Below are positions 1 through 64,000 of a DNA stretch of 64,000 nucleotides, one piece after another; position 1 is the first letter of the stretch; the number at the start of each line of letters is the position of its first letter. The notes below the pieces were generated by a model that saw only the letters and a list, made by a program, of their open reading frames with translations, was not told where the DNA came from and ran no database searches. The translations under genes were made by a program, and so were the position numbers. The stretch is from Flavobacterium aquaticum (GTDB lineage: Bacteria > Bacteroidota > Bacteroidia > Flavobacteriales > Flavobacteriaceae), in NCBI RefSeq assembly GCF_003259835.1, contig NZ_QLMI01000001.1, positions 310,001 through 374,000 on the forward strand. Direction: 5' to 3'.

Positions 1-71
1 TGAAAAAAAGAAAAGTCAAGGTAATAATAAAAAGAACAAACCTATTATTAAAAATATTGGAAAATCAGAAT

Positions 72-536
72 ATGAAATCATTAGAAAAGAAATTAAATGA
101 ACTAGATAAATCGTTTGATGATTTATTTCTTGAACTCGAAAATGATTACGAAGTTGAAGCTAAGGTTTTAGCTTCAAAAATCTTATCTGAAATTAAACAT
201 TTAACTGATCGCAGAAATTTAAACAGAAAAGACATTGCTGAGTTATTAGGCACTTCCGCAAGTTATTTGACACAACTCTACAGAGGTAACAAGTTATTAA
301 ATTTAATTACGTTAGCAAAATTTAAAAATAAATTAGATATTAATATCGAAATTAATGTAACTGAAAAATCATATTCAAATACAGTTGATGATTTTTGCTA
401 TAGTGAGATTAAAAGACATCGTGCTGATAATAATTATAATTGGATGATACTTATTAACAATAATAGTAATAATATCGATTTAGATATTGATAATACAAAT
501 AAGTCAAAAACTAATAAGAAATCACTTTACGCATAA
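72..536 (+). CDS. helix-turn-helix protein, antitoxin-like
   Basis: A 154-residue protein whose centre (about residues 48-75, with RKDIAELLGTSASYL) reads as an XRE-type helix-turn-helix. A charged helical N-terminus precedes it and a polar, Asn-rich tail from about residue 97 follows, with no fold I recognise. The first ATG is at 72; a TTG at 57 would add five residues and is less likely. The stop overlaps the next start by one base (TAATG), so the two genes are probably co-translated. In toxin-antitoxin-chaperone modules an HTH antitoxin has a disordered C-terminal tail that depends on a SecB-like chaperone; tail and neighbour fit this, but any toxin gene would lie before the window. The gene is visibly more AT-rich than the core genes, which hints at transfer. 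Confidence 0.7.
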   Translation: MKSLEKKLNELDKSFDDLFLELENDYEVEAKVLASKILSEIKHLTDRRNLNRKDIAELLGTSASYLTQLYRGNKLLNLITLAKFKNKLDINIEINVTEKSYSNTVDDFCYSEIKRHRADNNYNWMILINNNSNNIDLDIDNTNKSKTNKKSLYA

Positions 537-1030
537 TGAAATTAATTAAATCACCACTTATTTTAGATGACTTTTTCATAATAAATTCTAATTATAAATT
601 TATTGAGCCAGTAAGTCAAAATGAAGACTTAAAAGTACTCTTTAATGATTATGAAATAGATATAGATTTTATTGTTCGTAGTGTACCTAAAGAGGAAAAC
701 AAGTTTGTTATCTTATCTAAAGTTAGCATAAATCAAAATGAAAATCCAATTTCAGGTTATTCACTTTTTGCAGAATCTGTATGTTTTTATTCATTTGATG
801 CTTCATCTGAATTGAATGAAAATGAAAAATCAGATATGTTATGGCATTCAGGAGTATCAATGTCTGTAAATAGTTTAAGGAACTTTATTTCATCAATGAC
901 TACTTTTTGTCCATTAGGAAAATATACTTTACCTAGTATTGACTTAACATCTTTACTTAATGAGAAGAAGAAAATTTTAAGCAAAAAAAAGAAAAACGAA
1001 ACTAAAGAAATTAAAAAAAACAACAAATAA
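536..1030 (+). CDS. SecB-like chaperone (possible TAC partner)
   Basis: A 164-residue cytoplasmic protein without signal peptide. The pattern of beta strands followed by LRNFISSMTTF and GKYTLPSIDL (about residues 112-137) resembles the end of the SecB fold, where a helix is followed by a Pro-containing strand. The last 25 residues are almost all Lys, Glu and Asn and are probably disordered. The start codon overlaps the stop of the HTH gene. A strong hairpin terminator follows. SecB-like proteins paired with an HTH antitoxin are known as chaperones of toxin-antitoxin-chaperone systems; here that role is inferred from resemblance and context only. It is not the housekeeping SecB as far as I can tell. 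If the SecB resemblance is wrong, it is an unknown protein of a two-gene operon. Confidence 0.5.
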   Translation: MKLIKSPLILDDFFIINSNYKFIEPVSQNEDLKVLFNDYEIDIDFIVRSVPKEENKFVILSKVSINQNENPISGYSLFAESVCFYSFDASSELNENEKSDMLWHSGVSMSVNSLRNFISSMTTFCPLGKYTLPSIDLTSLLNEKKKILSKKKKNETKEIKKNNK

Positions 1031-1039
1031 TATTTACTT

Positions 1040-1068
1040 AAAAAGCGGGTTTTAAACCTGTTTTTTTT
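1040..1068 (+). terminator. intrinsic terminator of HTH/SecB-like operon
   Basis: AAAAAGCGGGTT (from 1040) pairs with AACCTGTTTTTT through a short TTA loop, with two G-U pairs, and runs into eight T residues. It starts 10 bases after the SecB-like stop codon. Confidence 0.75.
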
Positions 1069-1320
1069 GTTAATAATATTTACCTTTAGTTTCAATCAAA
1101 TAATTTCCCTACTCGTGCGCTAATCCTTTCGCGTTCGTTTAGTTAGTAATGAGATGGTTAAGAGATGCTGGCTCGAGCAAAGCGAACAGGCGAAGCAAAC
1201 GAGTTCAGCATTAGAAAAGGAGAGCTGCTGAAATCGAAGATACAACGAAGTTAAATGATCCCGAAGTTTCGGGACAGTATGACAGATAAAAAAATAAAAA
1301 TGGAAAGTGTAAAATCAAAA
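1069..1320. other. non-coding stretch with two hairpins
   Basis: No convincing gene. It is richer in GC than its surroundings. One imperfect hairpin spans 1166-1210 (TGCTG and CTCG pairing with CGAG and CAGCA). A perfect one, TCCCGAA-GT-TTCGGGA, spans 1259-1274; its wording (GAAGTTTCGG) recurs at 4915-4925, so it may belong to the same dispersed repeat family as the elements at 4036-4237 and 4881-4930. It separates the HTH operon from the RNA-Abi unit. Confidence 0.5.
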
Positions 1321-1323
1321 AAT

Positions 1324-1355
1324 TTGGATTATAATAAAAAAGGGTTGTATATTTG
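1324..1355 (+). promoter_or_regulatory. promoter of the AbiF-type RNA
   Basis: TATATTTG at 1348-1355 matches the Bacteroidota -7 box TAnnTTTG exactly, and TTG at 1324-1326 lies 21 bases upstream as a possible -33 element (usual spacing near 19). Transcription would begin near 1360-1364, just before the structured RNA and about 120 bases before the Abi start codon. Confidence 0.6.
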
Positions 1356-1360
1356 CAGCA

Positions 1361-1474
1361 ACAGTACACACCACGCTACCCATTAGAACAGCGTCCCAGG
1401 GTGTGTCTTTTGCTTTTATAACGATAATTTCACACCCCAAAACAAGTAGTTGTACTTGCTTTGGGGTTTTATAT
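1361..1474 (+). ncRNA. structured RNA upstream of Abi gene (abiF RNA type)
   Basis: A transcript of about 114 bases can be drawn from the promoter at 1324-1355 to the terminator at 1435-1470. Its 5' domain is a hairpin: ACACACC (1366-1372) pairs with GGTGTGT (1400-1406), then ACGCT (1373-1377) with AGCGT (1390-1394), leaving a 12-base loop and a CCCAG bulge at 1395-1399. A short linker leads to the terminator hairpin. Conserved structured RNAs directly upstream of Abi_2-family genes are known as the abiF RNA motif, and AbiF proteins with such RNAs have been described as RNA-based toxin-antitoxin units related to the origin of Cas13. The position, own promoter, compact hairpin and terminator fit that class. 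Exact ends and family membership are inferred. Confidence 0.7.
1435..1470 (+). terminator. terminator of the RNA, 11 bases before abi start
   Basis: CCCCAAA (1435-1441) pairs with TTTGGGG (1460-1466) and CAAGTA (1443-1448) with TACTTG (1453-1458), with one A-C mismatch and a GTTG loop, followed by TTTTAT. It ends the small RNA; read-through would give the Abi mRNA, whose ATG is at 1482. The 5' arm overlaps CACACCC (1431-1437), which could pair instead with GGGTGTG (1399-1405). Confidence 0.75.
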
Positions 1475-1481
1475 TTTAGGT

Positions 1482-2384
1482 ATGTTTGATAAAAGTGCTA
1501 CTTCAATTTCACAACAAATTGAAATTTTAAAAAATAGAGGTTTAACGTTTAAAGATGAAGCTTTTGCAGCGCATCAGTTGGCTAATATCAGCTATTATCG
1601 TTTAGGCGAGTATTGGTATGTAATGCAAGATGATAAAGTGAACCATACCTTTAAACTCAATAGCAAGTTTGAAGAGGTAATGGCATTATATAATTTTGAT
1701 AGAGAACTACGCTTTTTACTTTTCGATGTAATAGAGCGAATTGAAATTAGTTTGAGAACTAAGTTGATTTATCATCTTTCACACGAGTTTAATCCGTGGT
1801 GGTTTCAAAATTTTGAATTGTTTGAAGATAGCAAAGCATTAGTAAAAACCTTATCAGGTTTAGAAGAAGAGCTAGAGAGAACAAAAGAAACTACTATTAA
1901 AAATCATAATAAGAAGCATAAAGACGACAAGCGTTTTCCACCAGCATGGAAATCATTAGAACAAACAAGTTTTGGATCGCTTTCTAAGTTATATGGTAAT
2001 TTAAAAAATACGATTAAGTCGAAAGATGTAATTGCACAAGAATTTGGAGCTGTTAATCATACGTATTTGCCAAGTTGGTTGCAATCTATTACACAAATCC
2101 GTAATTATTGCGCGCATCACTCTAGATTATGGAATAAAAATTTACCTTCCACCTTAAAATTATTATCAAAACCGCCTTACAAGTGGATAACTGATGTGCC
2201 AAATCAAAATGATTTTCAATATTTGTATATTCATTTGTGTATTATGAAGTATCTTTTGAACAATATAGAACCTGAAAACCAATTTACAACGAGATTAAAG
2301 ATATTGTTTGAAAAATACCCAAATGTTGATCCAAAAGCTTTGGGCATGAAACCAAAATGGGAAGAGGAAGAATTGTGGAAATAG
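1482..2384 (+). CDS. Abi-family HEPN protein (AbiD/AbiF type)
   Basis: A 300-residue protein with the Abi_2 layout: QQIEILKNRGL near the N-terminus, LANISYYRLGEYWY (about 33-46), the block RIEISLRTKLIYH (86-98), and a second block QIRNYCAHHSRLWNK (206-219). R92...H98 and R207-N-Y-C-A-H212 are the two R-x(4-6)-H HEPN signatures, the catalytic residues of HEPN RNases. The ATG at 1482 fits the family better than a TTG at 1461, which lies inside the terminator stem. The family includes lactococcal abortive-infection proteins AbiD and AbiF. The structured RNA directly upstream points to a unit in which an RNA restrains or guides an RNA-cleaving toxin. The defence or toxin role is family knowledge; RNA control here is inferred from arrangement. 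Confidence 0.88.
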   Translation: MFDKSATSISQQIEILKNRGLTFKDEAFAAHQLANISYYRLGEYWYVMQDDKVNHTFKLNSKFEEVMALYNFDRELRFLLFDVIERIEISLRTKLIYHLSHEFNPWWFQNFELFEDSKALVKTLSGLEEELERTKETTIKNHNKKHKDDKRFPPAWKSLEQTSFGSLSKLYGNLKNTIKSKDVIAQEFGAVNHTYLPSWLQSITQIRNYCAHHSRLWNKNLPSTLKLLSKPPYKWITDVPNQNDFQYLYIHLCIMKYLLNNIEPENQFTTRLKILFEKYPNVDPKALGMKPKWEEEELWK

Positions 2385-2516
2385 ATTATTAAAAAAACTA
2401 AACAGTAAAATTATAACATGCAAAAATACTCTGTAAACAACACTTAATAGAAACGCTTTTAACCTGGCTAAAGTCGGGTGAAATTGTAAGATTACTTAAT
2501 ATTCAAAATAATAATA

Positions 2517-3086
2517 ATGACTTTTAGAGTTAATTTATATGCTGACCAAGCTTTTTTACCGATGATAAAAAGAACGATAAAGCGAATTGAAAGATTTAGT
2601 GAAAAAACCCGTATTGACCATGAACTTGAAGAAGTAGCTTCTGGAATTATTTTATGCCAATCTGCTTTTGAAACTTTTTTAAATTTATTAACAGAAGAAC
2701 TACAAATTGAAGAAACAATAAAAGATAAAATTTTAAAAGCTAACTTTCTAGATAAAATAGAATTATGGCATCAATATAAATCTTTTGATTACAACAAAAC
2801 CAAATTACCTTGGCAAGATATAAAAAGATTAAATTCTGTAAGAAATTGGTTAGTACATTTCAAAACCAGTAATATAGGTTTGATAAGTTCCTCTTCAGGT
2901 TGGATAAATGATGGAATAAATAAAATTCCAAAATTTGATGATGCCGTCGAATTAAAATTAGATAGACTTAAAAGTTATTATTCTTCAGTTATGATTTGTA
3001 TGCTTATTATTGCAAAAGCAAATGATGTAGAAGATTTATATGACCATTTAAAAACTGAAAAATATTTTCCATTGCTTGTAGGTTAA
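2517..3086 (+). CDS. HEPN-like protein of unknown function
   Basis: A 189-residue, largely helical soluble protein. Residues 109-114 (RNWLVH, in LNSVRNWLVHFK) match the R-N-x3-H signature of HEPN domains, and the preceding helices (SGIILCQSAFETFLNLL, about 42-58) resemble the first HEPN helices. No second domain, signal peptide or membrane segment is seen. It lies 132 bases after the Abi-family gene on the same strand. The intervening stretch holds only a weak hairpin near 2462-2480 and no clear promoter. HEPN proteins are often RNases of toxin or defence systems, but this one could also be a regulatory partner. I do not recognise a specific family. Confidence 0.55.
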   Translation: MTFRVNLYADQAFLPMIKRTIKRIERFSEKTRIDHELEEVASGIILCQSAFETFLNLLTEELQIEETIKDKILKANFLDKIELWHQYKSFDYNKTKLPWQDIKRLNSVRNWLVHFKTSNIGLISSSSGWINDGINKIPKFDDAVELKLDRLKSYYSSVMICMLIIAKANDVEDLYDHLKTEKYFPLLVG

Positions 3087-3152
3087 AATTTAGTTCAATT
3101 GTGTTTTTTTATCCTGCATCAAAATATCGAACTGTAAAACTGCTACCTTAAT

Positions 3153-3944
3153 ATGAATCTATTTAACAAACTATTCGGTAAAAAAGAACCCGAGTTTACA
3201 CCTGATAATTCGGTTTTATTGCAATTGATACAAGTGTATCATCAAAATGAAACACCTGAAAACTATAAAAAAGTGATAGAGGAGTTGTATGGCTCTCGTG
3301 CTTTTTTAGTGGTTCCTACTGATGGCGAACAATCAAAGTCAAATGAATGGAAGACGCTTGAAAAGGGGACTTCGGTTGCTTTTACAACTGTTTTTGATGT
3401 AGAAGGCATGTTGGTTTTTGGTGTGTTTACTTCGGAAACTACTTTGAGTAAATGGACAGATAGGGAAACGGCTTTTATAGCTATGCCTGCTCGTGCTGTG
3501 TTGGAATTGGCTGAAACGCATAGCTTTGGTCGTGTTGTAATTGATAGTGACCAAGAGACTATGTTTGTGTTTGAACGTAACAGAGAAAATATTTCTACTA
3601 CCACAGTGCAAGAAGAAACACAAGTGCAAGTTGGGTTTCCGCAACATCCCATTGATGGTGCTAATAAGAGTCAATTGTTAGAAGCTTTTAGTAAAAATAG
3701 CAATATAAAAGAGGTGTATCATTTTCTGATGCTTCGTAATCAGGAGTCGATTTATATATTAGCTTTTGTGTTGGAAAATTATTCTGAAAATGCCCGATTG
3801 GCGGTTATGGATAATGTAAACGATGGTATGAAAGGGTTTACTTTAGACTTGCCACTGGAATCGATGTATATTGAAGAGTCGGATAGTTGGTATGAAACGG
3901 TTCAGAATTTTGGGGTGTTTTATGGGGGGAGGAGTGAAAAGTAA
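3153..3944 (+). CDS. SseB-family protein
   Basis: A 263-residue soluble protein. The N-terminal half matches the SseB N-terminal domain: a helical start, then AFLVVP, MLVFGVFTSETTLSKW (about 90-105), a Met-Pro segment and FGRVVIDSD. The C-terminal part (from about 175, LLEAFSKNSNIKEVYHFLML) resembles the SseB C-terminal domain with its conserved Gly-containing end. In E. coli SseB was linked to serine sensitivity, but the molecular role of the family is not known. No operon partner is evident: repeats follow directly. A few SseB-domain proteins are associated with secretion or toxin loci; nothing in the sequence shows that here. Confidence 0.7.
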   Translation: MNLFNKLFGKKEPEFTPDNSVLLQLIQVYHQNETPENYKKVIEELYGSRAFLVVPTDGEQSKSNEWKTLEKGTSVAFTTVFDVEGMLVFGVFTSETTLSKWTDRETAFIAMPARAVLELAETHSFGRVVIDSDQETMFVFERNRENISTTTVQEETQVQVGFPQHPIDGANKSQLLEAFSKNSNIKEVYHFLMLRNQESIYILAFVLENYSENARLAVMDNVNDGMKGFTLDLPLESMYIEESDSWYETVQNFGVFYGGRSEK

Positions 3945-4006
3945 AAAGTAAAAAGTGATAAGTGAGGAGTGAAGAATGAGGAGTGAAGAATGAGGAGTGA
4001 GAAGTG
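3939..4006 (+). repeat. short purine-rich tandem repeats
   Basis: Begins inside the end of the SseB-like gene as AAAAGT repeats, then two exact copies of a 14-base unit GAGGAGTGAAGAAT (3964-3977 and 3978-3991) and a partial third. A slippage-prone intergenic tract, not coding. Confidence 0.75.
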
Positions 4007-4035
4007 AATAGGTTGGTTTCACTTTGTGAAACGTT

Positions 4036-4237
4036 TGCCTACTACGTAAGAGATTTAGCTTCGCTGAACTTACGTTTTTATTTTGGTGGAATGACAGACT
4101 TGTACTTCGTAAAGCAACTGCCTACTATGTAGGAGATTCCTATTTTGGCGGAATGACAGCTTTTACTGAGTGAAGCGGTAGCCTACTTCGTAGGAGATTT
4201 AGCTTCGCTGAGCTTACGTTTTTATTTGGTGGAATGA
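4036..4237. repeat. three diverged copies of a palindromic intergenic repeat
   Basis: Copies at about 4036-4097, 4118-4159 and 4180-4237 share the order GCCTACT-n-GTAGGAGA, then TTTAGCTTCGCTGA, CTTACGTTTTTATTT and GGTGGAATGA (the middle copy lacks the TTAGCTTCGCTG part). Each carries small inverted repeats (CCTAC/GTAGG, CGTAAG/CTTACG, AGC-TTC-GCT). A shorter relative lies at 4881-4930. They look like REP-like dispersed elements. No gene is seen between 3945 and 4309. Confidence 0.65.
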
Positions 4238-4309
4238 ATGGTACTTTATAATACTATTTTATTAATCGATGTTTTTGTTTTTTAAATGTTTTGTTTATAA
4301 TTTACATCA

Positions 4310-4822
4310 ATGTTTAAATTTATTGATATGAGACTAATTTTATCTGCTTTTGCTTTTTATTGTTCGCTTTTTTGTGTGGGTCAAAAACAATCGGAGGACT
4401 ACTTAAGATCATATGATATTCATTTAGAGAAAATTCAGGAGTTAACATTTAAAAGTAAAGAAAGTTTTCAAAATTTTGTAGCTACTTTTGAGGATAAAAA
4501 AGGATTTGAACTTCCTAAGTTTCTAATTTATGACAATTCTGGAAATTTGCTAAAGCATCGATTAGATGTATTGATTAGCACTTGTGGTAAAGGAGATGTT
4601 CAAAAATTAAAGAAAAATTATCATAAGAATTTACCGAGCATAGATCAATTACAAGTGTTTTTTAATGAGCCACTAAAAAAGCCTTTAGAATCAAGCTTTA
4701 TTGTTGTTTTTATTTGGCATCAAGCCATGGATAAATACAATAAGCATACTTTTGAAACCTACCATACTTGGAAGGAAAATTCAGAGATTACCATTTACTT
4801 TTTAAACTTGAAAATGGAATGA
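4310..4822 (+). CDS. secreted hypothetical protein
   Basis: A 170-residue protein that I do not recognise. The N-terminus (LILSAFAFYCSLFCVG followed by QK) is a probable Sec signal peptide, with cleavage before or near Gln25. The rest is mixed and soluble-looking, rich in Lys, with an aromatic C-terminal strand pattern. A second in-frame ATG at 4328 would give a more usual signal peptide (MRLILS) and is an equally good start. It stands alone between repeat-rich stretches, so no function can be drawn from neighbours. Confidence 0.55.
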   Translation: MFKFIDMRLILSAFAFYCSLFCVGQKQSEDYLRSYDIHLEKIQELTFKSKESFQNFVATFEDKKGFELPKFLIYDNSGNLLKHRLDVLISTCGKGDVQKLKKNYHKNLPSIDQLQVFFNEPLKKPLESSFIVVFIWHQAMDKYNKHTFETYHTWKENSEITIYFLNLKME

Positions 4823-4880
4823 GATGGAAAGGAAAAGTTCAAGTTCAATGACAAGATTTTTTTTACAGAGTTCAAAGACT

Positions 4881-4930
4881 TGCTTACTTTGTAGGAGATC
4901 TAGTTTCGCTGTCCTGAAGTTTCGGAATCG
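4881..4930. repeat. diverged copy of the intergenic repeat
   Basis: TTGCTTACTTTGTAGGAGA then TCTAGTTTCGCTG resembles the repeats at 4036-4237, followed by CCTGAAGTTTCGGAA, which resembles the hairpin at 1259-1274. It links the two repeat groups. Confidence 0.5.
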
Positions 4931-5028
4931 TTTATAATCTTTAGAATTACAAAACAAGAATACAACAAACTCTTAACACTTACCTACTTAAAAGTTAACT
5001 ACATTTAATGACTTAAAATTTATCCTTC

Positions 5029-5598
5029 ATGTATGAGGCATTAAAACAGTTTATTTCAAGTAGAGGAGTACTAGAAGCGCCAGCTTTAGATGCTATTTGT
5101 TCGCGTTTTGATTTGGTTGCTGTACATCGCAATGAAATTCTTTTGTCTTATGATCAAATTGCGAATTATTATTACTTTGTAAATAAAGGAGCTGTTCGTG
5201 TATTTACGATTACCGATGATGGACAAGAAATATCCCGTTACTTTGCTTTTGAAGATACATTTGTAACAGCGTTACCCAGTTTTATTGACCAAAAACCTGC
5301 GGAAGAATATCTGCAAGCTATTGAAAAATCGGAATTACTTCGTATTTCAAGAGATGACTTTTACAACTTAGTGGCATCGGAACCTGTATTTGCCAGAATA
5401 TATACGGAAATTTTAGAGTTGGGCTTTATTATGGCTCAAAAACGCATCTATGGTTTTCAAGGGTATGATGCACTTTCTAAAGTGAAATGGACGCTGAAAA
5501 ACCAACCTAAATTACTAGTTAGGGTTTCCAATAAAATGGCTGCTTCTTTTTTAGGAATTTCTCCTTCCACCCTTAGCAGATTAAAAGCTAAACTTTAA
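5029..5598 (+). CDS. Crp/Fnr-family transcriptional regulator
   Basis: A 189-residue regulator: an N-terminal cyclic-nucleotide-binding-type beta barrel (about 20-115, with GAVRVFTITDDGQEISRYFAFEDTF), a long dimer helix and a C-terminal helix-turn-helix ending in FLGISPSTLSRLKAKL. The set of N-terminal cysteines that would hold an Fe-S cluster in true Fnr is missing (only one Cys near residue 24), so it is not an Fe-S oxygen sensor of the classical type. The recognition helix keeps the S-R pair used by Fnr but has Ser where Fnr has Glu. A perfect Fnr-type palindrome lies directly downstream (5605-5618), before two secreted-protein genes that it may control. Effector unknown. Confidence 0.85.
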   Translation: MYEALKQFISSRGVLEAPALDAICSRFDLVAVHRNEILLSYDQIANYYYFVNKGAVRVFTITDDGQEISRYFAFEDTFVTALPSFIDQKPAEEYLQAIEKSELLRISRDDFYNLVASEPVFARIYTEILELGFIMAQKRIYGFQGYDALSKVKWTLKNQPKLLVRVSNKMAASFLGISPSTLSRLKAKL

Positions 5599-5604
5599 AA
5601 AACG

Positions 5605-5648
5605 TTGATCTAAATCAATGTTTGCTGTTTTCTCATAGGCTAACTTTG
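5605..5648 (+). promoter_or_regulatory. Fnr-type box plus -7 box
   Basis: TTGATCTAAATCAA at 5605-5618 is the exact Fnr consensus TTGAT-N4-ATCAA. TAACTTTG at 5641-5648 matches TAnnTTTG. Their centres are 33.0 bases apart, placing the box near -40 relative to a start around 5652, the class II activator position. The ATG of the heme-binding gene follows at 5661. Confidence 0.65.
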
Positions 5649-5660
5649 CCTAAAAAAAAG

Positions 5661-6155
5661 ATGAAAAAAGCAATATTATTAATTTTTTGTAGCTTTTCTT
5701 TCGGATTTGCACAAAATCAAACGAGCGTTCCATCAACAGATTGGAAAACAGCACCTACACTAACACAGACGGGTGCTGTTAAAATACTGCTACGGGCTAC
5801 GAGTATAGCAGAAACAAAGAATAAGAAATTTGCTCTGGCAGTTCTGGATGCATCGGGTAACGTTATTTTAATGACGCTTGCAGATGGCGTGGGACCTCAT
5901 AATTTAGAGGCCGCCAGAAGAAAAGCATTTACGGCAGTATCTACGAAAACGCCAACACTCTTATTAGCTAGAAACGCCAACACCCATTCTGATACTCAAA
6001 ATTTGAATACACTACCCGAATTGTTATTGTTAGGTGGTGGCGTTCCAATTATTTTGGATGGTCAAGTTATTGGGAGTGTAGGAATTGCAGGTGCTGGAGG
6101 ACCAGAACAAGACGATGCCATAGCGCAAGATTTGGTTACATTATTCAATAAATAA
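5661..6155 (+). CDS. secreted GlcG/HbpS-type heme-binding protein
   Basis: A 164-residue protein with a signal peptide (KKAILLIFCSFSFGFAQ) and a single GlcG/HbpS domain (DUF336): FALAVLDASGNVILMTLADGV, then RRKAFTAVSTKTPT and, near the end, GGVPIILDGQVIGSVGIAGAGG. Members bind heme or small ligands; HbpS of Streptomyces is an extracellular redox and heme sensor. The ATG at 5661 is chosen because the promoter box occupies 5641-5648, so upstream TTG codons would not be in the transcript. It is followed by the hydroxyisourate hydrolase gene after 12 bases, so the two form an operon probably controlled by the Fnr-type box. Confidence 0.8.
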   Translation: MKKAILLIFCSFSFGFAQNQTSVPSTDWKTAPTLTQTGAVKILLRATSIAETKNKKFALAVLDASGNVILMTLADGVGPHNLEAARRKAFTAVSTKTPTLLLARNANTHSDTQNLNTLPELLLLGGGVPIILDGQVIGSVGIAGAGGPEQDDAIAQDLVTLFNK

Positions 6156-6167
6156 AATTTAAAACGT

Positions 6168-6575
6168 ATGAAAAAGTCAATTATTTTCGGAATTTTTATG
6201 TTGTTTTCAACTGTAATAGTTGCACAAACAAATTCATATCAATTATCAAGTCATATTCTTGATGTAAGTAAAGGTACTCCCGCACGTGGTGTTACGATAA
6301 AACTTGAAAAGTTAGATGAGAAAACGAATAACTGGATTAAAGTAGATGAAAAAGTGACAGATAAAAATGGTAGAATTACCGATTTTTTAAAGTCTGATCG
6401 TTCTAATATTGGTATTTATAAACTTACTTATTTTACTGCTGAGTATTTTAAAAGAAGTAATACCGAGAGTTTTTATCCTTTCATAGAAGTGGTTTTTCAA
6501 ATTTCCGATGATAGTCATTATCATGTTCCGATAACTCTTTCGGCATTTGGTTATGCTACTTATAGGGGGAATTAA
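6168..6575 (+). CDS. uraH: secreted 5-hydroxyisourate hydrolase
   Basis: A 135-residue transthyretin-like protein. A signal peptide (KSIIFGIFMLFSTVIVAQ) precedes the enzyme domain, so it acts in the periplasm, unlike most bacterial relatives. Catalytic features of the family are visible: SSHILD with His29, DKNGRI with Arg69, HYHVP with His119 and a C-terminal YRGN where the family signature is YRGS. It hydrolyses 5-hydroxyisourate, the product of urate oxidation, in purine breakdown. The Ser-to-Asn change in the last residue is unusual. It is the second gene of the operon behind the Fnr-type box; no urate oxidase is in the window. Confidence 0.82.
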   Translation: MKKSIIFGIFMLFSTVIVAQTNSYQLSSHILDVSKGTPARGVTIKLEKLDEKTNNWIKVDEKVTDKNGRITDFLKSDRSNIGIYKLTYFTAEYFKRSNTESFYPFIEVVFQISDDSHYHVPITLSAFGYATYRGN

Positions 6576-6593
6576 ATAAATGGTTATGCAATT

Positions 6594-6629
6594 AAAGCCT
6601 GTGAAGCAATTTGTTTTACAGGCTTTTTT
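6594..6629 (+). terminator. intrinsic terminator
   Basis: AAAGCCTGT (6594-6602) pairs with ACAGGCTTT (6618-6626), followed by T residues. It ends the heme-binding/hydroxyisourate hydrolase operon. Confidence 0.8.
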
Positions 6630-7314
6630 GTTTTCAGTTTTGGGCTTTATTTCATTAAGCCTACGAATATGGTTCAAATTCCAAATTAATGACCCTTTAT
6701 ACTGATTAAATAAATTTACTAAGAGAGTTCTCATGTAATTAATCACTTATTCTAAAAATCTAAACACTTATTCCTTGAAATGTTATTTTTATTAATTTAC
6801 GTCAACAGTTGTATTGAAATTTAAAACCTTATGTTAATTTTAACAAAAAAAGTAGTAGTGTTTTTATGAAAGAATTATTAAAAAAAAGGTACTATTTTAA
6901 CTTTTAAATATAAAAAATACAAAGAAAGTAAAAGGTTTAAAAATAGATTGAATTAAAAGTTAAGACTTGATAAATTAGTCTTACCACTTTGAATAAGCAA
7001 TGATTAATTAGAGAACTTACCAATATTTGAGTAAATTATAAATGATTAATTTATTTACATTAATATGATAAATTATTTTAGTTATTTTTAATTATTCTTA
7101 AAATAATTGAATAAATTTGAAAAAAAATTAAGACTACCCCCCAAATATATCTTAAAATTAATCTGCTGTTTGTTGATTGAACGTCCTTTATGGACTAATT
7201 TGTAACCAATTAAACATTCATAAATATGTATTTAATGCAGATTATTAGTAGATTTCATGTGTTTTAAAATTGTAGGTTATTACTGAAAAATACAAACAAT
7301 TTTAAAACAAGCTT
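6630..7314. other. long AT-rich non-coding region before the adhesin
   Basis: About 685 bases with no gene that I can support on either strand. It is strongly AT-rich; the one departure is ACTACCCCCC around 7133-7142. No exact TAnnTTTG box was found close to the adhesin start. The length suggests a regulatory region or a long leader for the adhesin mRNA. Confidence 0.5.
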
Positions 7315-10300
7315 ATGAAAACAAAATTATTTAAATTAAGAACAAAATTAATATTTAGCTTATTGCTAATTTCTTTATTTGGGTTTTCACAAACAACTTA
7401 CGATTTTACAACACCAGCTGTATTAACAAATACAGGTACTTGGATTACTCAGGCCGATATTACTATTGGCGGAGTTGCTTATCGATTAACATCGGGAGGT
7501 AATGGAGGATTTACTAATCAAGCTACTGGCGGTGTTTCTAATAGTAATTGTTTAAGAAAAGATGGAGCAGGTGGAGATTCTTTTTCTCTTCAGCGATTAG
7601 ACGGACAACCTTTTCAATTTTATGGTATTTGGGTTAATCATGAAAGTATGAATTCTTATTCCGCTTTTTATACATTACCACCTTGGTACACCTTAACTGC
7701 GAGCACGTTTCAGTATCAAGATATGACACCGATGACTCCAGGAACGGCATGGAATAATTACACATCCTCATCAATTCCAATTAGTTCAGGTGCTGGGGGG
7801 ATAACAGTTACTTCTGTATCGATTTTTTTTCCTGCAATTTTACATTATGCAATTGACAACATTGTTGTAGGTCCAGTAGCAGCACCATCACTTAGTGCTA
7901 CCACTTCTTCTACAAATGTTTCATGTAATGGAGGTTCAAATGGAACCGCTACTGTTGTAGCAAGTGGAGGAACTTCACCTTATGCTTACAGTTGGTCTCC
8001 TAGTGGAGGAACTGCAGCAACAGCAACTGGATTATCAGCAGGTGTATATACTTGTACGATTACTGATAACGTAGGTGCTTCAATAACTAGAAATTTTACT
8101 ATAACACAACCAACAGCTCTATCACTTACACCGGCATCGCAAACTAATATTGCATGTAATGGAGGTTCAACAGGTGCTGCTTCTGTAAATGTAGCTACTG
8201 GCGGAGCAGGAGGTTATACTTACAACTGGACACCAGGAAACCCTACAGGAGATGGCACAACATCAGTTACAGGATTAACAGCAGGTACATGGACTTGTAC
8301 AGTTACTGATGCTAATGGATGTACACGCTCGCAAAACTTTACTATTACACAACCTACTGCATTGTCTTTGACGCCTTCTTCACAAACAAATATTGCTTGT
8401 AATGGAGGAACTACAGGTGCAGCATCAGTAAATGTTGCCACAGGCGGAGCTGGAGGATACACTTATAACTGGACACCAGGAAATCCTACGGGAGATGGCA
8501 CAACGTCGGTTACAGGATTAACAGCAGGTACTTGGACTTGTACTGTTACGGATGCAAATGGATGTACTACATCTAGAAATTTTACAGTAACACAGCCAAC
8601 TGCCTTAGCATTGACACCTTCTTCTCAAACAAATGTAGCTTGTAATGGTGGTGCTAACGGTGCAGCATCAGTAAATGTAGCTACAGGTGGAGCAGGAGGA
8701 TATACTTATAATTGGACACCAGGCAATCCTTTAGGAGATGGTACGACCTCGGTTACAGGATTAACAGCAGGTACATGGACTTGTACCGTTACGGATGCAA
8801 ATGGATGTACTACATCTAGAAATTTTACCATAACGCAACCAACTGCTTTATCGCTTACAGCAGCTTCACAAACAAATGTAGCTTGTAATGGTGGTGCTAA
8901 CGGTGCAGCATCAGTAAATGTGGCTACAGGTGGAGCTGGGGGGTATACTTACAATTGGACACCAGGTAATCCTACAGGCGATGGCACAACCTCGGTTACA
9001 GGATTAACAGCAGGTACATGGACTTGTACCGTTACGGATGCAAATGGATGTACTAGTTCAGTTAATTTTACTGTAACCCAGCCAACTGCCTTAGCATTGA
9101 CACCTTCATCGCAAACTAATATTGCATGTAATGGAGGTTCAACAGGTGCAGCTTCAGTAAATGTGGCAACAGGTGGAGCAGGAGGTTATACTTATAATTG
9201 GACGCCAGGCAATCCTACAGGGGATGGCACAACGTCAGTTACAGGATTAACAGCAGGTACTTGGACTTGTACTGTTACCGATGCAAATGGATGTACTAGT
9301 TCAGTTAATTTTACTGTAACCCAGCCAACCGCTTTATCACTTACACCGGCATCACAAACCAATATTGCTTGTAATGGAGGTTCAACAGGTGCAGCTTCAG
9401 TAAATGCGGCAACAGGTGGAGCAGGAGGTTATACTTATAATTGGACGCCAGGCAATCCTACAGGGGATGGCACAACGTCAGTTACAGGATTAACAGCAGG
9501 TACTTGGACTTGTACTGTTACCGATGTAAATGGATGTACTAGTTCAGTAAATTTTACTGTTACTCAACCAACGGCTATGTCAGCTACGACATCTCAAACT
9601 AGTGTTTCATGTAACGGAGGTTCTAACGGAAGTGCTACTGTTTCGGTAACAGGAGGTGCAGGAGGATATACTTATAGTTGGTCCCCGAGTGGAGGTACTG
9701 GAGCAACGGCTTCAGGTTTAGCAGTAGGAACTTATACAGTTACCATAACAGATGCTAACAGTTGTCAAATTACTAGAAATTTTACCATTACACAGCCAAC
9801 AGCTATGTCAGCTACGACATCTCAAACTAATGTTTCATGTAACGGAGGTTCAAATGGTACTGCTACTGTCTCGGTTTCAGGAGGTGCTGGAGGTTATACT
9901 TACAGTTGGTCACCAAGTGGAGGTACTGCAGCTACAGCTACAGGTTTAGCAGTAGGAACTTATACAGTTACCATAACAGATGCTAACAGTTGTCAAATAA
10001 CTAGAAGTTTTACTATTACTCAACCTACAGCTTTAGTAGCAAGTGCATCAGCACAAACGAATGTTTCATGTAATGGAGGTTCAAATGGAAGTGCTACTGT
10101 TGCGGTTACAGGTGGAGCTGGAGGTTATACTTATAGTTGGTCACCAAGTGGAGGAACTGCAGCTACAGCGACAGGTTTATCAGCAGGAACTTATACTGTT
10201 ACTGTAACCGATGCAAATAGTTGTGTAACGACACAATCTTTTACAATAACTCAACCAACTGCTCTTTCAGCTTCTACATCTCAAACTAACGTTTCATGTA

Positions 10301-12885
10301 ATGGAGGTTCAAACGGAACTGCTACAGTTGTAGCAACAGGAGGAGTAGGATCTTATACTTACAGTTGGGCACCATCAGGTGGTACAGGAGCAACAGCTTC
10401 AGGTTTAGTAGCGGGTACTTATACTGTTACAATTACAGATGCTAATTCGTGTCAAATTACAAGAACATTTACCATTACACAACCACCAGTATTAGTTGCA
10501 AATGCATCAGCACAAACCAACGTTTCTTGTAATGGCGGATCTAATGGTAGTGCTACCGTTGGAGTAGTAGGAGGAACACCAGGATATACTTATTCTTGGG
10601 CACCAAGCGGTGGTACGGCAGCAACGGCTTCAGGATTATCTGTAGGTACTTACATCGTTACCGTTACCGATGCTAATGGATGTTCGGCTACACAAAGTTT
10701 TACAATTACACAACCTACAGCTTTAATAGCGAGTGCTTCTTCACAAAGCAATGTATCTTGTAATGGAGGTTCTAATGGAACAGCTACTGTTGCAGTAACT
10801 GGAGGAACAGGAGCTTACACTTATTCTTGGGCACCAAGCGGCGGTACTGCAGCTACGGCTACAGGATTAGCTGCGGGAACTTACACTGTTACTGTTACCG
10901 ATGCTAATGCATGTATGGCTACACAAAGTTTTACAATTACACAACCTACAGCATTAGTAGCAAGTGCTTCAGCTCAAACCAATGTTTCTTGTAATGGAGG
11001 TTTCAATGGAAGTGCAACAGTTACAGTAACAGGAGGTACAGGCTCTTATACTTATTTATGGGCACCATCAGGGGGTACGGCTGCAACAGCTTCAGGATTA
11101 GTGGCAGGTTCTTATACGGTTACTGTTACTGATGCCAATGGATGTATGGCAACTCAGTCGTTTACAATTACACAACCAACAGTATTAGTTGCAAGTGCAT
11201 CAGCACAAACCAATGTTTCTTGTAATGGTGGTTCAAACGGAAGTGCTACTGTTGCCGTAACTGGAGGAGCTGGAGGATATACTTATAGTTGGTTACCAAC
11301 AGGAGGCACGGCTGCAACGGCTACAGGTTTAGCAGCAGGTACTTATACAGTTACTGTTACAGATGCCAACGGATGTACAGCATCGCAATCGTTTACGATT
11401 ACACAACCTACGGTTTTAGATGGTACTACATTTAAAACAGACGTTTCTTGTAATGGAGGTTCAAATGGTACTGCTACAGTTTCAATAACAGGTGGTACAG
11501 GTCCTTATACTTACAGCTGGTTACCAAGTGGAGGAACAAATGCTACGGCTACAGGTTTAGTAGCAGGTACTTATTCAGTGACAGTAACAGATTCTAATGG
11601 TTGTCAAATTACTAGAACAGTTGTTGTAGCAGAGCCTACGGTTTTAGCTGTTGCTTCTACAAATCAAACCGATGTTTCTTGTGTTGGTTCATCAGACGGT
11701 CAAGCTGCCGTAGTAATATCAGGAGGTACAGCGCCTTATACTTACAGTTGGTCGCCAACAGGAGGTACAGCTGCAACAGCATCTGGTTTAATTGCAGGAA
11801 CTTATACAGTTACTGTAATTGATGCAAATGGTTGTTCTTTAAATCAAACTTTTACAATAGGAACTGTATTAGATGTTACTAATCCAACTATTGTTGCTCC
11901 AGCAGATGTAAATGTTACTGCAAATACGGGTTGTAGTGCTACAGGTGTAGTTCTTGGAGTTCCAGTAGTTAGTGATAACTGTTTGGTGGCTTCATTTTCT
12001 TCAAATGCTCCATCTTCATTCCCAGTTGGAACTACGGTTGTGACATGGACGGTTGTAGATGGTTTAGGAAATACAGCTACTGCTACACAGAATGTTGTGG
12101 TACAAGATGTAACTCCTCCAACAGTTACTGTACAAAATATTACAATTGCTTTAGACAATACAGGTGTAACAACTATTACTTCTTCAATGGTTGATAATGG
12201 TTCTACAGATAATTGTGCAATTGCTAGTATTACAGTTTCACAAGATACGTTTGATTGTAGTAATGAAGGAGCGAATGTAATTGTTGTTACTGTTACAGAT
12301 ATTCATGGAAATAGTGCTACTTCAAATGTTACTGTTACTATTACAAATGCATTTGCTGATACCGATTCTGATGGTGTTAAAGACAATTGTGATGATGACG
12401 ATGATAATGATGGTGTTTTAGACACTAACGATAACTGTCAATTTGTTCAAAATGCTGGTCAAGAAGATAATGATTCAGATGGTTTAGGTGATATTTGTGA
12501 TGATGATGATGATAACGATGGTGTTTTAGACACTAATGATAATTGTCAATTTACGTATAATCCTGGTCAAGAAGATATTGATAATGATGGTATGGGTGAC
12601 GTTTGTGATTTAATAGAGATTAATGTTTCACAAGCTTTTACACCTAATGGAGACGGTATTAATGATACTTGGTTAATTATCAATATTGAAAATCATCCAA
12701 ATTCTTTTGTACGTGTATTTAATCGTTGGGGTGATGAGGTATTTAGCAAACGAAATTATCAAAGCGATTGGGATGGAACCAATAGAGGTAAAGATTTACC
12801 TGAAGCCGGTTCTTATTATTATCAAATTGATTTAGATGGTAATGGTTCTGTAGATCATGATGGATGGATTTATATCACGCGTTAA
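7315..12885 (+). CDS. giant SprB-repeat adhesin secreted by T9SS
   Basis: A 1856-residue surface protein. Order: signal peptide (about 1-26, ending GFSQ), an N-terminal beta domain to about 191, 17 SprB-type repeats (192-1518; SCNGG...YTYSW...[13 protein letters not shown]...FTITQPT), two HYR/Ig-like domains (about 1519-1681, with DNTGVTTIT and a T-D-x-HGN motif), calcium-binding thrombospondin type 3 repeats (about 1682-1765, [17 protein letters not shown]) and a type B T9SS sorting domain (about 1770-1856, [12 protein letters not shown] through GWIYITR). SprB of Flavobacterium is the mobile gliding adhesin; this is a smaller relative of the class. The PorP/SprF gene overlapping its stop is the usual partner for type B cargo. 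Confidence 0.9.
7888..11868 (+). repeat. 17 tandem SprB-type repeats in the adhesin gene
   Basis: Two kinds alternate in blocks. Repeats 2-7 are 81 codons (243 bases), nearly identical even at the DNA level, and carry the insert [13 protein letters not shown] and an extra Cys (TWTCTVTD). Repeats 1 and 8-17 are 75-77 codons and more diverged. Repeats 6 and 7 are almost base-for-base copies, pointing to recent duplication or gene conversion. Confidence 0.9.
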
Positions 12886-13775
12886 TGAAAGATTATATGA
12901 AAAAAATAATTAGTACAATAGTATTTTTAGTGGTAACAATTACTGCTAATGCACAGCAAGAAAGTTTGTTTAGTTTTTACAGGAATCATATGAACTTAGT
13001 AAATCCTGCTTATGCAGGAGCAGAAGATGAAACTCTTATAAATAGTTCGTATAGAAAACAATGGGCAGGAATAGAGGAAGCTCCTGAGACTCAGGCTTTG
13101 TCTTTTGGAACGTCACTTGGAAAATCAATTGGTATAGGTGTTTCTATGGTTCATGACAAGACTTTTATAGAAAAACAGACTTTTCTTGGGATTGATTTTT
13201 CGTATAAATTAGATCTTAACGAAACTCATAAATTGTATATGGGATTAAAAGTAGGTGGAAATTTTTATGATGTAAACACATCAGGGTTACAAACCTATAA
13301 TGTTATGACCGACCCTGCTTTGGAGTCTATAAATAATTTTAATCCAAATGTTGGTTTAGGGTTTTATTTAAAGCATGATGCTTATTATGTTTCATTGTCT
13401 AGTCCTCGAATATTAAATACAGAGAGAGCAGATGAGGTTAACGGTTTTGCTTCTACAGCTACAGATAGACCTCATATTTATTTGAGTTCTGGTTATAACT
13501 ACATCATAAATGAAAAATTTGATTTTATTCCATCATTTATGTTACGTTATGTAAATGGAGCTCCTTTAAATGCAGATATTACAGCTTCTTTTGAGTATGA
13601 TAAAACTGTTAATTTAGGTGTTGCATATAGAACAAGTAATGTAATTTCAGGATTATTTTCTATTGTAGCTAGTAAACGATTAACATTAGGGTATGCTTAT
13701 GAAAGCGCTTTAGAAAGTGACTTAAAAGGCAGAGCTAATGGAACACATGAATTTATATTAAAATTCAAAATCTAG
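12885..13775 (+). CDS. PorP/SprF-family outer-membrane protein
   Basis: A 297-residue protein with signal peptide (KKIISTIVFLVVTITANAQ) and the PorP/SprF opening FSFYRNHMNLVNPAYAGAE, which occurs near the start of this family. The remainder has alternating beta strands of an outer-membrane barrel, ending in an aromatic-lysine strand (FILKFKI). The ATG at 12885 overlaps the adhesin stop (TAATG); ATG 12897 would also be possible and would leave the signal peptide intact. PorP/SprF proteins act with T9SS to move or anchor type B cargo such as SprB on the surface, so this protein most likely serves the adhesin just upstream. Confidence 0.88.
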   Translation: MKDYMKKIISTIVFLVVTITANAQQESLFSFYRNHMNLVNPAYAGAEDETLINSSYRKQWAGIEEAPETQALSFGTSLGKSIGIGVSMVHDKTFIEKQTFLGIDFSYKLDLNETHKLYMGLKVGGNFYDVNTSGLQTYNVMTDPALESINNFNPNVGLGFYLKHDAYYVSLSSPRILNTERADEVNGFASTATDRPHIYLSSGYNYIINEKFDFIPSFMLRYVNGAPLNADITASFEYDKTVNLGVAYRTSNVISGLFSIVASKRLTLGYAYESALESDLKGRANGTHEFILKFKI

Positions 13776-13792
13776 TTTAGAATTAAGTTAAA

Positions 13793-13825
13793 AAAAATCC
13801 CCTTAGAAAATCTGAGGGGATTTTT
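13793..13825. terminator. bidirectional terminator
   Basis: ATCCCCTTAGA (13797-13807) pairs with TCTGAGGGGAT (13811-13821), flanked by A residues on the left and T residues on the right. It serves the sprF-like gene and the convergent ribB operon, which ends at 13839. Confidence 0.85.
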
Positions 13826-13838
13826 GTTTTATAAGAAA

Positions 13839-14972
13839 TTAATAATTTACATAATCTGTAATTTCTAAGCCGTAGCCTATCATTCCTACACGTTTAGTAG
13901 GAGCGGTGCTATTGGATAGTAATTCGATTTTGGTAATGTCTAAATCGTGAAGGATTTGTGCTCCGATTCCGAAATCTTTGGTGTCCATTTTAATTTGTGG
14001 GGCACGCATTTCGCCTTGACTTTGTAAAACTTTTAATTCGGCAATACGATCTAATAATTCTAGAGATTTAACTTCTTGATTAATAAATACAATTGCACCT
14101 TTTTCAGCTTCGTTTATTTTACGGAAAACACTGTCAAGTTTTTTATCGTTATCGCTTGTAAGTGTTCCTAAAATATCGTTATTAACTTGTGTTGTATTAA
14201 TACGAGTTAAAACAGGTTCTCCAGCATTCCAAGTCCCTTTTGTTATAGCAATGTGCACTTGTTTGTTTGTAGTTTGTAAATAAGCGCGCATTCTAAATGT
14301 TCCAAAACGTGTTTCAATATCAAAATCTTCTTTCTTTTGAATTAGGCTATCATGTTGCATTCTGTATGCCACTAAATCTTCAATTGAAACCAATTTTAAA
14401 TCGAATTTTTTAGCTACTTCTACCAATTGAGGTAAGCGAGCCATAGAACCGTCTTCGTTCATGATTTCTACGATAACACCTGCGGGTTTGAAACCTGCTA
14501 AACGAGCAAAATCAATAGCAGCTTCTGTGTGACCTGTTCTTCTTAAAACGCCTCCTTGTTTGGCAATTAATGGGAAAATATGTCCAGGACGTGCTAAATC
14601 ATATGGTTTGGTTTCAGGGTCTATTAGGGCTTGAATGGTTAAAGCTCTATCAGAAGCTGAAATTCCAGTAGAAACTCCTTTTCCTTTTAAGTCAACCGAA
14701 ACGGTAAAAGCGGTTTCCATGTGATCCGTATTATTACGAACCATGGCATGAAGATCTAATTCTTTACAACGCGATTCGGTTAAAGGCGCACAAATTAATC
14801 CTCTTCCGTGTGTTGCCATGAAATTAATCATTTCTGGTGTTACCTTTTCGGCAGCAGCTAAGAAGTCACCTTCGTTTTCTCTATCTTCATCGTCAACTAC
14901 TATGATTACTTTTCCTTGGCGGATGTCTTCAATAGCTTCTTCAATTGTGTTTAGTTGTATGTTATTTGACAT
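13839..14972 (-). CDS. ribB: 3,4-dihydroxy-2-butanone 4-phosphate synthase with degenerate RibA-like domain
   Basis: A 377-residue two-domain protein. Residues 1-205 are a full RibB domain, with [11 protein letters not shown] (about 27-37), RPGHIFPL and [14 protein letters not shown], which makes the four-carbon unit of riboflavin from ribulose 5-phosphate. Residues from about 216 align with GTP cyclohydrolase II (RibA) in layout, but the zinc motif (Cys...RCDCG) is absent: the matching segment reads [11 protein letters not shown], and the EGRGIGL motif is replaced by QEVKSLEL. So cyclohydrolase activity is not expected. Similar RibB proteins with an inactive RibA-like tail are known in other bacteria. 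It is the last gene of the ftsK-lolA-lptF run, 4 bases after the permease gene. It would usually be annotated as ribBA. Confidence 0.85.
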
Positions 14973-14976
14973 GGTG

Positions 14977-16425
14977 TTAGTTGTTGTCGTCTTTATTTTG
15001 GGTTATTTTATTAAAAAGTTTTTTAAATGGGTCGGTTATCCAATCAAAATTAATCATGATACCAATATCATTTGTAGCACGATAGGTTAGAATAATAGCA
15101 AATGGAGTCATTAATATTGATGCCATCCAAGCCCCTAAAAAAGGAGGGATTTCATCTTGTTGGGCCACTTTTCGTCCAAACGTATTAATGAAATGGAAGG
15201 TTATGAAAATTAAAACTGCGAATACAATTGGTAACCCTAATCCTCCTTTTCGGATAATCGCACCTAATGGCGCTCCAATGAAAAACATTAACAAACAAGA
15301 ATAAGCGATTACGAATTTTTCATGTATAGCTAACCAGTGATTGTTGATGTTTTTTGATTTATTTTCTAAATCTGATTTATTGGCCGATATACCAAATTCG
15401 GTGCTAATTACATTACTTTTAGCAATTTCTATAATTTGTTTTTGTTCTTCAGTAGTAAATAATGAAATTAAATTCTCGTTATTCTTCTTTGATGATGATG
15501 TATTTGTTGTAGAATGTTTTTTGAAAATATTATCATTTCTGGCAACTAAATTTTTAGAATATGAAATAGCATCTTTATTATAATTTCTTTGTAAAGAGTC
15601 TAGAGTAACTTTCAATTCAGGAACGGTAAGCATTTTTTCAGAAGTAATGTTTCCGTCATCAATTTCTGCTTGATTTAATTTGGTTAAATCGATATTGATT
15701 ACATATTTTTCAAAACTACTTTTTGCAAATGGTAAGCGTTTGCGCTCTTCATAGTCTTTTGGATGAATATCTTCATAATAATAGCCATCGTATAATTCTA
15801 ATTGTAAGTAATTTGAATCGTCTTCACTAGTTAAAACACCTCTTTTGGCTTTTATAATGGTATTTGCACCCAATCCCATGTTACTGTTTTTAACGTGCAT
15901 GGTAACACCTTCTAAAAATTCGCCATTATCGCCTGACTTTTTATCTACTTTAATATTTGATGTTCCAATGGTATTAAACTGCCCCTCCGCAATAGCCATA
16001 GCTGGTTTTTGCTGTACAATTGTTTTTCTAAGATTGATAAATTTATATTGTGCATCTGGAATAACATTATTGGCAAAAAAGAACGATACAAAAGCTAAAA
16101 TTCCAATTGTAATGGTTAGCATTTTCATAGCGCGTTGCAATGAAATACCTGATGATTTCATAGCTGCAAATTCATAGTTTTCCGCAAAACTACCAAAGGT
16201 CATTATGGAAGCTAATAAAACCGAAAGCGGTAAAACTAACGGAACAATAGTAGGAGCGTAGAAGGATAGAAATTTAAGAATGGTAAAAAAGTCCAAATCT
16301 TTACCCGCTAGTTCGGCAATGAAAAGCCAAATTCCCTGTAAAACGAATATAAAAAACAAGATTACAAATACCGAAGTAAATGTAATCATGAAAGATTTAA
16401 TAATGTATTTATCTAATATTTTCAC
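14977..16425 (-). CDS. LptF/LptG-family lipopolysaccharide export permease
   Basis: A 482-residue inner-membrane protein of the YjgP/YjgQ family. Three membrane spans lie in the first 120 residues (with [16 protein letters not shown] and [14 protein letters not shown], the usual coupling region), then a periplasmic beta-jellyroll of about 240 residues and three spans at the C-terminus ([16 protein letters not shown]). These permeases move LPS from the inner membrane to the Lpt bridge together with LptB. The start is GTG (16423-16425), since the reading frame opens there with [11 protein letters not shown] as expected for the family. It follows lolA by 10 bases. Whether it is LptF or LptG cannot be told from sequence alone. 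Confidence 0.88.
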
Positions 16426-16435
16426 CCGAACGAAA

Positions 16436-17080
16436 TTAGTCTAATTTATTGATGTAATAATTAGGATATTTTGATTTGGTAAAGGTAAAATGATTTTTCG
16501 ATAATGGCTGATTTGTTTTAAAAGAATTAACAGTTAAAGTGGTTTTTGTTCCATTTTTGCCCACTTCAATTACGGTGTAGATGTGTTTTGTTTGAACATC
16601 TATACCTACAAGGATTTCTTTGCGTTGATCTTTGCTGCTATTAGGTGTTAATTTTACATATTGAATTTTTCTTCCTTTAACGTTTTGAAGAATATCCCAA
16701 GCATATTTGTAACCCGTATTAAAGAAGGTTAACATTTTGTTTGGGGTAATCGCATTTTCATCTTTAGGATCAAAATTAGCTACTGTAATTTCTTCATCTT
16801 CAGGAACAACAGTGTACACTTTTTTACCATCGAAAATTTTAGTTACTCCCATAAAGTTAAGGTTGTACAAATTCCCTTGAAGCGCCACATTTCCTTTGCT
16901 TTCTTGATTGATGTTTTCTTTTGGATTGTTTAAAGAATATTTAAAGTCAATCACGATATTATTGTACGATTTTACTTTGGCAGACACTTCATCTAATAGC
17001 TCTTTTGCTTTTTTAGCATCTTGAGCTTGAAGTGAAAAACCAATTAGTAATGCAATTGCAACTTGTAAAAAACGTTTCAT
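16436..17080 (-). CDS. lolA: outer-membrane lipoprotein carrier protein LolA
   Basis: A 214-residue periplasmic protein: signal peptide MKRFLQVAIALLIGFSLQAQ, then the LolA fold (ELLDEVSAKVKSYNNIVIDFKYS, GNLYNLNFMGVTKIFDGKKVYTV). LolA carries lipoproteins from the LolCDE complex to the outer membrane. A start at 17101 would place seven more residues before the signal peptide and overlap ftsK, so 17080 is preferred. Together with ftsK upstream and the LptF/G permease downstream it forms an envelope-biogenesis operon. Confidence 0.85.
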   Translation of the reverse strand: MKRFLQVAIALLIGFSLQAQDAKKAKELLDEVSAKVKSYNNIVIDFKYSLNNPKENINQESKGNVALQGNLYNLNFMGVTKIFDGKKVYTVVPEDEEITVANFDPKDENAITPNKMLTFFNTGYKYAWDILQNVKGRKIQYVKLTPNSSKDQRKEILVGIDVQTKHIYTVIEVGKNGTKTTLTVNSFKTNQPLSKNHFTFTKSKYPNYYINKLD

Positions 17081-17087
17081 TTTGATA

Positions 17088-19607
17088 TTAATTTTGTTCA
17101 TTATTTAAAAAGTGTTCCAAAGCAACTAAATCCGGAATTAAAACGGAACGGGCTTTACTTCCTTCAAAAGGTCCTACAATACCAGCAGCCTCTAATTGGT
17201 CAATTAAACGACCCGCTCTATTGTAACCTAATTTCAATTTTCTTTGAATTAAAGAGGCACTTCCTTGTTGTGCAGTTACAATTACTTCTGCTGCTTCTCT
17301 AAACAAAGAATCTCTTTCGGATATGTCTATATCAAGTTTTATGCCACTTTCTTCACCTACATACTCAGGAAGTAAATAGGCTTCAGGATATGCTTTTTGT
17401 GCTCCAATGAAATCACAAATCTTATCTACTTCTGGAGTATCAACAAACGCACATTGTACTCTGACGATTTCGTTTCCTTGTGTATATAGTAAATCGCCTC
17501 GTCCAATTAATTGGTCTGCTCCACCTGAATCTAAAATGGTTCTCGAATCAATTTTAGAAGTTACTCTAAACGCAATTCGAGCTGGGAAATTCGCTTTAAT
17601 CATCCCAGTAATTACATTTACCGATGGACGTTGCGTAGCAATAATCAAGTGGATTCCAATAGCACGAGCTAACTGAGCTAAACGAGCAATAGGTGTTTCT
17701 ACTTCTTTGCCAGCTGTCATAATTAAATCGGCAAACTCGTCCACTACTAATACGATATAAGGTAAAAAGCGGTGTCCATTTTCGGGATTTAATTTGCGGT
17801 TTCTGAATTTCTCGTTGTATTCTTTGATGTTACGAACCATCGCATCTTTTAATAAAGAATAACGGTTGTCCATTTCAATACACAACGAATTTAACGTGTT
17901 TATTACTTTCGTATTATCAGTAATAATAGCATCGCCACCATCAGGAAGTTTTGCTAAATAATGACGTTCAATTTTATTGAATAATGTTAATTCTACTTTC
18001 TTTGGGTCAACCAAAACAAACTTAACTTCTGCAGGATGTTTTTTGTACAATAACGAAGTTAACACAGCATTCAATCCTACCGATTTTCCTTGTCCTGTAG
18101 CACCTGCCATCAATAAGTGAGGCATTTTGGCTAAATCTACTACAAAGGTTTCATTAGAAATGGTTTTTCCTAATGCGATGGGTAATTCCATTTCGGCAGT
18201 TTGAAATTTCGGTGAAGCAATTACACTTTTCATCGAAACCATTGTTGGATTGTTGTTTGGAACTTCAATACCAATGGTTCCTTTTCCTGGAATTGGAGCA
18301 ATAATACGAATTCCTAAAGCCGCTAACGACAATGCAATATCGTCTTCTAAGTTTTTGATTTTTGAGATACGAATTCCCGCTTCTGGAACAATTTCGTATA
18401 AAGTAACTGTCGGTCCAACAGTCGCTTTAATTTGCGAAATTCCGATGCTGTAATTCTTTAAGGTATCAACAATTTTATTTTTGTTTTCTTCTAATTCGGC
18501 TTGGTTAATGGTAATTCCGCCAGAAGAATATTCTTTTAATAAATCGATAGGAGGGAATTGATAGTTGGATAATTCTAATGTTGGGTCGAATAATCCAAAA
18601 TCTTGAACCAATTTAGCGGCTAAGTTTTCTTCAACGATTTCCTCTTCTTCTACTTTTTCAATAACAAAAGCATCTTCGTTAACGAAATCTTCTTTCGGAA
18701 TGCTCCTGTCTTCGATTGAGAAATTTGTTACTTCTGGAGTTTCAACTTTTGGTTTTGGGTCTAAAGTTAATTCCGATGCTGAAGCAATTGTTGGTTTTAA
18801 AGCTTCTTTGTTGATTTCGAAGTTAGAAGGATAGGTTTTCAATTCGAAATTACCCATTTCTTCTTCGTCTTCAGTTAAAATAAAATCATCTTTTGAACTG
18901 CTCGGAGTTGTTATTGGTAAATCGGTATTGATTTCTTCTTGGATGTCTTCGTTTGCTTCTTCTGTTACTGGAACTATTGTTTTCGCGACAGCAATATCTT
19001 CGTTTAGTTCTGCTTGTGGTTTTTCAAAAACTTTAGTAAAACTTTCAGGCGAAATCTTAATTTTGAAAACTAAGAATAATACAATCCCGAATAAAAGCAC
19101 CAATAATGTTCCTGTTTTTCCGATGTAATCTTGTATATACAGATTCATTTCATATCCAACAGTTCCTCCTAATTGTGGAATGTATTCCCAGAAAAAACCT
19201 AAGATTATTGAAACAAAAATGATGAGATAAAAATCCCAGAAAAAACTTCGTTTTAATTTAGTTAAAGCCATGTCTAAAACTAGGTAAGCTCCCACTAAAA
19301 ATAAGATTCTAACAAAAATAAATGAAGCTACTCCAAAACCTTTATAAAGAAAAAAGTCGGCTAAAAAAGCTCCAAATTTCCCTAACCAGTTTTCTGCTTT
19401 AGCACCTCTATTGGCTAATTCAGATACAATATTCTGATCGTTATTTCCTGTTATGAAGTAAGAAATAAAGGAAAGTAATAAAGCTATTGAAAAGAAAATC
19501 AATAAAATACCGAAAATAAATTTCTGCTGACGACTTAAACGCCAAGAGAATTTTTCTTTGGTTTCAGTAGGAGAATTTACGGAATCTTTACTTGTTTTTT
19601 TGGCCAT
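17088..19607 (-). CDS. ftsK: DNA translocase FtsK
   Basis: An 839-residue protein with a short basic N-terminus, four membrane spans within residues 25-190, a linker of about 160 residues rich in Glu and Asp, and the FtsK/SpoIIIE motor from about 350 onward (Walker A GATGQGKSVG, VLVDPKKVELTLF, Walker B region VLVVDEFADLIM, and IATQRPSVNVITGMIKANFP). The last 65 residues are the winged-helix gamma domain (SASLIQRKLKLGYNRAGRLIDQLE). It pumps chromosome DNA through the division septum. A -7 box (CAAAAGTA on the plus strand) lies 20 bases upstream of the ATG, giving a promoter for the ftsK-lolA-lptF-ribB run. Confidence 0.95.
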   Translation of the reverse strand: MAKKTSKDSVNSPTETKEKFSWRLSRQQKFIFGILLIFFSIALLLSFISYFITGNNDQNIVSELANRGAKAENWLGKFGAFLADFFLYKGFGVASFIFVRILFLVGAYLVLDMALTKLKRSFFWDFYLIIFVSIILGFFWEYIPQLGGTVGYEMNLYIQDYIGKTGTLLVLLFGIVLFLVFKIKISPESFTKVFEKPQAELNEDIAVAKTIVPVTEEANEDIQEEINTDLPITTPSSSKDDFILTEDEEEMGNFELKTYPSNFEINKEALKPTIASASELTLDPKPKVETPEVTNFSIEDRSIPKEDFVNEDAFVIEKVEEEEIVEENLAAKLVQDFGLFDPTLELSNYQFPPIDLLKEYSSGGITINQAELEENKNKIVDTLKNYSIGISQIKATVGPTVTLYEIVPEAGIRISKIKNLEDDIALSLAALGIRIIAPIPGKGTIGIEVPNNNPTMVSMKSVIASPKFQTAEMELPIALGKTISNETFVVDLAKMPHLLMAGATGQGKSVGLNAVLTSLLYKKHPAEVKFVLVDPKKVELTLFNKIERHYLAKLPDGGDAIITDNTKVINTLNSLCIEMDNRYSLLKDAMVRNIKEYNEKFRNRKLNPENGHRFLPYIVLVVDEFADLIMTAGKEVETPIARLAQLARAIGIHLIIATQRPSVNVITGMIKANFPARIAFRVTSKIDSRTILDSGGADQLIGRGDLLYTQGNEIVRVQCAFVDTPEVDKICDFIGAQKAYPEAYLLPEYVGEESGIKLDIDISERDSLFREAAEVIVTAQQGSASLIQRKLKLGYNRAGRLIDQLEAAGIVGPFEGSKARSVLIPDLVALEHFLNNEQN

Positions 19608-19626
19608 GTAAACGGATCAATTTTTA

Positions 19627-19634
19627 CAAAAGTA
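19627..19634 (-). promoter_or_regulatory. -7 box of the ftsK operon
   Basis: Reads TACTTTTG on the minus strand, matching TAnnTTTG, 20 bases before the ftsK start codon. No clear -33 element. Confidence 0.45.
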
Positions 19635-19640
19635 GCTAAA

Positions 19641-20015
19641 TTAAAACAAATATGGAAAATAAATAATGCATCCGACAGCAATAGCAGTTAAGGCTGCAAA
19701 AAATACGGCTCCAGCAGCAATATCTTTAATAAAACCAATACGTTCATGAAAATCGGGATGTACGAAATCGGCAATTTTTTCAACTGCTGTGTTTAAACCT
19801 TCAATTCCTAATACCAATCCAAATACTAGAATTTGCATCATCCATTCGTAACGGTTGATTCCAAAATAAAATCCAGCAAATGTCATAAGTACAGCCAATG
19901 AAGACTGTACCATGACACTATGTTCTGTTGTGATTAATTTGATTGCTCCCTTTAAAGCAAATCCCATACTTTTTAATCGACCTGTAAAAAGGGTTTCGTC
20001 TTTTTCGAATTTCAT
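19641..20015 (-). CDS. dgkA: diacylglycerol kinase family membrane protein
   Basis: A 124-residue protein with three membrane spans (about 30-47, 54-70 and 98-120) and the family motif GIEGLNTAVEKIADFV with the catalytic Glu and the Asn. The family phosphorylates diacylglycerol or undecaprenol in the inner membrane, recycling lipids released during envelope synthesis. It starts one base after the thiol peroxidase stop, so the two genes are co-transcribed. In Gram-positives the same family acts on undecaprenol; which substrate is used here is unknown. Confidence 0.88.
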   Translation of the reverse strand: MKFEKDETLFTGRLKSMGFALKGAIKLITTEHSVMVQSSLAVLMTFAGFYFGINRYEWMMQILVFGLVLGIEGLNTAVEKIADFVHPDFHERIGFIKDIAAGAVFFAALTAIAVGCIIYFPYLF

Positions 20016-20016
20016 A

Positions 20017-20514
20017 TTATAATACCGCTAAAGCAGCTTCGTAATTTGGCTCGTCAGCAATTTCTTTTACTTGTTCTGTGTGAAGAATTGTTCCGTTTTC
20101 ATCTAAAACAATTACGACACGTGAATGTAATCCTGCTAAAGGACCATCCGTGATTTCTAAACCGTAGTTTTTTCCAAAACCTCCGTCTTTAAAATCAGAT
20201 AAGTTAATTACGTTTTCTAATCCTTCAGCGCCACAAAAACGTTTTTGAGCAAAAGGTAAATCTCTAGAAATACATAATACTTTAGTATTGGCTAAAGCAC
20301 TTGCTTTTTCATTAAATTTTCTAACAGAAGCAGCACAAGTTCCTGTATCAATACTTGGGAAAATGTTTAAAACTACTTTCGAACCAGCGAAATCAGCCAA
20401 AGTAGCTGTGCCTAAATCTGTTTTTACCATATTAAAGTCAGTAGCTTTTGAACCTACTGCTGGCAATTCGCCATTTGTGTGAATTGGATTTCCTCCTAAT
20501 GTAATTGATGCCAT
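20017..20514 (-). CDS. tpx: thiol peroxidase Tpx
   Basis: A 165-residue peroxiredoxin. The start [17 protein letters not shown] is typical for Tpx; [15 protein letters not shown] holds the peroxidatic Cys (about 60), and [14 protein letters not shown] the resolving Cys (about 94). It reduces peroxides with electrons from thioredoxin. The promoter box CAAAAGTA lies 24 bases before the start. dgkA follows directly. Confidence 0.95.
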
Positions 20515-20537
20515 AGCTTTTAATTTTTTTTGAATAA

Positions 20538-20545
20538 CAAAAGTA
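20538..20545 (-). promoter_or_regulatory. -7 box of tpx-dgkA
   Basis: TACTTTTG on the minus strand, matching TAnnTTTG, 24 bases before the tpx start codon. Confidence 0.45.
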
Positions 20546-20662
20546 AAGAATAATTGGTTAAAGTAGAACTTATACTTTGCTTAAGATTAATTTTTTTTAG
20601 TTTTTTAAAACCAAGATTTTATTTTCAGCGTAAATGCAATTATAAAACTTAAAAATTATAAT

Positions 20663-21232
20663 ATGAAAACGAACCAATTTTTTGCTACTGCAATTGTAGC
20701 TTTCGGATTATTAGTAGGTACAAACTCTTTTGCTCAAATGAAAGAGAAAACGGTTGAAGTAGGAGGTGCTCCAATGTATCCAAGTAAAAATATTGTAGAA
20801 AATGCAGTTAATTCTAAAGACCATACTACTTTAGTAGCTGCAGTTAAAGCTGCTGGATTAGTTGATGTATTAATGTCAGAAGGACCATTCACCGTTTTTG
20901 CCCCAACAAATGCTGCGTTTGCTAAATTACCTGCTGGAACTGTTGAAACATTATTAAAGCCAGAAAATTTAAAATTATTGCAAACTATTTTGACTTATCA
21001 TGTTGTAGCAGGAAAAATGAATGCTAAAGATATTGATGCTGCTATTAAAAAAGGAAACGGAAAAGCTACATTGAAAACAGTAAGCGGTGGCACGTTAACG
21101 GCTTGGATGAAAGGTAAAGACTTATATATTACTGACGAAAATGGAAATAGTGCGAAAGTTACTATTGCAGATGTAAACCAAAAAAATGGAGTCATTCACG
21201 TAGTGGATACTGTGGTAACTCCAAAATCATAA
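20663..21232 (+). CDS. secreted fasciclin-domain protein
   Basis: A 189-residue protein with signal peptide (TNQFFATAIVAFGLLVGTNSFAQ) and one fasciclin (FAS1) domain: NIVENAVNSKDHTTLVAAVKAAGL, EGPFTVFAPTNAAFAKLP (H1 region), LTYHVVAGKM (YH motif) and NGVIHVVDTVVTP (H2 region). FAS1 domains mediate adhesion or carbohydrate binding; many bacteria secrete single-domain forms of unknown role. It stands alone and is closed by a strong terminator. Confidence 0.9.
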   Translation: MKTNQFFATAIVAFGLLVGTNSFAQMKEKTVEVGGAPMYPSKNIVENAVNSKDHTTLVAAVKAAGLVDVLMSEGPFTVFAPTNAAFAKLPAGTVETLLKPENLKLLQTILTYHVVAGKMNAKDIDAAIKKGNGKATLKTVSGGTLTAWMKGKDLYITDENGNSAKVTIADVNQKNGVIHVVDTVVTPKS

Positions 21233-21263
21233 TTCTCATAATGTTTAGTTTAGTTTGTTAAAC

Positions 21264-21296
21264 AAAAAGCTCTGAATGTAAGTTCAGAGCTTTTTT
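21264..21296. terminator. bidirectional terminator
   Basis: AAAAAGCTCTGAA (21264-21276) pairs with TTCAGAGCTTTTT (21283-21295) around a TGTAAG loop. It lies between the fasciclin gene and the convergent esterase gene. Confidence 0.85.
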
Positions 21297-21299
21297 ATT

Positions 21300-21938
21300 T
21301 TATCGTTGCAACCAATTCTTAAAATCAAAGAAATTCTGAGGCGCAACCCCATGTCCAACAGGATATTCATGGTATTCTACTTCTAAACCTAAATTTTCTA
21401 ATGCTGGTTTTGCTTTTCTTGCCCAATCCACCGGAATTACTTGGTCAACTGAACCATGAGAAACAAAGAATTTTAAATGCGAAATGGATTTCGTATCGAT
21501 AACTTCCGGCATGATTTCTTGATTGAAATAACCGCTTAGAGCCACTACTTTAGCAACTTTTTCAGGATAGGTTAGGGCAGTAGCATAACTTAAAATGGCA
21601 CCTTGACTAAAGCCAATCAAAGTTACATTTTTTGTATCGATAGGATATTGTTTTACGATTTCGTCAATAAAACCTGCAATTAACTCAACCGATTGTTTGG
21701 CTTGAACATTATCTGAAAATTTATTTTCGTCTGCATCAAAGTGAATGGCGTACCAAGCGTGACCGTAAGGTTGCAAATCATAAGGGGCACGAACTGAAAT
21801 TACGTAACTATCATTTGGTAATTCGGTAGCAAAAGAAAATAAATCTTCTTCGTTGCTTCCATAACCGTGTAATAATAGTAATAATGGATTTTTATCGTGT
21901 TTAACTTTTGGTTCTTGAATTAAGTAGTGTAAGTTCAT
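21300..21938 (-). CDS. phospholipase/carboxylesterase-type alpha/beta hydrolase
   Basis: A 212-residue soluble hydrolase: LLLLLHGYGSNEEDLFSFA (oxyanion region), nucleophile elbow GFSQGA (Ser about 111), Asp in HGSVDQVIPV and His in YPVGHGVAPQ complete the triad. The family hydrolyses short-chain esters or lysophospholipids. It has no signal peptide. The neighbouring small membrane gene and dihydroorotase-like gene are on the same strand with short gaps, suggesting one transcript, but no functional tie is apparent. Confidence 0.88.
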   Translation of the reverse strand: MNLHYLIQEPKVKHDKNPLLLLLHGYGSNEEDLFSFATELPNDSYVISVRAPYDLQPYGHAWYAIHFDADENKFSDNVQAKQSVELIAGFIDEIVKQYPIDTKNVTLIGFSQGAILSYATALTYPEKVAKVVALSGYFNQEIMPEVIDTKSISHLKFFVSHGSVDQVIPVDWARKAKPALENLGLEVEYHEYPVGHGVAPQNFFDFKNWLQR

Positions 21939-21969
21939 TTTAATGGAAAAGGTTAAAGCGTTTAGAAGG

Positions 21970-22296
21970 TTAAAAGGATTTGAAAACTTTTTGATATAGT
22001 TCTCCCAAAAAAGGAACTATTTTCATTTCGCCATTCAAACAATTTATAAAACCATAAATCCATAGTATGAAAATAAATATCCAAAATGAAGCAGAAACCA
22101 TCCAATTATCAAAATAACCAACGGGATATCCTAATAAAAAGAAGGTTAAGAAAATACCTAATGCTTGTCTAATATGAAAACTAGCAAATTCACTACGATT
22201 TTCATCTTGGTTCATAAATATTGCAATTATAGATCCTACAATAGTTAAATAGCTTACAATTGCTGTTTGTTTTCCGTTATTTATTTGTTCTTTCAT
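21970..22296 (-). CDS. DUF4870-type small membrane protein
   Basis: A 108-residue protein with three hydrophobic spans (about 12-28, 47-65 and 70-88). The pattern KQTAIVSYLTIVGSIIAIFMN then FASFHIRQALGIFL matches DUF4870, a Tic20-like family of unknown function, in which a charged loop carrying F-H-x-RQA sits between the first two spans. It starts 5 bases after the upstream gene's stop. Confidence 0.75.
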   Translation of the reverse strand: MKEQINNGKQTAIVSYLTIVGSIIAIFMNQDENRSEFASFHIRQALGIFLTFFLLGYPVGYFDNWMVSASFWIFIFILWIYGFINCLNGEMKIVPFLGELYQKVFKSF

Positions 22297-22301
22297 ATCA
22301 A

Positions 22302-23561
22302 TTAATTGTTAATGACTAATTGCCCATTGTTGTAAATTCCAATAGCTTTTCCTTTCATTTTTTGTCCTAAGAAAGCCGAATTTTTAGATTTTGATAAGAT
22401 GTTTTCTTTTCCAAATATCCAATTATCTTCTGTACTGAAAAGCGAAATATCAGCTTTGTTATTAATTGCTATTGATGGATTTTCTGTACTGAAAACCAGT
22501 TTATTAGTATTTAGTTTTTGAACTACAACTTCAAGTGGTAAAATGGTTAATAAAGCTCCAAAAGCACTTTCTAAACCAATTGTTCCGTCCTTGGCTAAAT
22601 CAAATTCTAATTTCTTATGTTCGATATCTAACGGATTATGGTCTGAAGTGATGCAATCGATTGTTCCATCTAAAACGGCTTCTACTAAAGCTTTTCTCGT
22701 AGCTTCTTCGCGTAATGGAGGCAATACTTTATATCTCGTGTCAAATCCCATTAACATTTCGTCGTTTAAGACTAAATTATGAACGGCAACACTACAAGTT
22801 ACTTGTAAACCTTTTGTTTTTGCTTCTTTGATTAATTTGATGCTTCCTTGAGTTGAAATCGTTGGAATGTGTAATTTTCCGCCTGTATATTCTAATAAAA
22901 ATAAGTTACGTGCGACTTGCAATTCTTCAGCTAAAGCTGGAATTCCTTTCATTCCTAATTTTGTACTTACTGAGCCTTCATTTGCAATTCCAATTCCTTT
23001 TAAAGTGCTATCTTGACAAAAAGCAATTAGCATGCCGTCAAAATCTTGAACGTATTGCAAAGCAATTTTTTGAAGGTTAGCATTTTGTAAGGCTTTTTTA
23101 TAATCTCCAAAAGCAATAGCTCCGGCGTTTTTCATGTCGAATAATTCCGCTAAATCTGTGCCTTCGCTTCCTTTGGTTAAGGCTCCGATTGGATATAAAG
23201 TTGTTGCTTGATTTCTAGCTCTGTCTAATACAAATCGTACTTGCGCTTGATTATCGATGATTGGATTTGAGTTCGGTTGTAAAGCTACCGCTGTAAATCC
23301 GCTTTTGGCTGCGACTTTTAGTCCGTTTTCTATGGTTTCGCGGTCTTCATAGCCTGGTTCTCCAAAAGATACCGAGCTGTCCATCCAGCCTTTAGAAACG
23401 TGTAAATTAGGAATATTTACTACTTCAAAACCGGAAGTAGTTGCAATTTCTTTTTCTATTTGAGTTATCGTGCCGTTTTCAATTTTAATGTCCATCACTT
23501 GGTTGTGAAACGGACTTGAAGCGTCGATAATTTTGGCTTGTTTTAGAATAACTTGCGTCAT
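22302..23561 (-). CDS. dihydroorotase-like protein, probably non-catalytic
   Basis: A 419-residue amidohydrolase-fold protein of the dihydroorotase group (GKLHIPTISTQGSIKLIKEA, SDHNPLDIEHK, GTIGLESAFG). The metal motif DxHVHxREPG is DSSVSFGEPG at residues 61-70, so both histidines and the substrate arginine are gone. The later His of the H-x-x-H-I-S-T block is Thr234. The catalytic Asp of SDHNP (about 307) remains. An inactive homologue (PyrC') supports aspartate transcarbamoylase in some bacteria; a similar structural role is possible but pyrB is not in the window. The ATG at 23561 overlaps the stop of the BatA-like gene (ATGA); a start at 23630 would extend deeply into that gene. Confidence 0.8.
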   Translation of the reverse strand: MTQVILKQAKIIDASSPFHNQVMDIKIENGTITQIEKEIATTSGFEVVNIPNLHVSKGWMDSSVSFGEPGYEDRETIENGLKVAAKSGFTAVALQPNSNPIIDNQAQVRFVLDRARNQATTLYPIGALTKGSEGTDLAELFDMKNAGAIAFGDYKKALQNANLQKIALQYVQDFDGMLIAFCQDSTLKGIGIANEGSVSTKLGMKGIPALAEELQVARNLFLLEYTGGKLHIPTISTQGSIKLIKEAKTKGLQVTCSVAVHNLVLNDEMLMGFDTRYKVLPPLREEATRKALVEAVLDGTIDCITSDHNPLDIEHKKLEFDLAKDGTIGLESAFGALLTILPLEVVVQKLNTNKLVFSTENPSIAINNKADISLFSTEDNWIFGKENILSKSKNSAFLGQKMKGKAIGIYNNGQLVINN

Positions 23562-25483
23562 TTTACAAATTTTTGGATTAGTAGTTCTGTTATTAAAAAT
23601 AGTAGTGTTGCGATGATAAACCATTTCCAAATTTCGTTGCTTGTGCGCTCAGAAGCAATGTCATTTAGAACGGTGGATATGTTGTTTACTTTCGTGAAAT
23701 TCTCAAAATTAGCAGTCGAAACTTGAGTTAAATCGCTTTCCGTTCTTGGATAGTTAAAGCTGATTTTCTTTAACGAATTGTTGGTTTTGATAACATCAAA
23801 ATTTCCGGCTTCTTCTGGATAATCGCCAAATGACAGTTTACATTTGGTATTCAAAATTTGCTGCATTGGAATGAAACTATAGCCATCTTTTTGAACAGAA
23901 ACCACTTCGTCTTTGGCTAAAATAGTTTCTAAAATCAGGTTTTCGTTTTCTCCGATGGTGTAAGCGTTAATTCCTGTTTTGCCTTGATTTTGTCCCATGT
24001 TGTAAAAGGTTGGAACAATCAATGGTGCATTCTGAAAATTACTATTTTGCTTGTTTATCGGAGCCGAAAAAGCGTAAAATGTTCCCAATCGATTCGTAGT
24101 CGAACCTACAAAAACTGAATTGTCTTCGTATTGTAGAATATTAGTGATTCCTGATAACGTGAAACTTTCTTTTACATTTGGATATTGGAAATTGCTTACT
24201 TTTTTCTCAAAAACGGTTTGATATAACGGATGATTAAAGTTGATTTTCGTAATTTGTTTTCCAGAAGTGGAAAGTTGGGAATAATTGAATCCTCCAAAGT
24301 TTTTTGCGAAAGCATTTATTAAAGAAGGTGTGTTTTTCGCATTCGGAATTAAAACAATATTACCACCTTTTTCGTAAAATGATTTTAAAGTCGTTCCTAA
24401 AGCAACTGGTAAATCTTCTAATTCGTTCAACACAATCGCATCTTGATTTTCGATTTGATTATAATCTAAAGTAGCTAATTCCGTGCTTTGGAAATTGAAT
24501 TCATCAGCCGTGAAAATGCGACTTAAGAAATTGTTTTTATCTGAATTTCCAATAGCAATTATATTTGCTTTTTCTGGTTTTGAAATGCTCAAATAGTAAT
24601 CGTTGTCGTAGCTTAAGCTGTTATCTTCGATACTGATGTTTCCGTGGAAATCGTTTTTTGGAATAGTGATTGCAATTTCTGTCTTTTGATTTTCAAATTT
24701 TGCGATGGTTTTTGCTATTGCTTTGTTGTTACTGAAAACAGAAAGTGGCACTTCATTTTCGGTTTCTCCAAAAGCTTGAAGCGTGATTTTCAATTCGTAA
24801 AACTGATCCAAAACTTGTGAAATAGCAACTTTATCAATGCTGATGTTGGTTTTGTTTTGCGCTTCGGGTTGGATGAAATACACGATATTGTTTTCCGCTA
24901 AATCTAATGCTTTTTTACTTTCTGATTGAATCGCATCGGTAATGATAACGTAGTCTTTTTTGGTGTTTTTCTTTTTGGTTTCGACCTGATTAATCAAGTA
25001 ATCCAACTGAAACGGCATCGCCGAATACTTTAAATTCTGCAATTCTTTTTGAATGGATTTGATATCGGTGTCCCAAAAAACTTCTGAATTTGTAAGTAAG
25101 GAAAATTGTTGGTTTTCGGGTAATTCTTCTAATAAATCTTGAATGCTTCGTTTTAGTAATTCGCCTTTTGCACCTTTGGCTTGCATGGAGAACGAGTTGT
25201 CTAATAAAATGATGAGTTCGTTTCCTTTGTTTGTGGTGTCTTTAGCGTCAAAAAAAGGTTGAGCAAAGGCTAAAATCAAACATGCTAACAACAATAGTCG
25301 AGTAGCTAACAACAGCCACTTTTTGATTTTAGAACTTTTTTGGGTTTGAATTTGAAGTTCTTTTAGGAGTTTTACGTTAGTAAAATATTCTTTTTTAAAA
25401 CGACGTAATTGAAATAAATGCACCAAAATTGGTATAACCAACAGAAAAAGAAAGTAGAGAATTTCTGGATGTTTGAACTGCAT
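23558..25483 (-). CDS. BatA-domain membrane protein with von Willebrand-like domain
   Basis: A 641-residue protein. The N-terminus (about 1-80) is the aerotolerance BatA domain: FKHPEILYFLFLLVIPILVHLFQLRRFK followed by KKWLLLATRLLLLACLILAFAQPFF, two membrane spans. A von Willebrand A-like domain follows with the metal site D-N-S-F-S in ILLDNSFSMQ (about 95). The middle is a long periplasmic part with Ig-like and glutamine-amidotransferase-like segments, and one span closes the C-terminus (WKWFIIATLLFLITELLI). The related Bat operon proteins aid stress tolerance in Bacteroidota. Its stop overlaps the start of the dihydroorotase-like gene. Exact role unknown. Confidence 0.82.
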   Translation of the reverse strand: MQFKHPEILYFLFLLVIPILVHLFQLRRFKKEYFTNVKLLKELQIQTQKSSKIKKWLLLATRLLLLACLILAFAQPFFDAKDTTNKGNELIILLDNSFSMQAKGAKGELLKRSIQDLLEELPENQQFSLLTNSEVFWDTDIKSIQKELQNLKYSAMPFQLDYLINQVETKKKNTKKDYVIITDAIQSESKKALDLAENNIVYFIQPEAQNKTNISIDKVAISQVLDQFYELKITLQAFGETENEVPLSVFSNNKAIAKTIAKFENQKTEIAITIPKNDFHGNISIEDNSLSYDNDYYLSISKPEKANIIAIGNSDKNNFLSRIFTADEFNFQSTELATLDYNQIENQDAIVLNELEDLPVALGTTLKSFYEKGGNIVLIPNAKNTPSLINAFAKNFGGFNYSQLSTSGKQITKINFNHPLYQTVFEKKVSNFQYPNVKESFTLSGITNILQYEDNSVFVGSTTNRLGTFYAFSAPINKQNSNFQNAPLIVPTFYNMGQNQGKTGINAYTIGENENLILETILAKDEVVSVQKDGYSFIPMQQILNTKCKLSFGDYPEEAGNFDVIKTNNSLKKISFNYPRTESDLTQVSTANFENFTKVNNISTVLNDIASERTSNEIWKWFIIATLLFLITELLIQKFVK

Positions 25484-25500
25484 TTATAATTAGAATTTGT

Positions 25501-25508
25501 CAAAAGTA
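25501..25508 (-). promoter_or_regulatory. -7 box of the BatA-like gene
   Basis: TACTTTTG on the minus strand, 18 bases before the start codon of the BatA-like gene. Confidence 0.4.
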
Positions 25509-25540
25509 CGAAAATAGAATTGATAATTAATAATTGACAA

Positions 25541-26887
25541 TTATCTTTTCTTTTTCTTCTCCGCACGTTTTCTTTCAACCGCTCGGTTTCTGGATTCTGT
25601 TTTTCTTGGAGTACGTTTTCCTGGACCTCCTAAGTTGACTTTAGTGTTTTTTTCTTTTTTCTTGTGAAATGCTTCGCCACCTTCTTTTTTAGGGGTTTTT
25701 AGTAAGAACTTCATTTTCTTCTTTTCCTTTTCGAAGTCTAAATAGCGTTCTTCTATTTTTAAATCTTCTGGAATAGGAAGTTCTTTGATTTCGGTATTCA
25801 TTAATAATTCTACCTCAATTTTTGGTTCTACTTCACTTGGAGAAATCAAACTTATAGCAACACCTGTTTTATCAGCACGACCCGTTCTACCGATACGATG
25901 CATGTATTTTTCTGGTTCTTCGGTGAATTGTAAGTTGATAACGTGTGTAATATCCGAAATATCCAAACCACGCGCCATGATATCCGTAGTAACCAAACCT
26001 CTTAATTCGCCCGCCTGAAAAGCTGCCATCGTATTCAAACGATAATTTTGTGATTTGTTTGAGTGAATCACACCAAATTGCTCAGGAAATTCACTTTCTA
26101 AAGTTTCGGAAACCAATTCAACTATACGTTTGTTGTTTACGAAAATCAACACACGGTCCATTCCTTCTGTTTCTCGAACCAAATGTTTCAATAGGTTCAA
26201 TTTGGTCAAGAAATTTGGAACTTGGTATACAATTTGTTCGATTTGTTCTAACGGAGTTCCGCTTTGAGCCAAAGATACTTCTTCTGGAAATTCAAAATAT
26301 TCATCTAACATCGCATCTACTTCTTCGGTCATAGTTGCCGAGAATAAGATGTTTTGTTTTTTGCCACGCATCATCGATAAAATTGAAGTCAATTGGGCAC
26401 GGAACCCTAAGTTTAGAATTTCGTCAAATTCGTCAATTACCAATTTTTGTAATTCATCGAAACGTAAAACACCATCTAAACCTAAATCCATTACACGACC
26501 AGGAGTTCCGATCAAAATATCTACACCTTCGGCTAATGCTTTTCGTTGTGTATTGATGTTAACACCACCATAAATTCCAAGTGTTCGCACACTCATGTAT
26601 TTGGTTAGTTTTTCAACTTCTTCTGCTACTTGCACAACTAATTCACGCGTTGGAACTAAAATAACAACTCTTGGCGATTCGTTATTTTGAAATTTCCATT
26701 GTTTTAAAATGGGTAATAAATAAGCAAAGGTTTTTCCAGTTCCTGTTTGTGCAATTCCCATCATGTCTCTTCCTGAAAGAATTACAGAATGCGATTTTTC
26801 TTGAATAGGTGTAGCGTGAACAAAACCTAATTCGTCTAATGCTTTTTGTAGTGATTTTGGTAAATCGAATTCTTGGAACGTTTTCAT
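25541..26887 (-). CDS. DEAD-box RNA helicase, RhlE type
   Basis: A 448-residue helicase with Q motif (FQEFDLPKSLQKAL), motif I AQTGTGKT, motif II DEFD in place of DEAD (VIDEFDEILNLGF), motif III SAT, and the C-terminal motifs FVNNKR, TDIMARGLD and HRIGRTGR. A basic tail of about 60 residues (KKKEKNT...KRAEKKKKR) would bind RNA. The ATG at 26887 begins MKTFQEFDLP; an upstream start at 26917 lies in the leader. DEAD-box helicases of this type help ribosome assembly and cold growth. The leader carries the structured element described at 26910-26980, shared with lpxA. Confidence 0.92.
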   Translation of the reverse strand: MKTFQEFDLPKSLQKALDELGFVHATPIQEKSHSVILSGRDMMGIAQTGTGKTFAYLLPILKQWKFQNNESPRVVILVPTRELVVQVAEEVEKLTKYMSVRTLGIYGGVNINTQRKALAEGVDILIGTPGRVMDLGLDGVLRFDELQKLVIDEFDEILNLGFRAQLTSILSMMRGKKQNILFSATMTEEVDAMLDEYFEFPEEVSLAQSGTPLEQIEQIVYQVPNFLTKLNLLKHLVRETEGMDRVLIFVNNKRIVELVSETLESEFPEQFGVIHSNKSQNYRLNTMAAFQAGELRGLVTTDIMARGLDISDITHVINLQFTEEPEKYMHRIGRTGRADKTGVAISLISPSEVEPKIEVELLMNTEIKELPIPEDLKIEERYLDFEKEKKKMKFLLKTPKKEGGEAFHKKKEKNTKVNLGGPGKRTPRKTESRNRAVERKRAEKKKKR

Positions 26888-26909
26888 ATGTTTGAATTGT
26901 ATTTTTATA

Positions 26910-26980
26910 GGTAACATATGTTATCGCCTTTTTCAAATATGTGTTTGCTTGAGCAAACTTGTGTTAGTGGCGATTTCATA
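26910..26980 (-). promoter_or_regulatory. leader element copy 1, upstream of the DEAD-box gene
   Basis: On the minus strand it starts TATGAAATCGCCACTAA, identical over 17 bases to the element before lpxA (48202). An outer stem pairs ATCGCC (26974-26969) with GGCGAT (26928-26923), and an inner perfect inverted repeat GTTTGCT-TG-AGCAAAC spans 26943-26958. A micro-ORF (26979-26905, 24 codons, starting MKSPLTQVCSSK) lies within. The GGCGAT arm ends exactly 35 bases before the helicase ATG, as in the lpxA copy. It may be a cis-acting RNA, a leader peptide or a small mobile repeat. Confidence 0.65.
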
Positions 26981-26999
26981 ATGTAAATAAAATTGTTTG

Positions 27000-27007
27000 C
27001 AAAGGTA
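27000..27007 (-). promoter_or_regulatory. -7 box of the DEAD-box gene
   Basis: TACCTTTG on the minus strand matches TAnnTTTG. Transcription would start near 26993, giving a leader of about 105 bases that contains the whole element at 26910-26980. Confidence 0.45.
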
Positions 27008-27131
27008 CATAAACTTTTTGGAATGTTATTTGTGCCTTGTGGCGAGAATAAAGTTATTGTATTTACTTCTTTTATTAGTACTTTCGATTTTTAAACAATA
27101 ATTTCGCCTAAGTTTAGTTTTTACTCCAGCT

Positions 27132-28958
27132 ATGAAATTGAAACTTTTTCTTTTTTTATGTATTTGCATGATTTCCTGGAAAGGGAAGGCGCAAACCGTA
27201 GATAAAAAAGCCGATAGTATTTCAATTTATAAGGATATTAATGATTTATCCAAAAGAGGTAAGTTTTCCCGATTTGTTTACAAATTAATTTTTAGAGAAT
27301 CGGCTCTTAAAGTAGAGAATTTGATTCCTTCTAATCCTAAAAAAGAGGTGAAAGTGGTAAAAAAATATCAAGAAGGGAAAATTATTCGAAACATTACAAT
27401 TGAAACGTTAGATCCTTTTGGATTTTCGGTTACAAATGAAAAGAAAGTTCCAAAGCGTAAATTGGAGAAGTATGGTAATTCGGTTCATATTAAAACCAAG
27501 GAAGTAACGATTCGGAATATTATGCTTTTTAAAAAGAACGATAAATTAGATACTAAGTTATTGTTAGAATCCGAACGTTTGATAAGAAGTCAGCGTTATA
27601 TTCGTGAGGTTACGATTGTTCCTGTTGATATTCCAAAAAATAAAGATTCTATCGATATTAAAATTAGAGTTTTAGATTCCTGGACTTTAATTCCAACAGG
27701 AAGTTTATCCTCCTCTGAAAGTAGTGCCAAGTTAACCGAACGTAATATTTTAGGTTTTGGTCATTTGATAAGCGGTAATATTAAAAACCGTTTTGATACT
27801 AAAGAAAGAGCGGTTTATGCTCAGTATTCTATCAATAATATTAAGAATACTTATTTTCGTTTTGATTTGGATTATGCGAATGAATTCAATAATGATAGTA
27901 AGCGAAGTGTAAATATCAATCGACCATTTTACTCTGTAATCGCTAAAAATGCTGGAGGTTTTTATTTTGAAAATCGAATGAGAACGGAGCAATTTCCAGT
28001 TTTGGATACGATTTCATTACAAAAAGTATCTTATGATTTTCAGGAATATTGGTATGGTAGAGCGTTTAAAATCAATTCAAAATCAAATCCAGAACGCTAT
28101 TTTACGAATATGATTTTGGCTTTAACCTATAATCAAAAAGTTTTTGGAAGAATGCCAGAAGCCACTTTAGATCCTTCGAATTATTTTTCAAATGAAAAGA
28201 ATTGGATTGGAATGATTGGGGTTTCTAGACAAAAATTCTATCAAGATACGTTTGTTTTCAATTATAAAATTACGGAGGATATTCCGTACGGAGAAAATAT
28301 TGCGTTAATCATTGGTCATCAAGAAAAAAATAGTAATTCTCGAATGTATACAGGTTTGAGTGTTTCCTACGGAAAAAAGTGTTCGTTTGGTTATGCCAGC
28401 GGTTTTGCAGAATGGGGAAGTTTTTACGATGCAGGTTTTACAGAGCAAACTACTTTCAAGTTGGGCTTCAATTATTTTAGTCCGTTAATCAATTTAGGCA
28501 ATTGGCGTTTTAGACAGTTTGTAAAACCTACCTATGTTTGGGGAAATAATAGAGATGAATCGTTTAAAGATCGATTGACTTTACTTGATGAAGATGGCTT
28601 GCCAGGGTTTAATAATCGATTAATCGGAACACAAAAATGGTCAATGTCCTTTCAAACACAATCGTACATTCCCGGAAGTTGGTATGGTTTCCGATTTAGT
28701 CCATATTTTAACATGACATTTGGTTCTTTGGCTAATGAAAAAGCACTATTCAATAGTAAAGTATATTCAAAATTTAGTATTGGAGCGCAAATTAATAATG
28801 ACTTTTTAGTATTTAATAGTTTTCAAATTTCGTTTTCGTATTATCCAACAATACCTTTTGAAGGTGATGGAATTAATAAATTTAACTCTTTTGAAAATAC
28901 GAATTTAACGCTTTATGATTTCCAATTGTCTAAACCAGGGTATATTAGATATGATTAG
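27132..28958 (+). CDS. outer-membrane protein with POTRA-like domain and barrel
   Basis: A 608-residue protein with signal peptide (KLKLFLFLCICMISWKGKAQ). Residues about 85-180 look like a POTRA domain: IIRNITIETLDPFG, a stretch of helices including LLLESERLIRSQRYIREVTIVPV, and DSIDIKIRVLDSWTL. The rest is beta-barrel-like, with many aromatic, alternating strands and a terminal segment DFQLSKPGYIRYD. The layout recalls Omp85-family proteins (BamA relatives), with a single POTRA and no recognised lid motif. It could take part in outer-membrane protein insertion or export; the substrate is unknown. Its stop directly abuts the stop of the convergent hemN gene, leaving no room for a separate terminator. 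Confidence 0.7.
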   Translation: MKLKLFLFLCICMISWKGKAQTVDKKADSISIYKDINDLSKRGKFSRFVYKLIFRESALKVENLIPSNPKKEVKVVKKYQEGKIIRNITIETLDPFGFSVTNEKKVPKRKLEKYGNSVHIKTKEVTIRNIMLFKKNDKLDTKLLLESERLIRSQRYIREVTIVPVDIPKNKDSIDIKIRVLDSWTLIPTGSLSSSESSAKLTERNILGFGHLISGNIKNRFDTKERAVYAQYSINNIKNTYFRFDLDYANEFNNDSKRSVNINRPFYSVIAKNAGGFYFENRMRTEQFPVLDTISLQKVSYDFQEYWYGRAFKINSKSNPERYFTNMILALTYNQKVFGRMPEATLDPSNYFSNEKNWIGMIGVSRQKFYQDTFVFNYKITEDIPYGENIALIIGHQEKNSNSRMYTGLSVSYGKKCSFGYASGFAEWGSFYDAGFTEQTTFKLGFNYFSPLINLGNWRFRQFVKPTYVWGNNRDESFKDRLTLLDEDGLPGFNNRLIGTQKWSMSFQTQSYIPGSWYGFRFSPYFNMTFGSLANEKALFNSKVYSKFSIGAQINNDFLVFNSFQISFSYYPTIPFEGDGINKFNSFENTNLTLYDFQLSKPGYIRYD

Positions 28959-30323
28959 TTAAATCGTCATTGAAAACAGCTTAGTTTCTGGAGCTTTTCT
29001 GATTAATCTTAAATCGAATGCCATGCAAATATTACGAACGAAAGGTTTCCCTTTTTCGGTTACAGTAATCGTGTCATCTTGAATGGTTAGAAAACCATCT
29101 TCTTGCATTTCTTCTAAACTTGCTAAAACTGATGGTAGTTCAGGAAAATCTAAGGCTTCATCTTTCCACGAAGTGGTAAATTGACACATCAAATTCAAAA
29201 TATGTCTTCTGATAATTAAATCTTCTGGCGTTAAAACGTGACCTCTGAAAAGAGGTAATTGATTATCGGCTAAATGCGTGTAATAATCTTCGATTGTTTT
29301 TTCATTTTGAGCAAAACTGTACCAACTATCGCTAATTGAAGAAACGCCTAATCCAATCATTAATTGCGTTTTTGAAGCCGTGTAGCCCATGAAATTACGA
29401 TGTAATTTTCCGTCTTTAAATGAAGTAAACATGCTGTCATTTTCTAATGCAAAATGATCCATTCCAATTTCGTGGTAACCGTTTTCTGCTAGTTGTTTTT
29501 TGCCTTCTTCATACAACATGCGTTTTTCATCATCTTTTGGCAAATCATCGTCTTTAAAACCGCGTTGACCATTACCTTTAATCCATGGCACGTGAGCATA
29601 GCTGTAAAATGCTAATCTATCAGGTTGTAATGATTTGGTTTTGTCTATTGTATCTTTCACATCGGCTAATGTTTGAAAAGGTAATCCGAAAATTAAATCA
29701 TGTCCAACAGAAGTATAGCCAATTTCTTTTGCCCAAAACGTCACTTTAGCGACGCTATGAAAAGGTTGAATACGGTGAATAGCTTCTTGTACTTTTGGTG
29801 AATAGTCTTGCACTCCAAAACTCACACGTCTAAATCCTAAATTATATAAGGTTTGTAAATGGTGTCGAGTTGTGTTGTTTGGATGCCCTTCAAAACTAAA
29901 TTCGTGTTCTTCTGCTTTTGTTGCATATTGAAAAATGCCGTTCATCAAGCGTTCTAAATTTTCAGGCGAAAAGAACGTTGGAGTTCCGCCACCTAAATGA
30001 ATTTCTTTAATGATGGGTTTTCTTGGAAATAAATCGCAATACAATTTCCATTCTTTAATTACGGCTGTAATGTAAGGATCTTCAACCTCATGACGTTTTG
30101 TAATTCGCTTGTTGCAACCACAAAAAGTACACAAACTTTCGCAAAATGGTAAGTGAATGTATAAACTAATACCTTCCGAAGCATTTGATTCTTTGAAAGA
30201 TTGTAAAAGTGTTCGTTTCCAATCTTCTAAATGGAATTTTTCCTCTTCCCAATAAGGAACAGTTGGATAACTAGTATAGCGAGGTCCGGGAACGTTATAT
30301 TTTTGTACAATTGAGACTGACAT
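28959..30323 (-). CDS. hemN: oxygen-independent coproporphyrinogen III oxidase
   Basis: A 454-residue radical SAM enzyme. The N-terminus VPGPRYTSYPTVPYW is typical; CESLCTFCGC (about 61-70) is the CxxxCxxC cluster motif with the extra Cys of HemN; HLGGGTPTFFSPENL and the C-terminal HemN domain follow. It converts coproporphyrinogen III to protoporphyrinogen IX without oxygen, so it matters in low-oxygen heme synthesis. Upstream a -7 box (30347-30354) and a palindromic ATGATAATTGTCAT (30377-30390) lie 33 bases apart, which suggests activation by a Crp/Fnr-type regulator. Confidence 0.95.
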   Translation of the reverse strand: MSVSIVQKYNVPGPRYTSYPTVPYWEEEKFHLEDWKRTLLQSFKESNASEGISLYIHLPFCESLCTFCGCNKRITKRHEVEDPYITAVIKEWKLYCDLFPRKPIIKEIHLGGGTPTFFSPENLERLMNGIFQYATKAEEHEFSFEGHPNNTTRHHLQTLYNLGFRRVSFGVQDYSPKVQEAIHRIQPFHSVAKVTFWAKEIGYTSVGHDLIFGLPFQTLADVKDTIDKTKSLQPDRLAFYSYAHVPWIKGNGQRGFKDDDLPKDDEKRMLYEEGKKQLAENGYHEIGMDHFALENDSMFTSFKDGKLHRNFMGYTASKTQLMIGLGVSSISDSWYSFAQNEKTIEDYYTHLADNQLPLFRGHVLTPEDLIIRRHILNLMCQFTTSWKDEALDFPELPSVLASLEEMQEDGFLTIQDDTITVTEKGKPFVRNICMAFDLRLIRKAPETKLFSMTI

Positions 30324-30346
30324 AGCAATAGATTTTTAGCACAGTA

Positions 30347-30390
30347 CAAACTTAAAGCGCTTCTGAAAAATAAAAAATGATAATTGTCAT
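30347..30390 (-). promoter_or_regulatory. hemN promoter with Fnr-like box
   Basis: On the minus strand TAAGTTTG (30354-30347) matches TAnnTTTG, and ATGATAATTGTCAT (plus strand 30377-30390, TGAT-N4-GTCA half sites) is centred 33.0 bases upstream, the same distance as in the promoter at 5605-5648. Confidence 0.5.
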
Positions 30391-30400
30391 ATTAAGTTTG

Positions 30401-30445
30401 TGTAACAAATATTACAGAAAAAAGATTTTCCAAATCGTATCTTTG
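30401..30445 (+). promoter_or_regulatory. thioredoxin operon promoter with Crp-like palindrome
   Basis: TGTAACAAATATTACA (30401-30416) has TGTAA/TTACA arms, the geometry of a Crp site. TATCTTTG (30438-30445) matches TAnnTTTG. Centres are 33.0 bases apart. Transcription would start near 30452, 15 bases before the thioredoxin ATG. Confidence 0.55.
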
Positions 30446-30466
30446 AAAGTGAAAAAATAAACGATT

Positions 30467-30769
30467 ATGAATCCAAAATTTAATGATATTATTAACGGTA
30501 ACGATTTGGTATTAGTGGATTTCTATGCCGATTGGTGCGGACCATGTAAAATGATGTCGCCCATATTGCAAGAAGTAAAATTGAATTTAAAAGATGCAGT
30601 AAAAATTATAAAAGTGAATGTTGACCAACATCAAGATTTGGCTAGTCATTTTATGGTGCGAGGTGTTCCTACTTTAATGTTATTTAAAACAGGAAAGATG
30701 TTATGGCGACAATCGGGTGTGTTGAGCGCTAGAGATTTGACAACGATAATTAGTAATCATTTGAATTGA
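30467..30769 (+). CDS. thioredoxin
   Basis: A 100-residue cytoplasmic thioredoxin with active site WCGPCK (Trp23, Cys24, Cys27), the cis-Pro in GVPTLMLF and a final helix. Slightly shorter than the usual 105-110 residues. It reduces disulphides and supplies electrons to enzymes such as peroxidases. First gene of an operon with a rhodanese lipoprotein, a DUF2892 membrane protein and a CsaA-like protein; the set suggests sulfur handling under a Crp/Fnr-type regulator. Confidence 0.93.
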   Translation: MNPKFNDIINGNDLVLVDFYADWCGPCKMMSPILQEVKLNLKDAVKIIKVNVDQHQDLASHFMVRGVPTLMLFKTGKMLWRQSGVLSARDLTTIISNHLN

Positions 30770-30816
30770 TTTTTTTGTATATTTATAAACGAAAACAAAC
30801 AAAAAACATAAAAATA

Positions 30817-31206
30817 ATGAAATTAAAAGTATTGAGTTTGGTTATCCTATTTTTCGGATTAACTTCTTGTTTGAAGAATCAAGCAGATGGTGTCCAAGTG
30901 TTGGATGTAGCCAAATATGAAAAAAACATGGCACAACCAGATGTTCAATTGGTTGATGTTCGCACGCCTGTAGAATTTAGTGAAGGTCATTTAGAAAACG
31001 CAATAAATATTGATGTTACAGCAGATGATTTTGATGCAAAAGTGGCAAGTTTAGATAAAGAAAAACCAGTAATGGTCTATTGTAAATCGGGTGGAAGAAG
31101 TGCTAAAGCTTCAGCTAGATTAAAAGAATTAGGATTTAAAACCATTACCGATTTAGAAGGCGGAATTACCAATTGGAAAAGCGAAAACAAACCTGTAGTA
31201 AAATAA
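30817..31206 (+). CDS. rhodanese-domain lipoprotein
   Basis: A 129-residue protein with a lipoprotein signal (VILFFGLTSC, Cys18) and one rhodanese domain: VQLVDVRTPVEFSEGHLENAINID and the active-site loop CKSGGRS with the sulfur-carrying Cys. The ATG at 30817 gives a clean lipoprotein signal; an upstream start at 30766 would overlap the thioredoxin stop and bury it. Rhodaneses carry sulfane sulfur; as a lipoprotein it works in the periplasm. It is followed by a DUF2892 membrane protein, the two parts that are fused in E. coli YgaP. Confidence 0.9.
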   Translation: MKLKVLSLVILFFGLTSCLKNQADGVQVLDVAKYEKNMAQPDVQLVDVRTPVEFSEGHLENAINIDVTADDFDAKVASLDKEKPVMVYCKSGGRSAKASARLKELGFKTITDLEGGITNWKSENKPVVK

Positions 31207-31223
31207 ACGTAATACTTTAGATT

Positions 31224-31436
31224 ATGAAGAAAAATATTGGAACTGCCGATCGTTTTGTTAGAGTAATGTTAGGTGTAATTGCCATAATTCTTGGTCTTTC
31301 AGGAATTTTGGAAGGTAATTTAAAATGGATTGCTCTTATTGTAGGAGCAGTAATGATTACCGTTGCATCAGTACAATTTTGTCCGTTTTATGTATTATTT
31401 GGAATTAATATTTGTAAAGTAAAAGAAAAAAAATAA
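31224..31436 (+). CDS. DUF2892 (YgaP-type) membrane protein
   Basis: A 70-residue protein that matches the DUF2892 pattern: KKNIGTADRFVRVMLGVIAIILG, a second span (IALIVGAVMITVASVQF) and the CPFYVLFGINIC ending with two cysteines. In E. coli YgaP this membrane part is joined to a rhodanese; here the rhodanese is the separate gene just upstream, so the two probably act together at the membrane in sulfur transfer. Confidence 0.88.
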   Translation: MKKNIGTADRFVRVMLGVIAIILGLSGILEGNLKWIALIVGAVMITVASVQFCPFYVLFGINICKVKEKK

Positions 31437-31502
31437 AATTATTTAAAGTTTAATATAAGTATGATTTGCTTCGGTAAATTGTACTTTTTTATTTTATACA
31501 AT

Positions 31503-31835
31503 ATGATAACTTGGCATGATTTTGAAAAAGTTGAAATGCGCGTTGGAACTATTATTGAAATAAATGATTTTCCAAAAGCAAAGAAACCTGCGTATCAGTT
31601 AGCGATTGATTTTGGTGTTGAATTGGGAATCAAAAAATCATCTGCTCAAATAACCAAACGTTATACAAAAGAAGATTTACTTGGTAAACAAATTATTGCA
31701 GTAGTCAATTTTCCAAAAAAACAAATCGCTGATTTTATGAGCGAATGTTTGGTTTTGGGTTCGGTTGGAGAAGAGAACGATATTGTTTTGCTGACTTCTG
31801 ATATTCGGGTTGAAAATGGGTTGCGAATTGGATAA
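31503..31835 (+). CDS. CsaA-type tRNA-binding-domain protein
   Basis: A 110-residue OB-fold protein of the CsaA family: ITWHDFEKVEMRVGTIIEINDFPKA at the start, KKSSAQITKRYT and NFPKKQIADFMSECLVLG. CsaA was described as an export-related chaperone and binds RNA-like ligands; its true role is unsettled. The ATG at 31503 matches the family length; a start at 31461 would add 14 hydrophobic residues with no family support. Last gene of the thioredoxin operon. Confidence 0.88.
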   Translation: MITWHDFEKVEMRVGTIIEINDFPKAKKPAYQLAIDFGVELGIKKSSAQITKRYTKEDLLGKQIIAVVNFPKKQIADFMSECLVLGSVGEENDIVLLTSDIRVENGLRIG

Positions 31836-31872
31836 AAAAAAACCAAAAATCATTGATTTTCGGTTTTTTTTT
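31835..31872. terminator. bidirectional terminator
   Basis: CCAAAAATC (31843-31851) pairs with GATTTTCGG (31855-31863) apart from one A-C mismatch, flanked by eight A and ten T residues. It ends the csaA operon and could also end minus-strand transcripts. Confidence 0.75.
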
Positions 31873-32074
31873 TATTTTTTATCTTCGTTATGTTATTAAT
31901 TGTTAACGCAATAAATAAAATGGGAACAATTAATCTATAAGTAAAAGATTGATTAGATGATAAGTTTAGAAATATTATTAATATCCAAAAACACAAAAAA
32001 ATGTAATTAATTTTTAATTTATTCTTCTGTAAAACTTTAACAAATTTGACATTGTTAAATATCATCAAAATCAA
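31850..32074 (-). CDS. possible small membrane protein
   Basis: A 74-codon frame with two hydrophobic segments (about 25-40 and 48-60: INYIFLCFWILIIFLNL and YRLIVPILFIALT) and a Lys/Asn-rich end. It begins inside the last codons of the PUR-family gene and its stop lies in the terminator stem. The membrane pattern argues for a real gene; AT-rich DNA can produce such frames by chance. Confidence 0.25.
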   Translation of the reverse strand: MILMIFNNVKFVKVLQKNKLKINYIFLCFWILIIFLNLSSNQSFTYRLIVPILFIALTINNITKIKNKKKTENQ

Positions 32075-32429
32075 TATTAGTAAAGCTTTCAGCTGATTTT
32101 ACTTCTTCGTTACCGTCAGCATAGATTTCTCTTTTGAAATCTTTTTGATGTCTTTCTGAAATTACTTCTTCACCTTTTTGGTCTAGAACAAAATCTGTCA
32201 TTTCATCTAAAATTTCTCTGAAAGCAGCGAAATCTTCTTTGTACAAATAAATTTTGTGTTTTTTAAAGTGAAATGAACCATCTTCTTCTGTAAACTTTTT
32301 ACTTTCAGTAATGGTAATGTAGTAATCATCTGCTTTTGTAGCTCTTACATCAAAGAAATACGTTCTTCTTCCTGCACGCAATACTTTAGAAAAAATATCT
32401 TCTTTTTCTAACATGTCATTTTCTCTCAT
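32055..32429 (-). CDS. PUR-domain protein (DUF3276)
   Basis: A 124-residue protein: IFSKVLRAGRRTYFFDVRATKADDYYITITESKK, then FHFKKHKIYLYKEDFAAFREILDEMTDFV, which is the PUR-alpha type fold common in Bacteroidota as DUF3276. The acidic tail (NEEVKSAESFTNIDFDDI) is also typical. PUR domains bind single-stranded nucleic acids; the bacterial role is not established, although a spirochaete relative is a nucleic-acid-binding regulator. Confidence 0.88.
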   Translation of the reverse strand: MRENDMLEKEDIFSKVLRAGRRTYFFDVRATKADDYYITITESKKFTEEDGSFHFKKHKIYLYKEDFAAFREILDEMTDFVLDQKGEEVISERHQKDFKREIYADGNEEVKSAESFTNIDFDDI

Positions 32430-32499
32430 AATCCTACTGTCAATTAATTAGTGTTATAGCGTCTCAAAAATCTAAAAAAAAATCGGATTAAACAAAAGT

Positions 32500-34266
32500 T
32501 TAGTCAATTTCTTTTTCCGAAAGTTGTTTTAAGTATAACTCTTTGTAATAGCCATCAAGGTCTAATAGTTGAGAATGAGTGCCTTGCTCTTTGATTTTTC
32601 CTTCGTCTAAAATGATAATCCAATCCGCATTTTTAGCAGAAGAAACTCGGTGACTCACAATTATGGTAGTTTTATTTTTACAATAGTCTAATAAATTGTT
32701 TAAAATAGTTTCTTCGGTTTCGGTATCTACGGCGCTTAAGCAATCATCTAAAAGAAGTACAGGAGCGTTCTTAATTAAAGCTCTTGCAATAGAAACACGT
32801 TGCTTTTGTCCACCCGATAACGTAATGCCTCTTTCGCCCAAAACGGTTTCATATTGCTGATTGAAATTCATAATGTTATCATGAACTACGGCTTTTTTAG
32901 CAGCTTCCATCACTTCTTCATCAGTAGCATTTTCATTACCAAATTTGATGTTGTTTTTGATACTATCCGAAAACAAGAAAGCATCTTGCGGCACCACACT
33001 AATTTGATTACGTAAATCGAATAAATTTAAGTCTTTGATGTCTTTATTGTCAATTAAAACAGTTCCCGAAGTCGTATCATACAATCTACTAATTAAGGTT
33101 AGAAGAGTCGATTTTCCAGAACCTGTTTTTCCTAGAATTGCCAGAGTTTTTCCTTTCTGAACTTCAAACGAAATTTCGTCTAAAGCTTTAATTTTAGTGT
33201 CTTCGTATTCGAACGAAACCTTATCAAATTTAATTGCACCTTCAATTGGAGTATGACTGCTAACAGTATTTTTAATTTCAGGTTCCTCTTTTAGGAATTC
33301 ATTAATACGTTTTTGTGAAGCTTCTGCTTCTTGAACTAATGAGGAAACCCAACCTAAAGATGCCACAGGCCAAGTCAACATGTTGATGTATAAAATGAAT
33401 TGGGCAATAACCCCAATACTAGAAATTTCAGAATCACCATTTATGTACATTGAACCACCAACATACACCACAACCAAGTTACTCAATCCAATAAGCAAAA
33501 TCATTAATGGACCAAAAAGGGAATTTACTTTGGCTAAATCCATCGCTTTTACCTTACTTTCATTACTTAAATCGGTAAATTCTTGTTGTTTTTTACCTTC
33601 GATGGCATAAGCTTTAATTACTCGAATTCCCGAAAAAATTTCTTGTGTAAAGGAAGAAAGCGTTGATAAATTTTGTTGAAAATCACCACTTTTCTTATGA
33701 ATCATCGAACTAATTTTGAAAATACTGTACGATAAAAGCGGTAATGGTAATAACGAATATAAAGTTAGTTTTGGCGAAATATTGTACATATAAATCACTA
33801 CAATTGTAAAACGCATTAAGGTATTTAACGAGTACATTACGGCTGGACCAACGTACATTCTAACTTTCCCAACGTCTTCGCTAATACGATTCATTAAATC
33901 TCCGGTGCGATTGCGTTTGTAGAAACTTTGTGTTAACGTTTGATAATGATTGAAAATTTCGTTCTTCAAATCAAATTCTACATGGCGCGACATAACAATT
34001 AAAGTTTGACGCATTAAGAAGGTGAAGAATCCTGCAACAATTGTAGTTCCTAAAATCAGTAAAATGTTGTGAAACAATGTTTTTTGAAAGCTAAGTAAGT
34101 CACCATCAGGACTTTTTACGTAGTCTTCAATTACTTTTATGGAGTTTCCAATCAACTCTGGTGTAAATAAAGAGAAGATTTGCGCTACAATGGTAATAAA
34201 TATTCCAAGCAGGAAACGATATTTATATTTGACAAAGTATTTGTTTAAATATTGTAATTCTTTCAT
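32500..34266 (-). CDS. ABC exporter with fused membrane and ATPase domains
   Basis: A 588-residue half-transporter: six spans in residues 1-310, then an ATPase with Walker A GKTGSGKST, Q-loop QISVVPQDAF, signature LSGGQKQRV and His switch SHRVS. After Walker B the sequence is LLLDDCLSAVD, so the catalytic Glu is Asp. This is the degenerate site seen in MdlA/BmrC-type halves, which pair with an active partner. No partner gene adjoins it here. The substrate could be a lipid, drug or peptide. MsbA-type annotation would be unsafe for that reason. Confidence 0.88.
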   Translation of the reverse strand: MKELQYLNKYFVKYKYRFLLGIFITIVAQIFSLFTPELIGNSIKVIEDYVKSPDGDLLSFQKTLFHNILLILGTTIVAGFFTFLMRQTLIVMSRHVEFDLKNEIFNHYQTLTQSFYKRNRTGDLMNRISEDVGKVRMYVGPAVMYSLNTLMRFTIVVIYMYNISPKLTLYSLLPLPLLSYSIFKISSMIHKKSGDFQQNLSTLSSFTQEIFSGIRVIKAYAIEGKKQQEFTDLSNESKVKAMDLAKVNSLFGPLMILLIGLSNLVVVYVGGSMYINGDSEISSIGVIAQFILYINMLTWPVASLGWVSSLVQEAEASQKRINEFLKEEPEIKNTVSSHTPIEGAIKFDKVSFEYEDTKIKALDEISFEVQKGKTLAILGKTGSGKSTLLTLISRLYDTTSGTVLIDNKDIKDLNLFDLRNQISVVPQDAFLFSDSIKNNIKFGNENATDEEVMEAAKKAVVHDNIMNFNQQYETVLGERGITLSGGQKQRVSIARALIKNAPVLLLDDCLSAVDTETEETILNNLLDYCKNKTTIIVSHRVSSAKNADWIIILDEGKIKEQGTHSQLLDLDGYYKELYLKQLSEKEID

Positions 34267-34459
34267 AGTATTCTTTAGTGCGATAACATTTCTGTATCAA
34301 ATTCATTAAAATGATAATCAATTGATAATGAACGATTATCGAGTTTTTTAGCTTTTTATTGCTAAATTATTAAAATAAATATAATTCTTTGAATCATTTT
34401 AAAATTATTCGTAATATTGTAATTAAATATTGAATAATTTTCAACCCAACTCAAATCAC

Positions 34460-35563
34460 ATGACAGCAGAATTATTAAAAGCAAATGAGCTTCATAAAGT
34501 AGATCCAGTTTTTGGTCAGGTATCTTTTGATGGTCATGAACAAGTTGTATTTTGTCACGACAAAGATACAGGATTAAAAGCAATTATTGGAATTCATAAC
34601 ACAGTTTTAGGACCAGCTTTAGGAGGAACTAGAATGTGGAATTATACAAACGAATGGGAAGCGTTAAACGACGTTTTACGTTTGTCTCGTGGAATGACTT
34701 TCAAAAACTCAATTTCGGGATTAAATTTAGGTGGAGGAAAAGCGGTTATCATTGGTGACGCTAAAACTCAAAAAACACCTGAATTAATGCGTCGTTTTGG
34801 ACAATTTGTAGATTCATTATCAGGAAAATATATCACAGCGGAAGATGTAGGAATGGAAACCAAAGACATGGATACTGTTAACGAAGTAACAAAACACGTT
34901 GCGGGTATTTCAGTTGAAAGAGGTGGTTCTGGAAATCCTTCTCCTGTAACAGCTTACGGAGTTTTTATGGGAATGAAAGCAGCTGCTAAATACAAATTCG
35001 GTTCTGATAATTTAGAAGGTAAAAGTGTTTTAGTACAAGGAATTGGTCACGTAGGTGAAGTTTTAGTGCAACACTTAACTGAAAGCGGTGCAATCGTTAC
35101 AATTACTGATATCAACGAAGATAGAGTACACCAAGTAGGAGCAAAGTACGGAGCTAAAATTTTTACAGGTGCTGATTTATATAGTGCAGATGTAGATATT
35201 TATGCACCATGTGCTTTAGGAGCTACTATTAACGATGCAACTATCAACAATATCAAAGCTTCTATCATTGCAGGAGCTGCTAATAACCAATTAGCAAACG
35301 AAGCAGTTCACGGAAAAATCTTAAAAGAAAAAGGTATTTTATATGCACCTGATTTCTTAATCAACGCTGGTGGTGTAATCAACGTGTATTCTGAATTAGT
35401 AAAATGGACAAATGCTCAGGTTATGGAAAAAACAGAAAACATCTACAACACAGCATTAGAGATTTTCAAATTTGCAGATGATAACAACATTACTACGCAT
35501 CAAGCAGCCTTTTCAATGGCGCAAAAACGTATTGATGATGCAAAAAATGAATTAAAGAAGTAA
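34460..35563 (+). CDS. leucine (branched-chain amino acid) dehydrogenase
   Basis: A 367-residue Glu/Leu/Phe/Val dehydrogenase: GPALGGTRMWNY, then SGLNLGGGKAVIIGD with the catalytic Lys, ITAEDVGMETKDMD, and the NAD-binding QGIGHVGEVLVQHL. Length and GGTRMW suit leucine dehydrogenase, which interconverts branched-chain amino acids and 2-keto acids with NAD. In Bacteroidota this feeds branched fatty-acid precursors. The ATG at 34460 is used; a TTG at 34430 upstream is not supported. A hairpin at 35592-35619 follows. Confidence 0.9.
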   Translation: MTAELLKANELHKVDPVFGQVSFDGHEQVVFCHDKDTGLKAIIGIHNTVLGPALGGTRMWNYTNEWEALNDVLRLSRGMTFKNSISGLNLGGGKAVIIGDAKTQKTPELMRRFGQFVDSLSGKYITAEDVGMETKDMDTVNEVTKHVAGISVERGGSGNPSPVTAYGVFMGMKAAAKYKFGSDNLEGKSVLVQGIGHVGEVLVQHLTESGAIVTITDINEDRVHQVGAKYGAKIFTGADLYSADVDIYAPCALGATINDATINNIKASIIAGAANNQLANEAVHGKILKEKGILYAPDFLINAGGVINVYSELVKWTNAQVMEKTENIYNTALEIFKFADDNNITTHQAAFSMAQKRIDDAKNELKK

Positions 35564-35582
35564 TTCGTTTTAAATAAAATTG

Positions 35583-35619
35583 TATTTTTGCAGAGCGAAA
35601 GAGGCAACTTTTTCGCTCT
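35583..35619 (+). promoter_or_regulatory. nusB -7 box followed by a 9-bp hairpin
   Basis: TATTTTTG (35583-35590) matches TAnnTTTG. Immediately after, AGAGCGAAA (35592-35600) pairs with TTTCGCTCT (35611-35619), followed by CTTAATTTT. The hairpin can end the leucine dehydrogenase transcript and would also lie at the very start of the nusB transcript. Confidence 0.5.
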
Positions 35620-35646
35620 CTTAATTTTATAAAGTTCTTAATTAGT

Positions 35647-36588
35647 ATGTTAAACAGAAGACATATCCGAGTAAAAGTGATGCAAAGTATTTATGCAATG
35701 CACCAACACCAATCTGATCATTTGGATAAAGAAGAAAAGTTTCTATTTCAAAGTATCGAAAACACCCAAAACTTGTATCTTTTATTGCTTTCAGCACTTA
35801 TCGAAATCAAAAAGAAAGAAGAGGAATATATCGATTTGGCTTCTAAAAAACATTTAGCTACTAAAGAAGAGCGCAATCCTAATTTAAAATTTATCAACAA
35901 CAAAGTTTTGGTTTTATTATCAGAATCTGAAGCATTAGAAACCGCTTTAGATGATAATCACATCAACAACTGGAAGCTAAATGATGATATTATTTTAGGC
36001 TTAATTGATACGATTAAAGAAAGTGAATTGTACCAAAACTACATGGAAAAATCAACCAGTAGCTTTGAAGATGATAAAAACTTTATTGCCGATTTATATA
36101 CCGAAGTTATTGCTCCAAGTGATCGTTTGTATGATTATTTAGAAGACCATAAATTAACTTGGGTGGATGATTTGCCAGGAATTAATACGTTAATTGTAAA
36201 GCAAATTAAACAATTAAAATCGGAACATGACGCTTTGGTAATTCCAAAAGTGTATAAAGATTCTGACGATAAAGAGTTTGTAAAGAATTTGTTTAGAAAA
36301 ACAGTTTTAAACGAAGTTGAATTATCTAAAGAATACATCGATAAAACGCCAAATTGGGATGTAGAGCGTATTGCTGAAATAGATACTATTATTCTAAAAA
36401 TGGCGATTTGTGAGTTGTTGAAATTTCCATCTATTCCTACGAAAGTAACAATTAACGAATATTTAGAAATTGCAAAAGAATATTCTACGCCAAAAAGTAG
36501 TATTTTTATCAACGGAATTTTGGACAACTTGGTAAAAGAGTTTGACCGAGATGGAAAATTAAATAAAGCAGGTAGAGGTTTATTATAA
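35647..36588 (+). CDS. nusB: transcription antitermination factor NusB
   Basis: A 313-residue protein with NusB features: the start LNRRHIRVKVMQSIYAMHQH and, in the C-terminal half, DRLYDYLEDHKLTWVDDLP, NWDVERIAEIDTIILKMAICELL and KVTINEYLEIAKEYSTPKSSIFINGILDNL. It is about twice as long as E. coli NusB (139 residues), since the two parts of the domain are separated by about 150 helical residues, a form typical of Bacteroidota. NusB binds boxA RNA with S10 in rRNA antitermination. DUF1573 and yajC genes follow closely. Confidence 0.92.
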   Translation: MLNRRHIRVKVMQSIYAMHQHQSDHLDKEEKFLFQSIENTQNLYLLLLSALIEIKKKEEEYIDLASKKHLATKEERNPNLKFINNKVLVLLSESEALETALDDNHINNWKLNDDIILGLIDTIKESELYQNYMEKSTSSFEDDKNFIADLYTEVIAPSDRLYDYLEDHKLTWVDDLPGINTLIVKQIKQLKSEHDALVIPKVYKDSDDKEFVKNLFRKTVLNEVELSKEYIDKTPNWDVERIAEIDTIILKMAICELLKFPSIPTKVTINEYLEIAKEYSTPKSSIFINGILDNLVKEFDRDGKLNKAGRGLL

Positions 36589-36600
36589 AATTTTAAAAAT

Positions 36601-37068
36601 ATGATAAGAAAATCAGTTGGGTTATTCGCCCTTTCATTAGTTGTGTTAGCAACCGCTTGTAAACAAGAAAGTGCTGCAGATAAAATTACAGATGCTGATA
36701 TGAAAGCTATTCAAGAGCAAAATGCTATGGTTGGAAAATTAGCAAAAGTAGAATTTGATAAAGAAATTCACGATTTTGGAACTATTAAAGAGGGTGATAG
36801 AGTTGAAACAGAATTTATTGTAAAAAATGTTGGTGATTCCGATTTATTGATTCATGATGCAAAAGGAAGCTGTGGTTGTACGGTTCCTGAACCTCCTAGA
36901 GAACCAATTAAACCAGGTGATTCAGCTCCAATAAAAGTATCTTTTGATTCTAAAGGGAAACCTGGCTCACAAGAAAAAACAGTTACGTTAACAACTAATA
37001 CTGCTAACGGACACGAAACCTTTAAAATTAAAGCAAATGTAACACCAGCTGCACCAGCAGCTAAATAA
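36601..37068 (+). CDS. DUF1573 lipoprotein
   Basis: A 155-residue protein with a lipoprotein signal (ALSLVVLATAC, Cys20) and a DUF1573 domain, an Ig-like beta sandwich: FDKEIHDFGTIKEGDRVETEFIVKN, then GDSDLLIHDAKGSCGCTVPEPP and GSQEKTVTLTTNT. The CGCT motif is conserved in the family. Function unknown; such proteins are numerous in Bacteroidota. Gene order nusB-DUF1573-yajC suggests one transcript. Confidence 0.88.
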   Translation: MIRKSVGLFALSLVVLATACKQESAADKITDADMKAIQEQNAMVGKLAKVEFDKEIHDFGTIKEGDRVETEFIVKNVGDSDLLIHDAKGSCGCTVPEPPREPIKPGDSAPIKVSFDSKGKPGSQEKTVTLTTNTANGHETFKIKANVTPAAPAAK

Positions 37069-37077
37069 TAAATAATT

Positions 37078-37347
37078 ATGAATCCAAGTTTAGCGATACA
37101 AATCGTATTAATGATTGCTGTGTTTTATTTCTTATTGATAAGACCACAACAACAAAGAGCCAAAAAAGAAAAAGCATTTGAAACCGGATTAAAAGTAGGT
37201 GATAGAATCATCACTAAAGCAGGAATTCACGGTAAAGTGGCAGAAATGAACGAAGATACTGTAGTTGTTGAAACTATGGCAGGAAAAATTAAAATGGAAA
37301 AATCTGCTATTTCAATGGAAATGAGTGCTAAATTAGCAGCAAAATAA
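37078..37347 (+). CDS. yajC: preprotein translocase subunit YajC
   Basis: An 89-residue protein with one N-terminal membrane span (LAIQIVLMIAVFYFLLIRPQQQRAKKEKAF) directly followed by the RPQQ-R-KK motif, then a small beta domain (VGDRIITKAGIHGKVAEMNEDTVVVE). YajC joins SecDF at the Sec translocon. A terminator follows within 16 bases. Confidence 0.93.
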   Translation: MNPSLAIQIVLMIAVFYFLLIRPQQQRAKKEKAFETGLKVGDRIITKAGIHGKVAEMNEDTVVVETMAGKIKMEKSAISMEMSAKLAAK

Positions 37348-37362
37348 TATTTTTTTAAATAT

Positions 37363-37399
37363 AAAAGCCGAATTTCACTGTTGAAATTCGGCTTTTTTT
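37363..37399. terminator. bidirectional terminator
   Basis: AAAAGCCGAATTTCA (37363-37377) pairs with TGAAATTCGGCTTTT (37382-37396), then further T residues. It ends the nusB-yajC transcript and the convergent pepT transcript. Confidence 0.88.
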
Positions 37400-37973
37400 A
37401 TGCTCTATACTTATCATTTAAACCACGTTCTTCTAAAATCATCAGAATGACTTTTTCTAAACGAGTTATTTGTGTTTTTTCTTGCTTGGCAGAAATTATG
37501 TGTTCGATGAATTCTCTTTGTTTATAAGGAGAGAATGCATTAAATTTGGTTGAAAGTTCAAAATTTCTATCCAATTCTTTTTGTAAAATTTCAGGAATTA
37601 TCGTTTCCTTTTTTTCTTTTGGAATTGCTAATCCCTTTTCTTCAATTTCAATAGCTTCTTTTATGTAAGCTAAAATTAATTTCTCATCAATTTCATTTGC
37701 CGAATTAAATCGCATTTGTCGTAACGATTTTGTGTTTTCCTCATTTGCATTAATTAGTAATTTCTTTTCATCTTTAAGAAAAACACCATTGTAAAACCAA
37801 ATGCCAAAATAGGATTTAAAACCACCAATTCCCAATACATTTTTATTGTTATATGTGTAAACTGGTCCGCCCCATTTCGTTGTTTCAACTAAAGGCATTT
37901 TACGAATGATAGCATGTAATTGCTCCATTTCGTTTTCCCATTGATTGGTTTTATTCCATTTATTTTCTTCCAC
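37398..37973 (-). CDS. YdeI/OmpD-associated family protein (DUF1801)
   Basis: A 191-residue soluble protein. The first 110 residues match DUF1801 (ETTKWGGPVYTYNNKNVLGIGGFKSYFGIWFYNGVFLKD), and the end (FSPYKQREFIEHIISAKQEKTQITRLEKVI) matches the OmdA-type tail with the KQREF...I..AK pattern. I chose GTG at 37973, five bases after the pepT stop, because the family usually has about 25 residues before the first conserved motif; an ATG at 37928 is the alternative. Function unknown. Confidence 0.75.
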   Translation of the reverse strand: MEENKWNKTNQWENEMEQLHAIIRKMPLVETTKWGGPVYTYNNKNVLGIGGFKSYFGIWFYNGVFLKDEKKLLINANEENTKSLRQMRFNSANEIDEKLILAYIKEAIEIEEKGLAIPKEKKETIIPEILQKELDRNFELSTKFNAFSPYKQREFIEHIISAKQEKTQITRLEKVILMILEERGLNDKYRA

Positions 37974-37977
37974 AAAA

Positions 37978-39219
37978 TTATTTTTTAGCAGCAGTAATTT
38001 CGGCAATTTTAACAATCACTTCTGTAGCTTTTACCATACTTTCAACAGGAACGTATTCGTATTTTCCGTGGAAATTATGGCCTCCAGCGAAGATATTAGG
38101 GCATGGTAATCCTTTATAAGATAACTGACAACCATCTGTTCCTCCTCGAATAGGTTTAATTAAAGGTTTAATACCTAATTCTTTCATCGCTTTTTCTGCA
38201 ATTTCTACAATATGAAAAACAGGTTCTACCTTTTCTTTCATGTTATAGTATTGGTCTTTTACTTCAGCAATTACAATTTCATCACCAAATTGATTTTTCC
38301 ACTTTTTATTGAATTTATTCGCTAATTTGTGTATGAATTCCTTTCTTTTAGCGAATTTTTTAGCCGAATGATCTCTGATAATTAGCTCAACCACAGTTTC
38401 TTCAATACTCCCAGAAATTCCAACAACGTGAAAGAAACCTTCATAACCTTTTGTTTTCTCAGGAATTTCGTTTTTAGGAAGTTTTGAAATGAATTTAGAA
38501 GCCAAAAGCATTGAATTAATCATCTTCCCTTTAGCATATCCTGGGTGAACGCTTTTTCCTTTGAACGTAATTTTAGCTCCAGCTGCGTTGAAATTTTCAT
38601 ATTCTAATTCGCCAATTTGACTTCCGTCCATAGTGTAAGCCCATTCGCATCCGAACTTTTCTACATCAAATTTATGAGCGCCACGACCAATTTCTTCATC
38701 AGGCGTAAAACCTACACGAATTTTACCATGTTTAATTTCAGGATTCTGAATTAAATATTCCATTGCCGACATAATTTCTGTAATTCCGGCTTTATCATCG
38801 GCACCAAGTAAAGTAGTTCCGTCTGTAGTAATTAAAGTTTGTCCTTTGTATAAAAGTAAATCTTTAAAATAACTAGGAGAAAGTATAATGTTTTGTTCTT
38901 TGTTTAGAATAATATCACCACCATCATAATTTTTTACAATTTGTGGCTTAACGTTTGCACCCGTAAAATCAGGTGTTGTGTCGTAATGAGAAACAAATCC
39001 TATTGTAGGAACCTTATGTTCTACATTACTTTCCAAAGTAGCCATTACGTAACCATTTTTATCGATAGTTACTTCGGTCATTCCCATTTCTTTCAACTCT
39101 TTTACTAAAAGTTTAGCAAGGTCAAGTTGTTTTTTTGTACTTGGTGTAGTGTCTGAATTTGGATCAGATTCGGTGTCTATAGTAACGTAACTTATAAAGC
39201 GATCGATAATGTGTTGCAT
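37978..39219 (-). CDS. pepT: peptidase T (tripeptidase)
   Basis: A 413-residue M20-family zinc aminopeptidase: [16 protein letters not shown] holds the first metal His and Asp, [14 protein letters not shown] the bridging Asp, [14 protein letters not shown] the catalytic Glu, and [32 protein letters not shown] the last metal His. It removes N-terminal residues from tripeptides in the cytoplasm. A -7 box lies 18 bases before the start. Confidence 0.95.
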
Positions 39220-39236
39220 GATTTTTAAATTTTACA

Positions 39237-39244
39237 CAAATATA
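39237..39244 (-). promoter_or_regulatory. -7 box of pepT
   Basis: TATATTTG on the minus strand, matching TAnnTTTG, 18 bases before the pepT start codon. Confidence 0.42.
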
Positions 39245-39294
39245 AGAAATGAAGAATTGAAATTGAAATTCGAACGGTCTATTATTTTTTTATT

Positions 39295-40263
39295 TTATTT
39301 AGAATTTATTTGTTTAAAAAAGAATTTAATAACCTCTAAATTCATTTCTGATGTTGTCCAATGTCCTACATTATCATAAGTTATAAATGTTGCGTTTACA
39401 TTATTATTCTTATATATTTCTTGACATTTTAAATATCGATTTTGTACATCTATTCCTAAATTTGAATTAATTAAGTTGCGTTCTATATCGTTATAAGCAT
39501 CATCGAATTGAACGGCATCATTATCATCTAATTTTCCCATGTAGATAAATTGAGGAATCGATTTAAATTGATTTATGTCAAAATTTTTATTGAATAATTT
39601 AGAGAAATCATTAATTCCGAGTGGATAATTAAACTTTAATTGATTGATTTTTTTTTCTGGAAGCATTAATTCTCCATTAAATCCACCTATAGCTAAAGCT
39701 TTTATCTTTTCGGGATGAATAAAAGCAAAACGATTTGTAAAAGTAGCTGAAGCAGAAAAGCCATTCATAAATATTTTGTCATCTACTTTTATATTTAGTG
39801 AGCTTAAAATGTTTTTTGCATCTTTTATCATTTCCAACAATTGTAAATCAAGACGCTTTAGTTCTTGAGAATTATTTAAAATAACATCTCGGTCTAAAGC
39901 GTGAGTATAAATTAGCTCTTGAGATGATGGCCTTGGAAAAATAGGCACTAGTAATGGAATTTTCAACATTGTTGCAACATTATTTCCAACTGAACTCACT
40001 GTTGCTAAATTAATTGCAGATTCTTTATGTATTTCAATGCTATCGTTTGTTTTGCCAGTATTATTAGGTTCGACTAGAAGAACTATTTTTTTATTTATTG
40101 GAGTTCCTTTAGGAATAAATAAAATATAGTCGTTTTGAAATCCTTTATTAATGTCTTTTTTAATAATTAGTAAACTATCTTTTTTGAAGACATCTAGTTT
40201 TGAATCTTGAGCAAGTGAAAAAAATGATGAAAATAATAAAAGAAAAATTAGGTAAAAACGCAT
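39295..40263 (-). CDS. secreted alpha/beta-hydrolase-like protein
   Basis: A 322-residue protein with signal peptide (RFYLIFLLLFSSFFSLAQ). NGFSASATFTNRFAFIHPEKIKALAIGG holds a nucleophile elbow G-F-S-A-S, and FITYDNVGHWT near the C-terminus could provide the His of the triad; an Asp is plausible in YMGKLDDNDAV. This suggests an esterase-like enzyme exported to the periplasm or beyond. The loop after KGTPINKKIVLLVEPNNTG is unusual. Substrate unknown; no operon partners. Confidence 0.65.
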   Translation of the reverse strand: MRFYLIFLLLFSSFFSLAQDSKLDVFKKDSLLIIKKDINKGFQNDYILFIPKGTPINKKIVLLVEPNNTGKTNDSIEIHKESAINLATVSSVGNNVATMLKIPLLVPIFPRPSSQELIYTHALDRDVILNNSQELKRLDLQLLEMIKDAKNILSSLNIKVDDKIFMNGFSASATFTNRFAFIHPEKIKALAIGGFNGELMLPEKKINQLKFNYPLGINDFSKLFNKNFDINQFKSIPQFIYMGKLDDNDAVQFDDAYNDIERNLINSNLGIDVQNRYLKCQEIYKNNNVNATFITYDNVGHWTTSEMNLEVIKFFFKQINSK

Positions 40264-40388
40264 AACAAAATCATTTAGATAAAGTAGACGCTTTGATTGA
40301 ATGTTTGTTACATTCTAGTATAATTCACTTGAGAATAAAGAAAAGTATATAAAATAAAAAATCCTACATTTCTGTAGGATTTAAATTT

Positions 40389-40466
40389 TGGTGGGCGATG
40401 AGGGGTTCGAACCCCCGACCCCCTCGGTGTAAACGAGGTGCTCTGAACCAGCTGAGCTAATCGCCC
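40389..40466 (-). tRNA. tRNA-Val (anticodon TAC)
   Basis: On the minus strand the 5' acceptor GGGCGAT pairs with ATCGCCC, the anticodon arm CTCGTTTACACCGAG carries TAC, and the T arm has GGGGTTCGAACCCC. The CCA end is encoded (40389-40391). The D arm GCTCAGCTGGTTCAGAGC is normal. The gene stands alone in a 285-base gap. Confidence 0.96.
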
Positions 40467-40548
40467 CAATATAACGCTTTACTATTTCTGTATTGCGAGT
40501 GCAAATATACAAGGATTATTTGTATCTGCAAGCAATTTTAAATAAAAA

Positions 40549-40935
40549 TTATTTTTTTTCTATCTTTTCTAAGAGTACCTTATTGGTGTAATTAATCATT
40601 GTAATGGTAATTTCTTCATTTTTAGCAGTTTTGCCTTCAATAACATAAATCTTACCTTTTTTGTAAGATTCATTACTTTTTGAAAAATCTACATCTCCAT
40701 AGCGTAAACTCTCTTTAATATCTTCTATAGTAACCCATTTTTCTGATAAAGATTTTTTAGCAAGGGTATCAATATCTAACGATTTGCTACGTAAATCTTT
40801 TAAAACACGACAATTTGGTAAATAGCAAAACTCAACACCTTTGTCGTCTGCTTTAGCTCTCAAAAACCAAATCACAAATATTATACCTAAAAATAATCCA
40901 AATAAATAATAGGCTAAACGAAACTGAAACTTCAT
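40549..40935 (-). CDS. DUF4258-type membrane-anchored protein
   Basis: A 128-residue protein with one N-terminal span (FQFRLAYYLFGLFLGIIFVIWFL). The rest (CYLPNCRVLKDLRSKSLDID and KGKIYVIEGKTAKNEEITITMINYTN) resembles the DUF4258 fold seen after alanine dehydrogenase genes in Flavobacteria. Function unknown. It begins 60 bases after the alanine dehydrogenase stop on the same strand. Confidence 0.65.
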   Translation of the reverse strand: MKFQFRLAYYLFGLFLGIIFVIWFLRAKADDKGVEFCYLPNCRVLKDLRSKSLDIDTLAKKSLSEKWVTIEDIKESLRYGDVDFSKSNESYKKGKIYVIEGKTAKNEEITITMINYTNKVLLEKIEKK

Positions 40936-40995
40936 ATAAATAATAATTTGTGCAAATTTAGTTTAAATTATACACATAGTCCCTAGATTTTAACT

Positions 40996-42192
40996 TTAAA
41001 AAACAATCAGATTGATATCGCGATATTCCAAATTAAACCAATCTGCAATAGCTTTATTGGTTAAAACACCGTGATAGGAATAAATACCATTTTTTAAACC
41101 TCTATTACAACGAATAGCCGTTTCAATTCCGCCATCATCTGCAATGTGTAATAGGAAAGGAGAAATGATATTGCTAATTGACATAGATGCCGTTTTAGAA
41201 TAACGTGAAGGAATATTAGGAACACAATAATGAATTACACCATTTTTAATAAAGGTAGGTTTTTCATGCGTAGTTACCTCGGAAGTTTCAAAACAACCGC
41301 CTGTATCAATGCTTACATCCACAATAACAGCTCCTTTTTTCATGTGTTCTACCATGGTTTCGGTAACCACAACAGGAGCTCTGTTTTTTCCTTTCATGGC
41401 GCCAATGGCCACATCACATCGTCTTAGTGCCTTTAAAAGAGATTTTTCTTGAATAGTTGAAGTGAAAATTCTTTGATTTAAGGTGTTTTGTAAACGACGT
41501 AATTTGGTAATCGAATTATCAAAAACTTTTACATGAGCTCCTAATCCTAAAGCAGTTCTAGCAGCATATTCTCCTACAGTTCCAGCTCCAATGATGACAA
41601 CTTTTGTTGGTGGAACTCCAGTGATATTTCCAAAAAGTAAACCTTTTCCAATGTTCTCACCAATCATTAATTCGGAAGCAACTAAAATAGAAGCTGTTCC
41701 TGCAATTTCAGATAATGATTTTACTGCTGGATATGAACCATCTTCGTCTTTTATGAATTCAAATGCTAAAGCTGTTATTCTTTTGGTTGCTAAAGCTTCA
41801 AAATATTCTTTTTTTTGAGTTTTTAATTGAATAGCTGAAATCACAATCGTTTGCGGATTCATCATTTCAATTTCAGTAAGAGTAGGTGGCTCTACTTTCA
41901 AAATCATTGGGCAACCCAACACTTTTTTGGTGTCTTGTGTGATTTCCGCACCTGCATCGCTGTATTCTTTGTCGGTGTAACTTGAAGTTTCTCCAGCTCC
42001 TGATTCTAACATTACGCGATGTCCGTGCGAAACCAATGAAGAAACCGCATCTGGTGTTAAGCAAATTCTTCTTTCTTGATAGGAGGTTTCTTTTGGAATT
42101 CCTATAAATAATTCGCTTTTATGACGCGCTACTTCAAGTTTTTCTTCTTGAGGAAGCAATTGTGAAGCAGAAAAAGGAGAGTATATCGACAT
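40996..42192 (-). CDS. ald: alanine dehydrogenase
   Basis: A 398-residue NAD-dependent enzyme: IGIPKETSYQERRICLTPDAV, HRVMLESGAG, LKVEPPT, ALAFEFIKDEDGSYP and the dinucleotide fold VVIIGAGTVGEYAARTALGLGAHVKVFD. It interconverts alanine and pyruvate plus ammonia. Compared with the common 370-residue form there is an N-terminal extension of about 25 residues. The alpha subunit of transhydrogenase is related, but the single-gene context and length favour Ald. Confidence 0.88.
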   Translation of the reverse strand: MSIYSPFSASQLLPQEEKLEVARHKSELFIGIPKETSYQERRICLTPDAVSSLVSHGHRVMLESGAGETSSYTDKEYSDAGAEITQDTKKVLGCPMILKVEPPTLTEIEMMNPQTIVISAIQLKTQKKEYFEALATKRITALAFEFIKDEDGSYPAVKSLSEIAGTASILVASELMIGENIGKGLLFGNITGVPPTKVVIIGAGTVGEYAARTALGLGAHVKVFDNSITKLRRLQNTLNQRIFTSTIQEKSLLKALRRCDVAIGAMKGKNRAPVVVTETMVEHMKKGAVIVDVSIDTGGCFETSEVTTHEKPTFIKNGVIHYCVPNIPSRYSKTASMSISNIISPFLLHIADDGGIETAIRCNRGLKNGIYSYHGVLTNKAIADWFNLEYRDINLIVF

Positions 42193-42251
42193 TACTTTTG
42201 ATTTTGAGGTTCTAAATTAGGAATTATTTTAGACTTGGGAAATAGATTCAC

Positions 42252-42288
42252 AAAAAAAGAGAATAGAAGTTGATTTTCTATTCTCTTT
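42252..42288 (-). terminator. terminator of tsaE
   Basis: AGAGAATAGAA (42258-42268) pairs with TTCTATTCTCT (42276-42286). The A run at 42252-42258 gives a T run at the end on the minus strand, just after the tsaE stop. Confidence 0.8.
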
Positions 42289-42293
42289 CGTAT

Positions 42294-42707
42294 TTAATTT
42301 TTGAGCGTTAATTCACGTTTACCATTTGGTAAAATTTTTATAGAAATACTCGCATGGTCAATAGGAATTAAATTTGGCGTTTTTTCTGGCCATTCGATAA
42401 AGCACCAATTATCAGAATAGAAATATTCGTCTAATCCCATGTCATAACCTTCTTCTTCTGAATTTAAGCGATATAAATCAAAGTGATACACCGTTTCACC
42501 TTCAAAAGTTCTGTATTCGTTGACTAAAGAAAATGTTGGGCTGCTTGAATTATCTTTTACGCCCAACTCTTTGACCAATTCTTTAATTAAAGTCGTTTTT
42601 CCAGCGCCCATTTGCGCATGAAAAGTGATAATTTTCTTTAACGAAGGCGTAGCAAGAATTTGTTTTGCAATGGCATTTATTTCTTCTAAACTGTAAATTA
42701 CGGTCAT
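42294..42707 (-). CDS. tsaE: tRNA threonylcarbamoyladenosine ATPase TsaE
   Basis: A 137-residue P-loop protein: FHAQMGAGKTTLIKELVKELG (Walker A), SSPTFSLVNEYRTFEG, VYHFDLYRL and CFIEWPEKTPNLIP are all family blocks. It works with TsaB and TsaD to make the t6A modification of tRNAs that read ANN codons. ATG 42707 gives a normal TsaE start (TVIYSLEEINAIAKQI); TTG at 42719 is unlikely. It follows porX by 23 bases. Confidence 0.93.
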   Translation of the reverse strand: MTVIYSLEEINAIAKQILATPSLKKIITFHAQMGAGKTTLIKELVKELGVKDNSSSPTFSLVNEYRTFEGETVYHFDLYRLNSEEEGYDMGLDEYFYSDNWCFIEWPEKTPNLIPIDHASISIKILPNGKRELTLKN

Positions 42708-42730
42708 ATATAAACTCAAATTTTACTAAA

Positions 42731-44284
42731 TTATCTCGGCTCTAAAACTAAGAAAGGAATCACCATTTCTTCTAACGAAATTCCTCCGTGTTGATAGGTA
42801 TTTCGGTAATAACTCACATAATGATTGTAGTTGTTTACGTAAGCCAAAAATAAATCGTTTTTTGCAAAAATAAAAGAGCTACTCATGTTTAACGCTGGTA
42901 ATCCAATTTTCTTAGGATCTTTAACCGCATAAACGTCTTTGTCTTCGTATGTTAAACTTCTTCCTGTTTTGTAGCGAAGATTCAAACTCGTGTTTTTATC
43001 ACCAATAACTTTCGACGGATTTTTACAATTGATAGTTCCGTGATCAGTTGTTATAATTAGTTTAAAACCAAGTTGTTGCGCTTGTTGAATCATATCCAAA
43101 AGTGGAGAATTCTTGAACCAACTTGCCGTTAAAGAACGATATGCTTTATCGTTTGAAGCTAATTCTTTCACTACATCCATTTCGGTTTTAGCGTGCGATA
43201 ACATGTCTACAAAGTTGTAAACAATAGTAGTTAAATCATTGTTTTTTAACGATTTGAAGTTGTCAGCTAATTTTTTTCCCGAAGCAAAATTGGTAATCTT
43301 ATAATATTCTTGTTTGATATTTAATCCTAAGCGTTTTAATTGCTCAGTTAAAAATTCACCTTCATACAGATTTTTTCCTCCTTCATCTGGATCGTTTTTC
43401 CAATATTGTGGAAATTTCTTTTCCATGTCTAGAGGTGTTAATCCAGAAAAAATAGCATTACGAGCATATTGTGTTGCCGTTGGTAGAATAGAGAAGTAGC
43501 TTACTTCTTTTTCTAATTTATAATGATTGTTTACGACACTTTCAAACGCTTTCCATTGGTCATAACGCAAGTTATCAATAACAACGAAAAGAATAGGCTT
43601 GTCTTTTTTACGGATTTCTGGCGCAACTAATTCACCAAAAATTTCATGAGAAAGTACTGGTTTGTCTGCTTTTGGTTGGAACCAATCTTCGTAATTACGT
43701 TCGATGAATTTCCCAAATTGCACATTCGCTTCTATTTTTTGACTTTCTAAGATTTCTACCATGCTTTGGTCTTCTATGTTTTCTAACTCAAGTTCCCAAA
43801 ACAACAGTTTTTTGTACAATTCGACCCAGTCTTCATAGGTACGAACCATTGCCATATCCATCGCAATTTTTCGGAATTCTTTCTGATAATCTAAAGTTGT
43901 TTTTTCAGAAATCAATCGTGAATGGTCTAAATTCTTCTTTAAACTCAATAAAATCTGATTTGGATTAACCGGTTTTATCAAATAATCGGCAATTTTAGAA
44001 CCGATGGCTTCTTCCATTATGTATTCTTCTTCACTTTTGGTAATCATAATCACCGGAACCGAAGATTTCTTTTCTTTTAATTCAGATAAAGTTTCTAAAC
44101 CGCTTAAACCTGGCATATTTTCATCTAAAAAAACAATATCGAAATTATTTTCTTCGAACAAATCGATAGCGTCTTGTCCGTTATTGCAAGTGGTTACGTG
44201 ATAATTTTTCTTTTCTAAAAACAAGATATGGGGTTTCAATAAATCAATTTCATCGTCTACCCAAAGTATTTTTATCTGACTCAT
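42731..44284 (-). CDS. porX: T9SS regulator PorX (response regulator with PglZ domain)
   Basis: A 517-residue protein: receiver domain (residues 1-125, phospho-acceptor Asp54 in FLDENMPG, KPVNPNQI), a helical linker and a PglZ-type alkaline-phosphatase-like domain (about 210-517, with FVVIDNLRYDQWK, TATQYARNAIFSGL and TTDHGTINCKNPS). This fusion is PorX, which in Porphyromonas and Flavobacterium controls T9SS genes with PorY and SigP and is a zinc phosphodiesterase. The metal-binding Asp and His residues (FVVIDN, TTDHG) are present. It fits the T9SS adhesin at 7315. Confidence 0.92.
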   Translation of the reverse strand: MSQIKILWVDDEIDLLKPHILFLEKKNYHVTTCNNGQDAIDLFEENNFDIVFLDENMPGLSGLETLSELKEKKSSVPVIMITKSEEEYIMEEAIGSKIADYLIKPVNPNQILLSLKKNLDHSRLISEKTTLDYQKEFRKIAMDMAMVRTYEDWVELYKKLLFWELELENIEDQSMVEILESQKIEANVQFGKFIERNYEDWFQPKADKPVLSHEIFGELVAPEIRKKDKPILFVVIDNLRYDQWKAFESVVNNHYKLEKEVSYFSILPTATQYARNAIFSGLTPLDMEKKFPQYWKNDPDEGGKNLYEGEFLTEQLKRLGLNIKQEYYKITNFASGKKLADNFKSLKNNDLTTIVYNFVDMLSHAKTEMDVVKELASNDKAYRSLTASWFKNSPLLDMIQQAQQLGFKLIITTDHGTINCKNPSKVIGDKNTSLNLRYKTGRSLTYEDKDVYAVKDPKKIGLPALNMSSSFIFAKNDLFLAYVNNYNHYVSYYRNTYQHGGISLEEMVIPFLVLEPR

Positions 44285-44389
44285 ATTTCTTAATTTGTGT
44301 GCAAGTTACTATTTATTAAACGAGGTTTGTATTAAATATTGTATAAAATTTTCAATACTTTTTAACGATTTCATTTTGTAAAAAATCGC

Positions 44390-44397
44390 TACATTTG
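44390..44397 (+). promoter_or_regulatory. -7 box of the HD gene
   Basis: TACATTTG matches TAnnTTTG, placing transcription near 44404, about 13 bases before the GTG start. Confidence 0.42.
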
Positions 44398-44416
44398 TTA
44401 CTAAAATTATCAAATT

Positions 44417-45652
44417 GTGAGCCAAACCAACAAACTCAAAATATTTAACGATCCTATTTATGGTTTTATTACCATTCCCAATAGTTTAATTTACGATTTA
44501 ATTCAGCATCCTTACTTTCAACGTTTACGAAGAATTTCCCAAATGGGAATGTCGTATTTGGTCTATCCAGGAGCGCATCATACGCGTTTTCATCATGCGT
44601 TGGGTTGTATGCACATCATGCAAAAAGCGGTTCAAACCTTGCAATTTAAAGGTGTTTCTATTTCGGAAGAAGAAGAAAATGCGCTATATATTGCGATTTT
44701 GTTGCATGATATTGGTCACGGACCCTACAGTCACGCCATGGAACATAGTATTGTGGAAGAAGTGCATCACGAAGAATTATCGTTGTTGTTCATGGAGCAA
44801 TTAAATAAAGAATTTGATGGCAAATTATCACTTGCGATTCAAGTTTTTAAAGGCGAATATCATAGAAAATTCATGTTGCAATTGATTTCAAGTCAGTTGG
44901 ATATGGATAGAATGGATTACCTAAAACGTGATAGTTTTTACAGCGGTGTAGCCGAAGGAAACATCAACAGCGAGCGTTTAATCCAAATGATGAATGTTCA
45001 AGATGATTATTTAGTTATTGAAGAAAAAGGAATTTATTCAGTAGAAAAGTTTTTGGTTGCCCGAAGATTGATGTATTGGCAAGCTTATTTACACAAAACA
45101 AGTGTGGTTGCGGAATTAATCTTGACCAAAATTCTAAAACGTGCAAAAGAATTGACTCAAAAAGGAATGGTTTTGCCTTGTAGCGAACCGTTGCAATTCT
45201 TTTTACAACATAAAATCTCATTAGCAGATTTCGATAAAAGTGTGTTAGATAAGTTTTCTTATTTGGATGATTATGATGTTTTGGGTGCAATAAAAGCTTG
45301 GCAATTTCATGATGATTTTGTCTTACAATCACTTTGCCGAATGATACTAAATCGTGATTTATTAAAGATTCAAATGAGTGATGATAAACCCAACAAAGAG
45401 AATCTATTAGCTGTAAAAAATAAATATATTTCTATTGCTGGAATTTCGGACAAAGAAGCAGATTATTTTGTTTTCAAAGGCAAGTTAAAAAATCAAGCTT
45501 ACAGCAAATCAAGTGAGCCTATTCGTATTTTGAAAAAAGATAAAACCATTGAAGATGTAGTAGAAGCTTCAGATCAATTGCACTTAAAAGCTTTATCGAA
45601 ACCGGTAACTAAATACTTTATTTGTTTTCCAAAAGTGGTATTAGAATCTTAA
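44417..45652 (+). CDS. HD-domain phosphohydrolase
   Basis: A 411-residue protein of the dNTPase-like HD group: FNDPIYGFITIPNSLIYDLI, HPYFQRLRRISQMGMSYLVYPGAHHTRFHHALG (first His), LLHDIGHGPYSHAMEH (HD motif) and SQLDMDRMDYLKRD with the last metal Asp. Members hydrolyse dNTPs or other phosphate esters. The start is GTG at 44417, since no ATG lies nearby and the sequence from SQTNKLKIFND is family-typical. Divergent from porX. Confidence 0.88.
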   Translation: MSQTNKLKIFNDPIYGFITIPNSLIYDLIQHPYFQRLRRISQMGMSYLVYPGAHHTRFHHALGCMHIMQKAVQTLQFKGVSISEEEENALYIAILLHDIGHGPYSHAMEHSIVEEVHHEELSLLFMEQLNKEFDGKLSLAIQVFKGEYHRKFMLQLISSQLDMDRMDYLKRDSFYSGVAEGNINSERLIQMMNVQDDYLVIEEKGIYSVEKFLVARRLMYWQAYLHKTSVVAELILTKILKRAKELTQKGMVLPCSEPLQFFLQHKISLADFDKSVLDKFSYLDDYDVLGAIKAWQFHDDFVLQSLCRMILNRDLLKIQMSDDKPNKENLLAVKNKYISIAGISDKEADYFVFKGKLKNQAYSKSSEPIRILKKDKTIEDVVEASDQLHLKALSKPVTKYFICFPKVVLES

Positions 45653-45670
45653 CTTTTTAATTTAATTTTA

Positions 45671-45757
45671 TATTTTTGCCAAGTTGAAGTGGAATCAATA
45701 CTTGGTATTGAATGAAAATGCGTATTTTTATATCCCAAAATCTATCTGATTAGATAG
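45671..45757 (+). promoter_or_regulatory. lpxD promoter and leader with two hairpins
   Basis: TATTTTTG (45671-45678) matches TAnnTTTG. The 95-base leader then contains TCAATAC-TTG-GTATTGA (45695-45711) and CTATCT-GATT-AGATAG (45742-45757), both perfect inverted repeats, ending 15 bases before the lpxD ATG. They may tune expression of the lipid A genes. Confidence 0.5.
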
Positions 45758-45772
45758 TAATAAAATTTTTAA

Positions 45773-46792
45773 ATGAAGTTTACAGCAGCGCAAATAGCAG
45801 GCATTTTAGAAGGTGAAGTAGTGGGTAATCCAGAGGCTGAAGTTTTTAAATTGTCTAAAATAGAGGAAGGAACCGAAGGCTCATTGACGTTTTTGGCGAA
45901 TCCAAAATATATCAATTATATCTATTCTACTCAGGCATCTGTTACGATTGTTAACAAAACTTTTGAGCCAGAACAAGAAATTACAACAACTTTAATTAAG
46001 GTTGAAGATGCATACAAATCATTTTCGAAGTTGTTAGAATATTATAATCAAGTAAAATTGATGAAATCAGGAATTGAGCAACCTTCAGTTATTTCAGAAG
46101 GTGTTACCTACGGTTCTGATTTATATTTAGGAAGTTTTTGTTATGTTGGAAAAAATGTAACCATTGGAAATAATGTAAAAATTTATCCAAATAGCTTTAT
46201 TGGAGACAACGTAACTATTGGTGATAATTGTGTTTTCTTTGCTGGTGTTCGAATTTATTCGGAAACGGTTATCGGAAATCGTTGTACGATTCACTCAGGA
46301 ACAATCATTGGTTCAGACGGATTTGGTTTTGCGCCTCAAGAAGACGGAACGTATGTAAAAGTACCGCAAATTGGAAATGTAATTATTGAAGATGATGTTG
46401 AAATTGGTGCGTGTACAACAGTTGACAGAGCTACTTTAGGTTCAACAATCATTAGAAAAGGAGTAAAATTGGATAATCACATCCAAGTTGCTCACAATGT
46501 TGAAATAGGTGAAAATACCGTAATTGCTGCACAAACTGGAATTGCTGGAACTACTAAAATAGGTAAAAACTGTTTAATTGGTGGTCAAGTAGGTTTTGCA
46601 GGACATTTGGTAATTGGAGATGGTGTAAAAATTCAAGCACAATCCGGAATTGGTAAAAATTTAGAAGCTGGAGAAGTGGTTCAAGGAAGTCCGGCATTCA
46701 ATTACGGAGATTTTGCAAAATCATTTGTACATTTTAGAAATTTACCAAAGATTGTTACCGATATAGAAGAATTAAAAAATAAAATTAAATAA
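45773..46792 (+). CDS. lpxD: UDP-3-O-acylglucosamine N-acyltransferase LpxD
   Basis: A 339-residue enzyme: N-terminal uridine-binding domain (FTAAQIAGILEGEVVGNPEAEV, LTFLANPKY), then a left-handed beta helix of hexapeptide repeats with the catalytic His in HIQVAHNVEIGEN and a C-terminal helix. It adds the second 3-hydroxyacyl chain to UDP-GlcN in lipid A synthesis. First gene of the lpxD-lpxC/fabZ-lpxA run; 15 bases separate it from lpxC-fabZ. Confidence 0.95.
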   Translation: MKFTAAQIAGILEGEVVGNPEAEVFKLSKIEEGTEGSLTFLANPKYINYIYSTQASVTIVNKTFEPEQEITTTLIKVEDAYKSFSKLLEYYNQVKLMKSGIEQPSVISEGVTYGSDLYLGSFCYVGKNVTIGNNVKIYPNSFIGDNVTIGDNCVFFAGVRIYSETVIGNRCTIHSGTIIGSDGFGFAPQEDGTYVKVPQIGNVIIEDDVEIGACTTVDRATLGSTIIRKGVKLDNHIQVAHNVEIGENTVIAAQTGIAGTTKIGKNCLIGGQVGFAGHLVIGDGVKIQAQSGIGKNLEAGEVVQGSPAFNYGDFAKSFVHFRNLPKIVTDIEELKNKIK

Positions 46793-46807
46793 TTTAAAAT
46801 TTTTATC

Positions 46808-48196
46808 ATGGCGAAGCAAACAACAATTGCTGCAGAAATATCATTAAAAGGTGTAGGTTTACACACAGGTCAAGAAGTTGCAATGACTTTTAAACCAGCT
46901 CCTGTAAACAACGGATTTACATTTGTACGTGTAGATTTAGAAGGACAACCAATTATTGAAGCTGATGCAAATTATGTTGTAAATACGCAACGAGGAACTA
47001 ATTTAGAAAAATTAGGAGTAATGATTCAAACACCTGAGCACGTTTTAGCGGCGCTTGTGGGTTGCGATTTAGATAATGTTATCATCGAATTAAATGCTTC
47101 TGAACTTCCTATTATGGATGGTTCTTCTAAATATTTTGTTGAAGCTATTGAAAAAGTTGGAATTGTTGAGCAAGAAGCTGACCGAAAAGTATACGTAGTT
47201 AAAGAGGTTATTTCTTATTTAGATGAAACTACAGGAAGTGAAATTACTGTGATTCCTTCTGATGAATATTGTGTAACTGCAATGGTAGATTTTGGTACTA
47301 AAGTTTTAGGAACTCAAAATGCAACCATGAAAAGTATAAAAGAGTTTAAATCTGAAATCGCTGATTGTAGAACGTTTAGTTTCTTACATGAGTTGGAATC
47401 ACTTTTAAATAATGGTTTAATTAAAGGTGGCGATTTAAATAACGCTATTGTGTATGTTGATAAAGAAATTTCAGCTGAAACAATGGAAAATTTAAAGAAA
47501 GCTTTCAATAAAGAAACAATTTCAGTTAAATCTAACGGAATTTTAGATAATCTTACGTTGCATTTCCCTAATGAAGCTGCTCGTCATAAATTACTTGATG
47601 TCGTTGGTGATTTATCTTTAATAGGAACAAGAATCCAAGGAAAAGTTATTGCTAACAAGCCAGGGCATTATGTAAATACACAGTTTGCTAAGAAAATTGC
47701 TAAAATAATCAAATTAGAAGAGCGTAATAACGTTCCTAGTTATGATATCAACAAAGAGCCTGTAATGGATATTCATGGTATCATGGATTTATTACCACAC
47801 CGACCTCCATTTTTATTAGTTGATAAAATTTTAGAATTATCAGAAACTCATGTTGTAGGATTAAAAAATGTTACAATGAATGAAGATTTCTTCGTTGGAC
47901 ATTTTCCTGGAGCACCAGTAATGCCAGGTGTTTTACAGATTGAAGCTATGGCACAAACAGGAGGTATTTTAATTTTAAGTACTGTTCCAGATCCAGAAAA
48001 TTACTTAACTTATTTCATGAAAATTGACAATGTTAAGTTCAAAAATAAAGTCTTACCAGGTGATACCTTATTCTTTAAATGTGATTTAATTTCTCCTATT
48101 AGAAGAGGAATTTGTCACATGCAAGCGTATGCGTATGCAAATGGTAAATTAGTTTCAGAAGCCGAATTAATGGCACAAATTGTTAAAGTAAAATAA
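46808..48196 (+). CDS. lpxC-fabZ: LpxC-FabZ fusion (deacetylase and dehydratase)
   Basis: A 462-residue fusion. Residues 1-305 are LpxC, the zinc deacetylase of UDP-3-O-acyl-GlcNAc (IQTPEHVLAAL with metal His, AARHKLLDVVGDL with metal His and Asp). Residues from about 315 are FabZ, which dehydrates 3-hydroxyacyl-ACP (LLPHRPPFLLVDKI; GHFPGAPVMPGVLQIEAMAQ with catalytic His and Glu). This fusion is characteristic of Bacteroidota and joins two enzymes that compete for the same acyl-ACP pool. Confidence 0.96.
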   Translation: MAKQTTIAAEISLKGVGLHTGQEVAMTFKPAPVNNGFTFVRVDLEGQPIIEADANYVVNTQRGTNLEKLGVMIQTPEHVLAALVGCDLDNVIIELNASELPIMDGSSKYFVEAIEKVGIVEQEADRKVYVVKEVISYLDETTGSEITVIPSDEYCVTAMVDFGTKVLGTQNATMKSIKEFKSEIADCRTFSFLHELESLLNNGLIKGGDLNNAIVYVDKEISAETMENLKKAFNKETISVKSNGILDNLTLHFPNEAARHKLLDVVGDLSLIGTRIQGKVIANKPGHYVNTQFAKKIAKIIKLEERNNVPSYDINKEPVMDIHGIMDLLPHRPPFLLVDKILELSETHVVGLKNVTMNEDFFVGHFPGAPVMPGVLQIEAMAQTGGILILSTVPDPENYLTYFMKIDNVKFKNKVLPGDTLFFKCDLISPIRRGICHMQAYAYANGKLVSEAELMAQIVKVK

Positions 48197-48201
48197 AGAT
48201 A

Positions 48202-48270
48202 TATGAAATCGCCACTAAAACAACTTTGCGTAAGCAAAAACAAAAAATAAAGGCGATACCATATTTTACC
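48202..48270 (+). promoter_or_regulatory. leader element copy 2, upstream of lpxA
   Basis: Begins TATGAAATCGCCACTAA, identical over 17 bases to the element before the DEAD-box gene (26980-26910, minus). ATCGCC (48208-48213) pairs with GGCGAT (48252-48257); inside, TTTGC-GTAA-GCAAA spans 48225-48238. A micro-ORF of 15 codons (48203-48250, MKSPLKQLCVSKNKK) lies within. The GGCGAT arm ends exactly 35 bases before the lpxA ATG. Confidence 0.65.
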
Positions 48271-48292
48271 ATAAAAAATAAAATTTTAAAAT

Positions 48293-49078
48293 ATGAATCA
48301 ACCATTAGCTTATGTGCACCCAGGTGCTAAAATAGCAAGAAACGTAGTAATTGATCCTTTTACTACCATTCATAACAATGTTGAAATTGGTGAAGGAACT
48401 TGGATTGGTTCAAATGTTACCATCATGGAAGGTGCTCGTATCGGTAAAAATTGTAATATTTTTCCAGGAGCAGTAATTTCTGCGGTTCCTCAAGATTTAA
48501 AGTTTGGCGGAGAAGATTCGTTAGCGGTTATTGGTGATAACACTACAATCAGAGAGTGTGTTACTATTAATAGAGGGACAGTGGCTTCTGGTCAAACAAA
48601 AATTGGAAAAAACTGTTTAATTATGGCTACGGCTCACATTGCACACGATTGTCATATTGGTGATAACGCTATTATCGTAAATGGAGTAGCATTAGCAGGA
48701 CACGTAACTGTGGGAGATTTTGCAATCATTGGAGGTTTAGCAGCTGTACATCAATTTATTTCAATTGGGGAACACGCTATGATTTCTGGAGGAAGCTTAG
48801 TTCGTAAAGACGTTCCACCATTTTCAAAAGCCGCAAAAGAGCCTTTATCTTATGTAGGAATTAATTCAGTAGGATTAAGAAGAAGAGGTTTCTCAACTGA
48901 AAAAATTAGAGAAATTCAGGATATTTACAGAATTCTATACCAAAAAAATTACAATACAACTCAAGCATTGAGTATTATTGAAGCTGAAATGGAAGCAACT
49001 CCTGAACGCGATGATATTATTCAGTTTATCAGAAACTCTTCTCGTGGAATCATGAAAGGTTATACAAGTTCAATGTAA
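48293..49078 (+). CDS. lpxA: acyl-ACP--UDP-GlcNAc O-acyltransferase LpxA
   Basis: A 261-residue left-handed beta helix: LAYVHPGAKIARNVVIDPFTTIHNNVEIG, the catalytic His in MATAHIAHDCHIGDNAII, and the helical C-terminal part (VGLRRRGFSTEKIREIQDIYR). It starts lipid A synthesis by acylating UDP-GlcNAc. The 96-base gap from lpxC-fabZ holds the leader element at 48202-48270. Confidence 0.95.
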   Translation: MNQPLAYVHPGAKIARNVVIDPFTTIHNNVEIGEGTWIGSNVTIMEGARIGKNCNIFPGAVISAVPQDLKFGGEDSLAVIGDNTTIRECVTINRGTVASGQTKIGKNCLIMATAHIAHDCHIGDNAIIVNGVALAGHVTVGDFAIIGGLAAVHQFISIGEHAMISGGSLVRKDVPPFSKAAKEPLSYVGINSVGLRRRGFSTEKIREIQDIYRILYQKNYNTTQALSIIEAEMEATPERDDIIQFIRNSSRGIMKGYTSSM

Positions 49079-49118
49079 TTTTCAATTAAAAATAAAACAA
49101 ACATCAAATAAAAACAAA

Positions 49119-49685
49119 ATGGCAAGTACATCAGATATTAGAAACGGATTATGTATTAAATACAATAACGATATTTATAAAATTATCGAATTTCTTCACG
49201 TAAAACCAGGTAAAGGACCAGCTTTCGTAAGAACAAAATTAAAATCGTTAACAAACGGAAAAGTATTAGATAACACATTTTCTGCTGGACACAAAATTGA
49301 TGAAGTACGTGTTGAAACACATACATTCCAATATTTATATGCTGAAGGAGATCAATTTCACTTCATGAACAACGAATCATTTGAGCAAATTACATTAGAC
49401 AAAAAAGTTTTAGATGCTCCAGATTTATTAAAAGAAGGAACAAACGTAATGATTCAAATCAACGCTGAAACTGAAGCGCCTTTATCAGTAGATATGCCAG
49501 CTTCTATCGTCTTAGAAGTTACTTATGCTGAACCAGGAGTTAAAGGAAATACAGCTACAAATGCTACAAAACCAGCAACTGTTGAAACTGGAGCTACAGT
49601 AAACGTTCCGTTGTTTATCAATGAAGGTGATAAAATCAAAATTGATACAGCAACTGGAAACTACATGGAAAGAGTAAAAGAATAA
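49119..49685 (+). CDS. efp: elongation factor P
   Basis: A 188-residue EF-P: N-terminal KOW-like domain with the tip loop VKPGKGPAFVRTKLKSL, where the Lys of PGKG is the position modified in other bacteria, then two OB domains (ending IKIDTATGNYMERVKE). It rescues ribosomes stalled at proline runs. A strong terminator follows, so it closes the lipid A run. Confidence 0.96.
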   Translation: MASTSDIRNGLCIKYNNDIYKIIEFLHVKPGKGPAFVRTKLKSLTNGKVLDNTFSAGHKIDEVRVETHTFQYLYAEGDQFHFMNNESFEQITLDKKVLDAPDLLKEGTNVMIQINAETEAPLSVDMPASIVLEVTYAEPGVKGNTATNATKPATVETGATVNVPLFINEGDKIKIDTATGNYMERVKE

Positions 49686-49701
49686 TTGAAAGTAAAAACT
49701 A

Positions 49702-49746
49702 AAGAGTAATTAGTAAATAACCAAGTAACTAATTACTCTTTTATAT
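49702..49746 (+). terminator. terminator of the lpx-efp operon
   Basis: AAGAGTAATTAGT (49702-49714) pairs without mismatch with ACTAATTACTCTT (49728-49740), followed by TTATATTTT. Confidence 0.8.
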
Positions 49747-49778
49747 TTTACTCATCACTAATTACTAATTATTATTAA

Positions 49779-50720
49779 ATGAAATTTCCAAAAGTTTATC
49801 CTCTAAAAGATATTGCCCAAATTATCAATTGTAATTTTGTGGGTGATGCTGATTTTCCAGTTCACGGTATGAATGAAATTCATGTGGTAGAACCTGGTGA
49901 TATCGTATTTGTAGATCATCCAAAATATTATGACAAAGCACTTCAATCGGCAGCAACTATTGTTTTAATTAACAAAGAAGTGGAATGCCCAGAAGGAAAA
50001 GCGTTGTTGATTTCAGATGATCCTTTTAGAGATTTTAATAAACTTACGAAACATTTCAGACCTTTTCAAGCTTCGAATGCAGCTATTTCAGATTCAGCTA
50101 AAATCGGAGAAGAAACAGTTATTCAACCAAATTGTTTCATTGGACACAACGTTCAAATTGGTAAAAATTGTTTGATTCATGCTAATGTTACAATTTATGA
50201 TAACACCGTAATTGGTGATAATGTAATGATTCACGCTGGAACTATTCTTGGTGCAGATGCTTTCTATTACAAGAAACGTCCAGAAGGTTTCGACCAATTG
50301 TTATCAGGTGGACGAGTAGTGATTGAAGATAATGTAGGAATCGGTGCTTTATGTACGATTGACAAAGGAGTTACAGGTGATACTACTATCGGAGCTGGAA
50401 CTAAAATTGACAATCAAGTGCATGTGGGTCACGATACTGTTATTGGTAAAAAATGTTTGATTGCTTCACAAACTGGAATTGCTGGTTGTGTTGTTATCGA
50501 AGACGAAGTAACCCTTTGGGGACAAGTTGGAACTACAAGTGGAATTACTATTGGTACAAAAGCAGTAGTAATGGGACAAACTGGTGTTACCAAATCAATT
50601 GAAGGTGGAAAAACTTATTTTGGAACTCCAATTGAAGAATCGCGTGAGAAATTAAAACAATTAGCCAACGTAAAACGAATTCCTGAAATCATTGAAAAAT
50701 TAAAACAAAATGACAAATAG
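49779..50720 (+). CDS. second LpxD-like acyltransferase
   Basis: A 313-residue beta-helix protein related to LpxD: uridine-binding-type N-terminus ([41 protein letters not shown]) and hexapeptide repeats with the catalytic-type His in [22 protein letters not shown]. It differs in the loop [19 protein letters not shown], where LpxD has a DGFGF-type segment, and it lacks the long C-terminal helix. Bacteroidota often have this extra gene beside efp and sucD. It may act on another nucleotide sugar or acyl chain; LpxD activity itself is unproven. Confidence 0.8.
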
Positions 50721-51072
50721 AGCGAAAATCGAATTTTTGTATAAAGAAGATGGTATGCGAAATGACGTTTTTTTAAACGAACTTTTGCACGATGATTTTA
50801 TTTTAGATTGGGACAGTTCGCATGGAAATGTTAACATGAATAAAGCAGATATTATTGGCTTGGCTAAAGAATTAAAACAAAATTACGTGGATTCTTTTAT
50901 GGAAATTTCTCACTTTATTGAAGATGATAATCAAATCGTGGTGAAATACAATCATAAAGTAACTACTATCGAAAACCCGAAAGAGTTTGTCCTTATTGCA
51001 AAAGTGGTAGTTATTTGGGAATTTGAAGCAGATAAAATCAAAAAAGGATATCAAATTAGCAAACCTAATTAA
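50710..51072 (+). CDS. NTF2-like (SnoaL-type) protein
   Basis: A 120-residue protein that looks like a small alpha+beta NTF2 fold: a helix with [19 protein letters not shown], then [27 protein letters not shown] and a terminal strand [18 protein letters not shown]. The start overlaps the upstream gene's stop by 11 bases. Such proteins can be isomerases or binding proteins; no catalytic residues can be named. Confidence 0.7.
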
Positions 51073-51113
51073 AAAAATACAATAAAAATTACGTGATTAT
51101 TTGGTAAAAAACT

Positions 51114-51121
51114 TACTTTTG
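51114..51121 (+). promoter_or_regulatory. -7 box of sucD
   Basis: TACTTTTG matches TAnnTTTG, 35 bases before the sucD start codon. Confidence 0.42.
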
Positions 51122-51156
51122 CATCACAAATTTAAACACAATTTAATTCATATATC

Positions 51157-52029
51157 ATGAGCGTTTTAGTAAATAAAAATTCAAAAATAATTGTACAAGG
51201 ATTTACAGGTAGCGAAGGAACTTTCCACGCTTCTCAAATGATTGAGTACGGAACAAATGTTGTAGGTGGTGTAACTCCAGGAAAAGGAGGTTCAACACAT
51301 TTAGACAGACCAGTTTTCAACACAGTTAAAGATGCTGTTGAAAAAGCAGGTGCTGATACTTCAATTATCTTCGTTCCGCCAGCATTTGCTGCTGATGCAA
51401 TTATGGAAGCTGCTGAAGCGGGTATCAAAGTAATCATTTGTATTACTGAAGGTATTCCTGTGGCAGATATGATTAAAGCGTATGATTATATTAAAGGAAA
51501 AGATTGCCGTTTAGTTGGTCCTAACTGTCCAGGTGTAATTACTCCAGAAGAAGCTAAAGTGGGTATTATGCCGGGTTTCGTTTTCAAAAAAGGAACAGTT
51601 GGAATTGTATCTAAATCAGGAACTTTAACTTATGAAGCTGCTGACCAAGTAGTAAAACAAGGTTTAGGAATTACTACAGCTATTGGAATTGGTGGTGACC
51701 CAATCATTGGAACAACTACTAAAGAAGCGGTTGAATTATTAATGAACGATCCAGAAACTGAAATCATTATCATGATTGGTGAAATCGGAGGTCAATTAGA
51801 AGCAGACGCTGCTAAATGGGTAAAAGCTGACGGAAATCGTAAACCAGTTGTTGGATTCATCGCAGGAGAAACTGCTCCTAAAGGAAGAACAATGGGTCAT
51901 GCTGGTGCAATTGTTGGTGGAGCTGATGATACAGCAGAAGCTAAAAAACGCATCATGAGAGAAAACGGAATTCACGTAGTAGATTCTCCAGCTGAAATTG
52001 GTAAAAAAGTAAAAGAAGTTTTAGGGTAA
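51157..52029 (+). CDS. sucD: succinate--CoA ligase alpha subunit
   Basis: A 290-residue protein: [24 protein letters not shown] (CoA-binding fold), [32 protein letters not shown] and [10 protein letters not shown] with the phosphorylated His. It forms succinyl-CoA in the citric acid cycle with SucC, which is not in the window. A terminator follows 22 bases after the stop. Confidence 0.97.
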
Positions 52030-52050
52030 TCTTTACTTCTTAAAAATATA

Positions 52051-52077
52051 AAGTCCTGAATTTTCAGGACTTTTTTT
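52051..52077 (+). terminator. terminator of sucD
   Basis: AAGTCCTGAA (52051-52060) pairs with TTCAGGACTT (52063-52072), then more T residues. Confidence 0.85.
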
Positions 52078-52143
52078 ATTTATAAAAATAAATTTTTCAA
52101 TTGAGAAATTTGTGTACTTTTGATTAACTATAAAAAGTAAATT

Positions 52144-52575
52144 ATGAAAAAAAGAGTTTTATTATTTGTGTCAATTGTATCACTTTCATTAACTTTCAAT
52201 TCATGTAGTAAGGATGATGATAACGGTTCTTCTACATCTGGAAATATTGCGGGGAAATGGATTTATTTAAAACAAGGAGAGATTGTTGGAGGAGAAGAAG
52301 TTCTATATCCTTATGAAAATTCTTGCTCTTCGGAAAATGATTTTACACAAATATATAGCAATGGAACACTTAGAGATGTTTATTACAATTCAACTTGTTC
52401 TGAAAGTATTGATAATGCAACTTGGACTAGAAGTGGGAATATGATTACAGTTTCTTATGGTCCAGGTGAAAGTTCTACTTCTGAAATAATAGAATTAACA
52501 TCAACAAAATTAAAAGTTAAATACTATGATGAAGTTGATGAAATTTATTATCTGACTGAGTTTCTTAGAGATTAA
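52144..52575 (+). CDS. lipocalin-like lipoprotein
   Basis: A 143-residue protein with a lipoprotein signal (LFVSIVSLSLTFNSC, Cys21) followed by a Ser/Asp-rich linker (SKDDDNGSSTSG) as seen in surface lipoproteins of Bacteroidota, then a small beta-rich domain (IAGKWIYLKQGEIV...DNATWTRSGNMITVSYG...SEIIELTSTKLKVKYYDE) with the GKW opening of lipocalin-like domains. Ligand unknown. Confidence 0.82.
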   Translation: MKKRVLLFVSIVSLSLTFNSCSKDDDNGSSTSGNIAGKWIYLKQGEIVGGEEVLYPYENSCSSENDFTQIYSNGTLRDVYYNSTCSESIDNATWTRSGNMITVSYGPGESSTSEIIELTSTKLKVKYYDEVDEIYYLTEFLRD

Positions 52576-52577
52576 AT

Positions 52578-52605
52578 AAAAAGTCCCGATTTATCGGGAC
52601 TTTTT
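52578..52605. terminator. bidirectional terminator
   Basis: AAAAAGTCCCGAT (52578-52590) pairs with ATCGGGACTTTTT (52593-52605). It serves the lipocalin gene and the convergent clpS gene. Confidence 0.88.
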
Positions 52606-52607
52606 AT

Positions 52608-52883
52608 TTATATAATTTCTGCACTTAATCCAGCATCTAATAATGCGGAGCATTGTGGTTTTAATTGGTCAATTGGACCTGTTTTAACCGTGCATTTGCC
52701 TTTGTAATGTACTAATAATGCACATTGCTCGGCTTGTAATTCATCGTGTTTGCAAACTCTTATTAATGTATCAATAACGTGGTCAAATGTATTTACATCA
52801 TCATTGTGTAATACAATTTCGTTATTAACACCAACAGCTTCTTCTACTAAAACTTCTTCTTGTACTTTTTCTATCGTGCTCAT
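52608..52883 (-). CDS. clpS: Clp protease adaptor ClpS
   Basis: A 91-residue adaptor: VLHNDDVNTFDHVIDTLIRVCKHDELQAEQCALLVHYKGKCTVKTGP is the ClpS core, with the NDD-N-T pocket that holds N-degron residues and the HxKG strand. It delivers N-end-rule substrates to ClpAP. The gap to prmA (52884-53017) holds short A/T-rich repeats of AAGTTCAA and a C/T-rich tract, and no gene. Confidence 0.93.
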   Translation of the reverse strand: MSTIEKVQEEVLVEEAVGVNNEIVLHNDDVNTFDHVIDTLIRVCKHDELQAEQCALLVHYKGKCTVKTGPIDQLKPQCSALLDAGLSAEII

Positions 52884-53017
52884 TTTCTTTACGTTTGAAA
52901 GTTCATTACAAAAATATTAAAAAAATGTTTCAAGTTCAATTTCAAATTCAAAAATCAAGTTCAAGATTTAAAAGAAATTAAACTTCTAACTCTAAACTCC
53001 CAACTTCCATCTCCTAA

Positions 53018-53851
53018 CTATTTCTCAAACTTCAAAGCAACCCAGTTGTTTCTTTCAAATTGTTTTATATAGGTTAATCCTTTAGACGTACAACTCTCTG
53101 AAATCACGGGAATGTCTTCTGTATAGAAACCACTTAAGAATAGAATTCCGTTTTCGTTCAAACAATCTACATATTGTTGCATATCGTTTAAAAGAATATT
53201 ACGGTTGATGTTAGCAATAATAATGTCGTATTTTTTTTCCACTAATAAAGAAGCATCGCCTTCGTAAACCGAAATATGTTTACAATTATTACGTTCTGCA
53301 TTTTCAATTGAGTTTAAGTAACACCAATTGTCAATATCAATAGCATCAATAGGTTGAGCACCTTTCATTTCGGCTAAAATGGCTAAAATGGCAGTTCCGC
53401 AACCCATGTCTAAGGTTTTTTTATTGGTAAAATCGGTTTCTAAAATGTGTTGAATCATCATGTGAGTGGTTTCATGATGACCTGTTCCAAAACTCATTTT
53501 TGGTTCAATTACAATATCGTATTCAGCACTTGTTTTTTCGTGAAATGGAGCTCTTACGTGACATTTTCCGTCTACATCAATAGGTTCGAAGTTTTTTTCC
53601 CATTCTTCGTTCCAATTTACTTGCTCAATTTCTTCAAAAGTATATTCGATTTTAAATTCTGGATTACTTAAAATTTGAATATCTTCTAATATATTTGTAT
53701 CCCATAAATCCTTTTGAACAAAGGCAGAAATTCCAGTTTCAGTTTCGATAAAGCTTTCAAAAGCTTTTTCACCCAATTCTGCAATCAAAATTTCACTTCC
53801 TAATTCAACTGGGTCTATTGTAAAATGATATCCAATATATATAAATGACAT
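53018..53851 (-). CDS. prmA: ribosomal protein L11 methyltransferase
   Basis: A 277-residue methyltransferase: N-terminal substrate domain, then FEPIDVDGKCHVRAPFHE, MSFGTGHHETTHMMIQHIL, the SAM motif LDMGCGTAILAILAEMKGA, and DIIIANINRNIL. PrmA methylates L11. The ATG at 53851 is chosen over 53869 because the -7 box lies at 53867-53874, so the longer start would overlap the promoter. Confidence 0.92.
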   Translation of the reverse strand: MSFIYIGYHFTIDPVELGSEILIAELGEKAFESFIETETGISAFVQKDLWDTNILEDIQILSNPEFKIEYTFEEIEQVNWNEEWEKNFEPIDVDGKCHVRAPFHEKTSAEYDIVIEPKMSFGTGHHETTHMMIQHILETDFTNKKTLDMGCGTAILAILAEMKGAQPIDAIDIDNWCYLNSIENAERNNCKHISVYEGDASLLVEKKYDIIIANINRNILLNDMQQYVDCLNENGILFLSGFYTEDIPVISESCTSKGLTYIKQFERNNWVALKFEK

Positions 53852-53866
53852 AACGTTAATTTTTTG

Positions 53867-53874
53867 CAAAGGTA
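53867..53874 (-). promoter_or_regulatory. -7 box of prmA
   Basis: TACCTTTG on the minus strand matches TAnnTTTG; it decides the prmA start at 53851. Confidence 0.48.
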
Positions 53875-53881
53875 ATATTTA

Positions 53882-53917
53882 CTTAACATACTTAACCTTG
53901 TTTTAATGTTAAGTTTG
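53882..53917 (+). promoter_or_regulatory. porin promoter with inverted repeat
   Basis: TAAGTTTG (53910-53917) matches TAnnTTTG. CTTAACAT (53882-53889) and ATGTTAAG (53906-53913) are perfect inverted arms 16 bases apart, the right arm overlapping the box, as for an operator or activator site. A direct ACTTAAC repeat with 9-base spacing also lies at 53881-53896. Confidence 0.45.
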
Positions 53918-53942
53918 CGCAAAATAAACAACAACATAACAA

Positions 53943-55160
53943 ATGAAAAAATTAGTAACCTTTTTATTGCTTGTAATCAGCTTTATTGCTGTTGCTCAAG
54001 ATGTAAAAGTAACCACAAAAGACAACGATTTAAAGTTGGCTGCACTTCCATATTATAGCTATGGAAAAGGATTAGGAATAACATCGCCAGATAGTTTATT
54101 TCAATTAAATATTCGTTTTAGAATGCAAAATCGTGTAACTTACATTCAAAATGAAGATGAGGATGCAGCTTATTCGGGAGAAATTAGACGTTTGCGTTTG
54201 CGTTTTGATGGTTATGTAGGTAATCCTCACTTTTTATATGTAATTCAGTTGTCATTTGCACCAGGTGATGTGGGCGAAATTCAAGATGGTGAAAATATCA
54301 ATATTATTCGTGATGCTGCTGTTTTTTACCGTCCAAATAAGCATTGGAGTTTTCTTTTTGGACAAACTAAATTACCAGGAAATCGTCAACGTGTCAATTC
54401 ATCAGGAGCCTTACAATTAACCGATAGAAGTATTAACAATGCTCGTTTTACAATTGATAGAGATTTTGGTTTTCAAGCGTATTATCTAAACGAAAACAAA
54501 GATAAATTTTCATACAATGTAAAAACGGCAGTAACTACAGGAGAAGGTAGAAACTGGACAAAATCTGCTGATGACGGAGTTGCATTAACTGGAAAATTAG
54601 AATTAATGCCTTTTGGTTCATTCAAAAAAGACGGAACCAATTTTGAAGGAGATGTGGCTCGCGAAGAAAAACCAAAATTATTAGTGTCAGGAGCTTTTCA
54701 TCAAAATAACTTAGCTAGAAGAACACAAGGACAACTTGGAAATGATTTATTCGAACAAAAAACTATGAAATCGGTATTGTTAGATGCGATGTTCAAATAT
54801 AACGGTTGGGCTTTTATGTCGAGTTATATGTCGCGTTCGGCTAAAGATCCAATCGCATTTAATCCAGATGATATTACAGAATTTAATTATGTTCCTGTAG
54901 GAAGTGGAATGGATTATCAATTGAGTTATGTTTTCCCAACAAACTACGAAATTATTGGACGTTTTTCTACTCAGAATATGCATGATGATATCAAAGCATT
55001 AACACCTGATTCTAAACAATATTCATTAGGTGTTACAAAATATTTATGGGAACATGCTTTCAAATTACAAGGTGAAGTTACGTTAAGTGATTTGAATTAT
55101 TTCAACGGAAGTAACAAACAAAATTGGTACGTTCGTTTTCAATTAGAAATAGGAATCTAA
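53943..55160 (+). CDS. phosphate-selective porin O/P family protein
   Basis: A 405-residue outer-membrane protein with signal peptide (KKLVTFLLLVISFIAVAQ) and the OprO/OprP barrel pattern: FQLNIRFRMQNRVTYI, IRRLRLRFDGYVGNPHFLYVIQLSF, FYRPNKHWSFLFGQTKLPGNRQRVNSSGALQLTDRS and a terminal strand NWYVRFQLEIGI. Relatives take up phosphate or polyphosphate, but in Bacteroidota the substrate is often unknown. The inverted repeat over its promoter suggests regulation. Confidence 0.88.
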   Translation: MKKLVTFLLLVISFIAVAQDVKVTTKDNDLKLAALPYYSYGKGLGITSPDSLFQLNIRFRMQNRVTYIQNEDEDAAYSGEIRRLRLRFDGYVGNPHFLYVIQLSFAPGDVGEIQDGENINIIRDAAVFYRPNKHWSFLFGQTKLPGNRQRVNSSGALQLTDRSINNARFTIDRDFGFQAYYLNENKDKFSYNVKTAVTTGEGRNWTKSADDGVALTGKLELMPFGSFKKDGTNFEGDVAREEKPKLLVSGAFHQNNLARRTQGQLGNDLFEQKTMKSVLLDAMFKYNGWAFMSSYMSRSAKDPIAFNPDDITEFNYVPVGSGMDYQLSYVFPTNYEIIGRFSTQNMHDDIKALTPDSKQYSLGVTKYLWEHAFKLQGEVTLSDLNYFNGSNKQNWYVRFQLEIGI

Positions 55161-55182
55161 GTTTTAAAAAAATATAGCATGA

Positions 55183-55216
55183 AGCCACAAGTCAGTAATT
55201 GATTTGTGGTTTTTTC
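55183..55216 (+). terminator. terminator of the porin gene
   Basis: AGCCACAA and TCA pair with TGA and TTGTGGTT around a GTAAT loop, with one bulge, then a run of T residues. Confidence 0.7.
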
Positions 55217-55260
55217 ATTTTCTGGATTTCCGATTTCTAAATTCTAATTTTTAAAATGCT

Positions 55261-55268
55261 TACCTTTG
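55261..55268 (+). promoter_or_regulatory. -7 box of the S1-domain gene
   Basis: TACCTTTG matches TAnnTTTG and lies across an upstream TTG codon at 55266, which supports ATG 55287 as the start. Confidence 0.48.
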
Positions 55269-55286
55269 CACTTTATTTATTTTATT

Positions 55287-56123
55287 ATGTTACATATAGG
55301 AGAGTTCAATACGTTAAAAATATTAAGAGATACTAAGGTTGGTTTATTTTTAGGAAGTGAAGAAACACAAGAAGACGATGTTTTATTGCCAAATAAATAT
55401 GTGCCGAAAGAATTTTCTATTGGTGATGATTTAACCGTATTTGTGTATTTAGATCACGAGGAACGTCCTGTTGCAACAACTTTAAAGCCTTATATTAAAT
55501 TGAATGAATTTGCCCATTTGAAAGTAAATTACATCAATAAATTCGGTGCTTTTTTAGATTGGGGATTGGAGAAAGATTTGTTTGTTCCTTTTAAAGAACA
55601 AGCGCGCCCTATGGAAGAAGGCAAGCGTTACTTGGTTTACATGCATATGGATGAAAAAACGAATCGTTTGGTTGCTTCGAGCAGAACAAATAAATATTTA
55701 TCTAACGAAAACTTAGAGTTAGAAAAAAACGAAGAAGTTGATATTTTAATTTCGCACATTACCGAAGGTGGAATCAATTGCATCATCAATCAAAAGCATA
55801 AAGGATTAGCTTATAAAAACGAAGTATACAATGATGTAAAACCTGGAATGAAAACTAAAGGTTACATCAAGAATATTCGTCCTGATGGTAAAATTGATGT
55901 GATGTTGAGAAAAGTAGGAGTAGAGGCAATCGAACCTTCTTCGCAAGTAATTTTAGACGAATTAAAATCCAATCGCGGTTTCTTACGTTTAACGGATAAT
56001 TCGCATCCAGAAGACATTAAAACGGTTTTGAAAATGAGTAAGAAGAATTTCAAAAAAGCCGTTGGAAATTTATACAAACAAAAACTTATCGAAATCAAAG
56101 AAGACGGAATTTATTTGATTTAA
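55287..56123 (+). CDS. CvfB-type S1 RNA-binding protein
   Basis: A 278-residue protein of the CvfB family: LHIGEFNTLKILRDTKVGLFLGSEE, an S1 domain at NYINKFGAFLDWGLEKDLFVPFKEQ, a further S1-like part (GMKTKGYIKNIRPDGKIDVMLRK) and a C-terminal winged helix (LKMSKKNFKKAVGNLYKQKLIEIKEDGIYLI). CvfB binds RNA and affects virulence genes in Staphylococcus. A start at 55266 falls inside the promoter box. Confidence 0.88.
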   Translation: MLHIGEFNTLKILRDTKVGLFLGSEETQEDDVLLPNKYVPKEFSIGDDLTVFVYLDHEERPVATTLKPYIKLNEFAHLKVNYINKFGAFLDWGLEKDLFVPFKEQARPMEEGKRYLVYMHMDEKTNRLVASSRTNKYLSNENLELEKNEEVDILISHITEGGINCIINQKHKGLAYKNEVYNDVKPGMKTKGYIKNIRPDGKIDVMLRKVGVEAIEPSSQVILDELKSNRGFLRLTDNSHPEDIKTVLKMSKKNFKKAVGNLYKQKLIEIKEDGIYLI

Positions 56124-56124
56124 A

Positions 56125-56409
56125 ATGTCAACAAAGAACAAAATATATCTTGTGTTAAGTATTGTCGTTTTATTAATGACGTTCGTTGGTATTTTTCAAA
56201 AATTTGAAACCATTCATTTTATTGGTTTTGAAACCGAAATCATTTGGATTCCTGTTTGGATAGGTGTTGTAATTTTACCTCTTTTAAATTTATATGAAAT
56301 TGCTGTAAATACGGATGATTATAATAAGTATTATTGGTTAGCATTGTTACTAAATGTAATTTCTATTTTCTTTATTCTGAGATATTTCGAAATAGAGTTA
56401 CTTTCCTAA
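56125..56409 (+). CDS. small three-span membrane protein
   Basis: A 94-residue protein with three hydrophobic segments (about 7-24, 38-58 and 70-90). It starts two bases after the CvfB-type stop and is likely co-transcribed. I do not recognise a family; the loop between spans two and three is acidic (NTDDYNK). Confidence 0.7.
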   Translation: MSTKNKIYLVLSIVVLLMTFVGIFQKFETIHFIGFETEIIWIPVWIGVVILPLLNLYEIAVNTDDYNKYYWLALLLNVISIFFILRYFEIELLS

Positions 56410-56475
56410 ATTTTTCATAATTAGTATTTAATTTAAATGTTTTATTATTACATTTGTATATACAAATATTAATTT

Positions 56476-57354
56476 ATGAATCGCAAGAATTTCATAACTT
56501 TACTTTCAGGAGGAGTCGCTATGGCAAGTATACAACCGTTCTATGATTGGACAAAAGGATTAGGAGAAGAAGAGGAGAAGATGCCCGTTTTATTCATCGG
56601 ACATGGTTCGCCTATGAATGCTATTGAAGATAATATATTTTCAAAAAGATGGCAACAAACGGGAAAGGAAATTCCAACACCAAAAGCAGTTGTAGTCGTT
56701 TCAGCTCATTGGTTAACAAAAGGTACAATGGTAACGGCAATGCCAAATCCAAAAACCATTCACGATTTTGGTGGTTTTCCTCAAGCGTTATTTGATGTAC
56801 AATATCCAGCGCCTGGAAGTCCTGAATTAGCAACTGAAATTCAAAAATTAATTACAAATCCTGCGGTAGAATTAGACCATGATTGGGGATTAGATCACGG
56901 CACTTGGTCGGTAGTAAAACACATGTATCCAGATGCCGATATTCCAGTTTTACAATTGAGTATTGATTATTACAAACCGGCAGCTTATCATTATGAATTA
57001 GCAAAACAATTATTAGCACTTCGTAAAAAAGGAGTTTTAATCATCGGAAGTGGTAATATGGTCCATAATTTACGAATGGTAGCTTGGGATAAACTCAACG
57101 AACCCGAATACGGATTTGATTGGGCTTTAGAAATGAATGACATCTTTAAAAATAAAATCTCAAACGGTTTTCATAAAGAGTTAATTCAGTATGAAAAGCT
57201 TCATAAAGCGGCTACTTTAGCGATACCAACACCCGACCATTACTATCCTTTGTTGTACATATTAGCACTTCAAACCGATAATGATAAAGTGGAATTCTTT
57301 AATGATAAAGCCGTTGGTGGTTCGTTGACGATGACTTCTGTGAAAATAGGCTAA
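56476..57354 (+). CDS. ygiD: LigB-type extradiol dioxygenase (YgiD family)
   Basis: A 292-residue enzyme: MPVLFIGHGSPMNAIEDN with a metal His, VVVSAHWLTKGT, HDFGGFPQALFDVQYPAPG, DHDWGLDHGTWSVVKHMYPDADIPVLQLSI and the C-terminal PTPDHYYPLLYILAL. The family is 4,5-DOPA dioxygenase-like with one iron or zinc. The N-terminus (ITLLSGGVAMAS) resembles a twin-arginine-type signal without the two arginines, so export is uncertain. Its stop abuts that of the convergent beta-lactamase-family gene with no terminator between. Confidence 0.88.
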   Translation: MNRKNFITLLSGGVAMASIQPFYDWTKGLGEEEEKMPVLFIGHGSPMNAIEDNIFSKRWQQTGKEIPTPKAVVVVSAHWLTKGTMVTAMPNPKTIHDFGGFPQALFDVQYPAPGSPELATEIQKLITNPAVELDHDWGLDHGTWSVVKHMYPDADIPVLQLSIDYYKPAAYHYELAKQLLALRKKGVLIIGSGNMVHNLRMVAWDKLNEPEYGFDWALEMNDIFKNKISNGFHKELIQYEKLHKAATLAIPTPDHYYPLLYILALQTDNDKVEFFNDKAVGGSLTMTSVKIG

Positions 57355-58536
57355 TTATTCGCCTTCTTCTGCATTAAATTTAAACGGATAATCGCCAAAT
57401 TTTGGAGCTAAACGTTTTGTTTGATATGTTTTACGAGTAAACTTATTCGATAATGCAATGATTGTAACAGAATCTTTATGAAGTGTAACCATAGAAGAAG
57501 TGTTTCCATGCCACCAACCGTTGTGGAAAAAGTATTGCTGACCCGTTTCAAATTCTAACATTCGAATACCTAAACCGTAGTTTTTAGTGCCTTTTCTTTC
57601 GTAGCTGTAGCCTTTGTACATTTCTTCCTTCATTTTGGTACTAAGGAATTTATCAGAATATAGCGCCAAATCAAATTTCAGTAAATCACGCGGAGTAGAA
57701 TAGATGTTTTTGTCACCATATACTTGATCCAAAAACTCAAAAGCCAAACGTAAATAATTGTTTTTGTACGATTGACTAACTTCGTCTTTTTTGTTTAAAT
57801 CATCAAAAACGAAAGTGTTTTTCATATCTAAAGGATCAAAAATCATTTCTTGAAGCACTTTTGGATACGTTTTGTTAGTCACTTTTTCGATGATTAAAGC
57901 TAATAAAGCATAATTTGTATTGCAATAACCAAAACGCGTTCCGGGCTTTGATTCTAACCCAATATCTTTCGTAGCTAACAAAGTTAAAACATCTTGATTG
58001 GTCAGTGTTTTCTTTTTATCCCAAACTCCTTTATCATCAGTGAAATAGGCATAATTTCTCAAACCACTTCGGTGATTTAATAACATTCTAACAGTAGTTT
58101 CTTCGTGAGGAAATTCAAGTAATATGGATTTTACAAGATCGTCTAATTTAAGTTTTTTTTGGTCAACTAATTTCAAAACCGTAACAGCAGTGATTACTTT
58201 ACTAACTGACGCAATATGTAAAGGAGTATCTTGTTTAATTGAATCGCCTTTTTCTTTATAAGCGAAGCCACTATAGTTTTCGTATAGAATCTCACCATTT
58301 TTTGCTACTAAAAACGACCCACTGAAATCTTTTGCATTGAATTTTTTATCGTAAAACGCCTCCATTTCATTCCCCATCCTTTTTTTGTAAATGGTAGTTA
58401 GTGGCGTAAAGTTTACGGCATATTCAGAAACATTACCTTCTTTATCTTTTAAGGTAGATTCTTTGTTTTCGTCGGGTTTATTTTGGCAATTAAAAAGTAG
58501 TAAACTTAAACTTACAAGTACTATTTTATTCAACAT
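57355..58536 (-). CDS. serine hydrolase (beta-lactamase family) lipoprotein
   Basis: A 393-residue protein with a lipoprotein signal (VSLSLLLFNC, Cys17). The penicillin-binding-protein-like fold shows S-x-x-K in HIASVSKVITAV (about Ser117), Y-x-N in GYCNTNYALL and HNGWWHG near the end where KTG or HTG is common. Relatives are D-aminopeptidases or esterases, or have unknown roles. No signal suggests true antibiotic hydrolysis. It overlaps the PH-like gene by 11 bases. Confidence 0.86.
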   Translation of the reverse strand: MLNKIVLVSLSLLLFNCQNKPDENKESTLKDKEGNVSEYAVNFTPLTTIYKKRMGNEMEAFYDKKFNAKDFSGSFLVAKNGEILYENYSGFAYKEKGDSIKQDTPLHIASVSKVITAVTVLKLVDQKKLKLDDLVKSILLEFPHEETTVRMLLNHRSGLRNYAYFTDDKGVWDKKKTLTNQDVLTLLATKDIGLESKPGTRFGYCNTNYALLALIIEKVTNKTYPKVLQEMIFDPLDMKNTFVFDDLNKKDEVSQSYKNNYLRLAFEFLDQVYGDKNIYSTPRDLLKFDLALYSDKFLSTKMKEEMYKGYSYERKGTKNYGLGIRMLEFETGQQYFFHNGWWHGNTSSMVTLHKDSVTIIALSNKFTRKTYQTKRLAPKFGDYPFKFNAEEGE

Positions 58537-58972
58537 AGGGAGTGTTCTTAAACGTAATATTTTGATTTAGGCGTTGCAATGTAGCAATAAATTCTTCTTG
58601 TTTTTCAGGTGAAATGTAAATATCATCATATTTGTTATACGTAATAATTAAACCAATATGACTCAATGCTGGTTTCCAAATAGTTGGTACATAAATTCCT
58701 TTATGATATTCAATTTTAGTAATTTTAGTAATATCGATTTTTCCATAAAATGGACCCGATTTCCAATGTAAATCTGTGTTTTCAATCTTGTAAAAAGTAG
58801 TTTTATATGTCCAAATTAGGAATAAAATCACTAAAAAATGTATCGAAAATAGTACTAAAAATGGCTCGTAAGAATCCTCAAAAAAAGCAGGAATTGTTAA
58901 GAGTAATAAAAATAATATTACCCCAACATAAATATATTTATTCAATTTACTTACTGCCGATTTGAAAATCAT
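58526..58972 (-). CDS. PH-like-domain membrane protein
   Basis: A 148-residue protein with two adjacent spans (about 13-30 and 38-57) and a C-terminal bacterial PH-like domain (TTFYKIENTDLHWKSGPFYGKIDITKITKIEYHK...VPTIWKPALSHIGLIITYNKYDDIYISPEKQEEFIATL). This layout resembles proteins such as DUF304/YdbS but is shorter. Function unknown. Confidence 0.78.
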   Translation of the reverse strand: MIFKSAVSKLNKYIYVGVILFLLLLTIPAFFEDSYEPFLVLFSIHFLVILFLIWTYKTTFYKIENTDLHWKSGPFYGKIDITKITKIEYHKGIYVPTIWKPALSHIGLIITYNKYDDIYISPEKQEEFIATLQRLNQNITFKNTPYVE

Positions 58973-58973
58973 A

Positions 58974-60092
58974 CTACAATCCTAATTTCTTCTTAGTTTC
59001 TTTTGAAATTCCATCTTTGTGTACCATAACCGAAATTGCTTTTAATTTCATGTAAGCCACACTCATATAGACATAACCACCGTTTGCGACTTTCTTTTCA
59101 TCGCTTCCCCAAGAGTTTTTTACTTTGTAATAGACATTTCCTTTCTGATCTTTCACAGTTCCAACAATATGCATCAAATGATCGTCAGTTGTCGTAAGAT
59201 TTTCAAATTCTTGTTGGCGGAATTCAGGTGTGATTTTCTTTTCGACAACAATTTCACCTAATCCCGTTTTATTATCTTCTTCTTTTTCTGGAATAAAAGC
59301 AACACCATATTTTCCTGAAAAGGTAGGTTCCGAAACATCACAATCTAAAGAAAGAGAATAACCATTAGCTAAAGCATTGTCAATATTAGTAATGAATTCA
59401 TCTAACGGTAAATTGTACATACTTCCGTTTGAAAAGTTATCTGGAATATTCAAAATGAACGGTTTGTAATTCGCTTCATGCGTAAACGAAGTTAAAGTCA
59501 CATAATTTTCTGGTTTAATTTTAGCGAATTCAGCAAATGATTTCGGCGTATAATTTTTGCCTTCATATTCAAATTTGGTTGGAATGCTTCCTAAATAAAT
59601 ATCCAAAACCGCATTAATAGCTTGTTTCCAATTCGGAGATAATTTCTTTGCAGGATTTTCAACATAAGTTTTCAACATCGCCTCTAAAACCGCAACCATT
59701 TCAGCATGATTGTGTTTGTTGACATCATCACCTAATCCATCATAAATACTATTTGGAACCAATCCATATTTTGCTACGCTGTTAATTACATCATGCGCCA
59801 AAGCACCTTCACTAAAATTAGCTTTTCCTTGACGTAAAACATAATTTTCTGCTTTTAAAGGATAAGTAGTTCTTGCTTGATACATTTCAGAAAGGTCTAT
59901 TTTCTTACCCGTTAAGCGAATAATTTCCGACTCTAAAAACGAAGAAGTAGAGAAACTCCAGCAAGTTCCCGTGATATCTTGAGAGATAACAGGTAAACAT
60001 TCCACATCATTAACTTTCTGAAATTCATAGTTTTGAGCCGAAGCCGAAAATAGTCCAGATGCAAACAGCAATCCGATAAATAAGTTTTTCAT
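58974..60092 (-). CDS. secreted C1-family (papain-like) cysteine peptidase
   Basis: A 372-residue protein with a signal peptide (KNLFIGLLFASGLFSASAQ) at its ATG 60092; upstream sequence is rich in Cys and Phe and does not fit. The active site is seen in DITGTCWSFSTSSFLESE (Cys about 45), DDHLMHIVGTVKD (His) and YYKVKNSWGSDEKK (Asn). The size and long insertion between Cys and His recall bleomycin-hydrolase-like aminopeptidases (PepC), but the signal peptide points to the periplasm or outside. Confidence 0.85.
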   Translation of the reverse strand: MKNLFIGLLFASGLFSASAQNYEFQKVNDVECLPVISQDITGTCWSFSTSSFLESEIIRLTGKKIDLSEMYQARTTYPLKAENYVLRQGKANFSEGALAHDVINSVAKYGLVPNSIYDGLGDDVNKHNHAEMVAVLEAMLKTYVENPAKKLSPNWKQAINAVLDIYLGSIPTKFEYEGKNYTPKSFAEFAKIKPENYVTLTSFTHEANYKPFILNIPDNFSNGSMYNLPLDEFITNIDNALANGYSLSLDCDVSEPTFSGKYGVAFIPEKEEDNKTGLGEIVVEKKITPEFRQQEFENLTTTDDHLMHIVGTVKDQKGNVYYKVKNSWGSDEKKVANGGYVYMSVAYMKLKAISVMVHKDGISKETKKKLGL

Positions 60093-60210
60093 AAATCTTA
60101 TTGTTTTGAACTTGCAATATAATGCAAAAAATGAATTATTTTTACCAAAACAAATACAAAAATCAAGGGCAAGTTCAAATTCAATTTTAAAAGAAAATAT
60201 CAAGACATTC

Positions 60211-60579
60211 ATGGAATTAAACGAACCAACAGAAAGAATATTCAATTTAGATGAAAGATTAGTTAGATTTGCTGGAGAATCGATTTTCTTTGTTAGAAAA
60301 TTAGCTAAGGCATATGAATTAGAATATTACAAAAATCAATTAATTCGTTCTTCTGGAAGTGCTTCTTTAAATTATGGTGAATCTCAAGGAACTATTACAG
60401 ATAAAGATTACGTTTTTAAATTATCATTAGTTGTAAAAGAATTAAAAGAATCAAGAAATTCACTCCGAGTTTTAAATTACATTAAAGAAGGTGAAGAGAA
60501 TGAAAGAAATTGGCTTTTGTCAGAAGTAGAAGAATTAATTGCAATTACATCAAGAATGATGTTGAACAAATTGAAATAA
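60211..60579 (+). CDS. S23-type four-helix-bundle protein
   Basis: A 122-residue protein: DERLVRFAGESIFFVRKLAKAYELEYYKNQLIRSSGSASLNYGESQGTITDKDYVFKLSLVVKELKESRNSL is the S23 (23S rRNA intervening sequence) family pattern. Here it stands outside rRNA, as many copies do in Bacteroidota. It probably binds nucleic acid or protein; the role is unknown. ATG 60211 is chosen; a longer frame from 60106 covers the divergent intergenic region. Confidence 0.85.
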   Translation: MELNEPTERIFNLDERLVRFAGESIFFVRKLAKAYELEYYKNQLIRSSGSASLNYGESQGTITDKDYVFKLSLVVKELKESRNSLRVLNYIKEGEENERNWLLSEVEELIAITSRMMLNKLK

Positions 60580-60655
60580 TATTTTTAAACGCAATACTTT
60601 TGAACTTGAACTTGAACTTGCCCTTGCCATTGAAAAATAAAATAAATTTAAAAAT

Positions 60656-61495
60656 ATGAGCACAATCAATTGGAAAACCGTAAGAGAATTTGAAGATATT
60701 ACTTATAAAAAATGCAATGGCGTTGCAAGAATCGCTTTCAATCGTCCAGACGTTAGAAATGCATTTCGTCCTAAAACAACCAAAGAATTAATCGAAGCAT
60801 TTTACGATGCGCAAGAAGATACATCAATTGGAGTAGTATTGCTTTCTGCAGAAGGACCAAGTTCTAAAGACGGTATTTGGAGTTTTTGTAGTGGTGGCGA
60901 CCAAAAAGCACGTGGTCATCAAGGTTATGTTGGCGAAGATGGTTACCACAGATTAAACATTTTGGAAGTACAACGTATGATTCGTTTTATGCCAAAAGCG
61001 GTAATTTGTGTCGTTCCGGGTTGGGCTGTTGGTGGAGGTCACTCGCTTCATGTGGTTTGTGATTTAACGTTAGCAAGTAAAGAACACGCTATTTTTAAAC
61101 AAACCGATGCAGATGTTACGAGTTTTGATGGTGGTTACGGTTCGGCTTATTTGGCTAAAATGGTAGGGCAAAAGAAAGCTAGAGAAATTTTCTTCTTAGG
61201 TAGAAATTACTCAGCACAAGATGCTTTTGAGATGGGAATGGTAAATGCCGTAATTCCGCATGCTGAGTTAGAAGCTACTGCTTACGAATGGGCACAAGAA
61301 ATTCTGGCGAAATCACCAACATCAATTAAAATGCTAAAATTCGCCATGAATTTAACCGATGATGGAATGGTAGGACAACAAGTCTTTGCAGGTGAAGCCA
61401 CTCGTTTAGCGTATATGACAGACGAAGCAAAAGAAGGAAGAGATGCGTTCTTAGAAAAACGTAAACCAAATTTTGAAAAGAAATATTTACCGTAA
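60656..61495 (+). CDS. menB: 1,4-dihydroxy-2-naphthoyl-CoA synthase
   Basis: A 279-residue crotonase-fold enzyme: CNGVARIAFNRPDVRNAFRPKTTKELIEAF, FCSGGDQKARGHQGYVG, VPGWAVGGGHSLHVVCDLTLAS and FDGGYGSAYLAKMVGQKKAREIFFLGR are MenB signatures. It closes the naphthoquinone ring in menaquinone synthesis. menA lies 2.2 kb further on, after two PH-domain genes. Confidence 0.96.
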   Translation: MSTINWKTVREFEDITYKKCNGVARIAFNRPDVRNAFRPKTTKELIEAFYDAQEDTSIGVVLLSAEGPSSKDGIWSFCSGGDQKARGHQGYVGEDGYHRLNILEVQRMIRFMPKAVICVVPGWAVGGGHSLHVVCDLTLASKEHAIFKQTDADVTSFDGGYGSAYLAKMVGQKKAREIFFLGRNYSAQDAFEMGMVNAVIPHAELEATAYEWAQEILAKSPTSIKMLKFAMNLTDDGMVGQQVFAGEATRLAYMTDEAKEGRDAFLEKRKPNFEKKYLP

Positions 61496-61551
61496 TTAGA
61501 AAATAGAACAAAGAGAAAAGAAGAAAGACAAGCCTTTAATAAACTATTTCT

Positions 61552-62130
61552 ATGAATGAATTCACAAATAATCCTATCGACATTAACCAACTTCCTAAAT
61601 TTGAAGAAGTGCAATTGAAAGGATTGAATCCCAAATATATTACGGTTTTACTTTTTAATTTTTCCTTGCTTTTAATTTTGGTGATTGGAGGAGTTTCAAC
61701 TTTGTTTTATTTCAAGGAGGAAGCTTTTTCAAATACAATCTGGATGGCAATTGTAGTAGGAATAGTTTTGTTTTTAGCAGGATTAGTAGTGTTCACGAAA
61801 TTTAGTTTTCAGAAAAAAGGATATGCTTTCAGAGAACACGATGCTATTTATAAATCGGGATTAATTTCGGAGACTACAACGATTATTCCTTTTAATAGAG
61901 TGCAACATGTGGCTTTGCATCAAGGATTTATTTCTCGAAAATTAGGTTTAGCTTCTGTCGAATTGTTTACCGCTGGTGGTAGTAGTTCGGATTTAGAAAT
62001 TCCAGGTTTGCTTTTAGCAGATGCGCAGCTTATTAAGAATTTGGTTTCACAAAAAATTAATCCGCCAAAAAAAGACGAACCTATTGAAGAACAAACAAAC
62101 GAATCATTTCTAACTGAAGAACATGAATAA
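61552..62130 (+). CDS. PH-domain membrane protein (YdbS-like)
   Basis: A 192-residue protein with two spans (about 30-52 and 62-82) and one bacterial PH domain (GYAFREHDAIYKSGLISETTTIIPFNRVQHVALHQGFISRKLGLASVELFTAGG), the YdbS/DUF304 pattern. An acidic C-terminal tail follows. It overlaps the next gene by 8 bases. In Bacillus YdbS-YdbT gives protection from a bacteriocin; the same role here is not shown. Confidence 0.85.
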   Translation: MNEFTNNPIDINQLPKFEEVQLKGLNPKYITVLLFNFSLLLILVIGGVSTLFYFKEEAFSNTIWMAIVVGIVLFLAGLVVFTKFSFQKKGYAFREHDAIYKSGLISETTTIIPFNRVQHVALHQGFISRKLGLASVELFTAGGSSSDLEIPGLLLADAQLIKNLVSQKINPPKKDEPIEEQTNESFLTEEHE

Positions 62131-63625
62131 ATCTGTAGATTTTTCACAACCGCAACGTCAATCGCTTCCGGGGATTTTGGTCATGTTTGCCAATTCTTTG
62201 CAAAAGACGATTCGTGCTTTATGGCCGATGTTGTTGATTTGGTTAGTAAAGTTTGATTCGCTCAATAAAATTGTTTTTTTTGGAAGTGTTGCTGGAGTAG
62301 TAGTTTTGATTGGGATTATTTCGTATTTACAATACTTGTTTTTTACTTTTCATATTGATGAAGAAAATGGTGAATTTGTCATTCAAAAAGGAGTTTTAAA
62401 CAAAACGAGAATTACCATTCAGTTGCATAAAATTCAGCAAGTTAACATCAATCAAAGTTTAATTCAACGATTGGTTGGCGTTCATAAATTAGAAATAGAC
62501 ACTGCTGGAAGTGATAAAAAGGAAGCTTCAATTAGTGCAATTTCTCATGAGTTGGCAACTATTCTGAAAGAACGATTAATCAATCATTCCCAACAAGAAA
62601 CAGTTGAAAACAGCAATACTATTTCAGAAGAAGTCACTCCAACCTCTTTCATAAAAATTGGATTACCTAGTTTAATTAAAATCGGGTTTACTTCTAATTA
62701 TATCAAGAGTTTTGCTCTAATTTTTGTATTTTTCACTACCATATTAGAGAATCTACAACAGTTAAATACAGAAGTAATTGACGAAGATAAAGTTACGGGT
62801 TATCTAGATACTTTGCCCATTATAACTTCGTTTTTAATAGTGGTAGGGTTTTTTATTGGACTTATTTTATTGGTGAATTTGGTTCGAACGATTCTAAAAT
62901 ATTTCGATTTCACTATTCAGAAAAGCAAACAAGCTATCATTTTGTCTTACGGATTACTTTCGACAAAAAATACGTTGTTGAATCCAAATAAAGTTCAAAA
63001 AATTAAAGTTACCCAAAACTACTTTCAAAAGAAGTTGGATGTTACTACGATTGGTATACATCAAGCTTCAAGTGATGTAGAGAAAGTAAAAGAAAAAGAC
63101 CAAATAGAAGTCCCAGGTTGTACTGAAAACGAACGCGATGCTATTCTAAAATTGTTATTAGGGCAATTACCCCAAAAAGGAACGATGTATTTGCCGAATT
63201 GGAGAAAATTAGCAGTAAATACGTTTTTCTTTTTATTAGTTCCAATAGCAATAACCTTAATACTAAATTACAAAACAGAATTCGTAACTTGGACAGAATG
63301 GTTCATTTATACTTCTATTTTCTGTGTTTTTGCTGGAGTCATGCTTTGGTTTTCGTTTAAAAATTATAAGCTTTTTGTTTCTAATGATTTCATTATCAGA
63401 CAAAATGGCGCTTGGGATATCGATACCACAATTATAGAACCTTATAAAATTCAAGCCATCGAAACCCAACAATTTTTCTGGCAAAAAGCAACGAATATTG
63501 GTTCGGTGACTTTATCAACCGCAGGAGGAACTGTTAGTTTTACAACAGGAAATTATACCGAAATCAAACAATTGGTGAATTATTGGTTGTATGAAGTGGA
63601 AACTTGGGAAAAGAATTGGATGTAA
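62123..63625 (+). CDS. PH-domain membrane protein (YdbT-like)
   Basis: A 500-residue protein with several spans and three bacterial PH domains (GEFVIQKGVLNKTRITIQLHKIQQVNINQSLIQRLVGVHKLEIDTAGSD; QAIILSYGLLSTKNTLLNPNKVQKIKVTQNYFQKKLD; DFIIRQNGAWDIDTTIIEPYKIQAIETQQFFWQKATNIGSVTLSTAGG). It is the larger member of the YdbS/YdbT pair with the gene just upstream. Confidence 0.86.
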   Translation: MNKSVDFSQPQRQSLPGILVMFANSLQKTIRALWPMLLIWLVKFDSLNKIVFFGSVAGVVVLIGIISYLQYLFFTFHIDEENGEFVIQKGVLNKTRITIQLHKIQQVNINQSLIQRLVGVHKLEIDTAGSDKKEASISAISHELATILKERLINHSQQETVENSNTISEEVTPTSFIKIGLPSLIKIGFTSNYIKSFALIFVFFTTILENLQQLNTEVIDEDKVTGYLDTLPIITSFLIVVGFFIGLILLVNLVRTILKYFDFTIQKSKQAIILSYGLLSTKNTLLNPNKVQKIKVTQNYFQKKLDVTTIGIHQASSDVEKVKEKDQIEVPGCTENERDAILKLLLGQLPQKGTMYLPNWRKLAVNTFFFLLVPIAITLILNYKTEFVTWTEWFIYTSIFCVFAGVMLWFSFKNYKLFVSNDFIIRQNGAWDIDTTIIEPYKIQAIETQQFFWQKATNIGSVTLSTAGGTVSFTTGNYTEIKQLVNYWLYEVETWEKNWM

Positions 63626-63656
63626 ACGCTAAAAGCTATTAAAAATTAAATGAATT

Positions 63657-64000
63657 ATGAAAATAAAACCTTGGATACAAGCCGCACGATTACGAACCTT
63701 ACCACTTTCTGTTTCTGGAATTATTGTGGGAAGCGCTTATGCTTATTACCAAGGATTTTCCGATTGGAGAATTGTGGTTTTGGCGCTCTTAACTACGTTA
63801 GGATTACAAGTATTGTCCAATTACGCCAACGATTACGGTGATGGTGTAAAAGGAACAGATGCCAACCGAATCGGAGAAAAACGCCTAGTAGCAGCCGGAG
63901 TAATAACAGCAGAGCAAATGAAAAAAGCCGTAATTATCACTGCAGTATTGACGTTCATTATTGCTCTTTTATTGATTTACGTAGCATTCGGAAAAGAGAA
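63657..64000 (+). CDS. menA: 1,4-dihydroxy-2-naphthoate polyprenyltransferase MenA (start only)
   Basis: The reading frame from ATG 63657 is open to the window end (114 residues shown). It reads KIKPWIQAARLRTLPLSVSGIIVGSAYAYYQGF, then a second span and NYANDYGDGVKGTDANRIGEKRLVAAG, which is the metal-diphosphate-binding N-D-x-x-D motif of MenA. It attaches the isoprenoid chain to dihydroxynaphthoate in menaquinone synthesis. The rest of the gene lies beyond the window. Confidence 0.95.
   Translation, partial: MKIKPWIQAARLRTLPLSVSGIIVGSAYAYYQGFSDWRIVVLALLTTLGLQVLSNYANDYGDGVKGTDANRIGEKRLVAAGVITAEQMKKAVIITAVLTFIIALLLIYVAFGKE

Follow-up and report, generated by a model that had tools for sequence, protein, structure and literature searches.

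Elements of the IS200/IS605 family and their non-autonomous derivatives have hairpin ends and a short fixed target motif beside the left end, and their mechanism involves guide-like pairing with those ends. Structured leader RNAs of the kind held in Rfam show a covarying fold ahead of start codons. Bacterial MITEs, among which PMC2229807 lists Correia/NEMIS, RUP and ERIC, are described there as short, non-coding, dispersed and folded, missing at orthologous sites and flanked by short direct repeats, and the same source presents the Rickettsia palindromic elements, which insert into coding sequences and are translated in frame with them. The repeats of the REP/RAYT system, as set out in PMC3686654, are short, folded and present in many copies, with a conserved head, GTAG or GTGG, ahead of a palindrome. 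For the hosts concerned here, PMC8710568 reports that Shine-Dalgarno sequences are rarely used in Bacteroidia and that initiation in Flavobacterium johnsoniae is aided by A-3, A-6, A-12 and A-13 and by low structure.

The window, which is the whole stretch of 64,000 nucleotides of Flavobacterium aquaticum that was analysed, holds two copies of a folded repeat that we read, with a probability of roughly 0.8, as a small non-autonomous mobile element of ~90 bases that targets start codons and carries a portable translation start. It differs from IS200/IS605 elements in having no clear Y1 linkage, a single segment that could serve both ends and a start codon as its target. It shares a covarying fold ahead of start codons with the leader RNAs of Rfam, but it has no match there at the gathering threshold (matches at relaxed thresholds were judged chance), is dispersed at unrelated genes and faces empty sites in relatives. 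In size and spread the element resembles MITEs and REPs, although it departs from some of their defining features. As with the MITEs of PMC2229807, it is short, non-coding, dispersed, folded and missing at orthologous sites, and its direct repeat behaves as a target-site duplication would, with ATGAA on both sides of most copies and a single ATGAA in empty sites. Unlike MITEs as that source characterizes them, it has a fixed ATGAA and no variable duplication, lies at start codons, brings its own translation signals and has no parental IS among the sequences searched; its ends, ATGAA-ATCGCC and CATATGAA, are by eye not mutually inverted, so that the terminal inverted repeats of a MITE are absent. 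Like the repeats of PMC3686654 it has a conserved head ahead of a palindrome and occurs in many short folded copies, whereas its head is ATGAA rather than GTAG/GTGG, no confident copy lies within the flanking sequence fetched for 40 Y1 loci (a subset of the Y1 hits), and its start-codon position and a covarying hairpin that includes the start codon set it apart from REPs as described there. With the Rickettsia elements it has in common a palindromic repeat of ~100 bases tolerated in genes (PMC2229807), but it replaces the start codon and remains outside the protein, apart from a few in-frame copies. A search of the open-access full-text literature found no paper describing such an element.

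Layout of the two window copies

The earlier note had described a leader element present twice, ahead of lpxA and of a DEAD-box helicase gene, and its sequence, stems and spacing are as it said. Both leaders begin with the same 17 bases, T followed by ATGAAATCGCCACTAA, from 48202 (+) and 26980 (-); both hold the outer stem ATCGCC/GGCGAT (48208-48213/48252-48257 and 26974-26969/26928-26923) and the inner stem TTTGC/GCAAA; the GGCGAT arm is separated from the ATG by 35 bases in each (48258-48292 and 26922-26888); and the outer loops, of 38 and 40 bases, differ by two. The extent given for the element was too short, for the similarity continues across those 35 bases into the start codon. An alignment of six copies from the same genome likewise reaches the start codon, with a mean column identity of 87% over 102 columns. 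The element therefore spans ATGAA-ATCGCC to CATATGAA, ~95 bases, and its last bases serve as the start codon of the gene that follows. With up to three mismatches allowed, a 22-base pattern derived after the fact from both copies matches these two places and no others, and 0/100 shuffles give two; the 16-mer alone is weaker evidence, with three matches at up to three mismatches, a number equalled in 9/100 shuffles. The parts of the two copies are as follows, with the basis for each in brackets.

48203-48297, + strand: element copy at lpxA, both ATGAA repeats included (sequence, own-genome alignment, covariance model)
48203-48207, + strand: left ATGAA, putative original lpxA start codon (empty sites in relatives, flank composition)
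48208-48213, + strand: 5' arm of the outer stem, ATCGCC, partner 48252-48257 (covariation)
48224-48239, + strand: inner hairpin CTTTGC-GTAA-GCAAAA, outermost C-A unpaired (folding, covariation)
48252-48257, + strand: 3' arm of the outer stem, GGCGAT (covariation, folding)
48260-48267, + strand: CATATTTT, partner of the start-codon arm 48288-48295 (folding, covariation)
48288-48295, + strand: start-codon arm AAAATATG, which includes the lpxA start codon 48293-48295 (sequence, covariation, folding)
48293-49078, + strand: lpxA ORF, hexapeptide repeats and Acetyltransf_11 (ORF list, domains)
26883-26979, - strand: element copy at the DEAD-box helicase gene, both ATGAA repeats included (sequence, own-genome alignment, covariance model)
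26975-26979, - strand: left ATGAA, putative original DEAD-box start codon (empty sites in G012, G023 and G032)
26969-26974, - strand: 5' arm of the outer stem, ATCGCC, partner 26923-26928 (covariation)
26943-26958, - strand: inner hairpin GTTTGC-TCAA-GCAAAC (folding, covariation)
26913-26920, - strand: CATATGTT, partner of the start-codon arm 26885-26892 (folding, covariation)
26885-26892, - strand: start-codon arm AACATATG, with the likely true start codon at 26885-26887 (sequence, relatives)
25541-26887, - strand: DEAD-box helicase ORF from its likely true start (ORF list, relatives, domains)

The ORF upstream of lpxA ends at 48196, and the left ATGAA lies 6 bases past its stop. At the other gene a TACCTTTGC stretch shortly upstream of the left ATGAA resembles what we take to be the Bacteroidetes -7 promoter motif. 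The DEAD-box gene was called by the ORF tool from 26917 (-), an ATG within the element, and relatives align from 26887; its true start is probably 26887 rather than 26917. At the gathering threshold, Rfam gives a single match across the window, a tRNA gene at 40392-40466 (-).

Position of copies across genomes and evidence for insertion

In the window's own genome (2.82 Mb) the sequence search returned six close copies and the covariance model a seventh, and 7/7, among the matches listed, end at the start codon of unrelated ORFs, namely those for DUF1684, DEAD helicase, LpxA, thiolase, a TPR protein, DUF4249 and a metallophosphatase. Five other 16-mer matches in this genome (C3:81776, C1:18274, C6:101343, C7:133407 and C10:6876) were set aside as chance, since the rest of the element is absent there. 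Model matches at E 0.1 or better occur in at least 43/100 related genomes. Within Flavobacterium they occur in at least 39/61 genomes, own included, with 0 to 41 matches each among those listed, a genome count that includes G016, where the inspected matches are cousin repeats, and G024, where the single match was judged chance, as were L216, L225 and L231.

The better-scoring part of more than 150 model matches was aligned, giving 97 copies from 95 loci (six from the own genome, the best match of each of 29 other genomes and 60 further fetched regions). ATGAA forms the right end of 95/97 copies and the left end of 93/97, the others having TTGAA (2), GTGAA (1) and AAGAA (1), and these counts lean towards ATGAA because the covariance model includes ATGAA ends. 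The ORFs are not in the model: in 91/97 copies the right-end ATG opens an ORF of at least 50 codons, and 97/97 have an in-frame stop inside the element or within 60 nt before it. The genome-wide search that had been proposed thus returns nonrandom positions. For comparison, ATGAA accounts for 178/396 ATG starts in the collected loci, and in the window it occurs 25 times at starts, 26 times in non-coding sequence and 264 times in coding sequence; binomial tails for ATGAA and start-codon enrichment, computed on copies that are not independent and with a model that itself contains ATGAA, are 1e-30 and 1e-21. Since copies lie mostly at starts though start and non-coding ATGAA are about equally frequent, selection or mechanism favours starts. 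In a set found by the left half only, 61/71 copies have an ORF that reaches 50 codons or continues past the locus end, under the looser rule of an ORF from an ATG no more than 75 bases from the GCGAT arm; under the rules used, 6/97 and 10/71 copies are without a 50-codon ORF. The named records behind the left-half set belong mainly to Flavobacterium; Allomuricauda, Flagellimonas and Aequorivita also contribute, as do some MAGs whose names are doubtful. An identical copy, flank and downstream N-terminus is seen in Allomuricauda, Flagellimonas and Aequorivita records (L319, L339 and L352), through recent transfer or contamination.

Sites in relatives provide the comparison between filled and empty states. 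In G012 and G023 the upstream flank passes directly into the ATGAA of lpxA, and in G012, G023 and G032 the flank of the DEAD-box gene joins its ATGAA directly; among the loci compared for these two genes (up to 30 fetched for each), a copy was seen by eye in the window's genome only. Other insert-like stretches, perhaps decayed elements, lie between the upstream gene and lpxA in L124 (G032) and L129 (G039). A COX1-like oxidase gene, which occurs in 16/61 genomes, shows all element states as judged by eye: the copy at the gene start is intact in G010, G045 and G017 and reduced to decayed remnants in G046 and G047, G036 carries a different cousin at that start codon, and the start is empty in 10 genomes. 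Empty sites show a single ATGAA and filled sites two, and therefore the element appears to insert at ATGAA. Filled and empty sites differ additionally by small changes near the junction, and for a single site precise loss rather than insertion could also account for the difference.

Where copies stand in tandem (G056, G061 and G128), neighbours share exactly the five bases ATGAA, which is what re-entry of the element into its newly regenerated ATGAA would produce. In G128 a copy sits at an internal ATGAA within a RAYT-like transposase frame (L373 1300-1760), and therefore the target would be the sequence and not the start codon per se. The left flanks resemble native starts, with A-3 at 0.55 and A-12 at 0.65 against a background of 0.59 and 0.65, and are richer in T (0.69 vs 0.54 at -1; 0.48 vs 0.33 at -2); the old initiation region appears to persist in the left flank. 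The five copies of G025 are 94% alike on average, which suggests recent spread, whereas mean likeness is only 77-84% in the ten further genomes compared that have at least three copies. Likeness is 0.836 within a genome and 0.803 between genomes, and the nearest copy lies in the same genome for 14/97 copies (shuffles: mean 5.6, largest 13). We infer insertion from these comparisons, and both the existence of the element and its insertion are well supported. The small mobile repeat settling in leaders that the earlier note had offered as one option agrees with the empty sites, the many unrelated genes and the ATGAA-sharing tandems.

Related repeats extend beyond the aligned set. All seven inspected loci of a 90-base cousin type in G056, CATATTCC...CATATGAA, end at an ORF of at least 139 codons, and three of three copies in G096 lie at ORFs of at least 71 codons; ATCCC-type copies in G061, partly tandem, are followed by a 50-codon ORF in 1/5 with enough sequence. 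Class-wide, matches at E 0.001 occur in at least 9/159 genomes, including two from the own genus; strict filters make this a lower bound. In a distant set of 30 inspected copies, one L382 tandem copy of which was added by hand, 16 are followed by an ORF that has at least 50 codons or extends past the end of the locus, and in 9 of the remaining 14 the copy leads into another one. The G016 matches (at least 41, and 77 in another model search) do not enter the start-codon counts; the ones examined belong to two cousin repeats located away from start codons, and tandem cousins there overlap by five bases of a sequence other than ATGAA. The first of these (L239, L238 and L252) consists of ~92-base tandem cousins with a GTTTGC/GCAAAC hairpin, a GGTGAT arm and an AAGCTG/CAGCTT end helix. 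The second (L248, L249, L210 and L228) has CCAAC/GTTGG and TTAATG...CATTAA and lies inside a longer conserved repeat unit.

Fold, covariation and translation start

Three helices covary: the outer stem, the inner hairpin and a right-hand helix in which CATAxxxx pairs with the start codon. Across the 97 copies, which are related and not independent of each other, changes on both sides were found in 14/20 base pairs, a result that 0/500 shuffles match; pairing cells amount to 97.4% vs 90.4% in shuffles, and the signal is lost on sliding the partner. These counts lean towards structure because the alignments were fitted to the model. A set including cousins shows covariation too, and in distant-family copies 11/19 pairs have changes on both sides, with outer stems such as ATAGCC/GGCTAT, ATCCCC/GGGGAT, ATACCC/GGGTAT and ATAACC/GGTTAT. 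The two stems for which covariation had been proposed as a check thus both covary, and what the earlier note considered the mark of a dispersed repeat only, random positions and orientations with no covariation, is not the pattern seen, with most copies at ORFs and most pairs covarying.

The start-codon helix takes the forms CATATGTT/AACATATG, CATATATG/CATATATG, CATTTTTG/CAAAAATG, CATAAATG/CATTTATG and CATAGATG/CATCTATG (CATAxxxx arm/start arm). Folding of full-length sequences gave this helix in 3/4 copies tried, and the lowest-energy fold of the DEAD copy alone does not form it; in folds of fragments without the start codon, the CAT of CATAxxxx is able to pair with the left ATG instead. Of the double changes between orthologous insertions, 14 are compensated and 1 is not; of the single changes, 6 preserve pairing and 10 break it. 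These counts omit L051/L115, whose flanks are dissimilar, and both flanks are similar in the ten other pairs tested; comparisons inside three-member groups are not independent, and a copy could have been replaced by a second insertion. They suggest that the fold is constrained in place after insertion. One orthologous pair, L096/L049, is intergenic and carries a compensated change (CATAGATG/CATCTATG vs CATAAATG/CATTTATG), although its right-hand ATG opens no ORF of more than 7 codons and the adjacent coding similarity is on the other strand. A function for the host is not established, since this pair precedes no ORF on that strand and decayed copies exist.

At the right end of the element A-6 stands at 0.89 and A-11 to A-13 at 0.89-0.95, in line with the signals reported in PMC8710568, so the element would carry most of an initiation region, plus a hairpin. 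A-3 is at only 0.07 at the new start, lost because the helix occupies the position. The frame from the old start stops 11 bases before the new start in 22/97 copies and at scattered positions elsewhere, and translational coupling of this upstream reading frame is possible. Many copies have an open frame running from the left ATG (MKSPLT...), which was considered as a leader peptide; coding selection was rejected because the element length varies by single bases and the frames drift. Lengths range from 94 to 102 bases, with two copies of 147-148. Similar extra stretches of ~47 bases, able to form another hairpin, occur in the inner hairpin loop of L119 and L064 (G025), possibly a nested second small element. 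Other short palindromic repeats interrupt copies near the GGCGAT arm or the CATA segment in L247, L300 and L351.

Mobilization, alternative readings and implications

The Y1 transposases and RVT_1 proteins compared with copy presence and number across genomes did not reveal the mobilizing enzyme. About 1.5 Mb of collected locus sequence holds no autonomous copy or parental transposon with the same ends, and the lone left and right ends in it are truncated copies, copies with other repeats nested in them, chance matches and locus ends. The DEAD copy is unmatched in the phage and plasmid collections searched, from which records near the own genome are possibly absent. The alternative that survives best, though we hold it only tentatively, is a single-strand element of the IS200/IS605 or REP/RAYT type mobilized in trans by a Y1 tyrosine transposase. 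By analogy, the hairpins, the fixed target at the left end, a similar right end and the segment that pairs with both ends would fit such a mechanism, and there is a weak association, with Y1 hits in 27/39 element-bearing genomes vs 9/22 others (p=0.056; 27/38 vs 9/22, p=0.030, with G016 left out). Against it, G000, G012, G016, G030 and G038 have at least five model matches and no Y1 hit at E 1e-5, G061 has copies and no Y1 hit at E 0.01, and rank correlation between Y1 hits and copy number is absent (rho 0.16, p=0.22); some RAYT-type proteins may be missed at E 1e-5 because the profile scores them weakly. The 40 Y1 loci without a confident copy in their flanks speak the same way, and one further Y1-like frame (G128) is itself interrupted by a copy.

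We consider it somewhat less probable still, and on balance unlikely, that the repeat is primarily a cis-regulatory RNA class (riboswitch-, thermometer- or attenuator-like), with a start-codon hairpin that senses a signal and dispersal secondary. Such a class would be consistent with a conserved covarying fold that includes the regulated site, in alignments fitted to the model, and with the compensated double changes, 14 against 10 pairing-breaking single ones, in orthologous insertions. However, the target genes inspected have no common function and show no conserved association with functionally related genes, relatives lack the element at the same gene (lpxA, DEAD and COX1-like), remnants at the COX1-like gene have decayed, and the compensated change in L096/L049 lies where no ORF follows. 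Between the two options of the earlier note, a cis-regulatory RNA or a mobile repeat, the second is supported and a cis-regulatory effect is only possible; its example, cold or growth-rate control of lipid A and the RNA helicase, finds no support, with unrelated targets among those inspected and, among the loci compared, lpxA and DEAD copies in the window's genome only. An RNA-based element, reverse-splicing or RT-dependent and entering mRNA start regions, would explain the strong preference for start codons over intergenic ATGAA and has a conserved fold with guide-like pairing in its favour, but this is quite improbable given that RVT_1 does not follow copy number (rho 0.08, p=0.56), that one copy lies within a RAYT-like coding frame and inspected G016 cousins lie elsewhere, and that the start preference could also come from loss of harmful intergenic insertions.

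For a small mobile element that targets start codons, we propose the following. The element would arrive by insertion at ATGAA, leaving ATGAA on either side, and the new ATG, with A-6 and A-11 to A-13 ahead of it, would act as a portable translation start. Arrival at a start codon may be tolerated, and the gene stay readable, because the element would supply a new start codon and initiation signals. The CAT-containing segment, also able to pair with the left ATG, may be the guide for recognition of ATGAA, whether by a trans-acting enzyme or by the folded strand itself, and tandem arrays would follow from repeated insertion at a regenerated ATGAA. With less weight, translation of the host gene might be tuned by the hairpin at the start codon together with the short frame that begins at the old ATG. 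Of this scheme, we infer the enzyme, the guide role and any regulatory role. A wider version, which we regard as speculative, is a class-wide nucleic-acid-guided mobile family that homes by guide-target pairing and whose own translation start would make hits in essential genes harmless. A CATAxxxx guide would then lead to start codons and a changed guide to other sites, an idea raised because the guide-like AAGCTG and the terminal CAGCTT have changed together in a G016 cousin.

If true, an element that targets and rebuilds start codons would be a new solution to the compactness of bacterial genomes. It would place into a hairpin the start codons of unrelated genes (in this window lpxA and a DEAD-box helicase gene), and would be a natural source of new 5' leaders, with shifted annotated starts and added upstream reading frames. 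As a movable module of initiation signals, it may make translation start in Bacteroidia testable.
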